Positions 1 to 38,190 of a stretch of DNA of 38,190 bases are shown here, one piece after another. The stretch comes from Pollutimonas nitritireducens. Lineage in GTDB: Bacteria; Pseudomonadota; Gammaproteobacteria; Burkholderiales; Burkholderiaceae_B. Location: NCBI RefSeq assembly GCF_002849615.1, contig NZ_PDNV01000017.1:1-38190 (forward strand), written 5' to 3'. How positions within the stretch are numbered: position 1 is the first letter of the stretch; every line of letters starts with the position of its first letter. The position numbers were made by a program, and so were the translations under genes. Under the pieces are notes generated by a model, which saw only the letters and a list, made by a program, of their open reading frames with translations, was not told where the DNA came from and did no database searches.

Positions 1-130
1 TCTCTAAGTGGTTGATTACAAACTCCACTTTGGCACATTGATGCCGTTGATGCGAGGCCCTCTTTACGTCTGCTTTCCTTCTTAGGCCTCGTCACTCACT
101 TGAGGTGGGAGGCGTCCATACCATCTCCTG
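1..130 (+). repeat. Left terminal inverted repeat, 130 bp
   Basis: Bases 1-130 are the exact reverse complement of 38061-38190; the match ends at 131 (g here, t in the other copy). Inside it, cgaggcc at 53-59 pairs with ggcctcg at 85-91, giving an internal stem with a 25-nt loop. I do not recognise the sequence as a named insertion sequence, and no transposase gene is inside the window. The likeliest reading is the end of an insertion sequence present in two opposite copies, or the overlap left when a contig stops at a repeat. That both copies sit flush with the window edges favours a repeat-bounded contig over a complete transposon. Confidence 0.9.
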
Positions 131-277
131 GATTTGGATTTGTTTTGCTTTCTATGCGGGGGTGGTTCCGTGCGGAGTCGGCAACGCCAGCCTGTCAGTT
201 GCCTCTGCGCTGTATTTTCTTGACGACGATCAATAATGGGCAAATTGAAACACTAATATATTAGTATGTCAATCCGT
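131..277. other. Non-coding spacer next to the left repeat
   Basis: No convincing gene is seen. The one structured element is a perfect 14-bp palindrome, ACTAATATATTAGT, at 252-265, within an AT-rich stretch that contrasts with the surrounding GC-rich DNA. It could be an operator or a remnant of a lost promoter. A short plus-strand reading frame running out of the repeat to a stop at 234-236 is hydrophobic but too short to assign. Confidence 0.4.
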
Positions 278-430
278 TTACCGGCCATGAATCCCAATAT
301 CATCCATGGTTTCGGGCGTGTCCCTCGCGGCGGGAAGTTCGCCGCGGGCTATGTTCACCACACGGGCGCGATGCGCCATCAGGCTTAATAGTCGCTCATC
401 GATCAGCCCACGCGTTTCGCGTGTTCCGGG
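278..430 (-). pseudogene. D-2-hydroxyacid dehydrogenase fragment
   Basis: Read on the minus strand from 430 to the TAA at 280-278, the frame encodes about 50 residues containing ETRGLID, then LLSLM, then VVNIARGEL. This is the recognisable pattern of the NAD-binding region of D-isomer 2-hydroxyacid dehydrogenases (SerA/GhrA-like), where T-x-G-L-I-D and V-N-x-A-R-G precede the catalytic His region. Only this motif survives: there is no start codon, no Rossmann glycine motif and no catalytic His. The fragment overlaps, in another frame, the end of the LysR fragment upstream, so the two remnants were joined by deletion. It is presumably not expressed as a working enzyme. Confidence 0.6.
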
Positions 431-582
431 GAAAAAAGCTTAAGCCCCAGGCCCGTTTCCAGATTCGCAATTAGCGCGCTGAAGGCCGATTGCGTAAGAT
501 TGCACTGGTCCGCCGCGCGCGTGAAGTTCTTCGCGGCGACAAGGGCAGAGAAGGCGCGCATATGGCGTAGGGATAAGTTCAT
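403..582 (-). pseudogene. LysR-family regulator, N-terminal HTH fragment
   Basis: An ATG at 582-580 behind a plausible ribosome site opens a 59-codon frame that stops at 405-403. Residues 1-50 are a typical LysR winged helix-turn-helix: FSALVAAKNFTRAA, then LTQSAFSALIANLE, then LGLKLF. After LKLF the sequence no longer follows the family (normally DR-x-T-R) and ends within nine residues. The effector-binding domain of about 230 residues is missing, and 2-hydroxyacid dehydrogenase coding sequence follows in another frame. A truncated DNA-binding peptide could in principle be made, but a decayed gene is the simpler reading. Such regulators often sit beside hydroxyacid dehydrogenase genes, so both may come from one lost locus. 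Confidence 0.65.
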
Positions 583-601
583 GGTGCTTCCCGAAGACTT
601 G

Positions 602-1369
602 TTAACCGTTCACTGCAATCACAACCGCGGACTCGTCCAAAGCGGCCATGGCGGGATTTCCACGTTTAAGCCCATGCTTTACCGCCGCGAACCCGACCAA
701 TTGCAGACCGGATGGCAGTGTGATCCCGACCTCGGCGCCTGTCGATGTGGAAGCGACGCGTGCCACGATTCCATGAAGCAGGTTCGAACCCTCATGCACG
801 TCGATAGTTCTTGCGACGTGCACGGCAGTGGCCTTGAATAGCGCCAACACGTTTTGTGCTGGTTGCAAATCCAACAGATCGACGCTTTCGCGAGTAATTC
901 TGGAGAAGATGGACTGCTCATCGGCAAGTTCAAGCTCGACCCTGATCGACGGTGGACTCCTGCGTATGGATTTGATAGTGCAGGGCAGATGATTGCGCAT
1001 ACTGGTGCGCAATCCAAGAGAAGCAATGGCTGATATCGGCGTATCGGCATCGGAATCGCTGGCCAGCCTGGCGAGCACGCCTGCCCTTGCCGCATTCAGA
1101 AGATCAGAGGCATGCAGCAGGCGCTGTCCCGCCTTGGTAAGCTGTGCGCCGCCGCCGCCGCTGCCGCCGACCACTTTTTCAAGCAAAGGGACGCCGGCCA
1201 GGTTGGTCAATGTTTCAACGGCCTGCCAGGCGGCCTTGTAGCTGACCCTGGCTCCACGAGCCGCTTCGGAGATAGACCCGACCTCGCCGATCCGGCGAAG
1301 AATATCGATTCTTTTGTCCGCGACCTCGCTAGCCAAAGCCTGCGCAAAGAGGACTGGTTTACCTTTCAT
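602..1369 (-). CDS. modE: ModE, molybdate-responsive transcriptional regulator
   Basis: This 255-residue protein has the ModE layout: an N-terminal LysR-like winged helix (about 20-85, with RIDILRRIGEVGSISEAAR, SYKAAWQAVETL and a glycine run before QLTKAGQRLL) and two C-terminal TOBE/Mop domains (about 118-185 and 190-255). The first TOBE starts LRTSMRNHLPCTIKSI, as in molybdate-binding repeats. In the family, molybdate-bound ModE dimers repress the transporter operon. The gene is divergent from modABC, and the 95-bp gap holds two matching dyads, so auto-control together with modABC control is likely. The start is the ATG at 1369; the ribosome site is weak. Confidence 0.95.
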   Translation of the reverse strand: MKGKPVLFAQALASEVADKRIDILRRIGEVGSISEAARGARVSYKAAWQAVETLTNLAGVPLLEKVVGGSGGGGAQLTKAGQRLLHASDLLNAARAGVLARLASDSDADTPISAIASLGLRTSMRNHLPCTIKSIRRSPPSIRVELELADEQSIFSRITRESVDLLDLQPAQNVLALFKATAVHVARTIDVHEGSNLLHGIVARVASTSTGAEVGITLPSGLQLVGFAAVKHGLKRGNPAMAALDESAVVIAVNG

Positions 1370-1407
1370 GTGTTGAGGTTCTCAAACAATGATGAGCATG
1401 CCGGAAT

Positions 1408-2906
<1,499 letters not shown>

Positions 2907-2910
<4 letters not shown>

Positions 2911-3992
2911 GCGAACATTCGAACCATATCGAGCTACGGGTGTCCAGGGCCGGCTTTGCCTTGTCGGTGGATATTTCTTTTCCCGACAAGGGCATAACCA
3001 TGCTGTCGGGGCCATCAGGCTCCGGAAAAACCACGGTGCTGCGCTGTGTTGCGGGCCTGGAGCGAGCCGGCCATGGCGTCGTGCGTATTGCTGGGGAGAC
3101 CTGGCAGGATAGCGATGGCACGATCTTCAAGCCCACTTGGCAGAGGCCTCTCGGTTACGTGTTTCAGGAAGCCAGCCTTTTCGAACACTTGAATGTAAAG
3201 GGAAACCTGGAGTACGGGCTGAAACGCATCAAGAGCCCGGATGCCAGGAAAAGCCTGGAGGATTCAATCGATCTGCTGGGGATCCGTGCACTGATGACAC
3301 GCCGACCAGATGCACTGTCCGGAGGCGAGCGCCAGCGTGTTGCAATCGCTCGCGCGCTGGCCACTCAGCCGCGCTTGCTTCTGTTGGACGAGCCGTTGTC
3401 CGCACTGGATTCTGCCCGCCGCCATGAAGTTTTGCCCTGGTTGGAGAGAATCCGGGATGAACTGGGTACGCCCATGCTTTACGTCACGCATTCAGCGGAT
3501 GAAATCGTACGTCTTGCTGATCACCTTGTGCTAATGGATCAAGGGAAGGTCAGCAAGGCAGGGGAGACGGCAGCGGTATTGGCCTCAGCGAATAGTCCTA
3601 TCGCCATAGGCGACGATGTGAGCGTGTTGCTGAATGCCCGTATCTCTGAACGCGACGAGCGCTGGGACCTGATCTGTGCGACATTCGAGGGAGGAAGGCT
3701 TTGGGCCGGCGATAACGGTTTGCCGCTGAATACCAACGTCAGGGTACGCGTGCTTGCAAGGGATGTCAGCCTCACAACTGATGAACCGCAGCGCAGCAGC
3801 GTTCAGAATCACTTGCACGGCATTGTCGAGTCTATCGTCCAGGACAGTCATCCGTCTCAAAGCATCGTCAGGATCAAGTGCGGAAACGCGGTCATCCTGG
3901 CGCGGGTCACCAGGAAGGCAGTGGACGGGCTTGGTGTGCAGCCGGGAGCGCCAATCTGGGTCCAGGTCAAGGCTGTCGCGGTCGTTGCCTGA
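2907..3992 (+). CDS. modC: ModC, molybdate ABC transporter ATPase
   Basis: A 361-residue ATPase with Walker [10 protein letters not shown] (35-43), Q-loop FQEASLF, signature [15 protein letters not shown] and Walker [15 protein letters not shown]-terminal extension of about 130 residues contains a TOBE/Mop domain (about 295-360), the feature separating ModC from generic ATPases. It energises import through ModB. The start is TTG at 2907, overlapping the modB stop as TTGA, which fits translational coupling; no upstream in-frame ATG is available. No clear terminator follows; the next gene is the antitoxin 121 bp downstream with its own promoter-like sequence. Confidence 0.94.
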
Positions 3993-4070
3993 AGGAGGCG
4001 GCGGTTCAATTACGCCAACCCATCAATCTGAATTACTAAGACTGCATCTTATTAAGCGTCACACGCATCG

Positions 4071-4106
4071 TACAATATGACCAGAGTAGTCAGATTATGG
4101 AGGAGG
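4071..4106 (+). promoter_or_regulatory. Toxin-antitoxin leader: -10-like box, short dyad and strong ribosome site
   Basis: TACAAT at 4071-4076 resembles a -10 box, though no good -35 is seen. TGAC-N7-GTCA at 4078-4092 is a short dyad where an antitoxin operator is expected. GGAGGAGG at 4099-4106, 7 nt before the ATG at 4114, is an unusually strong ribosome site and fits the excess antitoxin synthesis these modules need. The operator role is inferred. Confidence 0.4.
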
Positions 4107-4113
4107 TACCATC

Positions 4114-4362
4114 ATGCAGAGCTGGCAAATACAGGAAGCGAAAGCAAAAATGTCCGAGGTGATCAAGCGGGCCCAAGTGCAGCCGCAGGAGATTACCTCG
4201 CATGGCAAATCAGTGGCGGTCGTTATTTCCCGTGCGACATTTGATCGCTTGACTCAGATGGATGGCTCGCTTGTCGACTTCATGCGCCGCTCGCCCATGC
4301 ATGGGATGGACGATCTGGAGTTTGAGCGTGACAAGAGCCTCACGCGCGAGGTGGAACTTTGA
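4114..4362 (+). CDS. Phd/YefM-family antitoxin
   Basis: This 82-residue protein begins MQSWQIQEAKAKMSEVIKRA and continues with ITSHGKSVAVVISRATFDRL, the standard Phd/YefM N-terminal DNA-binding fold (about 1-55). The acidic and basic C-terminal tail (about 60-82) would wrap the toxin. Such antitoxins neutralise the partner toxin by direct binding and repress their own promoter. The gene overlaps the downstream PIN toxin by 4 bp. A strong ribosome site precedes its ATG, while the toxin starts with TTG, so the antitoxin should be made in excess. Confidence 0.9.
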   Translation: MQSWQIQEAKAKMSEVIKRAQVQPQEITSHGKSVAVVISRATFDRLTQMDGSLVDFMRRSPMHGMDDLEFERDKSLTREVEL

Positions 4363-4775
4363 GCTATCTCGTAGACACCAATGTGCTCTCCGAACTTAAA
4401 CGCAAGGCGCCAAACCCGGACGTACTCGCATGGTTTACAGACAGGCCAGCGTCGACGCTGTATCTTAGTGCCCTAACGTTCGGTGAAATCCGGAAAGGGA
4501 TTGAAGGCGTTTCGCATATCGAGCGGCGTCAGCTGCTGGTGGATTGGCTCGAGACTGAACTCACGGCCTTCTTCATTGGGCGCGTTCTACCTGTGAACAT
4601 TGCCGTGGCTGATCGGTGGGGTCGGATGGTGGCAGCGGCGGGGCGCCCCGTGCCGGCAATTGACAGCCTGCTGGCGGCCACCGCGCTGGAACATGACCTG
4701 GTGCTTGTTACGCGCAACATCAAGGATTTCGATGGCCTGGGTATTACGCTTATCAATCCTTGGCTGCCACGTTAA
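4359..4775 (+). CDS. vapC: VapC-type PIN-domain toxin ribonuclease
   Basis: A 138-residue PIN domain with the expected acidic residues: D6 in LVDTNVLSEL, E43 in FGEIRKGIE, D102 in PAIDSLLAATA and D123 in TRNIKDFDGLG. These coordinate Mg2+ for RNA cleavage; known VapC toxins cut tRNA or rRNA. The C-terminal pattern LVTRNIKDF...INPW matches the VapC/FitB subgroup. The start is TTG at 4359, overlapping the antitoxin stop, with GAGGTGG just upstream. The module sits between modABC and a convergent cupin gene and ends at a hairpin. It looks complete and possibly active. Its RNA target cannot be inferred. Confidence 0.92.
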   Translation: MSYLVDTNVLSELKRKAPNPDVLAWFTDRPASTLYLSALTFGEIRKGIEGVSHIERRQLLVDWLETELTAFFIGRVLPVNIAVADRWGRMVAAAGRPVPAIDSLLAATALEHDLVLVTRNIKDFDGLGITLINPWLPR

Positions 4776-4779
4776 AAGG

Positions 4780-4806
4780 CCGGGCACCATGGATGCCCGG
4801 TCTTTC
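4780..4806. terminator. Bidirectional hairpin between convergent toxin and cupin genes
   Basis: CCGGGCA at 4780-4786 pairs with TGCCCGG at 4794-4800 around a 7-nt loop. On the minus strand the stem is followed by CCTTTTAA, a short U-run suited to ending the cupin transcript. On the plus strand TCTTTC follows, a weaker tail for the toxin transcript. Confidence 0.65.
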
Positions 4807-4838
4807 AGCTACAACCTTGCGCCTGTCGCCAGGTGGAC

Positions 4839-5234
4839 TTACTCGGTGGTTTTTCCGTCGAAGTGTTCATCCGACGCATCGGCCTGGGCCTTGGTGGCAT
4901 GGATGACGCCATCACGGTGTTCCGGCGGCCCGTAGATAGTGTAGAGCTTGAGCGGCTGGTCGCCGTTGTTGACCACGTTATGACGGGCGCCGGCCGGGAC
5001 GATGATCGCATCGTCGTCTTTGATTGCGCGGCTTTGACCGTCGATGATGACTTCGCCACTGCCTTCTTCGACCCTGAAAAACTGGTCGTGACCTTCATGA
5101 ACTTCCGCGCCTATTTCTTCGCCCGGCTTAAGGGTCATGAGCACCAGCTGCATGTACTGGCCCGTGTACAGCACTTTACGAAATTTTTCGTTGTCGGTTG
5201 TGAGCTTTTCGATGTTATCTACAAATCCTTTCAC
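4839..5234 (-). CDS. Small cupin-domain protein
   Basis: A 131-residue single-domain cupin. Motif 1 is GAEVHEGHDQFFRVEEG with H46 and H49, and motif 2 is PAGARHNVVN with H85, so a metal site is likely. Small cupins of this type act as dioxygenases, isomerases or unknown metal enzymes. An open frame runs further upstream to 5423, but that part shows no cupin homology; GTG at 5234 with GGAG 8-9 nt upstream gives the usual family length. It is divergent from the pirin gene, another cupin, across a 204-bp spacer. No substrate can be assigned. Confidence 0.85.
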   Translation of the reverse strand: MKGFVDNIEKLTTDNEKFRKVLYTGQYMQLVLMTLKPGEEIGAEVHEGHDQFFRVEEGSGEVIIDGQSRAIKDDDAIIVPAGARHNVVNNGDQPLKLYTIYGPPEHRDGVIHATKAQADASDEHFDGKTTE

Positions 5235-5438
5235 GGCGGTGCTCCAAAAATGGTTTCTACTTCTCGATGATATAGAAGGCTGTCCCACAACGTCAACGTT
5301 GCACTGTACCCAGGTGTGTCGAGAACGTACGAACGTTGATGCAATCTCCACGACCAGCGGCGCGATATAGGCAGCATAGGCCAGTTCAAGGGGCGTATGA
5401 TTATTGAACCCGTCGAATCGCATCCCGGAGGCCTTGCC
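5235..5438. promoter_or_regulatory. Divergent promoter region between cupin and pirin genes
   Basis: This 204-bp spacer must hold the start signals of both divergent genes. Repeated AACGT-type words (about 5297-5338) are visible, including a short direct repeat GAACGT-AC-GAACGT, but no convincing -35/-10 pair or operator can be named. The upstream extension of the cupin frame crosses this region and is probably not translated. Confidence 0.35.
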
Positions 5439-6365
<927 letters not shown>

Positions 6366-6398
6366 TTCACTGGCCAGCCGGTACGGCGTGGCGTGAGT

Positions 6399-7877
6399 TT
6401 ACATGGTATCCAATGGATATATCGGTCGACGGACGTTCTTGAACTCGAGTTGGCTATAGTCCGACGTGGCGACGCCCAGTCCGGCGCATTCGACCACGTC
6501 GCGTGCGATATTGCCGAGGCCCGCACGCCAGTGCACGCGGCTTTTGAGCACGATGTAGCGTTTCTGCATGGGGTCTATACCGGCCGACAGCAGGCAGTTG
6601 ATGTCGTTCGGTTCCTGGTGTCGCGAGACAACGATGATTTCCACTTTGCCGGTGTCCACGACGACGGTCGTGCCCGTATCGTTGAGGGTCCCTTTGCTCA
6701 TGGGACCATGGTTGCGATAGCGGCCATCGAACACGAACGTGACCTTGCCCTGCACGTCGAGTGGCCGGCTGACTTCCCGCAATGCCGGCATGGGCGTCTT
6801 GCCGCCCAGCGAAAGCCGAATGTCGGCGCCGACCCCAGCCTGCGCAGCCGTGGCGGCGGCCTGCGGATCATAAATGGCGTAGAACACCACCTTTTCCAGT
6901 CCCTGGCGCAGGATCTCTGCCAGCACGACAGTCGTGTCCATGGTGCCGCCGGATGCCGTGTTATCACAGTGGTCCAGCATCACGATAGGGCCGTTCGTCA
7001 TCGCGCTGGCGCGAGCGACCGACTGAGCGAGCTCCTCGTGTTCGAACACGAATTGCTCCCGGGCGTTCCAGGCTTTGACCAACAATTCATCGCATGACGT
7101 GCCTGCCAGTGTCGGGTCGCTGTCCGTGCACACCACGGCACTGACGCCGGCATTGACAACATCGGCATTGGGAAAGCCGGTGAACAGGGAGGCCGCCAGC
7201 ACGGGACCAGATTCATAGGCGACGCATTGTCGCTGCAGGGAATGGTTGGGCTCGGCGTGCGTGCCCTGGCGCATTACGTGTGGCAGCATAGGACGGTTAC
7301 CCCAGGCCATCACTGGCTTGAGCTCGCCGACGATGGCCCGTGTCAGGATGTCGGCGGCCCGTCGGCCTGCTTCGAAGACGTCCACATGGGGATAAGTATG
7401 ATAGCCCGTGATGATGGTTGAGTTCGCGACCATTGCTTCGTACACATTGGCGTGCATGTCGAGCGTTACGCCTATCGGTGTATGTGGATCAATTTCGCGG
7501 ATTTGCCCCAGCAATGCGCCTTCGCCATCTTCTGTCGACTCTGTGACCATGGCGCCATGCAGGTCCAACAAAATCCCGTCAAAGCCACCTTTCCTGACTT
7601 CATCGAGAATCAGTCCGCCGATGCGCCGGTAGGCGTCTTCATGAACTGGGCCGCTGGGCCATGCCTCGGCGGCAACCGGCACGACGATCTCTGCGGACAA
7701 GCGGTCCGCTACGTCGATAAAGCCGCCCAGTGCGGTGCCGGTGCTGCGGTAGGTGTCGATGGCGGACTGACCCTCGCACAGCAGCCCGGCGCTGCGACGG
7801 AAAAACCGTTCGAAAGGGGTAGGAACGGGCGAGAATGTATTCGTCTCATGCTTGAACATCGCGAGCAGCAGCCGCAT
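6399..7877 (-). CDS. M81/MlrC-family metallopeptidase, copy 1
   Basis: A 492-residue protein of the M81 family, whose named member MlrC cleaves linearised microcystin and tetrapeptide breakdown products. It begins MRLLLAMFKHETNTFSPVPT, typical of the N-terminal DUF1485 domain. Candidate zinc ligands include H107 in DLHGAMV, D140 and H142 in LDMHANV, and H160 and H164 in GYHTYPHVD. The C-terminal MlrC domain (about 300-490) ends RRPIYPLDTM. It has no signal peptide, so it is cytoplasmic. It is the last gene of the peptide-transporter operon, and a paralogue starts the same operon; by eye they are roughly 70-75 % identical. It probably hydrolyses the imported peptide or amide. Confidence 0.9.
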   Translation of the reverse strand: MRLLLAMFKHETNTFSPVPTPFERFFRRSAGLLCEGQSAIDTYRSTGTALGGFIDVADRLSAEIVVPVAAEAWPSGPVHEDAYRRIGGLILDEVRKGGFDGILLDLHGAMVTESTEDGEGALLGQIREIDPHTPIGVTLDMHANVYEAMVANSTIITGYHTYPHVDVFEAGRRAADILTRAIVGELKPVMAWGNRPMLPHVMRQGTHAEPNHSLQRQCVAYESGPVLAASLFTGFPNADVVNAGVSAVVCTDSDPTLAGTSCDELLVKAWNAREQFVFEHEELAQSVARASAMTNGPIVMLDHCDNTASGGTMDTTVVLAEILRQGLEKVVFYAIYDPQAAATAAQAGVGADIRLSLGGKTPMPALREVSRPLDVQGKVTFVFDGRYRNHGPMSKGTLNDTGTTVVVDTGKVEIIVVSRHQEPNDINCLLSAGIDPMQKRYIVLKSRVHWRAGLGNIARDVVECAGLGVATSDYSQLEFKNVRRPIYPLDTM

Positions 7878-7946
7878 GAATTGATCTCCGGAATAAAAGA
7901 AATAAATCGCGATAGTCGGTGCGAGACACGATGGCTCGCCGATTGG

Positions 7947-9581
7947 TTAAGGATGCCGGGCTGGCCTGAAGTTCTGGAAGTCCCAGTCCCGTCCTGGTGC
8001 CGCATCGATGAGCGCACGCGTATAGTCCTGTTTTGGCGATACCAGGACGGACTCGGCAGTTCCATCCTCGACGATGCGTCCGTTCTGCATTACGACTATG
8101 GTGTCGCAGATTTGCGCGGCGACCCGCAAATCGTGTGTGATGAACAGTACCGCAATGCCGGTGCGGACCCGAATTTCCTCGATCAGGGCGAGCACCTGAG
8201 CCTGTACCGACACATCGAGGGCCGACACCGCTTCGTCGGCGACGAGAATGTCAGGTTCGAGCGCCAGCGCGCGGGCAATGCAGATTCGTTGACGTTGTCC
8301 GCCCGAGAATTGATGAGGGTAACGCCGCATGGCGTCGGGTTCCAGGCCGACTACCCGCATGAGCTCGGCTGCCATGGCCAGCGCTTGTTCTCGTCTGGTA
8401 CCGAAATTGAGCAGGCCTTCGATAATCGATTCGCCCACGCGCAAGCGCGGATTCAGCGACCGGTATGGGTCCTGGAATACGATCTGGATGCGGTCGCGCA
8501 TGGGCCTCAGTGTGCTGCCTGTGAACTGGGCAATGTCCGTACCCTGGATGCGGATGGCTCCTGACGTTGGGTCTATAAGGCGCACAGTGCAACGCGCCAC
8601 GGTGGACTTACCGGAGCCCGATTCACCGACGATGCCGACGATTTCGCCGCGTCGCACGGTAAGGTTGATATCTTGCGCGGCGGGAACCGAGCGCCCTCGG
8701 CCGAAAAAGCCTTTCTCGGTGTAAGTCTTGTTCAAGCCAGCTACTTCGAGCACGATTTCGCTGGTCATGGCCGTGCGTTTCCGGGGAATCAAGCTGGGCA
8801 CCGACGACACCAGCATGCGGGTATAGTCTTCGCGGGGCCGGGCGAGAATGTCGGCGCACGTGCCGACCTCGACGACTTCTCCGTCTTTCATAACAACGAT
8901 GCGATCCGCGATTTCCGCAACTACGCCAAAATCGTGCGTAATGAACAGTACGGCGGTATTGTGTTTCTTTTGAAGGTCGCGGATCAGGGCAAGGATCTGT
9001 TTTTGCGTGGTTACGTCCAGCGCCGTCGTGGGTTCGTCGGCGATCAGAAGACGCGGTTCCAGGATCAGCGCCATGGCAATCACGATACGTTGGCGCTGTC
9101 CGCCTGAAAGCTGATGCGGATACGATCCGTACATGCGGTCGATCTCGGGCAATTGGACCGATTCCAGCATGGCCAACACTTTTTTGCGTCGCTCTCTCTT
9201 GCCAAGCCGCGTATGAACTCGAAGGACCTCTTCAATCTGGTCGCCCACCTTCTCGACGGGATTGAGCGCGGTCATGGGTTCCTGAAACACCATCGCCATC
9301 CGTGTGGCGCGCAGCTCGCGCAACCGTCTGGTGCTGGCCACCAGGATGTCTTCGTTCTCGACAAAAATACTGCCGCTGGTTGCTTTCAATCCGTCCTTGG
9401 GCAGCAGCCCCATGATGGATAGAGAAGTGACCGATTTACCGGAACCCGATTCACCGACCACGCACACCGTCTCGCCGGCCTTGATCTCGACACTGAGATT
9501 CTTGACGACACGTTGGTCGCGAGCACTGCCTATGACGTTTACCGAGAGATCATCGATCTTCAGAATTGTTGGATTGGTCAT
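7947..9581 (-). CDS. Dipeptide-type ABC transporter ATPase, fused DppD-DppF
   Basis: A 544-residue protein with two complete ATPase halves: Walker [12 protein letters not shown] and [11 protein letters not shown]; signatures [15 protein letters not shown] and [15 protein letters not shown]; Walker [13 protein letters not shown] and [12 protein letters not shown]. Each half resembles DppD/OppD and DppF/OppF respectively, so one polypeptide supplies both ATPase subunits, as in YejF and GsiA. The second Walker B has DEA instead of the more usual DEP, with the catalytic Glu kept. It overlaps the upstream permease gene as ATGA and is followed after 69 bp by the metallopeptidase gene. Confidence 0.93.
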
Positions 9582-10474
9582 AATTTGCGCGCCATTCTGG
9601 GATCCAGTGCGTCGCGCATGGCATCGCCCAGGAGGTTCACGCTGAGGACAGTGAGCGAAAGCAATATGCCTGGATACAGGATGAGGCCGGGGCGCAGTTG
9701 AAAATACATCCGGCCTTCGGCCATGATATTTCCCCAGGATGATGTTTCTGTGCCCAGGCCCGCACCAAGAAAGCTGAGAATGGCTTCAGTCAGAATGGCC
9801 GAGGCAAAGACATAAGTGCCCTGTACCACCAGCGGTGCAATGGTATTGGGAACCAGATGCCGCCACAGAATGCGCGGAATGGGTGTGCCCAGTGAAATGG
9901 CGGCCTCGACATAGGGTTCGTGGCGCACCGTCAGCACGACACTTCGAACCAGGCGCACCACGCGGGGAATTTCCGGGATGGTGATGGCGATCAATACCGT
10001 GAGCAGGCTGGCGCCCGACAGCGAAACGAGCGCGATGGCGAGCAAAATGCCGGGAATGGCCATCAGCCCATCCATGACACGCATGATAATGGCGTCGGCC
10101 GTACGAAAGAAGCCGGAGACCACCCCGATAAACAGGCCGAGTATGACGCTGATCAGCGCGGCGCCCAATCCGGCGATCAGCGACGTACGCGCGCCGTACA
10201 GCACACGGCTGTACACATCGCGGCCATAGGCATCGCTGCCCAGCCAGTACTCTGCGCTGATGACTTTCAGGCGCTGGCCGGTATTCAAGGCATTGGGATC
10301 GGCGGTTCCCAGATACGGGGCAAACAGAGCGACGAAAGCCAGTGCGGCAAGGAAGGCGACTGCAATCATTACCGGGACGCTTGAGACGGCAAGCCGCAGT
10401 TGCGCACGCAATGTGGGCGCCGGCGCGTGTTGTGGAGGATCGACCGGGCCGACCAAGTTGACGGTAGTGGACAT
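9578..10474 (-). CDS. Dipeptide-type ABC transporter permease, DppC-like
   Basis: A 298-residue inner-membrane permease. It has an N-terminal cytosolic tail, a first membrane span near 33-53, the DppC-type segment LGSDAYGRDVYSRVLYGARTSL, about five further spans, and the EAA loop EAAISLGTPIPRILWRHLVPN. It pairs with the DppB-like permease. It ends four bases inside the fused ATPase gene (ATGA) and starts 2 bp after the stop of the DppB-like gene, so the operon order is SBP, DppB, DppC, DppDF. Confidence 0.93.
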   Translation of the reverse strand: MSTTVNLVGPVDPPQHAPAPTLRAQLRLAVSSVPVMIAVAFLAALAFVALFAPYLGTADPNALNTGQRLKVISAEYWLGSDAYGRDVYSRVLYGARTSLIAGLGAALISVILGLFIGVVSGFFRTADAIIMRVMDGLMAIPGILLAIALVSLSGASLLTVLIAITIPEIPRVVRLVRSVVLTVRHEPYVEAAISLGTPIPRILWRHLVPNTIAPLVVQGTYVFASAILTEAILSFLGAGLGTETSSWGNIMAEGRMYFQLRPGLILYPGILLSLTVLSVNLLGDAMRDALDPRMARKL

Positions 10475-10476
10475 GA

Positions 10477-11418
10477 TTAGTACCGAATGCGTGGATCGAA
10501 CACGGTATACAGGACGTCGACCAACAAGTTAATCAGGATGTAGATTAAGGAGAAAAGAAGGATCAACGCCTGGATGACGGGGTAGTCGCGTGCCAGCACA
10601 GCTTCGACGACCAGCCGGCCCAGCCCGGGCAGGTTGAACACGGATTCGGTCACGACGACGCCGCTGATCAATAAGGCAATGCCCACGCCGATTATCGTGA
10701 CGATGGGTACGGCGGCGTTGCGCAATGCATGCTGCATCAGCACGGCGCTTTCCTTCAACCCCTTGGCGCGCGCCGTGCGGATGTAGTCTTCCCCCATCAC
10801 GTCGATGATGCTGGTGCGCGTGATGCGGGCAATCAGCGCTATATAAATGGTGCTCAACGCAAGCGTTGGAAGTATCAGGCGCTGGGCATAAGGCCAGAAC
10901 CCGTCGGCCAAAGGCCGGTAGCCTTGCACGGGTAGCCATCCCAGCCACATGGCAAACACCAGTATCAATAGATAGCCCGTAACGAACACCGGAACGGAAA
11001 AACCCAGTACGGAGAACGCCATGACGGCGCGGTCCACCAGCTTGCCCCGGTGCCAGGCGGCAATGACGCCCAGCGGAATGGCGACCAGCACCGTAAACAC
11101 AATGGTGCAGATCGCCAAAGACAATGACGGGCCCATGCGGTCAGCGACCATGCCCAGCACCGGCACACCCGAAATCAGCGACGTGCCAAGGTCTCCCCGC
11201 AACAGCTGCAGCAGCCAGATGAAGAATTGCGTATAAATGGGCTTGTCCAGGCCCATGTGATGGCGAATTTGCTCGAGCTGTTCTGCCGAGGCAGAGTCGC
11301 CGGCAATGATGGCCGCCGGATCCCCGGGTGTAAGACGCAATATGGCAAACACAACCAGCGCCACTACCGCCATGACGGGGATAGTGGCGAGGAGCCGCCG
11401 TAAAATGAAAGCGAGCAT
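10477..11418 (-). CDS. Dipeptide-type ABC transporter permease, DppB-like
   Basis: A 313-residue permease starting MLAFILRRLLATIPVMAVVALVVF, the usual DppB first span. LTPGDPAAIIAGDSAS, IRHHMGLDKPIYTQFFIWL and LLRGDLGTSL follow, then an EAA-type loop YIRTARAKGLKESAVLMQHALRN. It forms the translocation path with the DppC-like protein. It starts 7 bp after the stop of the solute-binding protein gene. Confidence 0.93.
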   Translation of the reverse strand: MLAFILRRLLATIPVMAVVALVVFAILRLTPGDPAAIIAGDSASAEQLEQIRHHMGLDKPIYTQFFIWLLQLLRGDLGTSLISGVPVLGMVADRMGPSLSLAICTIVFTVLVAIPLGVIAAWHRGKLVDRAVMAFSVLGFSVPVFVTGYLLILVFAMWLGWLPVQGYRPLADGFWPYAQRLILPTLALSTIYIALIARITRTSIIDVMGEDYIRTARAKGLKESAVLMQHALRNAAVPIVTIIGVGIALLISGVVVTESVFNLPGLGRLVVEAVLARDYPVIQALILLFSLIYILINLLVDVLYTVFDPRIRY

Positions 11419-11425
11419 GTGGACC

Positions 11426-13024
11426 TTACTTGCCGGTTTTCTTTATGCTCCAGAAGAGCGGAATCGGTTCGATGGGAACGTCGGTAAGCGAAGTGCGATA
11501 GGCGGCAACGTTGTAGTACTGGCCCAGGGGCGGCGCCACCCCTTCGTCCGTTGCCAGGCGCTGGACTTCATCCGAAATGGCCTTGAGTTCCTTTGCATCG
11601 GAGGCCATGGCGAACTTGTGGCGCAGATCTTCGATGGCCGGGATATCAGGCCAGCCGAACCAGGCGTCCTTACCGTTCGTTGCTATCGCGGAGTCGCGCA
11701 GCGGATCCTGGATATCCAGCAGGCTCCAGTTGGTCGAAAAAATATTCCATCCCCCTTTGGCGGGCGGGTCCATGACCGCGCGCCGGGTGACCACGGTTTG
11801 CCAGTCCATGGCCTGCAGGTTGACCTTGAAACCGGCCTTGCGCAAGGCTTCCGCAATGACGATGGGTTGTGCTGCCAGCCCCGTTACATCGGTGGGTTGC
11901 AGGATTTCGACGGGCGTGCCGTCGTACCCGGCTTCCTTAAGCAAGGCTTTTGCCTTTTCAATATTGGATGGCACCACCATGTCTTCACCATACAAGCTTT
12001 CATACGGCATGCCACAGCCAAACAGCGCCGCACAGGTCTTGTAATACTTGTCATTGCCGACCAGTCCCTGCATGACTTGTTCCTGGCCCACCGCGTACAT
12101 GGCGGCTTGCCTGATCAACTTGTTATTGAAAGGAGGGTAAAGGAAGTTCATCCGGTACATCGTCTGGTAGCCGACCTTGTCGATGATGCCCACCTTCAGG
12201 TCTTTGTTCTGCTCGACGATGGGGAGTAGATCGTAGGGTACTTGTTCTATGTAGTCGATCTCGCCATTCATCAAGGCGTTGACCGCCGTCATGCTGTCTG
12301 GCATTCCGGCCCAGACGACGCGTTCTACATTGACCACCTTGCCGCCCGCCGTGAAACTGGCCGGCTCGCTACGCGGCACATAATCGGTATTCTTTGCGTA
12401 GACTGCCTTCAAGCCAGGTTTGAATTCGTCGGCAACCCATTTGAAGGGTCCGGAGCCGATATGCTCGGTAATGGCCTGGCTGGATGGCGTTTCAGCGATA
12501 CGCTTGGGCATCATGAAGGGGGCAGTGCCGCTGGGCTTGGCCAGCGCCCGCAGGACCAGGTTGGTCGGCTCTTTCAGGACAATCTGGAAAGTCTTGTCGT
12601 CGACGACCTCCATGTCGGCGACCAGGTCCAGCAGCACCTGGCCCATTTTGTCTCGTTCTGCCCACCGCTTGATCGACGGAATGCAGTCTGCCGAGGTGAC
12701 CGGTGTGTTGTCGTGCCATTTCAGTCCTGGACGCAGAGTGAAGGTATAGGTTTTTCCGTCTTCCGAGGCCTCCCATTTCTCGACCATCTGAGGCTGTATC
12801 CTGGCATCGGCGTCGGTGGCCAGCAACGTGTCGTAAATCATGTAGCCGTGATTGCGCGTGATGTATGCGGTGGTGATAATGGGGTCGAGGACACGTAGCG
12901 GCGAATGCAAAACGGCGGTAACGGTTTGTGCGCTGGCCGGCGCGGCGTAGCTGATTGCTCCAGAGACCGATGCGACCAAAGACAGGGCTAGCGCCGAGCG
13001 CAAATTCAGAACTCGAAATGACAT
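11426..13024 (-). CDS. ABC transporter substrate-binding protein, family 5 (peptide type)
   Basis: A 532-residue SBP_bac_5 protein with a Sec signal peptide (ALALSLVASVSGAISYAAPASA) and no lipobox, so it is a free periplasmic receptor. Family landmarks include LHSPLRVLDPIITTAYITR, the YTFTLRPGLKWHDNTPVTSAD segment with the usual acidic residue, and EYIPSIKRW-like helix CIPSIKRWAERD. Relatives bind di- and oligopeptides, glutathione, opines or nickel. Being enclosed by two MlrC-type peptidase genes, the ligand is probably a peptide or modified amino acid amide. AAGGAATAGCTC precedes the ATG. Confidence 0.92.
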   Translation of the reverse strand: MSFRVLNLRSALALSLVASVSGAISYAAPASAQTVTAVLHSPLRVLDPIITTAYITRNHGYMIYDTLLATDADARIQPQMVEKWEASEDGKTYTFTLRPGLKWHDNTPVTSADCIPSIKRWAERDKMGQVLLDLVADMEVVDDKTFQIVLKEPTNLVLRALAKPSGTAPFMMPKRIAETPSSQAITEHIGSGPFKWVADEFKPGLKAVYAKNTDYVPRSEPASFTAGGKVVNVERVVWAGMPDSMTAVNALMNGEIDYIEQVPYDLLPIVEQNKDLKVGIIDKVGYQTMYRMNFLYPPFNNKLIRQAAMYAVGQEQVMQGLVGNDKYYKTCAALFGCGMPYESLYGEDMVVPSNIEKAKALLKEAGYDGTPVEILQPTDVTGLAAQPIVIAEALRKAGFKVNLQAMDWQTVVTRRAVMDPPAKGGWNIFSTNWSLLDIQDPLRDSAIATNGKDAWFGWPDIPAIEDLRHKFAMASDAKELKAISDEVQRLATDEGVAPPLGQYYNVAAYRTSLTDVPIEPIPLFWSIKKTGK

Positions 13025-13139
13025 GAGCTATTCCTTATGAATGAGTGTTGCGGGAACGTCAAAAGAATGCGACTAGTTTTAAAAAACCGGTACTTCGTAT
13101 GAGCTGTTCGATCGGCACTACCAAGGAGATACTGTCTGT

Positions 13140-14615
13140 CTACATGGGATCAAGGGGGAAAATCGGGCGGCGTACGTTCTTGAAGGCAAGCTGGTTATAG
13201 TCGGAAGTAGTGACGCCGAGCCCACCGCACTCCACGATTTCGCGCGCCAGGTTGCCGAATCCGGCACGCCAGTGGACGCGGCTTTTAAGGACCACATAGC
13301 GCTTTTTCAGCGGATCGATGCCCGCGGATTGCAGGCAGCTCAGGTCGAAAGGTTCCTGATGCTGCGATACGATGACAATCTCGACCTTTCCGGTGTCCAG
13401 CACCACAGTGGTCCCGGTATCGTTCAGGACGCCTTTGTACATTGGCCCGTGATTGCGATAACGTCCATCGAACACGAATTTGACCTTGCCGCTGACTTTC
13501 AGCGGAGGGTTCGCATCCCGCAAAGCCGGCATCTCGGTTTTGCCGCCCAAGGACAACGTGATGTTTGCGCCTATTCCGGCTTGCGCCGCCATGGTTGCTG
13601 CCTGGGGATCGTAAATGGCATAGAATGCCGCGTTCTCCAGGCCCTGGCGCAAGATCTCGGCCAGGACGGCGGTGGTGTCCATCGTGCCGCCCGACGCACT
13701 GTTATCGCAATGGTCGAGCAAGATGATAGGGCCTTGTGTCATTTGCCTGGCGCGAGCGACGGATTCGTGCAGTGACTCTGGCTGAAACACGAAGTCGGCG
13801 CGCGCATCCCAGGCCTGGTCCAGCAGTTCATCGCGCAGCGTGTTGGCCAAAGCAGGGTCGTTGTCGGTGCATACGACGACGCTGAGGCCAGCGTTATGGA
13901 TGTCGGCGTGGGGGAAGCCGACGAACAGCGATGCGGCCAGGGCTTGCTTTGATTCCATGGCGATGCAGCGGGCTTGCAATGATTTATTGGGTTCGCTGTG
14001 TGTGCCCTGACGCATGACATGAGGCAGCATGGGTCGGTTGCCCCATGCCATGACCGGCTTGATCTGGCCTTTGATGCTGCGCATCAGGATGTCGGCCGCT
14101 CGACTACCGGCTTCGAGCATGTCGATATGCGGGTAAGTGTGGTAGCCCGTGATGACCGTGGCATACCGTACGATGTCGTCGTACAGATTGGTATGCATAT
14201 CCAGCGTGACCCCGACCGGTGTGTGGGGGTCTATGGCGCGCAGTCGCTTTAGCAGCGTGCCTTCGCCGTCTTCGTGGGTTTGCGTGACCATCGCGCCATG
14301 CAGGTCTAATAATATGCCGTCAAAACCGCCCTTCTTGACTTCGTCAAGAATAAGCGTGCTGATGCGCTCGTAAGCCTGGTCGTCAACGGGGCCACTGGGC
14401 CAGGACTCGGCGGCGACCGGGATTACGATTTCTGCGCCATGTCGTTCGGCGATTTCAATAAACCCCCCGAGGCCGCTGCCGGTGCCGCGGTAGGCGGCAA
14501 GCGCATCATCGCCGCGCAACGCCTGCGTCTGTCCTTTGAAGAACCGCTCGAACGGGGTGGGAACCGGCGAGAAGGTATTGGTCTCGTGCTTGAACATTGT
14601 GAGCAACAAACGCAT
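13140..14615 (-). CDS. M81/MlrC-family metallopeptidase, copy 2
   Basis: A 491-residue paralogue of the protein at 6399-7877. It shares MFKHETNTFSPVPTPFERFF, DLHGAMV, LDMHTN, GYHTYPHID, DHCDNSASGGTMDTT and VHWRAGFGNLA, with differences scattered along the length. It has all the candidate zinc-site His residues seen in copy 1, so neither copy looks decayed. The open frame extends to 14654, but the ATG at 14615 has AAGGA 8 nt upstream and matches the start of copy 1. It is the first gene of the operon, with a sigma70-like promoter at 14661-14688. Two intact copies suggest different substrate preference or a heteromeric enzyme. Confidence 0.9.
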   Translation of the reverse strand: MRLLLTMFKHETNTFSPVPTPFERFFKGQTQALRGDDALAAYRGTGSGLGGFIEIAERHGAEIVIPVAAESWPSGPVDDQAYERISTLILDEVKKGGFDGILLDLHGAMVTQTHEDGEGTLLKRLRAIDPHTPVGVTLDMHTNLYDDIVRYATVITGYHTYPHIDMLEAGSRAADILMRSIKGQIKPVMAWGNRPMLPHVMRQGTHSEPNKSLQARCIAMESKQALAASLFVGFPHADIHNAGLSVVVCTDNDPALANTLRDELLDQAWDARADFVFQPESLHESVARARQMTQGPIILLDHCDNSASGGTMDTTAVLAEILRQGLENAAFYAIYDPQAATMAAQAGIGANITLSLGGKTEMPALRDANPPLKVSGKVKFVFDGRYRNHGPMYKGVLNDTGTTVVLDTGKVEIVIVSQHQEPFDLSCLQSAGIDPLKKRYVVLKSRVHWRAGFGNLAREIVECGGLGVTTSDYNQLAFKNVRRPIFPLDPM

Positions 14616-14660
14616 CGCTTTTTCCTTGCTTGGAGGTTGGCGGTACTCTTGCATCGACTG

Positions 14661-14688
14661 ATCATAGGTCGATTTACTGCCGTGTCAG
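14661..14688 (-). promoter_or_regulatory. Sigma70-like promoter of the peptidase/ABC operon
   Basis: On the minus strand CTGACA (14688-14683) and TATGAT (14666-14661) are separated by 16 nt, matching the sigma70 consensus at five of six bases in each box. The predicted start of transcription is near 14654, about 40 nt before the ATG at 14615. It lies just after the terminator of the upstream operon. Confidence 0.55.
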
Positions 14689-14701
14689 TTTACGAATAAT
14701 G

Positions 14702-14749
14702 TAAAAAAACAGTACCACCGTCAATAGGGGTATTGACGGTGGCACTGTT
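14702..14749 (-). terminator. Strong intrinsic terminator of the flavoprotein/ABC operon
   Basis: 14708-14726 and 14731-14749 are complementary over 19 bp with one mismatch and a GGGG-type 4-nt loop. On the minus strand the stem is followed by a run of seven T (14709-14703). It lies 56 bp after the permease gene ending at 14805 and before the promoter of the peptidase operon, so it separates the two minus-strand operons. Confidence 0.85.
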
Positions 14750-14804
14750 TAAAGAAAGAGTTTAAGGGTGCGGCGGAGCTTGAATGTCCTTATTTCCGGC
14801 GATC

Positions 14805-15578
14805 CTACTTGCTATGAGTCCAGTGCTGATGCAGTTTCTGAGCCAGCCCATCAAGCATGAAGCCCAGCGCGCCAATCAGGACGATCACGGCCATCAGTTC
14901 CGAATATGCCAGACGATCGCGGGTATCAAGGATGAAATAGCCCAGTCCTGAACTGACACCCAGCATTTCGCACGGTACCAGCACTATCCAGATGATGCCA
15001 ATGGCAAGGCGCACACCGGTCAGGATATGGCCCAGCACGCCAGGAACCACGATCTTGAACAGTACTTCCCGGCGCGTGGCGCTGAGACTCTTCGCCAGCA
15101 TCAGCCATTTCGGGTCCAGCTGGCGTACGCCGGCGGCGGTATTCAGGATGATGGGCCAGACCGCGGCGAAGGTAAGAAGAAAATAGATTGGCGCGTCGCC
15201 GATGCCGAATACCATGACGGCAATAGGCATCCAGGACAGTGGCGAAATCATGCGCAGGAACTGGAATGCGCTGCCTGTGCAATTTTCCAGGGCGCGGGAG
15301 GTACCGATTGCCAGTCCAATGGGCACACCCAGCATCAGCGCCAGGCCCAGGCCGATGAGCACGCGCTTCATGCTGGTCAGCGTGTGGAGGGTCAACTGGT
15401 TTTGCACCAACAATTCGTACAGGCTTTTGAACGTTTCACCCGGGCTCAGCAGCCCGGCCAGCGCAATGTTCCCTTGTAGCCAATGCGTGCCGGACGCCCA
15501 TAATGCAATCAATACCAGCAGGCCGCCCAGGCCGAGAACGGCACGGGTGCTCAATGGGGTCTGTTTCAGTGCTTTCAT
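14805..15578 (-). CDS. ABC transporter permease, SsuC/TauC/NrtB type
   Basis: A 257-residue permease with about six spans. It shows LIALWASG near the N-terminus, RVLIGLGLALMLGVPIGLAIG, SPLSWMPIAVMVFGIGDAPIYFL and the EAA-type loop KSLSATRREVLFKIVVPGVLGHILTGVRLAIG. This is the pattern of nitrate/sulfonate/taurine importers. It is the last gene of the operon and is followed by a terminator. Confidence 0.92.
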   Translation of the reverse strand: MKALKQTPLSTRAVLGLGGLLVLIALWASGTHWLQGNIALAGLLSPGETFKSLYELLVQNQLTLHTLTSMKRVLIGLGLALMLGVPIGLAIGTSRALENCTGSAFQFLRMISPLSWMPIAVMVFGIGDAPIYFLLTFAAVWPIILNTAAGVRQLDPKWLMLAKSLSATRREVLFKIVVPGVLGHILTGVRLAIGIIWIVLVPCEMLGVSSGLGYFILDTRDRLAYSELMAVIVLIGALGFMLDGLAQKLHQHWTHSK

Positions 15579-15619
15579 GGTGGCGATTTTCGAGACGGGC
15601 CCGGTACGCGGGCCTGATT

Positions 15620-16822
15620 TCAGGTGGTGATGGTTTCTTGACGGGTGAACGAATCCGGCAGTCCGAATGCAGCCATGCCGCCATTGCTGGCAATGGCCTT
15701 TTTCACATATCGGTCGTCCACCAGGTCGCGTGCCACGAAAGCGGGGTCCAGGTCTTGCAGAAACTCGTTTTTGCCGGACACGAGGGTGGTCTTGAGTTTC
15801 CTGATCAGTTCTTCCGTGTAACTGGGGAAAGGGTAAGGCTGGAAGTCGATTCGCTTCTCCTTCCAGCCCGTATTCACGATGGCGCCGGATGCCTGGTAGT
15901 GGGCGCTGTCCATCAATTCGGGCACCAGCACTTGCGCGAGCGCTTCATAGCTATGGGGCGTGTAGTGCTGCGGATTGTCCCTGGCCAGAATGCGGGCGGT
16001 TTCCTGGCGGTGGTCCTGGATCCATACTTGCGCCTGGACGATGCCGTTGACGACCTTCTGCGACCACTCGGGGCGCTGATCCAGGTCCTGTTCATGCATC
16101 AGCACGACGCAGCAGGCGTGATCTTTCCACACATCACCGGTAAAACGCAGGATTTTACCGATTTTCAATACCTCAGCCGATGCATTGAACGGCTCCGCGA
16201 CGGTATAGCCCGCGATCTGCTTGTTGGCCAGCGCCGGCACCATGTCCGAGGGCGACATGACAACTAGTTTTACCTGACCTGGGCCTGCATCGCCTTCGCT
16301 GATGGGCTGCAGGCCTTTACTCTTCAACAAATGCTGGAGCACGATATTGTGCAGGGAATACCAGAACGGGATGGCGACAGTCTTGCCTCCCAGGTCTGCG
16401 ATATCGTTGATGTCGTGTTGCACGGTCAGGCCGGAACCGGACATATGATTCCAGGCAACGACTTTGGCTCGCGACTGACTTCCATAGCGCGCCCATACCG
16501 TCATGGGAGAAAGCAGATGGATGACATTGACCTGCCCCGCCAGGAAGGCTTCGACGATTTGCGCCCAACTGCGGAACAGGCGTGGCTTCTCGACCGTCAG
16601 CCCTTGTGCCTGGAACAGTTCGTTGTGGTGTGCGACCAGCAAAGGCGTTGCATCGGTGATGGCCAGGTAGCCGATCCGCACGGGAGCATCAGGCTCGGCT
16701 GCCCGGGCGACGTTGTGCATGTTCAATAAGGGCAGGGCGCCCATTGCCGTGAATAGCGTGGACAGCTTGATGAACTGACGGCGGGCTTCCAATGAAGCGC
16801 TATACGTTTCGGATTTATTCAT
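15620..16822 (-). CDS. ABC substrate-binding protein, NrtA/SsuA type, Tat signal
   Basis: A 400-residue periplasmic receptor. The N-terminus has a twin-arginine motif, R14-R15 in EARRQFIKLSTLF, then a hydrophobic stretch and VARAAEPDAPVRIGYLAITDATPLLVA. VEKPRLFRSWAQIVEAFLAGQVNVIHLLSPM is typical of NrtA/CmpA/SsuA-like proteins. Tat export suggests folding or cofactor loading before export. The frame is open upstream to 16960, but that part overlaps the ATPase gene and has no signal; the ATG at 16822 is chosen. The ligand could be a sulfonate, nitrate or other small anion, not decidable here. Confidence 0.9.
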   Translation of the reverse strand: MNKSETYSASLEARRQFIKLSTLFTAMGALPLLNMHNVARAAEPDAPVRIGYLAITDATPLLVAHHNELFQAQGLTVEKPRLFRSWAQIVEAFLAGQVNVIHLLSPMTVWARYGSQSRAKVVAWNHMSGSGLTVQHDINDIADLGGKTVAIPFWYSLHNIVLQHLLKSKGLQPISEGDAGPGQVKLVVMSPSDMVPALANKQIAGYTVAEPFNASAEVLKIGKILRFTGDVWKDHACCVVLMHEQDLDQRPEWSQKVVNGIVQAQVWIQDHRQETARILARDNPQHYTPHSYEALAQVLVPELMDSAHYQASGAIVNTGWKEKRIDFQPYPFPSYTEELIRKLKTTLVSGKNEFLQDLDPAFVARDLVDDRYVKKAIASNGGMAAFGLPDSFTRQETITT

Positions 16823-16854
16823 GGTAATTATTTTCCAGGGAAGGGTGTCTCGAT

Positions 16855-17652
16855 TCAGTGGGCGATTCGCGCGCCGCGCAGTGCCTGCATGATCTCGATA
16901 CGTATGTGTGTCAATGGCGGCGCCAATGCGTCGCGGGGATGCGCGGACGCTATCGACCATTCGCCGATCAGTCGGCCGGGGTATTGGCCTATAAGCAGGA
17001 TGCGGTCTGCCAGAATCAGCGCTTCGTCAATGTCGTGCGTAACCAGAATGGCCGAGGCCTGATGCCTGGCGATGATCTGCAGCAGAAGCGCTTGCATTTC
17101 GCTGCGGGTGACCTCGTCCAGCGCGCTGAACGGTTCATCCAGCAACAGGATTTCGGGCTGGCGTGCCAGGCTGCGTGCCAGGGCAGTGCGTTGCGCCATG
17201 CCGCCCGACAGTTCAGCGGGGTAGCGTTCAGAGGCCCCTTGCAAGTCCACTTCTGCAATGGCGGCTCGCACTCGTGTTTTCCTGTCTTCCTTGCCGAGCG
17301 TCGGCTGGTGCTTGAAGTCCAGACCGAAAGCAACATTCTCTTCCAGCGTCAACCAGGGCAGCAGGCTTGGATCCTGAAAGACGAAGCTCAAACGCGGATG
17401 CGGCCCGCGTAGCGGCTCGCCGTTAATATGGACCCCGCCCCGGTCAGCACTTTGCAGTCCGGCCAGAACGCGCAGCAGCGATGACTTGCCAACGCCGCTG
17501 GGACCCAGGATCGCCACGACTTCGCCGGCTGCCAATTGCAGGGAGAAGTCCTGGAGGACCGTATTGGGCTCCTGATGGGGGCGCTTGTAGCTGAGCGCAA
17601 TATCATGGGCGTTCAGGACGATAGGCCTGTCCACTGCCGCGGAAATAGTCAA
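16855..17652 (-). CDS. ABC transporter ATPase, SsuB/TauB type
   Basis: A 265-residue ATPase with Walker A GPSGVGKSS, Q-loop VFQDPSLLPWLTLEENVAFGL (the PWLT form common in nitrate/sulfonate ATPases), signature LSGGMAQRTALARSLA and Walker B LLLDEPFSALDEVTR. The start is TTG at 17652, with AGGA 8 nt upstream, 9 bp after the rubredoxin stop. It shares the operon with the receptor and permease genes downstream. Confidence 0.92.
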   Translation of the reverse strand: MTISAAVDRPIVLNAHDIALSYKRPHQEPNTVLQDFSLQLAAGEVVAILGPSGVGKSSLLRVLAGLQSADRGGVHINGEPLRGPHPRLSFVFQDPSLLPWLTLEENVAFGLDFKHQPTLGKEDRKTRVRAAIAEVDLQGASERYPAELSGGMAQRTALARSLARQPEILLLDEPFSALDEVTRSEMQALLLQIIARHQASAILVTHDIDEALILADRILLIGQYPGRLIGEWSIASAHPRDALAPPLTHIRIEIMQALRGARIAH

Positions 17653-17661
17653 GAATTTGTC

Positions 17662-17826
17662 CTAGTCGGGTATCAGGAAGAAATCTGCTTTCGTCACGCC
17701 ACAGTCGGGACATGCCCAGTCGTCGGGAATGTCCTCGAAAAGCGTGCCAGGAGCGATTCCATCTTCCGGCATGCCAAGCGCTTCGTCATAAATCATGCCG
17801 CAGGGACCGCACATCCATTGCTTCAC
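17662..17826 (-). CDS. Rubredoxin, 54 residues
   Basis: A complete rubredoxin, easily missed because of its size. It reads [18 protein letters not shown], then [20 protein letters not shown], ending ADFFLIPD. C6/C9 and C39/C42 form the two CxxC knuckles that bind one Fe, and W38 and the DDW-C-P-x-C-G core are canonical. Rubredoxins are one-electron carriers to alkane hydroxylases, superoxide reductases and similar enzymes. GTG at 17826 overlaps the stop of the flavoprotein gene as GTGA, so the two are translationally coupled and probably work together. An ABC ATPase gene follows 9 bp later. No rubredoxin reductase is seen in the window. Confidence 0.95.
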
Positions 17827-18995
17827 TGTGCGGCCTCGGCCCGATGTCGGGTGACTTCCGACGCGTATCGATCCGCGGATACTTGCTGGGCAGCCGCCTG
17901 CTCGATGTCATGAATTTCTTTACGCAGGTGCTTCAAGGCAGGCGTGACGATGGCTACGAACACCGCTTCGCGCAGACGGCGTTGAGCAGGGTGGCGCATC
18001 AGATATCCTTTGGCGCCTGCATGCAGGACGGCTGAGTTGGCCGCGGCAAGCGTGAGTTCCGACGTTCGTGCCCGCAACTTCAACACGTCAAGGATGGGCG
18101 CAGCGCCTGCCTGTACCTGCGCCCCAAGTGCGCCGGCCTGCGCCTTCAGCACGTCCAGCTTGGCCGCCAGCTCCTGTCCCTGGTCATCCAGGAACACATT
18201 TACGTGAGCGGTACTGGCGTTGCTTTCACGTATGGTCTTCAGGCAGGCTTCGGTCACGCCAAAGCCCATGCCTGTCTGGCCCAATATGAAACCGGGCTTG
18301 ATGCTGGCGATATACTTCCCAAATTGAGAGGGATGGGCCAATACGTTGACGGTTGAAATCCGCGCGTTCTTGAAGCGCAGGTTCAGTGTTTGCGTGCCTT
18401 CGAGTGCGGAAAATTCAGGGCAGGGATGCAAACTCAATCCATCGGTACTGCCGTGTACAGCAAACATCACATAGCCTTCGTCTTCGACCGACGCGGCGAC
18501 GATAGCCAGGTGCTGGGCACCCACATTTGATACCCAAGGCAACGAACCGTCAACGATATAGTCGTCGCCGTCGCGGCGCGCACTTAGGTGGATCTTTTCT
18601 ATGCCGGCCAGGTGCTTGACCGCATTGGACATTCCAGTGCCCGCAAGCAGGCTACCCTGTACGACCGAGGTCAGATAACGGTCCCGTACGGTCAGGTTGG
18701 GAGAGGCCAGCAAATAAGCGGCGCAACTGGACTGGCACCACACCAGAAACGCCGTGGATCCGCATTCGCGTCCCACTTCAGTGGTAATCCTGATCTGTGC
18801 GGCCATGTCCAGGCCGGACCCGCCATATTCGCGCGGGATGCTTGCGCCGAAACCGCCCAGGGCGCCGAGGCGACGCAGATAATCGATCGGGTACAAGCCG
18901 TCCTGGTCTATGGCCTTGGCCAAGGGTGCGAGGTCGGACTTAACATGCACCGCAATGGCGTCAATTAGCGCTGCGGCTGGGTCGGTTAGGCTCAC
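17823..18995 (-). CDS. Acyl-CoA dehydrogenase-fold flavoprotein, probable non-dehydrogenase
   Basis: A 390-residue protein with the acyl-CoA dehydrogenase fold: helical N-domain with [16 protein letters not shown] (49-63), beta domain with [13 protein letters not shown] (145-157), and helical C-domain. Where true dehydrogenases carry YEGT with the catalytic Glu, this protein has [12 protein letters not shown] (342-353), so that base is missing. The usual TEP-x-AGSD loop is replaced by [13 protein letters not shown] (119-131). These changes are shared by flavin-dependent relatives such as SfnB and DszC that activate oxygen rather than dehydrogenate CoA esters. Context (rubredoxin, AhpD-like protein, sulfonate-type importer) supports an oxidoreductase or monooxygenase on an imported compound. 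The start is GTG at 18995 behind AAGGA. Confidence 0.82.
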
Positions 18996-19027
18996 GACGG
19001 ATTTCCTTGCTTTATGCTGTGTTGCGG

Positions 19028-19570
19028 TCAGGCGTAGGCTTGCAGTTCGTCATTGATGGGCGTCTTGGCCAGATTGTTGGCGTAGTTGCATAGTGTTGCC
19101 AAGCTGACGCCCAGCACCACCTCCAGCGCGTTGGCCTGGGTGTAGCCGGCCGCGAGGAAATCGTTTAACTGGCTATCGGAGACCTGGCCTTTGTTTTCCA
19201 TGACGGCGACGGTGAACAATGCCAGTGCATTGAGTTTCGGGTCGCTTAGGGCCTGGGTGTTGCGCAGCGCGTGAATCGCTTCTTCGGGCATGGCAAGTTT
19301 TTTGCGCGCAATGGCAGTATGGCCCGCCACGCAGAAGCCGCAGCCATTGAGCGTTGCGGCGGTAATCTGGATGACTTCACGTTCGGCGCCTGACAATCCG
19401 GTGCGCGCATTGATGGCGCCCACGACCTGGTATGTCTCGAGCGCCGTCGGGGCGTTGGCCAGCACGCCTATCAGGTTAGGCAGGAAGCCGTTGTTTTTAC
19501 GCGCAACTTCGAGGCGCTCCTTGGATTCGGCGGGAGCGGAGTCTACGGTTTGAATGGTGATGCGGCTCAT
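19028..19570 (-). CDS. AhpD/carboxymuconolactone decarboxylase-like protein
   Basis: A 180-residue all-helical protein of the AhpD/CMD superfamily, with the redox motif ITAATLNGCGFCVAGHTAIARK: CxxC plus the proton-relay His, and the preceding Glu of AhpD-like peroxidases in EREVIQ. Such proteins reduce peroxides with a thiol partner or act as redox helpers. It is the first gene of the operon, 32 bp upstream of the flavoprotein gene, and would protect against peroxide leaked by a flavin oxygenase or act on a peroxidic intermediate. CMD-like proteins are known beside SfnB-like flavoproteins in sulfur-scavenging clusters. Confidence 0.9.
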   Translation of the reverse strand: MSRITIQTVDSAPAESKERLEVARKNNGFLPNLIGVLANAPTALETYQVVGAINARTGLSGAEREVIQITAATLNGCGFCVAGHTAIARKKLAMPEEAIHALRNTQALSDPKLNALALFTVAVMENKGQVSDSQLNDFLAAGYTQANALEVVLGVSLATLCNYANNLAKTPINDELQAYA

Positions 19571-19766
19571 TTTACGTTTCTTGATCCAGGTTTATATTCC
19601 TTTGAAGTCTAATGGCGTCTGGATTAATTAGAAACGAATATATAGATATTTGGTTATACGTTTAAGTTATCTGGCGTGGTGCGATCGCACGAGATTTTCC
19701 CGCGAACGGAACCCGTGGCCTATGATCCGGGTGTCGAGTGCATCACGGTACCAACAGGGAGACATT
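19571..19766. promoter_or_regulatory. Divergent AT-rich promoter region
   Basis: This 196-bp spacer separates the AhpD-like gene (minus) from the spermidine-synthase-like gene (plus). It is AT-rich at 19618-19672, as expected for promoters, and holds a perfect 12-bp palindrome GTGCGATCGCAC at 19679-19690. No -35/-10 pair can be assigned with confidence. The palindrome could be an operator, but it also resembles a random GATC-centred dyad. Confidence 0.35.
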
Positions 19767-20657
19767 ATGAAATCTGGACACCGCCGCTTTCGATGGCCTG
19801 CCTTGCTCGGACTGGCCCTGGCCGCGTGTTCCGCGGTATTGGTCACCTACTCGCTGTCCAATTCGCTGTCCCCGCGACTCGTTCATACTGAGCCATCCGA
19901 ATTCGCACCCGTACTCGTCATCGACGAGTATGGTCAACGCTGCATGAATTTCGAGAAAATCAAAGACAGGGGCCGCCAGACCTGTTTCGATGTCAGCGAC
20001 CCCGACGTAATGGTTTTCGACTACACCCGCATGATGACAAGCGCGCTTTTCGTGAAGCCTGATCCGCGCAATGTACTGATGGTGGGCTTGGGCGGCGGCA
20101 CCATCCCGATTGCCCTGGCAAAAATTCTTCCTGATGCTGTGGTCGACACGGTGGAGATTGACCCGGCAGTCCTGCGGGTGGCCGAAGCGTATTTTGGCTT
20201 CAAGCAAGGGGCTCGACAGCGAGTGTTTGTGGGCGACGGACGCGCTTTTATCGAAAAGGCGCAGCGTGAAGGCCGGACCTACGATCTGGTGATGCTGGAT
20301 GCGTTCGATGTCGATTACATTCCGGCCCATCTGCTTACCCGGGAATTCCTTCAACATCTGCGTGCCATTCTGACGCCTGACGGCGTAGTGGTGGCCAATA
20401 CTTTCACCAACTCCACCATGTATGAGCGGGAATCAGCGACCTATGCCGCCGTGTTCGGCGAATTTTTCAACTTGCGCGCGGGCAACCGGGTGATTATTGC
20501 AAGTCGGGGACCGCTGCCGGACGATGGTGTCTTGAAAAAAAACGCGGCTGCGCTGGCGCACGCCTTGAAGCCCTTTGGCATCGATGTGGAGCGCGAGCTG
20601 CAGCGCTTCTCGAGGCATCGTGACTGGAGCGCTGATGCCGCCGTGCTGACCGACTAA
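19767..20657 (+). CDS. Spermidine synthase-like methyltransferase-fold lipoprotein
   Basis: A 296-residue protein. The N-terminus has a basic stretch and hydrophobic segment ending LAAC (C21), a fair lipobox, so it may be membrane-anchored. Then comes a Rossmann methyltransferase fold with VLMVGLGGGTIPIALAKILP (SAM/dcSAM-binding loop), DTVEIDP, VGDGRAFI and VMLDAFD (the D-x-F-D of polyamine synthases). Similar proteins are common in proteobacteria, but most are not proven polyamine synthases, and a secreted or anchored form could not easily reach cytosolic SAM. The ATG at 19767 behind AGGGAG is chosen over an upstream in-frame start at 19650. It appears monocistronic. Confidence 0.8.
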   Translation: MKSGHRRFRWPALLGLALAACSAVLVTYSLSNSLSPRLVHTEPSEFAPVLVIDEYGQRCMNFEKIKDRGRQTCFDVSDPDVMVFDYTRMMTSALFVKPDPRNVLMVGLGGGTIPIALAKILPDAVVDTVEIDPAVLRVAEAYFGFKQGARQRVFVGDGRAFIEKAQREGRTYDLVMLDAFDVDYIPAHLLTREFLQHLRAILTPDGVVVANTFTNSTMYERESATYAAVFGEFFNLRAGNRVIIASRGPLPDDGVLKKNAAALAHALKPFGIDVERELQRFSRHRDWSADAAVLTD

Positions 20658-20797
20658 TACGTATCAGTGGTTTATGGCTGTTGGTTGACAACAAAGGGAT
20701 AGGCGCCCGGCTTCACCGTTCGCAATGGCGATCGTGTCGTTTCCTCCTTCCGTACGTTAACGTCTTTTTCTATGATCATTCTCTGTGTCCGTTAACC

Positions 20798-21784
20798 TTA
20801 TTCAGTCTTGATGTTAGCCGCTTTGACGGTGTCACCCCAGAGCTTGTAGTCCGATACCAGAAAATCGGCGAAGTCTTTTGAATTTCTCGGATTGATCTCC
20901 AGGCCACCGGTTGTCAATGCATCGATCACGTCTTTCGTCTTGACGGCTTCCAGCGCCGCCTTCGCTAGCGTGTCGATGGCTGGCTGCGGCGTATTGGCGG
21001 GTGCCAGGATTCCGATCCATGGGGCGGCAACGACGTCGATGCCTTGCTCTTTCAAGGTGGGGACATCGGGTGCACCGCCAAAGCGCTTGGGCGCGCCCAA
21101 GCCCATCATTTTCACCTTGCCTGCATCGGCATTGGGTTTTGCCAGACTAAGCGGCACGAACAAGGCGTCGACCTGGCCGGCCATAAGCGCCGTCATTGCC
21201 GGAGCGGCGCCGGTATAGGGCACGTGCAGGATGTCCAGTCCCTGGTTGACGTTAAGCATTTCCATGGCGACGTGGCTGGAGCTGCCCACACCCCATGAGG
21301 CATAAGTCAGCAGTCCAGGTTTATCTTGTGCCAGCTTAATGAATTCCTTGATATTGTTTACGCCGAGCTTGGCGTTGATGACCAGGGCATAGGGCAGGTA
21401 GCCAATCTGTGCCACAGGCAGGAAATCCTTGCGCGCATCGTAGGAGATTTTTGGATAGACATGAGGGTTGATGGTGTGGGTGTCGGCTGCCGTCATCACC
21501 AATGTGTAGCCATCGGGCTTGGCGCGTGCTACGGCTTCCGAACCTATCATGCCGCTCGCACCTGGCCGATTTTCCACAATGACGGACTCATGCATGGCCG
21601 CGCTCATGCCATTCGCCACTGCGCGCGTCAACACATCCGTGCCCCCTCCAGCGTTATACGGAACGACGATCTTGATCGGCCGTTCCGGATACGCGGCATG
21701 GGCGCTGGTGCACACGGCCATCGTCAACGCCGCGGCGATGCCGGCCAAGGATTGCAGCGTTGGTTTAAGGTTATTGCGTGACAT
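20798..21784 (-). CDS. Bug (TctC-family) periplasmic receptor A
   Basis: A 328-residue receptor with signal peptide (LAGIAAALTMAVCTSAHA) and the Bug landmarks YPERPIKIVVPYNAGGGTDVLTRAV, VIVENRPGASGMIGSEAVARAKPDGYTL and YASWGVGSSSHVAMEMLN. Bug proteins bind carboxylates such as citrate, glutamate, nicotinate or aromatic acids and usually feed TctAB permeases. No TctA or TctB gene is in the window. GGTAGGAG precedes the ATG. It is the last gene of the long minus operon beginning at 26973, separated from the next receptor by 231 bp, so it may also have its own promoter. Confidence 0.92.
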   Translation of the reverse strand: MSRNNLKPTLQSLAGIAAALTMAVCTSAHAAYPERPIKIVVPYNAGGGTDVLTRAVANGMSAAMHESVIVENRPGASGMIGSEAVARAKPDGYTLVMTAADTHTINPHVYPKISYDARKDFLPVAQIGYLPYALVINAKLGVNNIKEFIKLAQDKPGLLTYASWGVGSSSHVAMEMLNVNQGLDILHVPYTGAAPAMTALMAGQVDALFVPLSLAKPNADAGKVKMMGLGAPKRFGGAPDVPTLKEQGIDVVAAPWIGILAPANTPQPAIDTLAKAALEAVKTKDVIDALTTGGLEINPRNSKDFADFLVSDYKLWGDTVKAANIKTE

Positions 21785-22015
21785 GTGGTCTCCTACCTGG
21801 ATTCATCCGGTTGTTGAGCGCGACCGACAATCGGCGGAGTCGGCCTGCTTTTTCCAACGCCATTCCCAAGTAGGAATGACATTTCTTTATCGGAATATCC
21901 TAGAGGTGGACATGTTCACGGGTCAAGACGATTCAAGAGAAATAGGTATTCGAAATTCGTGTTCAATGGCGATATCGATAAAGCGGTTACCGCCATTTCG
22001 CTTAGTCCGTATTGG
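21785..22015 (-). promoter_or_regulatory. Spacer between two Bug genes with a small dyad
   Basis: A 231-bp gap inside the minus-strand gene series is large compared with the others. It holds CATTCC-N6-GGAATG at 21861-21878, a short dyad on the upstream side of receptor A that could be an operator. No promoter boxes are clear. The gap suggests receptor A can be expressed separately. Confidence 0.3.
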
Positions 22016-22987
22016 TTACTGCATCTTGACCCCGGCCTCTTTGATTATCTTTTGCCACTGGACCAGCTCTTTGTCTATGTGCTGGCCGAACTCCTGGGGT
22101 GTCGAAGCAACCACTTCATAACCGTAGCCGGCCAGTTGTTTCTTGATCTCGGGATCCGTTGCCGCCGCCGCAAAGGCCTTGTTCAATTTCTCCACGACAG
22201 GCTGGGGCGTTTTTGCGGGGGCAAGAATACCGTACCAGCCATTGACCACGAAATCCGGAAAACCGGACTCCGCCACGGTGGGCACGTCGGGCAGCAGGGC
22301 GGATCGCTTGGCGCCAGTGACGGCCAGAGCCTTCAGTTTGCCGGCCTTTACTTGCGGCAGCGACGTGGAGATGCTGTCGAACATCAGCGATACGTCGCCC
22401 GCCAGCAGGGCGACGACGGCAGGGCCGCTACCTTTGTAAGGGATATGAAGCATGTTGATATTGGCCGTCGACTTGAACATTTCAGCAGCGAGGTGGCTGG
22501 TGTTACCGTTACCAGCCGAGGCAAAAGTCAGGGTGCCGGGGTTGGTTTTGGCGTACGAGACAAGCTCCTGCATGGTGTTCGCGGGTGTTTTCTTGGGGGC
22601 TGCAACCAGCAACGGCAATGTTGCCACGAGCGACACCGGTGTGAAGTCCTTGCGGGTGTCGTAAGGCAGGTCGGGGTAGAGGCTAGCGTTGATGGCATGC
22701 GCTGCCAGGACCATGAGTATTGTGTGGCCATCGGGCTTGGCGCGTGCCAGTTGCGCGGTAGCGATGGAGCCGCCGGCGCCCGCTTTGTATTCCAGCACTA
22801 CAGGTTGCCCCAATGCAGCCTGTAGTTTTTCGGTCAAAGGCCTTGCCAGCATGTCGGCGCTGCCACCAGGAGGATAGGGAATCAACAGTTTGATTGGCTG
22901 ATTCGGGAAGTCCTGTGCGTGTACGGTGCCGGCAAGGACCAGTGCGGCGATGGCGGCAATACGGCCGATGGTGTTTACTTTATGCAT
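22016..22987 (-). CDS. Bug (TctC-family) periplasmic receptor B
   Basis: A 323-residue receptor. It has a signal peptide ending TVHA before QDFPNQPIKLLIPYPPGGSADMLARPL, then VVLEYKAGAGGSIATAQLARAKPDG and FASAGNGNTSHLAAEMF. The usual ENRPGA motif is EYKAGA here, a mild departure at the ligand lip. CAGGAG lies 7-8 nt before the ATG. It starts 57 bp after the CoA-transferase B-subunit gene and so belongs to the same operon; its ligand is probably the acid activated by that transferase. Confidence 0.92.
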   Translation of the reverse strand: MHKVNTIGRIAAIAALVLAGTVHAQDFPNQPIKLLIPYPPGGSADMLARPLTEKLQAALGQPVVLEYKAGAGGSIATAQLARAKPDGHTILMVLAAHAINASLYPDLPYDTRKDFTPVSLVATLPLLVAAPKKTPANTMQELVSYAKTNPGTLTFASAGNGNTSHLAAEMFKSTANINMLHIPYKGSGPAVVALLAGDVSLMFDSISTSLPQVKAGKLKALAVTGAKRSALLPDVPTVAESGFPDFVVNGWYGILAPAKTPQPVVEKLNKAFAAAATDPEIKKQLAGYGYEVVASTPQEFGQHIDKELVQWQKIIKEAGVKMQ

Positions 22988-23044
22988 GGCTTGTCTCCTG
23001 GAGGTGAAGGGGATGCCGGTGGCGGCCCTTCGTGCTGTTATGGT

Positions 23045-23743
23045 CTACACGAGCGTAGGTACTCCTTCCTGCGTTAAGGAAATCGTCTTGATATCCGGCG
23101 ATGCATAAAGCGCTGCTCCGGTGAGTTTCTGCAAGTCGTCGAGGGCAAGGCCGTCGACGATGGCGCGCACCGTGAATTTTCCTTCATGGACATCGACGAT
23201 GGCCAGATTGGTATACACGGTGTCCACAACTCCCATGCCGGTGAGAGGATACGAGCATTTTTCCAGCAGCCTGTGTTCACCTTGCTTGGTGGTGTGGTCC
23301 ATGGTGACGAAGACGTGCTTGGCGCCTATGGCCAGGTCCATGGCTCCGCCTATGGCGGGGATGGCATCGGGCGCGTCGGTGATCCAGTTTGCCAGGTCGC
23401 CGTTGGGAGCAACCTGGAAGCCGCCAAGCACAGAGTAATCGAGGTGGCCACCGCGCATCATTGCAAACGAAATCGTGTGTTCGGTGATCGAGGCGCCGGG
23501 CAACAAGGTGACCGGAACGCGGCTGGCGTTGATCAAGTCCGGATCAATGTCGTCGTCCTGCGCTTTCGGACCCATGCCCAGTATGCCGTTTTCGCTGTGC
23601 ATCAGGATTTCGCGGTCCGGTGGCAAGTAGTCGGCAACGAGGGTCGGCATGCCTATGCCCAGGTTCACGGTGGAGCCGTCGGGTATGTCTTGCGCCACCA
23701 GCTGCGCGATTTGATGGCGATTCAAGGTAAGGGACTTAGTCAT
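23045..23743 (-). CDS. 3-oxoacid/3-oxoadipate CoA-transferase, B subunit (PcaJ type)
   Basis: A 232-residue family I CoA-transferase beta subunit. It has DIPDGSTVNLGIGMPTLVADYLP, the catalytic Glu in LMHSENGILGMGP, SFAMMRGGHLDYSVLGGFQV and AIPAIGGAMDLAIGAKHVFV. These follow PcaJ/CatJ and ScoB closely. With the A subunit it moves CoA between succinyl-CoA and a carboxylic acid through a glutamyl-CoA intermediate. It overlaps the A-subunit gene by 8 bp. The true acid could be 3-oxoadipate, another 3-oxoacid or a pathway-specific acid. Confidence 0.92.
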   Translation of the reverse strand: MTKSLTLNRHQIAQLVAQDIPDGSTVNLGIGMPTLVADYLPPDREILMHSENGILGMGPKAQDDDIDPDLINASRVPVTLLPGASITEHTISFAMMRGGHLDYSVLGGFQVAPNGDLANWITDAPDAIPAIGGAMDLAIGAKHVFVTMDHTTKQGEHRLLEKCSYPLTGMGVVDTVYTNLAIVDVHEGKFTVRAIVDGLALDDLQKLTGAALYASPDIKTISLTQEGVPTLV

Positions 23744-24410
23744 GTTGCCTGCCTGCCAGAACGACGGTTTGAACGAAGATGGCCTGCGTCATGACCTGTT
23801 CGGGCGGAATATCGCCCGTCTGGACAATGGCATCGACTTGCGCAATGGTGTGTCGAGCTGCCATACACATGACCGGATTGAAGTTGCGGGCGGCGAGACG
23901 ATAGGTGAGGTTGCCGAGACGGTCGCCCTGGAAGGCCCTTATCAGGGCGAAGTCGGCAGACAAGGGCTGTTCGAGCACGTAACCTTTGCCGTCGACGATG
24001 CGCGTTTCCTTGCCGTCGGCAACCCGCGTGCCATAGCCCGTAGGCGTAAAGAAGGGTCCCAGTCCGGCACCGGCCGCCCGCATGCGTTCAGCCAGGGTTC
24101 CCTGCGGCACGCATTCCAGCTCGACTTTTCCCGCCCGATAGGCCTGGGCGAATATCTCGGCGTTGGGTGGTCGGGGATGCGAGCAGATGACTTTACGCAC
24201 GCGCCCGGCGGCGATCAGTTTGGCAATGCCGCGATCTCCTGCCCCGGCGTTATTGCTGACCACAGTCAGGTCCGTGGTTTCTTGCTCAAGCAAGGCATCG
24301 ATGAGCTCAAAAGGGATACCTGCATCGCCGAACCCGCCGATCAATACGCTTGCCCCATCGGGAATTGTTTGCACGGCTTCGGCAAGGGACGACTTAATCT
24401 TGTTGATCAT
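23736..24410 (-). CDS. 3-oxoacid/3-oxoadipate CoA-transferase, A subunit (PcaI type)
   Basis: A 224-residue alpha subunit starting MINKIKSSLAEAVQTIPDGA, with the glycine loop VLIGGFGDAGIPFELIDAL, VVSNNAGAGDRGIAKLI and ELECVPQGTLAERMRAAGAG. This is the PcaI/CatI/ScoA pattern that binds CoA. Its ATG at 24410 directly follows the TAA of the upstream Bug gene, and its ribosome site (CAGGAAAT) lies in the last codons of that gene, so a receptor and a transferase are translationally coupled. That supports a shared substrate. Confidence 0.92.
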   Translation of the reverse strand: MINKIKSSLAEAVQTIPDGASVLIGGFGDAGIPFELIDALLEQETTDLTVVSNNAGAGDRGIAKLIAAGRVRKVICSHPRPPNAEIFAQAYRAGKVELECVPQGTLAERMRAAGAGLGPFFTPTGYGTRVADGKETRIVDGKGYVLEQPLSADFALIRAFQGDRLGNLTYRLAARNFNPVMCMAARHTIAQVDAIVQTGDIPPEQVMTQAIFVQTVVLAGRQHD

Positions 24411-25379
24411 TTAATTTCCTGCGGACAGATTGGCGGCCTTGACGGTTTTCTCCCAGCGTGCGCGTTCGGCGGCGATATACTCCGCAAACTCCACAGGGGT
24501 GTTGCCGCCCGCCGTTCCACCCATTTGCTTGAAGCGCGTCTGGATTTCCGGAGTGTCCAGTGCCGCCTTGGCACCGGCATGAATCTTGTCGATGACCTCC
24601 TGTGGAGTGCCCTTGGGAGCAAGCAAGCCGAACCATGCGGTGACGACCATGTCGGCGACGCCAGCTTCGGCCATGGTGGGCACGTCGGGAAGTTCGGGCA
24701 CACGTTTATCGCTGGTCACGGCCAGTGCGCGAAACTTGCCGGCCTGGATAAAGGAAAGTGAGCTGGGCAGGTTGTCGATCATGAAATCGAACTGATTGCC
24801 CAGCAATGCCGTGACGGCGGGGCCGGCGCCCTTGTAGGCGACGTGGGCGGCATCGATGCCGGCGCGCTGCTTGAACATTTCCCCGGACAAGTGGGGCGAC
24901 TGGCCTACGCCGGAACTGCCGAACGTGCCTCCCTGGGATTTCTCCTTGGTGATCCTGATGAGGTCCTTGACGCTTTTTGCCGGTGATTCAGCATTGACGA
25001 CCAGGACATTGGGCACTGAGATCACCAGTGTGATCGGTGCGAAATCGTCCGGCGTGTACGGCAAGTCTTTGTACATGCTGTAGTTGATCGCATTGGGACC
25101 GATATTGCCCATGATCAAGGTGTAGCCGTCTGGCTGCGCCCGTACCAATGCCTGCGAACCAATGATACCGGCCGCTCCCGCACGATTTTCGATGACGACC
25201 GATGTTCCCAGATTCTTGGCGAGCTTCTCGCTGATCAAGCGGGCTGACATATCGGTGGTGCCCCCAGGGGCGGCAGGAACAATGATGGTGATGGGTTTCT
25301 CGGGCCACGCCGCGTGGGCGGAAACCGGAACGGCGAATGCGAGGGCAGCGAGCAGCTGCGAGAATCGGGTAGGGATCAT
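24411..25379 (-). CDS. Bug (TctC-family) periplasmic receptor C
   Basis: A 322-residue receptor with signal peptide (LLAALAFAVPVSAHA) and AWPEKPITIIVPAAPGGTTDMSARLI, VVIENRAGAAGIIGSQALVRAQPDGYTL and GTFGSSGVGQSPHLSGEMF. The ATG at 25379 with AAGGA upstream is preferred over an open start at 25409. It lies 26 bp after the thiolase-like gene and abuts the CoA-transferase A gene, so it is embedded in the catabolic operon. It therefore probably binds the pathway substrate. Confidence 0.92.
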   Translation of the reverse strand: MIPTRFSQLLAALAFAVPVSAHAAWPEKPITIIVPAAPGGTTDMSARLISEKLAKNLGTSVVIENRAGAAGIIGSQALVRAQPDGYTLIMGNIGPNAINYSMYKDLPYTPDDFAPITLVISVPNVLVVNAESPAKSVKDLIRITKEKSQGGTFGSSGVGQSPHLSGEMFKQRAGIDAAHVAYKGAGPAVTALLGNQFDFMIDNLPSSLSFIQAGKFRALAVTSDKRVPELPDVPTMAEAGVADMVVTAWFGLLAPKGTPQEVIDKIHAGAKAALDTPEIQTRFKQMGGTAGGNTPVEFAEYIAAERARWEKTVKAANLSAGN

Positions 25380-25405
25380 ATTTGTTCGTCCTTGGTGGTT
25401 TCTGG

Positions 25406-26578
25406 TCAAAGTGACGCCTGCGTGCCGAGTATGGCCGTTGATTGGCTGGACAGTGTGCCGCCATTGCCATGCACCACGGCGGTGTGCGCATTCGGGATCT
25501 GGCGTTCGCCGCAGCTGTCGCGCAGCTGCCTTACCGCTTCAATCATGATGAAAATACCGTACATGCCGGGGTGTATGCACGAGAGTCCGCCGCCATTGGT
25601 GTTCACTGGCAGGCGACCGCCGGGGGCAATACCGCCATTGCTCACGAAATCGCCGCCTTCGCCTTTCTTGCAGAAGCCGAGGTCCTCAAGAAAGAGAATG
25701 GTATTGATGGTGAAGGCGTCGTAGAGTTCGACCACGTCGATGTCTTTGGGCGTGAGGCCAGCCATTTCAAAGGCGATGCGCCCGGACTGCTGCGCGGCCG
25801 TCACGGTAAGGTCAGCCATCGACGATATCTGCCGATTCCAGACAGCGGTGGAGCTGCCCAACACATAGACCGGTTTCTGCTTGAGATCCTTGGCCCGATC
25901 GGCCCGTACGAGCACATAGGCGCCCGCGCCATCGGTGACCAGGCAGCAGTCGCGTACCGACAGGGGGTCTGACACCATGCGCGACGACAGAACTTCCTCG
26001 ATGGTCAACGGGTCGCGCTGTGTTGCTTCCGGATTCATCTGGGCCCAGCGGCGTGCTGCCACTGCCACTTCCGCCAGGTGCTCGCGGCGTGTGCCATATT
26101 GGTGCATGTGGCGCGCGGCCACCAGCGCATAGGAGCTTAAGGGGTTCAAGGGGTTGTAGGGGGCTTCGTAGGGCTGGGGATCCAGCTTGCGTCGAGCGTT
26201 GGCGATTTCGGCGCGACCGATGGTGGACGTGCGCTGGGTGCTGCCGTAGCAGACCAATACCGCATTGCATTGGCCGGATTCCAGTGCCTGCAGCGCCGGC
26301 ATAAGATGCGCGACGAAGCTGGATCCCCCCAGCATGGTGCTGTCGATGAAGGTCGGTTTGATGCCCAGGTGCTCGATGACGGGCATGGCCCACATGGTGG
26401 CCGTTACGCTGGCGGTGGCGATGCCGTCGATATCCTGCATGGTGAGTCCTGCGTCGGCCACGGCCCGCTGCGCCGCCTGAACCAGGATTTCCATCTCGGT
26501 GTAGCCGTGCGCCTGCCCCAGGCCTGCCTGGCCGACACCCGCTATGGCCACAGCGCCGCGAAGTTTCTTGTTGATCAT
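25406..26578 (-). CDS. Thiolase-fold protein lacking catalytic Cys, probable retro-aldolase or lyase
   Basis: A 390-residue SCP-X-type thiolase-fold protein. It has AIAGVGQAGLG at the N-terminus and NGGGLSCIHPGMYG (327-340) near the C-terminus with H336. The position of the nucleophilic Cys reads LGGSSF (83-88), with Ser for Cys, and the second Cys region reads VVHGNGG (368-374), also without Cys. Claisen condensation or thiolysis is therefore unlikely. Ltp2-type steroid side-chain aldolases are Cys-less thiolase-fold proteins that need a DUF35 partner; the DUF35 gene here overlaps by 4 bp (ATGA). The ATG at 26578 is used; a longer open frame to 26878 runs over the partner gene. Confidence 0.85.
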   Translation of the reverse strand: MINKKLRGAVAIAGVGQAGLGQAHGYTEMEILVQAAQRAVADAGLTMQDIDGIATASVTATMWAMPVIEHLGIKPTFIDSTMLGGSSFVAHLMPALQALESGQCNAVLVCYGSTQRTSTIGRAEIANARRKLDPQPYEAPYNPLNPLSSYALVAARHMHQYGTRREHLAEVAVAARRWAQMNPEATQRDPLTIEEVLSSRMVSDPLSVRDCCLVTDGAGAYVLVRADRAKDLKQKPVYVLGSSTAVWNRQISSMADLTVTAAQQSGRIAFEMAGLTPKDIDVVELYDAFTINTILFLEDLGFCKKGEGGDFVSNGGIAPGGRLPVNTNGGGLSCIHPGMYGIFIMIEAVRQLRDSCGERQIPNAHTAVVHGNGGTLSSQSTAILGTQASL

Positions 26579-26973
26579 AGCTTTGTCTCCGCCTGGGTGA
26601 ATACGACCATCTTGCCTTCTTCGGTTTCGGTGATCCGGGCAGACACGGGCATGCCGATGGTGACGGCATCGGGCGCAACATCGTCGACGCGCGACATCAT
26701 GCGTGGCCCTTCGGCCAAGTCGACAAGGACGACGTTGTAGTCGCCGCCGTGCTCGGGCTTGCGTCGGACGACTGTTGTGGAATACACCACGCCCTGGCCG
26801 GAAGGCTTGAACCATTCGAGCTGGTCCGAGCCGCAATGTGGACAGATCATGCGGGGGTAGAAAATTCCTCGCGTGCACGACAGGCAGCGTTGAATCAGAA
26901 AGTTACCTTGGTCCAGCTGCTCGCGATAGTACTTATCTGCGCCTGCAGCCGGAGTCGATGTTGCGTCCGACAT
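26575..26973 (-). CDS. Zn-ribbon/OB-fold (DUF35) partner of the thiolase-like protein
   Basis: A 132-residue protein with a rubredoxin-like zinc ribbon, C30 and C33 in RCLSC and C44 and C47 in CPHCG, followed by an OB-fold (about 55-130). DUF35 proteins bind thiolase-fold partners and help present CoA esters; ChsH2 serves this role with Ltp2 in steroid side-chain removal. GGAGGA precedes the ATG. It is the first gene of the long minus operon and diverges from the SDR gene across 212 bp. Confidence 0.9.
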   Translation of the reverse strand: MSDATSTPAAGADKYYREQLDQGNFLIQRCLSCTRGIFYPRMICPHCGSDQLEWFKPSGQGVVYSTTVVRRKPEHGGDYNVVLVDLAEGPRMMSRVDDVAPDAVTIGMPVSARITETEEGKMVVFTQAETKL

Positions 26974-27185
26974 GCTTGTGTCTCCTCCAATCGTTGGACG
27001 TCCATTGTCGGCCTGGGTTGCCGCGACGGGAATCTCGTTTTAGTTAGGCCCGTGTTTTGCGCTCATTAAGTAATTGCCCACACTTAATTCCCGGTTAAGA
27101 CGCTCTTTATGAAAACGGAGTTGAAGCCCGGGGTGAATTCCTCTACTGTAAATGACAGAAAAAACCAGACACAGGAGTATCACGA
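26974..27185. promoter_or_regulatory. Divergent promoter region of the two catabolic operons
   Basis: This 212-bp spacer separates DUF35 (minus) from SDR (plus) and must drive both operons. AT-rich words lie around 27061-27110 with TAAG-type repeats (ttaagtaatt, cttaattccc, gttaagac). AGGAG precedes the SDR ATG. TTGAAG at 27121-27126 could be a -35 but the matching -10 is poor. No regulator gene is adjacent; the nearest, LysR, is 8 kb away. Confidence 0.4.
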
Positions 27186-28073
27186 ATGAGCGAGATGGTT
27201 GCAGGCAAGGTAGCGGTGGTCACCGGAGCGGGCGGCGGCATAGGCAAGGGTATTGCGTTGGCACTGGCGGCCGCCGGCGCACGCGTCGTCGTCAACGACA
27301 TCAGTGACGGAGCGTCCCGGGCCGTGGTCGACGAGATCACGTCGGCCGGCGGCCAGGCAGTTGCCAATACCGATAGCGTGGCAACGCGGGAAAGCGCCGA
27401 ACATATCGTCCAGGCGGCCATCGACCTGTACGGCAAGATCGACATCATTGTAAATAATGCCGGCAATCTGCGTGACCGGCTATTCCACAAAATGAGCGAG
27501 GAGGAATGGACCCAAGTCCTGGACGTGCATCTGAACGGGTCTTTCTATGTCAGCCGGGCGGCCGCTCCGTATTTCCGCGAGCAGGAATCCGGCGCCTACG
27601 TGCACATGACATCGACATCGGGGTTGATCGGCAATTTCGGGCAGGCGAATTATTCCGCGGCCAAGATGGGCATTGTGGGTTTGTCCAAGTCGATCGCGCT
27701 CGATATGTCACGGTTCAATGTCCGTTCCAATTGCATAGCGCCGTTTGCCTGGACCAGCATGACCAGCTCCATTCCCGCCAATACGCCGGAAGAGAAAGCG
27801 CGCGTGCTCAAGCTGCAGAAGATGGAAGCCGGCAAGATTGCGCCGCTGGTGGTGTACCTGGGCAGTGACGCGGCACGTGAAGTCACGGCGCAAATTTTTG
27901 CCGTACGGGCCAATGAAATCATGTTGTTCAGCCAGCCGCGCCCCGTTCGTTCGGTCCATATGTCAACCGGATGGACGCCCGAAGATATCGCTGAAATCGC
28001 CGTTCCCGCCATGAGAAACGATTTCTACAAGCTTGAGCGGTCGCCGGAAGTCATCGGCTGGGATCCTATTTAA
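27186..28073 (+). CDS. SDR-family (3R)-hydroxyacyl-CoA dehydrogenase-like enzyme
   Basis: A 295-residue short-chain dehydrogenase with TGAGGGIG (13-20), NNAG (90-93) and catalytic S143, Y156 and K160 in YSAAK. ND at 37-38 after the second strand favours NAD+. A C-terminal extension of about 50 residues resembles the linker of the dehydrogenase unit in peroxisomal MFE-2, whose hydratase half is encoded by the next gene as a separate protein. It would oxidise a 3-hydroxyacyl-CoA to the 3-oxoacyl-CoA. AGGAG precedes the ATG. The operon continues 9 bp downstream. Confidence 0.9.
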   Translation: MSEMVAGKVAVVTGAGGGIGKGIALALAAAGARVVVNDISDGASRAVVDEITSAGGQAVANTDSVATRESAEHIVQAAIDLYGKIDIIVNNAGNLRDRLFHKMSEEEWTQVLDVHLNGSFYVSRAAAPYFREQESGAYVHMTSTSGLIGNFGQANYSAAKMGIVGLSKSIALDMSRFNVRSNCIAPFAWTSMTSSIPANTPEEKARVLKLQKMEAGKIAPLVVYLGSDAAREVTAQIFAVRANEIMLFSQPRPVRSVHMSTGWTPEDIAEIAVPAMRNDFYKLERSPEVIGWDPI

Positions 28074-28082
28074 GGAGTGGCA

Positions 28083-28946
28083 ATGGCGCTGGATTATGAA
28101 CGGATCAAGGCGTGGAGATTCACCGATGTGCGCCAGGCTTATGCCGATAAGGACGTCATCCTGTATGCCCTTAGCGTCGGCCTGGGGTATGACCCGATGG
28201 ATGAGGCGCAGTTGGCATTCGTCTATGAAAAAGACCTCAAGGTATTTCCCGGCATGGCGGCGGTGCTGGGTTATCCGGGCTTCTGGATGCAGGATCCCAG
28301 GACAGGCATCGATTGGGTGAAATTGGTGCATGGCGAACAGCGCATGGCCTTTCATCGCCCGTTTCCTGTCACTGGCGAGGTCATAGGGCGTAGTCGGGTC
28401 ACACATGTCGTGGACAAAGGTGCAGACAAGGGGGCGCTTGTGGTAGTGGAACGAAAGATCCACGATGCCGCTGACGACGCCTTGCTTGCCACCGTCCAGC
28501 AGACCACATTTTGCAGGGCTGATGGCGGTTTCGGCGCGGGCGACGCCGCGCCCGAGGCCTTGCCCAAAGTCCCCGCCGCGCTGCCTGATCAGGTATGCAC
28601 CCTGCAAACCTTGCCGCAGGCTGCGCTGTTATACAGACTGAACGCTGATCCGAATCCCCTGCATGTTGATCCGCGAGTGGCCAGGGATGCCGGCTACCCG
28701 CGTCCTATCCTGCATGGCCTGTGCACCTACGGCGTGGCCATGCATGCGCTCATCAAGACGATGTGCGACTATGATCCGGATCGGTTGCTGTATATGAACA
28801 CCCGCTTTTCAGCGCCCGTTTTCCCAGGCGAAACCCTGAAGGTCGAGATGTGGCATGGAGTTTCTGGTACCGTCCAGTTCCAGGCCCGCGTCGCAGAGCG
28901 CGACATCGTGGTATTGACCAATGGAATCGCAGGAGTAAAGCAATGA
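28083..28946 (+). CDS. MaoC-family 2-enoyl-CoA hydratase (hydratase 2, MFE-2 type)
   Basis: A 287-residue double-hotdog protein. The C-terminal half has the hydratase 2 motif YRLNADPNPLHVDP with D189 and H194 (the five-residue spacing of the human MFE-2 catalytic pair), then PILHGLCTYG. The N-terminal half (about 10-145) lacks the motif and would hold the acyl chain. It adds water to a trans-2-enoyl-CoA to give the 3R-hydroxyacyl-CoA, which the SDR could oxidise. AAGGAG is 5 nt before ATG 28083, preferred to GTG 28077. The stop overlaps the CoA-transferase start. Confidence 0.92.
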   Translation: MALDYERIKAWRFTDVRQAYADKDVILYALSVGLGYDPMDEAQLAFVYEKDLKVFPGMAAVLGYPGFWMQDPRTGIDWVKLVHGEQRMAFHRPFPVTGEVIGRSRVTHVVDKGADKGALVVVERKIHDAADDALLATVQQTTFCRADGGFGAGDAAPEALPKVPAALPDQVCTLQTLPQAALLYRLNADPNPLHVDPRVARDAGYPRPILHGLCTYGVAMHALIKTMCDYDPDRLLYMNTRFSAPVFPGETLKVEMWHGVSGTVQFQARVAERDIVVLTNGIAGVKQ

Positions 28947-30145
28947 ACGAACGTTTGGCACCCCTGGACGGCATCAAAGTGCTGGACTTGTCCCGGGTAT
29001 TGGCCGGCCCGTGGTGCAGTCAGAACCTGGCCGATCTCGGCGCCGATGTCATCAAGGTAGAACGCCCGGATACGGGCGACGATACGCGCAGTTGGGGTCC
29101 TCCGTACCTGAAGGACGCTAATGGCGTCGATACCGGCGAAGCGGCTTACTACCTGAGCACCAATCGAAACAAGCGCTCCATCGCCATTGATATCGCCAGC
29201 CCTGACGGTGCTGACCTGGTTCGCGAGATGGCTGCCCGTTGCGACATCCTGGTCGAGAATTTCAAGGTGGGCGGCCTGAAGAAGTACGGGCTCGATTATG
29301 AAACCATCAAGGCGATCAATCCCCGTTTGATTTATTGCTCCATCACCGGATTCGGCCAGACGGGCCCGTTGGCCAGCCTGCCCGGCTATGACTTCATGAT
29401 CCAGGGCATGGGCGGCTTGATGAGCATCACCGGCGAACGGGACGACCTGCCCGGTGGCGGTCCCCAGAAAGCCGGGGTGGCCGTCACCGACATCATCACC
29501 GGCATGTATGCGGCAGTTGCCATCCTGGGGGCGCTGCAGGAACGCAACCGCAGCGGCCTGGGCCAGCATATCGACCTGGCCTTGCTGGACTGCCATGTGG
29601 CCATGCTGGCAAATCAGAACCTGAACTACATGACTTCCGGCATCGCTCCCAAGCGTGCGGGAAATGCGCATCAGAACGTGGTTCCCTATCAGGTTTTTGC
29701 GTCCAGCGACGGACACCTGATCGTTGCTACGGGCAATGACAGCCAGTATCGCGCCTACTGCCAGGCCATAGGGCGGCCAGACCTGGCAGTGCATCCCGAC
29801 TATGCCACCAACAGCCAGCGCCTGGTCAATCGTGTTGTGCTGATCAAAGAGCTTGAAACCATCATGAAGACGCGCACCCGCGACGACTGGATCGCGGCGC
29901 TTCAGAAAGTGGGGGTGCCTTGCGGCCCGATCAACAACATAGAGCAGGTGTTCGCGAACCCGCAGGTCAAGGCGCGCGAAATCTGGAAGACCATGCCGCA
30001 TCCGCTGGCGGGTACGACGCCCACGACGGCCAGCCCGATACGCTATTCGGAAACGCCCATCCAGTACCGCATGGCGCCGCCATTGCTGGGCCAGCATACC
30101 GACGAAATACTCAAAGAGTTGGGCCTTGAGCACCGGGCCAGGTAA
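28943..30145 (+). CDS. Class III (CaiB/BaiF) CoA-transferase, copy 1
   Basis: A 400-residue family III CoA-transferase. It begins LDGIKVLDLSRVLAGPWCSQNLADLGADVIKVE, typical of the N-terminal Rossmann part, and has YCSITGFGQTGP and HIDLALLDCHVAML, in which D216 matches the Asp that forms the acyl-anhydride in formyl-CoA transferase. It would transfer CoA from succinyl-CoA or a pathway CoA ester to a free acid. AGGAG lies 7 nt before the ATG at 28943, which overlaps the hydratase stop as ATGA; an upstream open start at 28850 is not used. Confidence 0.92.
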   Translation: MNERLAPLDGIKVLDLSRVLAGPWCSQNLADLGADVIKVERPDTGDDTRSWGPPYLKDANGVDTGEAAYYLSTNRNKRSIAIDIASPDGADLVREMAARCDILVENFKVGGLKKYGLDYETIKAINPRLIYCSITGFGQTGPLASLPGYDFMIQGMGGLMSITGERDDLPGGGPQKAGVAVTDIITGMYAAVAILGALQERNRSGLGQHIDLALLDCHVAMLANQNLNYMTSGIAPKRAGNAHQNVVPYQVFASSDGHLIVATGNDSQYRAYCQAIGRPDLAVHPDYATNSQRLVNRVVLIKELETIMKTRTRDDWIAALQKVGVPCGPINNIEQVFANPQVKAREIWKTMPHPLAGTTPTTASPIRYSETPIQYRMAPPLLGQHTDEILKELGLEHRAR

Positions 30146-30175
30146 AACCTTACCAATCAGTACGGGAGACAAAAC

Positions 30176-31174
30176 ATGAACAAGAACACTCTTAATCGTC
30201 GTCGGGTCCTCGGCGGCATGGGCTTGGGACTGCTGGCACTAGGCTTGCCCATGTCAGCGGCGCGGGCGGCCGATGCGCCCTGGCCCCAGCGCGCGATCAA
30301 TTTCATCGTCCCATTCCCCGCCGGAGGCCCCGTCGATACCTCGGCGCGTTTCGTCACCAAGCCATTGGGCGAGAAGTGGGGACAATCTGCCGTGGTCGAT
30401 AACCGGGCCGGCGCCGGCGGTATCGTCGCGGCACGGCATGCCGTGAAAGAGAAGCCGGACGGCTATTCCTTCTTCTTTCCGGCCATTCATCATGCCGTAT
30501 TGCCCAGCCTGCGCAAGGACCTGGGCTATGACATACAGGCCGACTTCGAGCCGGTGGGCTCGGTGGCACGGTTTCCCATCATCCTGGTCGCGCATCCTTC
30601 CTTGCCTGTCAAGGACATCAAGGAATTGATCAGCTATGCCAAGGAGAACCCCGGCAAAGTTTCGTTCAGCTCCTCGGGCACCGGCGGCGGCACGCACCTG
30701 GCGGGTGAACTTTTCAATAAGCTGGCTGGCGTCAAGCTGCTGCACATCCCATATCGCGGCAGTGCGCCGGCCATGCAGGATCTGGTCGGCGGCCAGGTAC
30801 AGCTTATGTTTGCCGATGCGCCGTCGGCACTGCCGTTCATCAAGTCCGGCCACGTGAAGGCCCTCGGTGTTGGAAATCCGGAGCGATCGGTACTGGCTCA
30901 GGACGTGCCGACCATCGCGGAAGCGGGTGTCAAGGGCTACGAAGCCTATTCATGGACTGGCTTGATGGCCCCCAAGGGTACACCCCAGGCCATCGTCAAG
31001 AAGCTCAACCACGACCTGGTGGCTGTCTTGAACGATCCTGCTGTCGGCCCCGCCATGGCTGCTGCGGGCGCCGAGCCTATGCCCGGGACGCCCGAAGACT
31101 TTGCCCGATTCCTGGATAACGAGATCAAGAAATGGGCCCAGGTTATTCAGGAAGCAGGCATCAAGATCGAGTGA
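30176..31174 (+). CDS. Bug (TctC-family) periplasmic receptor D, Tat-like signal
   Basis: A 332-residue receptor. The signal NRRRVLGGMGLGLLALGLP has paired arginines as in Tat substrates, ending AARAAD before APWPQRAINFIVPFPAGGPVDTSARFV. VVDNRAGAGGIVAARHAV and FSSSGTGGGTHLAGELF follow. GGGAG precedes the ATG 30 bp after the CoA-transferase stop, so it is last in the plus operon. Sequence differences from receptors A-C are spread throughout, so these are old paralogues rather than recent copies. Confidence 0.92.
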   Translation: MNKNTLNRRRVLGGMGLGLLALGLPMSAARAADAPWPQRAINFIVPFPAGGPVDTSARFVTKPLGEKWGQSAVVDNRAGAGGIVAARHAVKEKPDGYSFFFPAIHHAVLPSLRKDLGYDIQADFEPVGSVARFPIILVAHPSLPVKDIKELISYAKENPGKVSFSSSGTGGGTHLAGELFNKLAGVKLLHIPYRGSAPAMQDLVGGQVQLMFADAPSALPFIKSGHVKALGVGNPERSVLAQDVPTIAEAGVKGYEAYSWTGLMAPKGTPQAIVKKLNHDLVAVLNDPAVGPAMAAAGAEPMPGTPEDFARFLDNEIKKWAQVIQEAGIKIE

Positions 31175-31194
31175 TGGGGATGAGATCGCGTGGA

Positions 31195-31270
31195 TCGGGC
31201 CCGGCGAGGCCCGACCCGACCCGGTGAGGCCCGACCTACCCGGCCACGCTTGACGCGTCCGGTGAGACGC
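31195..31270 (+). repeat. GC-rich short repeats and small hairpins between convergent Bug genes
   Basis: TCGGGCC (31195-31201) pairs with GGCCCGA (31208-31214); CCGG-C/T-GAGGCCCGAC occurs twice, at 31201-31215 and 31221-31235; GCGTC (31255-31259) pairs with GACGC (31266-31270), again around a CGGTGA-type loop. No T-run follows. The spacer lies between two converging genes and may end transcription in both directions by structure, but its repeat pattern is unusual. Confidence 0.5.
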
Positions 31271-31276
31271 TGCGGA

Positions 31277-32245
31277 TTAGTTTGTCTGGATCTTGGCCTT
31301 TTTGATCACGTCGTCCCACATGGCGTATTCGCGTTTGGCCTTGTCCAGCAATTCTGCGCCGTTGCTCACGTTGATCGTATATCCGCCGGCCTTCATGGTC
31401 TTCTCGAACTCCGGGTTCTTGGCAATGGTGTTCAGTGCGGCTTCCAGGCGTTCGTGGATGTTGGCAGGAAGGTTCTTGGGCGTGATCAGGGCATACCAGC
31501 CCGTCACCGCATAGTCTTTTACCCCGGCTTCGATCATGGTGGGTACGTCGGGCAGGCCGGCGTTGCGCTCGCGCGAGGTTACCGCCAAGGCACGCACTTT
31601 GTCGCTTTGTATGTACTGGATAGCCGTGCTGGTGATGTCAAACATATAAGTAATTTTTCCACCGATGACATCGATCATGGCGGGCGAGTTGCCGCGGTAC
31701 GGGACGTGCAGCATTTCCGTGCCGGTTTTTTGTTTCAGTAGTTCAGCCGACAAATGATTCGACGCGCCGACGCCAGCCGAGCCGAAGGAAACGGTATTGG
31801 GATTTTTCTTCGCGTACTCCACCAGTTCCTGGATGTTTTTAACCGGCACATCCTTGTTGATTACCAATACATTCGTGTAGTCAGCGATGTTGCCGATATA
31901 GGTAAAGTCCTTTTCGAGGTCGAGCTTGGTGTTTTTCTGAATCAACGGTGTGATGGTCAGGGTAGGACTGGCAACGAAGTTGATGGTGTAGCCATCGGGC
32001 TGAGCGCGCGAGGTCGACTCAGCGGCAATCATGCCGCTGGCCCCGGTGCGGTTCTCGACGATGACAGGCTGCTTCAGTTCGTCGCCCAGATATTTGGCGA
32101 AAGTGCGCGCGCTTGTGTCGACCGGTCCGCCGGGCGAATAGCCGACGATCAGCTTGATGGGTTGGGCGGGCCATGGGGCCTGGGCCTGCACCGATGCAAC
32201 GGTCATGAGGCCGCCGGCGAATAGAAGTATAGACTTAAGTTTCAT
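31277..32245 (-). CDS. Bug (TctC-family) periplasmic receptor E
   Basis: A 322-residue receptor with signal peptide (ILLFAGGLMTVASVQA) and PWPAQPIKLIVGYSPGGPVDTSARTFA, VIVENRTGASGMIAAESTSRAQPDGYTI and SFGSAGVGASNHLSAELL. It shares GGPVDTSAR with receptor D, so D and E may bind similar ligands. It converges on receptor D and diverges from the acyl-CoA dehydrogenase pair, so it is expressed from its own promoter in the 32246-32453 spacer. No TctA/TctB partner is present. Confidence 0.92.
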   Translation of the reverse strand: MKLKSILLFAGGLMTVASVQAQAPWPAQPIKLIVGYSPGGPVDTSARTFAKYLGDELKQPVIVENRTGASGMIAAESTSRAQPDGYTINFVASPTLTITPLIQKNTKLDLEKDFTYIGNIADYTNVLVINKDVPVKNIQELVEYAKKNPNTVSFGSAGVGASNHLSAELLKQKTGTEMLHVPYRGNSPAMIDVIGGKITYMFDITSTAIQYIQSDKVRALAVTSRERNAGLPDVPTMIEAGVKDYAVTGWYALITPKNLPANIHERLEAALNTIAKNPEFEKTMKAGGYTINVSNGAELLDKAKREYAMWDDVIKKAKIQTN

Positions 32246-32453
32246 GGGTTTGTCTCCGGTTTTATAGCTATCAGTGAACCGCGTTTACGGGTCAACAAGT
32301 CTCGCTGCAAAGTGCCTGATTGGCAATTCCGTTTTACTTAAGGGTGACTTTCGCCGGCCCACTGGTTCGCATCAGGTGAACAGGGGCTTTTGGAAAGCGG
32401 TATTGTGGAAGGCCGGTCGATCTTGGTAGATTCCAGTCAAAAGGAGAAACGCT
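32246..32453. promoter_or_regulatory. Divergent promoter region, receptor E and dehydrogenase pair
   Basis: A 208-bp non-coding spacer with a good ribosome site (AAGGAG) just before the dehydrogenase ATG at 32454. I see no operator dyad or sure promoter boxes. Expression of one receptor and the dehydrogenases from the same spacer suggests common control. Confidence 0.35.
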
Positions 32454-33644
32454 ATGGATTTGACGTGGAACGCTCAAGAAATCGCCTTCCGGCATGATGT
32501 CCGGGATTTTGTGAATGCGGAGTTGCCATCCGACATTCGCGCAAAGGTATTCCGGCACCAACGCCTGGACAAAAACGATTACCTGCGATGGCATCGGGTG
32601 CTGGCCGCCAAGGGCTGGGGTGCGCCAAACTGGCCCGTCGAGTTTGGCGGCACAGGCTGGGGCCCCTTGCAAAGATTGATTTTCGAGATCGAATGCTTCA
32701 AAGGCGGCGCACCGCGGCTTCTTCCCTTTGGTCTGGGTATGATAGGCCCGGTATTGATGAAGTACGGCAGCAAGCAATTGCAGGATCGTTTCCTGTCCAG
32801 GATGCTGACCGTGGAAGATTGGTGGTGCCAGGGCTATTCCGAACCCGGCGCCGGCTCGGACCTTGCCTCGTTGAAAACACGTGCCGTGCGCACAGCCGAC
32901 GGGTATGTCGTGAACGGCCAGAAGACCTGGACCACTCTGGGTCAGTATGCCGACTGGATGTTCTGCCTTGCACGCACCGATACCGAGGCCAAGCCGCAGC
33001 GCGGGATATCGCTGTTGCTGATCGACCTGCGCCAGCCTGGCGTCACAGTGCGCCCCATTCGTACGCTGGACGGAGGAGCGGATGTCAATGAGGTATGGCT
33101 GGACGACGTGAAAGTGCCCTTCGAGAATCTTGTGGGCAACGAGAACGAGGGGTGGACTTATGCAAAATATTTGCTCGGCCATGAAAGAACCGGAATTGCC
33201 GGTATAGGACATTGCCATCGCGAGCTGCAGATATTGAAAAAGCTTGCGGCTGATACGCTCATCGACGGCGAGCCCGCCAGCCAGAATCCGCGCATGAAGG
33301 AAAAGATCGTCCGTATCGAGATCGACATCGTTGCGCTTGAAATGCTCCTGCTACGCGTGGCGGCCAATAGCGACCAGGGTCCCGGACCGCAGGCCTCTAT
33401 CTTGAAAATACGTGGGTCCGAGATCCAGCAAGACTTGGCCATGCTGCAGATGGAGGTAATGGGCGTCGACACATGGCCGTACGACCCAAGCTGGATGGAG
33501 CCGGACACGGCGTTCACCGGGCCCGGCCCCGAGTTCGCGGCGGCGGCATCGGCCGGTTATTTCGACCTGCGTAAAACCACAATTTATGGGGGGACGACCG
33601 AGGTGCAAAAGACCATTATCGCCAAGATGATTCTTGGATCCTAG
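32454..33644 (+). CDS. Acyl-CoA dehydrogenase, subunit 1 of a probable pair
   Basis: A 396-residue acyl-CoA dehydrogenase. It has WPVEFGGTGWG, the substrate/FAD loop GYSEPGAGSDLASLKTRA (127-144), VVNGQKTWTTLGQYADW, and C-terminal YGGTTEVQKTIIAKMIL. The position of the catalytic Glu in YEGT is Gly here. E244 in LGHERTG lies near the alternative base position used by isovaleryl-CoA dehydrogenase-like enzymes and ChsE4-type subunits. The R-x-QFG FAD-contact motif is not evident, but it is present in the next protein. The two probably form an alpha2-beta2 enzyme with shared FAD sites. It would desaturate the pathway acyl-CoA. Confidence 0.9.
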   Translation: MDLTWNAQEIAFRHDVRDFVNAELPSDIRAKVFRHQRLDKNDYLRWHRVLAAKGWGAPNWPVEFGGTGWGPLQRLIFEIECFKGGAPRLLPFGLGMIGPVLMKYGSKQLQDRFLSRMLTVEDWWCQGYSEPGAGSDLASLKTRAVRTADGYVVNGQKTWTTLGQYADWMFCLARTDTEAKPQRGISLLLIDLRQPGVTVRPIRTLDGGADVNEVWLDDVKVPFENLVGNENEGWTYAKYLLGHERTGIAGIGHCHRELQILKKLAADTLIDGEPASQNPRMKEKIVRIEIDIVALEMLLLRVAANSDQGPGPQASILKIRGSEIQQDLAMLQMEVMGVDTWPYDPSWMEPDTAFTGPGPEFAAAASAGYFDLRKTTIYGGTTEVQKTIIAKMILGS

Positions 33645-33700
33645 TCATACAGGTCAATGTGCCGATAGCGGTTTCCCTTACATCCCACAGGAAATAAAAA

Positions 33701-34819
33701 ATGGATTTCACGTATAACGACGAGCAGCGCATGCTGACGGACAGCCTGCGCAGACTGGTGAGCGACAACTGGGGCGCGGAGCAGCGGCGCAAGCGTGCCG
33801 CCCAGCCGGAACTGGATCGGCAGGCGTGGGAGTCTCTGGCCGAGCTCGGTGTCGCCGGCCTGCTGATTCCCGAACGATATGAAGGCTTCGGCGAATCGCC
33901 GGCCACCCTCGTGGCGATTCAGCTCGAATTGGGCAAAGGCCTGGTTTCCGAGCCTGTCATTCCCAGCGCGGTCATGGCGACGACCCTGTTGTTAAGCGCT
34001 GCCAATGATCAGATCAACGCTGAACTTCTTCCCGGGATGGCGGGGGGCGCTTTGGTCTGCACCGTCGCCTATCTCGAACCCGGCCAGCGCAATGTACGAC
34101 GCCCAGGCGCGACGCATGCAGTGCAAAAAGCAGAAAGCTATACGCTCAATGGCAGGAAGAAGCTGGTCTGGCAGGGGGCGAGCGCAGATAAATTGATCGT
34201 CAGCGCAGTCCTCGATGGAGAAACAGCGCTGTTCCTGGTTCCCACCGATACGCAGGGACTGACGGTGCAAGATTTTCCCACCATGGATGGCTATCGCTGC
34301 GCGGATGTTGAACTGACCGGTGTGGTCGTAGAGGCGAAGGCGCTGATCGCGCAAGGCCAGGTGGCCGACGATGCACTGGATAGCGCTATGGATTACGGTA
34401 TTGCAGCAATGTGCGCACATGCCGCCGGCGCCATGGATCGGCTGGTGGAAATCACGGCGGACTATCTGAAGACACGACGTCAGTTCGGCCGACCGCTTGC
34501 CGACTTCCAGGTATTGCAGCATCGCCTCGCCGATATGCTGCTGCATAAAGAACTGGCGATCTCGATGGCCTATGTGGCCGCCACTGCGCTTGGCGAATCC
34601 GATGTGGCCGAGCGCCAACGATTGTTATCGTCCGCCAAGGTGTCGGTAGCCGAGGCGGGACGTTACGTTGGCCAAAGTGCTGTGCAAATGCATGGCGGGA
34701 TCGGTATGACGGCCGAACTGGAAGTGGGCGATTATTTCAAGCGCTTGACTCACACCGATTTTCTGTTGGGTGATACCGATTTCCACTTGAGACGATTGGA
34801 AGCGCTTTCTGCAGGGTGA
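33701..34819 (+). CDS. Acyl-CoA dehydrogenase, subunit 2 of a probable pair
   Basis: A 372-residue member of the family with a shortened middle domain. The C-domain has LKTRRQFGRPLADFQVLQHRLADM, AVQMHGGIGMTAELEVGDYFKR and LLGDTDFHLRRL; R-x-QFG and HGGIG are FAD-contact motifs. The TEP-x-AGSD loop of typical dehydrogenases is replaced by a divergent segment (LEPGQRNVRRPG), and no catalytic YEGT is seen. It is thus complementary to the preceding subunit and likely inactive alone. The gene follows 56 bp downstream. Such paired halves are known for steroid side-chain dehydrogenases. Confidence 0.9.
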   Translation: MDFTYNDEQRMLTDSLRRLVSDNWGAEQRRKRAAQPELDRQAWESLAELGVAGLLIPERYEGFGESPATLVAIQLELGKGLVSEPVIPSAVMATTLLLSAANDQINAELLPGMAGGALVCTVAYLEPGQRNVRRPGATHAVQKAESYTLNGRKKLVWQGASADKLIVSAVLDGETALFLVPTDTQGLTVQDFPTMDGYRCADVELTGVVVEAKALIAQGQVADDALDSAMDYGIAAMCAHAAGAMDRLVEITADYLKTRRQFGRPLADFQVLQHRLADMLLHKELAISMAYVAATALGESDVAERQRLLSSAKVSVAEAGRYVGQSAVQMHGGIGMTAELEVGDYFKRLTHTDFLLGDTDFHLRRLEALSAG

Positions 34820-34834
34820 AGCAGGCCGCTCGGG

Positions 34835-35761
34835 TCATTTAGGCCGCCGCCAGTTCGTTTCGTGCTGCTTGATGTGTTCGGTGATGAACTCCATGAGTGT
34901 CCGGGTGGCCATGGTAGGAAAACGGTTCGCGGCCGTCATCAAATAGAGGCTGTCCCCGACGCCTTCGGGTTCGTATTGGGGTAGTACCTCTTGCAGCGCG
35001 CCTGATTGCAGCGGCTTCCACACCGCGTAGCGAGGCAGCAGTGCCACGCCCAGCCCGGCCAGTGTGGCTTCCAGCAGGTAAGGGTAGTCGCCCGACTGCA
35101 GGCGGGGCGTCGCCTTGAACAGGACGCGCGTGCCGTTCATGTCGAGTTTCAGGTCGAAACGGCGCCCCATGGATGCCGGCGTGATCAGTGTGCAGCCGGT
35201 CAGGTCCTGGATGGTTGCGATGGCGTTGCGCGTCGCGATGAAGTCGGGTGCTGCGCAAAGGCACCAGGCAATATCGCAAATCTTGCGTGCCACGTGATCT
35301 TCGGAGGGCGCGGAGGTAATCTTCAGCGCCACGTCGACCTCAGCCGATATCAAATCGCCGATGAAGTCATTGATCAGTACACGCAAACTTACGTCAGGAT
35401 AATTGCGGGCAAATTCCAGCAGCACGGGCGCGAGGTATAAATGACCCAGTCCGGTGGGCAGGCGTATCCGTACATCGCCCCGCACGGATTTGCCAAGGCT
35501 GTCTATCGATGCGCGGGCCGCTTGCGCTTCTTCCAGCATACGTACGCCGTGGGAATATAAAAGCTGGCCGGCTTCGGTAACCTCCATGTTCCGGGTCGTG
35601 CGTCGCAGCAGTTGGGCGCCCATGAGAAGTTCCAGCGCCTTCAACTGTCGCGATGCATTCGAGCGTGTCATTCCAGTACGTCGGGCCGCTTCGCTCAAGG
35701 TGCGCGATTGAACGATGGCGACAAAGAACTGGATAAGATTAAGGTCGATCCTATTGTCCAT
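34835..35761 (-). CDS. LysR-family transcriptional regulator
   Basis: A 308-residue LysR regulator with helix-turn-helix residues 6-65 (LNLIQFFVAIVQSRTLSEAA, TRSNASRQLKALE, LLRRTTRNMEVTEAG) and effector domain about 90-300. It converges on the dehydrogenase pair (15 bp) and diverges from the second class III CoA-transferase, with a dyad in the shared spacer. By family habit it represses itself and activates the divergent operon on binding a pathway acid or CoA ester. It is the only intact regulator in the catabolic region, so it may also control the other operons. Confidence 0.92.
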   Translation of the reverse strand: MDNRIDLNLIQFFVAIVQSRTLSEAARRTGMTRSNASRQLKALELLMGAQLLRRTTRNMEVTEAGQLLYSHGVRMLEEAQAARASIDSLGKSVRGDVRIRLPTGLGHLYLAPVLLEFARNYPDVSLRVLINDFIGDLISAEVDVALKITSAPSEDHVARKICDIAWCLCAAPDFIATRNAIATIQDLTGCTLITPASMGRRFDLKLDMNGTRVLFKATPRLQSGDYPYLLEATLAGLGVALLPRYAVWKPLQSGALQEVLPQYEPEGVGDSLYLMTAANRFPTMATRTLMEFITEHIKQHETNWRRPK

Positions 35762-35776
35762 TTATCCTCAACAGTC

Positions 35777-35823
35777 ATGGCACATATCGTGTCATTGTTA
35801 ATGAATTAGTCCGATGCTAGCAT
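35777..35823. promoter_or_regulatory. Candidate LysR operator dyads
   Basis: ATGGCAC at 35777-35783 and GTGTCAT at 35789-35795 form a dyad (one mismatch) around ATATC. ATGCTAGCAT at 35814-35823 is a perfect 10-bp palindrome 18 bp further on. Their placement between the LysR gene and its divergent target fits a recognition site plus an activation site. The protein-site link is inference. Confidence 0.5.
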
Positions 35824-35862
35824 GATTGCACACCACTATTCAGAAGCCAGAGCATTATCGCC

Positions 35863-37062
35863 ATGAGCCAAGACCTGCCATTTTCCGGACTCCGGATCCT
35901 TGATATCAGCCAAGGCATTGCCGGGCCCTACTGCACCCAGATTCTGTGGCAGCAAGGCGCACATGTCGTCAAGGTCGAACCGCCCGAAGGTGATTGGGGC
36001 CGGAACGTTGGCGTCGTGCGCGAGGGTCACAGTGCGTTATCCATCAGTTATAACGCGGGTAAACAAGGGCTTTGCCTTGATGCCCGCACACCGGCCGGCA
36101 AGGATCTATTGCGCCGCCTCGCGCTGCAGGCAGATGTCGTCGTTCAAAACTTCCGCCCGGGCGTGGCGGAGCGCCTGGGTGTCGGCTACGCGAACTTGGC
36201 CGAGCAGAAGCCAGACCTGGTCTATGTATCGATCAGCGGTTATGGCGCTGATGGTCCCTATGCCCAGGCACCGGCGTCGGATTCGGTGATGCAGGCCGAC
36301 ACCGGGCTTATGTTTGCCAATCAGGATGTCGATAGGCAGCCCAGGCGCATTGGCATGTTGCTGGCTGATATATCGACCGCCTTGTACGCGGCGCAGCAAC
36401 TCGCAGCGGCACTGTATCGGCGTTTAAAGACGGGTCGCGGCACGCACCTCGAAATCAGCCTGTTTGAAGCCTGCGCGGCTTTGCAGATCAACAATATGGC
36501 CGCATGCTCTCTTGCCGGGGGTCCGCCTTCCGCTGCGGTCAGCGCGCCCAACGGTGTGTTCGCGACCGCCGACGGCCAGTTGTCGGTGCTGGTCTTGAAT
36601 GACGCCCAGTTCGCGCGGCTTTGCCGGGCGCTGGATCGCCCCGACTGGCTGGACGATGCACGTTTCCGGAACAACAAAGCGCGCATGGCGGCGCGAGATT
36701 TTCTGCACAGCGAAATTGCGATCCAGATGGCGCAGGCGCCCAGCGTAGTATGGGAAAAGCGCTTGCAGGAACATGATGTGCTGCATGCGCCCGTGCGTGA
36801 TTATGCATCCGTGGCCGCGCACCCGCAGACGACTCATCTGGGCATGCTGCAGTCTCTACAGCAACCTCGCATTGGCGAACTGCAGTTGCCTGGGATTCCG
36901 GGCGCAGCGGGGCGTCGCCGCATGCTCGCCGCTCCCGACATCGGCGAGCATACCAAGCAGATCCTCCAGGAGGCCGGATTGGATTTTGCGGAGATCGCAG
37001 CGTTGCTGGACACTGGCGTGGTCAAGCAATTCGATGGGACATCGAGCGGAGTATCGGCATGA
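35863..37062 (+). CDS. Class III (CaiB/BaiF) CoA-transferase, copy 2, Glu at the Asp position
   Basis: A 399-residue family III CoA-transferase starting FSGLRILDISQGIAGPYCTQILWQQGAHVVKVEPPEGD, with VSISGYGADGPYAQAPASDSVMQ. The active-site segment reads HLEISLFEACAALQ, placing E202 where copy 1 and formyl-CoA transferase carry the catalytic Asp. Some family members do show Glu there, so activity is not excluded. It diverges from LysR and overlaps the oxidoreductase gene (ATGATG). It probably activates or exchanges the acid sensed by LysR. Confidence 0.9.
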   Translation: MSQDLPFSGLRILDISQGIAGPYCTQILWQQGAHVVKVEPPEGDWGRNVGVVREGHSALSISYNAGKQGLCLDARTPAGKDLLRRLALQADVVVQNFRPGVAERLGVGYANLAEQKPDLVYVSISGYGADGPYAQAPASDSVMQADTGLMFANQDVDRQPRRIGMLLADISTALYAAQQLAAALYRRLKTGRGTHLEISLFEACAALQINNMAACSLAGGPPSAAVSAPNGVFATADGQLSVLVLNDAQFARLCRALDRPDWLDDARFRNNKARMAARDFLHSEIAIQMAQAPSVVWEKRLQEHDVLHAPVRDYASVAAHPQTTHLGMLQSLQQPRIGELQLPGIPGAAGRRRMLAAPDIGEHTKQILQEAGLDFAEIAALLDTGVVKQFDGTSSGVSA

Positions 37063-38099
37063 TGCGTGCCCTTCAGGTTCAGCGCTTTGGCGAAAGTGAC
37101 GAGGCACGACTGGTCTTATGTGATGAGCCCGGCGCGCCGGGCCCGCATGAAGTGGTGATGAACGTTGCCTATGCCAGCGTAAGCCACGCCACGGGCCTGA
37201 TGATAGCTGGACGTTACCAGACCAGGCCGCCGTTGCCGTTCACGCCTGGCACAGAGGCAGTCGGGCACATCGTGTCTGTGGGCACATCCGTTACTCGATG
37301 CAAGCCGGGCGATGCAGTCGTTGCCATTGCGGATTGGGGCTGTTTTGCCGAACGGATCAAGCTTGCAGAATATACCGTTTATCCCATTCCTGATGGCCTG
37401 CCCCTTCTTGATGCCTTGCCAGTTCCCATATCGTATGGCACCGCGTATTGCGGACTCCTGTGGCGTTGCGCATTGCAGCCCGGCGAGACCGTGCTCGTCC
37501 TTGGCGCCGGGGCGGGGGTCGGACTTGCCGCCGTCGAATTGGCCAGGCAGATGGGAGCCGACGTCATCGCGTGCGCCAGCACGCAGGCAAAGCGCGACCA
37601 TGCTGTGGCACGCGGAGCCCGCGCGGCCGTGGCGCCCGGCGCCAACCTTGCCACCGAGGTCAAAGCCCTTACCGGTGGCCGCGGAGCCGACATTGTGGTG
37701 GATCCCGTAGGCGGTGAGCTCTTTGGTCACGCGGTACGGGCGGCCGCGCACAATGCCCGTCTGTTGAGCATAGGTTTTGCGAGCGGCCGCGTGCCTGACG
37801 TGCCTGCCAACCTTTTGCTCGTGAAGAATTTGACTCTGCATGGCTTCTTCTATGGCCGTTACATAGGGTGGACGCCCTCCGACGAGCGTGTCACCCATGC
37901 GCCAGCGCTGCAACGCGCAATGCAAACCATATTGGGCTGGGCGCACGATAAGCGGATCCAGCCTTCCGTTTCCAAGGTTTACCCAATTACCGGGCTCGGT
38001 GACGCGCTCGGTGCTCTTCATGGCCGGGAAGTCATCGGCAAAGTAGCTTTAACGATAAGACAGGAGATGGTATGGACGCCTCCCACCTCAAGTGAGTGA
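37059..38099 (+). CDS. MDR-family quinone oxidoreductase-like enzyme, 3' end altered by repeat
   Basis: A 346-residue medium-chain reductase: N-terminal GroES-like domain (PFTPGTEAVGHIVSVG), NADP-binding loop VLVLGAGAGVGLAAVELARQMGA, and GRGADIVVDPVGG. The Zn-ligand cysteines of alcohol dehydrogenases are absent, so NADPH:quinone or enoyl reductase activity is likely. Family members end near GKVALTI; here R334 is the last codon before the terminal repeat at 38061, and the last 12 residues and stop are supplied by the repeat. The enzyme core looks intact. It overlaps the CoA-transferase stop. Confidence 0.88.
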   Translation: MMRALQVQRFGESDEARLVLCDEPGAPGPHEVVMNVAYASVSHATGLMIAGRYQTRPPLPFTPGTEAVGHIVSVGTSVTRCKPGDAVVAIADWGCFAERIKLAEYTVYPIPDGLPLLDALPVPISYGTAYCGLLWRCALQPGETVLVLGAGAGVGLAAVELARQMGADVIACASTQAKRDHAVARGARAAVAPGANLATEVKALTGGRGADIVVDPVGGELFGHAVRAAAHNARLLSIGFASGRVPDVPANLLLVKNLTLHGFFYGRYIGWTPSDERVTHAPALQRAMQTILGWAHDKRIQPSVSKVYPITGLGDALGALHGREVIGKVALTIRQEMVWTPPTSSE

Positions 38100-38190
38100 C
38101 GAGGCCTAAGAAGGAAAGCAGACGTAAAGAGGGCCTCGCATCAACGGCATCAATGTGCCAAAGTGGAGTTTGTAATCAACCACTTAGAGA
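38061..38190 (-). repeat. Right terminal inverted repeat, 130 bp
   Basis: The perfect inverted copy of 1-130. It starts CAGGAGATGGT, directly in the reading frame of the oxidoreductase gene, supplying that gene's final 12 codons and the TGA at 38097-38099. A ribosome-site-like AGGAG and an ATG at 38073 open a seven-codon frame (MDASHLK) inside it, too short to call a gene. The repeat probably belongs to a mobile element whose body lies outside the window. Confidence 0.9.

Follow-up and report, generated by a model that had tools for sequence, protein, structure and literature searches.

An operon of a Glu-less ACAD-fold flavoprotein, rubredoxin and an importer in Pollutimonas nitritireducens, with thiocyanate as a possible substrate

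Acyl-CoA dehydrogenases carry their catalytic Glu at one of two places in the acyl-CoA dehydrogenase (ACAD) fold, the SCAD/MCAD position or the isovaleryl-type position. SfnB, DszC and their kin have the same fold, lack the dehydrogenase Glu and use a flavin reductase. AlkB, a membrane di-iron alkane hydroxylase, is served by rubredoxin and rubredoxin reductase. Thiocyanate dehydrogenase (TcDH), which yields cyanate and zero-valent sulfur from thiocyanate, is in the available accounts a copper enzyme described without O2 or NADH; cyanase operons are described in TcDH organisms, and cyanase has been called an unreliable marker of thiocyanate use. A cyanide monooxygenase has been proposed and, according to the available passages of a genomics report on cyanide degradation in Pseudomonas, not experimentally demonstrated (PMC11049912). 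The Pseudomonas aeruginosa operon PA2327-PA2331, described as quorum-sensing-activated, has an importer, an ACAD-like protein and a layout as in the operon analyzed here, going by the annotations in the available part of PMC8466066.

The window, meaning the whole stretch of DNA that was analyzed, comprises positions 1-38,190 (38,190 nt) of Pollutimonas nitritireducens contig NZ_PDNV01000017.1 (GCF_002849615.1). It holds six co-directional genes on the minus strand, in 5' to 3' order a CMD/AhpD-like thiol protein (CMD), a flavoprotein (FLV), a rubredoxin, and the ATPase, binding protein and permease of an ABC importer (Table 1). The successive spacers are 32, -4, 9, 32 and 41 bp, the -4 being a GTGA overlap between FLV and rubredoxin, and the hairpin behind the last gene was the top-ranked terminator of the scan; the six genes, tight spacing, overlap and single terminator described in a sequence-only reading of this DNA were all found again. 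For the binding protein, the longest ORF begins at 16960, within the ATPase gene. We took the ATG at 16822 as its start, giving a leader with what we take to be a twin-arginine motif.

Table 1. Coordinates and profile matches of the operon and its flanking elements.
Feature	Coordinates	Strand	Details
CMD/AhpD-like thiol protein (CMD), CGFC...H	19028..19570	-	PF02627 52.5 bits, cut-off 23
FLV, Glu-less ACAD-fold flavoprotein	17823..18995	-	GTG start; Acyl-CoA_dh_N 66 bits
Rubredoxin	17662..17826	-	GTG start; PF00301 74.8 bits, cut-off 23
ABC importer ATPase	16855..17652	-	TTG start; ABC_tran 116.7 bits, cut-off 25
ABC substrate-binding protein, twin-arginine-like leader	15620..16822	-	NMT1_2 157.9 bits, cut-off 24.7
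ABC permease	14805..15578	-	BPD_transp_1 77.4 bits, cut-off 26.4
Terminator hairpin	14707..14750	-	-31.4 kcal/mol, z -10.4, then T run
Upstream box ATAAcc-AATAT...ATATTCGTT, candidate operator	19633..19657	-	62 bp before CMD

The predicted structure of FLV (pLDDT 96.7) shows the three-domain ACAD fold and matches 2vig (SCAD fold) with a TM-score of 0.84. Its profile score exceeds the cut-off of Acyl-CoA_dh_N (22.9 bits) and falls below that of Acyl-CoA_dh_M (30.3 against 33.3 bits). The two known ACAD catalytic positions are occupied by Thr351 and Pro234, and neither Glu nor Asp was found at either of them in any of the 84 FLV homologues, which bears out the earlier description of FLV as a Glu-less ACAD-fold protein. 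The accompanying assignment to SfnB did not hold: TIGR04022 gave 37.7 bits against a cut-off of 430.9, the DszC profile (NF043015) gave 28.3 bits against 850, and both identities were set aside on these cut-offs. FLV has the fold of SfnB, DszC and their kin but lies far below their cut-offs, and it has an adjoining rubredoxin where they use a flavin reductase. CMD contains the AhpD core domain (TIGR00778, 46.6 bits, cut-off 27.8); its identity as AhpD proper was set aside on the model cut-off (TIGR00777, 19.2 against 191.95 bits).

The operon is a real unit and not a chance arrangement, being conserved over relatives. Its gene order, on whose recurrence the sequence-only reading had made its proposal depend, was found again by neighborhood comparison in Alcaligenaceae, Polaromonas and Rhodanobacter. 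Of the FLV-clade loci for which flanks were available, 72 counting the window, 33 have CMD, 37 have OsmC in the CMD slot and 2 have neither; here and in the counts below, related genomes are not independent cases. The window-type importer is kept in 30 of the 33 CMD-type loci, and no matching importer was found within the stretch examined around the N. gonorrhoeae and L121 copies.

Rubredoxin, recognizable by two CxxC pairs and its PF00301 membership, is present in 22 of the 33 CMD-type loci (21 alone, 1 fused). It is optional, the remaining 11 loci having none. Partner labels on the tree were assigned by hand, and the later locus survey differed from them at a few loci (L098 and L110 have rubredoxin alone). 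The idea that FLV strictly needs a rubredoxin in its own operon was rejected: a PF00301 search of 34 genomes found 20 without rubredoxin beside FLV (15 seen from neighborhoods, 5 judged from coordinates). All 20 have exactly one elsewhere, which leaves room for a need of FLV for some rubredoxin, operonic or not. The window's own genome has a second rubredoxin on another contig, with no rubredoxin reductase in the 10-kb stretch around it. In 20 of the 37 OsmC-type loci, rubredoxin is fused beside FLV to an NADH:rubredoxin-reductase-like (NorW/Pyr_redox_2-like) domain (Marinobacter and Acetobacter have such fused proteins), so that electrons probably run from NADH through rubredoxin to FLV, a direction that we infer from the fusion. 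The earlier suggestion of rubredoxin as electron supply is supported by this arrangement, whose logic would be that of AlkB, carried out by an ACAD-fold flavoprotein instead of a membrane di-iron enzyme.

Profile searches placed the binding protein nearest the SsuA family and the ATPase nearest taurine/nitrate importers, both below cut-offs; SsuA-family membership, as implied by the earlier label of sulfonate-type importer, was not upheld (TIGR01728, 105.7 against 163.5 bits). The binding protein is 41-46% identical to those of the Marinobacter, Pseudosulfitobacter, SC52 and Methylocystis loci, making these one importer kind, and the Marinobacter importer adjoins cyanase. A cyn-type binding protein stands beside FLV in 15 of the 37 OsmC-type loci, a likeness to cynABDS, whereas the window's importer is of a different type (26-27% identity) and no cyanase was found in its genome. 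For genome-wide counts, types were assigned by FLV identity (at least 49% for CMD-type, at most 45% for OsmC-type) and not by the neighbors of each, and G050 and G127, which carry both types, were left out of the comparison. Cyanase occurs in 38 of 40 non-CMD-type genomes (31 with the neighborhood examined plus 9 further family genomes; matches in G315 and G245 are partial, at contig ends, and G508 shows no OsmC, its contig beginning with FLV), 21 of them within 11 kb of FLV against 0.25 expected (12 family codes). Among CMD-type genomes it occurs in 2 of 46, below the 71 of 195 for FLV-less genomes. OsmC-type loci also contain a rhodanese-like gene (14/37) or a persulfide-dioxygenase-like gene (3/37). 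These ties in relatives point to a cyanate-yielding oxidation of thiocyanate or cyanide, and away from the generic sulfonate first suggested as substrate.

Judged by eye, roughly a dozen of the 38 upstream regions compared share the box that lies upstream of CMD, and no clear box was seen upstream of the Rhodanobacter, Neisseria-type and sister-operon loci. With up to 3 mismatches, the whole genome contained three matches, of which one immediately precedes a CysB-family gene, and the control none. A matrix built from 11 boxes picked by eye among the 38 regions was run over 157,138 bases of own sequence and scored above 10 at just two sites, the window box and the CysB-family promoter, the latter lying in a region that entered the scan owing to its earlier box match. 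The box was not found at the six other SsuA-like loci examined in the same genome; one SsuA paralogue scored above the family cut-off, with surrounding ORFs unlike a canonical ssu operon. A second, spaced sulfur-box pattern was noise (16 matches against 8 in the control). The upstream box is a candidate operator for a regulator that is perhaps of CysB type.

A sister operon without rubredoxin, whose FLV lacks C78, C87 and H325, seems the closest counterpart of PA2327-PA2331; the PA2328 leader matches the window's binding-protein family. We take PA2331 to be a CMD protein, and rubredoxin is presumably absent from PA2327-PA2331. In the available passages of the respective reports, a PA2504 mutant shows lower expression of PA2328-PA2330 along with sulfur genes (PMC8466066), PA2328-PA2331 rise with HCN (Frangipani 2014, as relayed in PMC10687435), and PA2328-PA2331 mutants show no NaOCl sensitivity. 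The sulfur and HCN data belong to the sister operon and not to the window's FLV clade.

We propose that the operon would import a small anion for O2-dependent cleavage in the cytoplasm, electrons passing from NADH to rubredoxin reductase (in relatives a fusion partner of rubredoxin), rubredoxin and the FAD of FLV. The most likely substrate would be thiocyanate: SCN- + O2 + NADH + H+ -> OCN- + thiol-bound S0 + H2O + NAD+. FLV would then be an O2-dependent cytoplasmic counterpart of TcDH, to which no sequence relation is claimed, and CMD (OsmC in relatives) would take over the sulfane sulfur or clear leaked peroxide. The gain would be sulfur for the window's organism, perhaps under the CysB-type regulator, and nitrogen too for cyanase-bearing relatives. 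Our literature searches found no paper describing this rubredoxin/FLV/importer system. That FLV is a rubredoxin-fed oxygenase we consider likely; the whole proposal, thiocyanate included, is a tentative one that we place below an even chance. We count in its favor the missing Glu, the reductase fusion, the cyanase, rhodanese and persulfide-dioxygenase-like links, the importer kinship, the PA2328-PA2331 data and the shared CysB-family box; against it count the lack of cyanase in the window's genome, its rarity in CMD-type genomes, the poor standing of cyanase as a marker of thiocyanate use, the absence of a matching importer from the stretch examined around the N. gonorrhoeae and L121 copies, the absence of a rubredoxin reductase from the 10 kb around the second rubredoxin, and the origin of the sulfur and HCN data in the sister operon.

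The cyanase linkage in relatives would also suit FLV as the postulated cyanide monooxygenase (HCN + O2 + NADH -> cyanate + H2O, via rubredoxin), with the importer serving cyanate or another cyano-compound. HCN requires no importer and Neisseria-type copies have none nearby, the reported HCN induction of PA2328-PA2331 fits, and the enzyme is one described as proposed and never demonstrated; however, retention of the importer in most CMD-type loci speaks against this reading, and the persulfide-dioxygenase-like gene and sulfur co-regulation would be unexpected, though rhodanese would be expected, and we judge this reading unlikely. Sulfur co-regulation, as reported for PA2328-PA2330, agrees better with the sequence-only reading, in which FLV scavenges sulfur as an S-oxygenase acting on some imported organosulfur compound (for instance sulfonate or sulfide) and rubredoxin replaces the flavin reductase. 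The CysB-type box, the nearest profile relatives of binding protein and ATPase (albeit below cut-offs) and the lack of cyanase in most CMD-type genomes argue for it, but it leaves unexplained why relatives that share the FLV motif and have a related importer are linked to cyanase, and we judge it unlikely.

CMD and OsmC are thiol-peroxidase-type families, and the occupation of one slot by these two unrelated families, like the name AhpD borne by solved CMD relatives, would be expected of a reductive or peroxide-defence system, with NADH, rubredoxin, FLV and CMD/OsmC serving to reduce an oxidant such as peroxide or hypothiocyanite; the importer and cyanase would be unexpected there, and the reported lack of NaOCl sensitivity in PA2328-PA2331 mutants also renders it improbable. 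The solved structures nearest to FLV are acyl-CoA dehydrogenases, which would suggest an ordinary dehydrogenase of CoA esters that uses ETF or hands electrons to rubredoxin. Yet all 84 homologues lack the catalytic Glu, on which ground the ETF-linked form was set aside, the best acyl-CoA dehydrogenase profile reached 81.2 bits against a cut-off of 640, and the rubredoxin of relatives is fused to an NADH-reductase-like domain, so that such an enzyme seems very improbable.

Returning to the proposed oxygenase, FLV may stand at the head of an ACAD-fold oxygenase clade that draws electrons from NADH by way of rubredoxin and turns thiocyanate (or cyanide) and O2 into cyanate. In many Proteobacteria this would be the missing aerobic step before cyanase, and the HCN-induced P. 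aeruginosa operon would hold a sister without rubredoxin. A rubredoxin-fed flavin oxygenase with cyanase-adjoining relatives makes the question of the cyanide monooxygenase, and that of its thiocyanate counterpart, directly testable. If true, the proposal would mean a new kind of electron supply for ACAD-fold oxygenases and suggest a function for the HCN-responsive, quorum-sensing-activated operon of P. aeruginosa.

The sequence-only reading had described six genes, their order, a GTGA overlap and a lone terminator, all of which were confirmed in the window, one contig (C8) of a 4.31-Mb genome. The terminator stands between the operon and the MlrC-like and NikA/GsiB-like genes. By the Glu-less ACAD-fold flavoprotein (FLV), the closest named relatives are Pollutimonas subterranea and P. 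bauzanensis.

Coordinates of the operon, its neighbours and features at related loci
Feature	Location	Coordinates (strand)	Remark
Operon	window	14805-19570 (-)	
FLV	window	18995-17823 (-)	
MlrC-like (microcystinase) protein	window	13140-14654 (-)	197 bits, under its cut-off of 999
NikA/GsiB-like ABC binding protein (peptide or nickel)	window	11426-13024	comes after the MlrC-like gene
Spermidine-synthase-like gene	window	19650-20657 (+)	divergent from operon; also adjoins it in P. subterranea (L009)
CMD-FLV-rubredoxin	L076 (N. gonorrhoeae; 2.17-Mb record filed as plasmid)	6309-8338	no matching importer
CMD-FLV-rubredoxin	L121 (1.8-Mb genome)		no matching importer
DUF302-type small protein	L099	6972-7544	between FLV and rubredoxin-reductase fusion; same place in L100, L102, L104, L109 (one of the five scanned, rest by clustering)
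Glutathione S-transferase gene	L103	2763-3371	close to cassette; scanned
Glutathione S-transferase gene	L111	4103-4711	close to cassette; by clustering

The AlphaFold2 model of FLV (mean pLDDT 96.7) has the ACAD fold, and human short-chain ACAD (SCAD) is its top structural match among the best 50 of 371 significant rows (TM 0.84, 20% identity). The profile alignment to solved ACADs ends just short of the SCAD Glu; ungapped extension places Thr351 there, and Pro234 lies at the isovaleryl-type position. At these positions, which we take to be the catalytic sites, none of 84 FLV sequences has an acidic residue, and the inspected neighbours are mostly non-acidic across sequences, except conserved E343 of an R-E motif. 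The clade is marked by C78 (84/84), C87 (82/84) and H325 (82/84); in five sister sequences the corresponding residues are S, G, and A or S, and all five share W86, N124, K127, E133, W154, Q240, R339, R342 and E343.

A scan of genome contigs gave 26 loci. Counting the window's own genome each time, FLV is present in 73/268 family (E to 1e-60), 13/369 class (E to 1e-55) and 16/398 phylum genomes (E to 1e-45). The 72 FLV-clade loci having flanks, the window among them, comprise 33 with the AhpD-like CMD gene (CMD-type), 37 OsmC-type and two without either. Rubredoxin is separate in 21, fused in one and absent in 11 of the CMD-type loci; the corresponding OsmC-type counts are two, 20 and 15. OsmC-type loci also carry rhodanese-like (14/37) and persulfide-dioxygenase-like genes (3/37), a cyn-type binding protein (15/37) and a sigma-54 regulator (23/37). 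Partner labels, set by hand, clustered on a quick-method tree of 89 FLV rows, where the separate-rubredoxin label changes five times and rows with rhodanese but no rubredoxin form a single group. Two genomes (G050, G127) each hold both FLV types, which argues against redundancy.

In two scanned OsmC-type proteins of about 450 residues, from Marinobacter and Acetobacter, rubredoxin forms the N-terminal domain and the remainder resembles pyridine-nucleotide-disulfide oxidoreductases, NorW scoring highest (274.9 and 206.8 bits, both under the cut-off of 392). Such a putative NADH-dependent rubredoxin reductase directly after FLV argues for an electron route from NADH through rubredoxin to FLV. 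Genomes lacking an operonic rubredoxin have one elsewhere (20/20); among those with one, 13 have two or three rubredoxins, and in G726 the operonic copy is the sole one.

Cyanase occurs at 15/37 OsmC-type and 0/33 CMD-type loci, and within the family in 21/25 OsmC-type, 2/46 CMD-type and 71/195 FLV-less genomes. Among 40 non-CMD-type genomes 38 have cyanase, spanning 12 family codes, and in 21 it lies within 11 kb of FLV, against 0.25 expected at random. Thus OsmC-type FLV accompanies cyanase and CMD-type FLV, including that of the window, does not; no cyanase was found in the window's own genome. This is the strongest result against the window's product serving as a nitrogen source. Large genes near the cassette and cyanase at L101, L103 and L105 presumably resemble, by eye, DUF2309/NuoL-type inorganic-carbon uptake. 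The importers link the types: the window-type binding protein occurs at 30/33 CMD-type and 13/37 OsmC-type loci, and the window's copy shares 41-46% identity with its counterparts in Marinobacter, Pseudosulfitobacter, SC52 and Methylocystis, 50-66% with sister-operon proteins and 26-27% with cyn-type ones.

A dozen or so close relatives share a box that lies 62 bp ahead of CMD; allowing up to 3 mismatches, the genome contains two more matches to it (control, 0). One of these, with 2 mismatches, precedes a CysB-family gene (454 bits against a cut-off of 402) by about 36-60 bp, from which we infer that CysB may regulate the operon. The sister layout, CMD and importer around a more distant FLV without rubredoxin, occurs in annotated records of Roseomonas, Bartonella sp., Agrobacterium, Variovorax and Deinococcus and, assigned by similarity, in Paraburkholderia. 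The P. aeruginosa PA2328 leader, as printed in PMC6085387, scores 104 against the Agrobacterium leader and 61 against the window's (best of 500 shuffles, 37 for each), with no score above shuffle level against OsmC-type leaders. PMC3315558 describes PA2327-PA2331 as an operon that quorum sensing activates and that encodes a probable ABC transporter, and Table 6 of PMC10687435 lists PA2328-PA2331 as raised by HCN, citing Frangipani 2014; among mutants tested there under NaOCl, PA4134 was the one differing. PA2328-PA2330 are down in a PA2504 mutant, where 30/42 altered transcripts are sulfur genes (PMC8466066). PA2331 is down in a rubredoxin-reductase mutant, in a table that also lists hcnA and phz among others (PMC12431658), and this fall may be an indirect effect.

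These clues bear on what FLV may oxidize. Cyanide is an unlikely substrate; HCN fits the Neisseria-type copies, which have no matching importer in the stretch covered, better than thiocyanate does. That FLV is a generic organosulfur oxygenase is slightly less probable. Thiocyanate, which we favour tentatively and at less than even confidence, accounts for most of the clues together. As an anion it would depend on an importer, and its cleavage by FLV would supply cyanase with cyanate, and rhodanese and persulfide dioxygenase with sulfane sulfur. Sulfur regulation also fits, as does the HCN link, since rhodanese converts HCN to thiocyanate.
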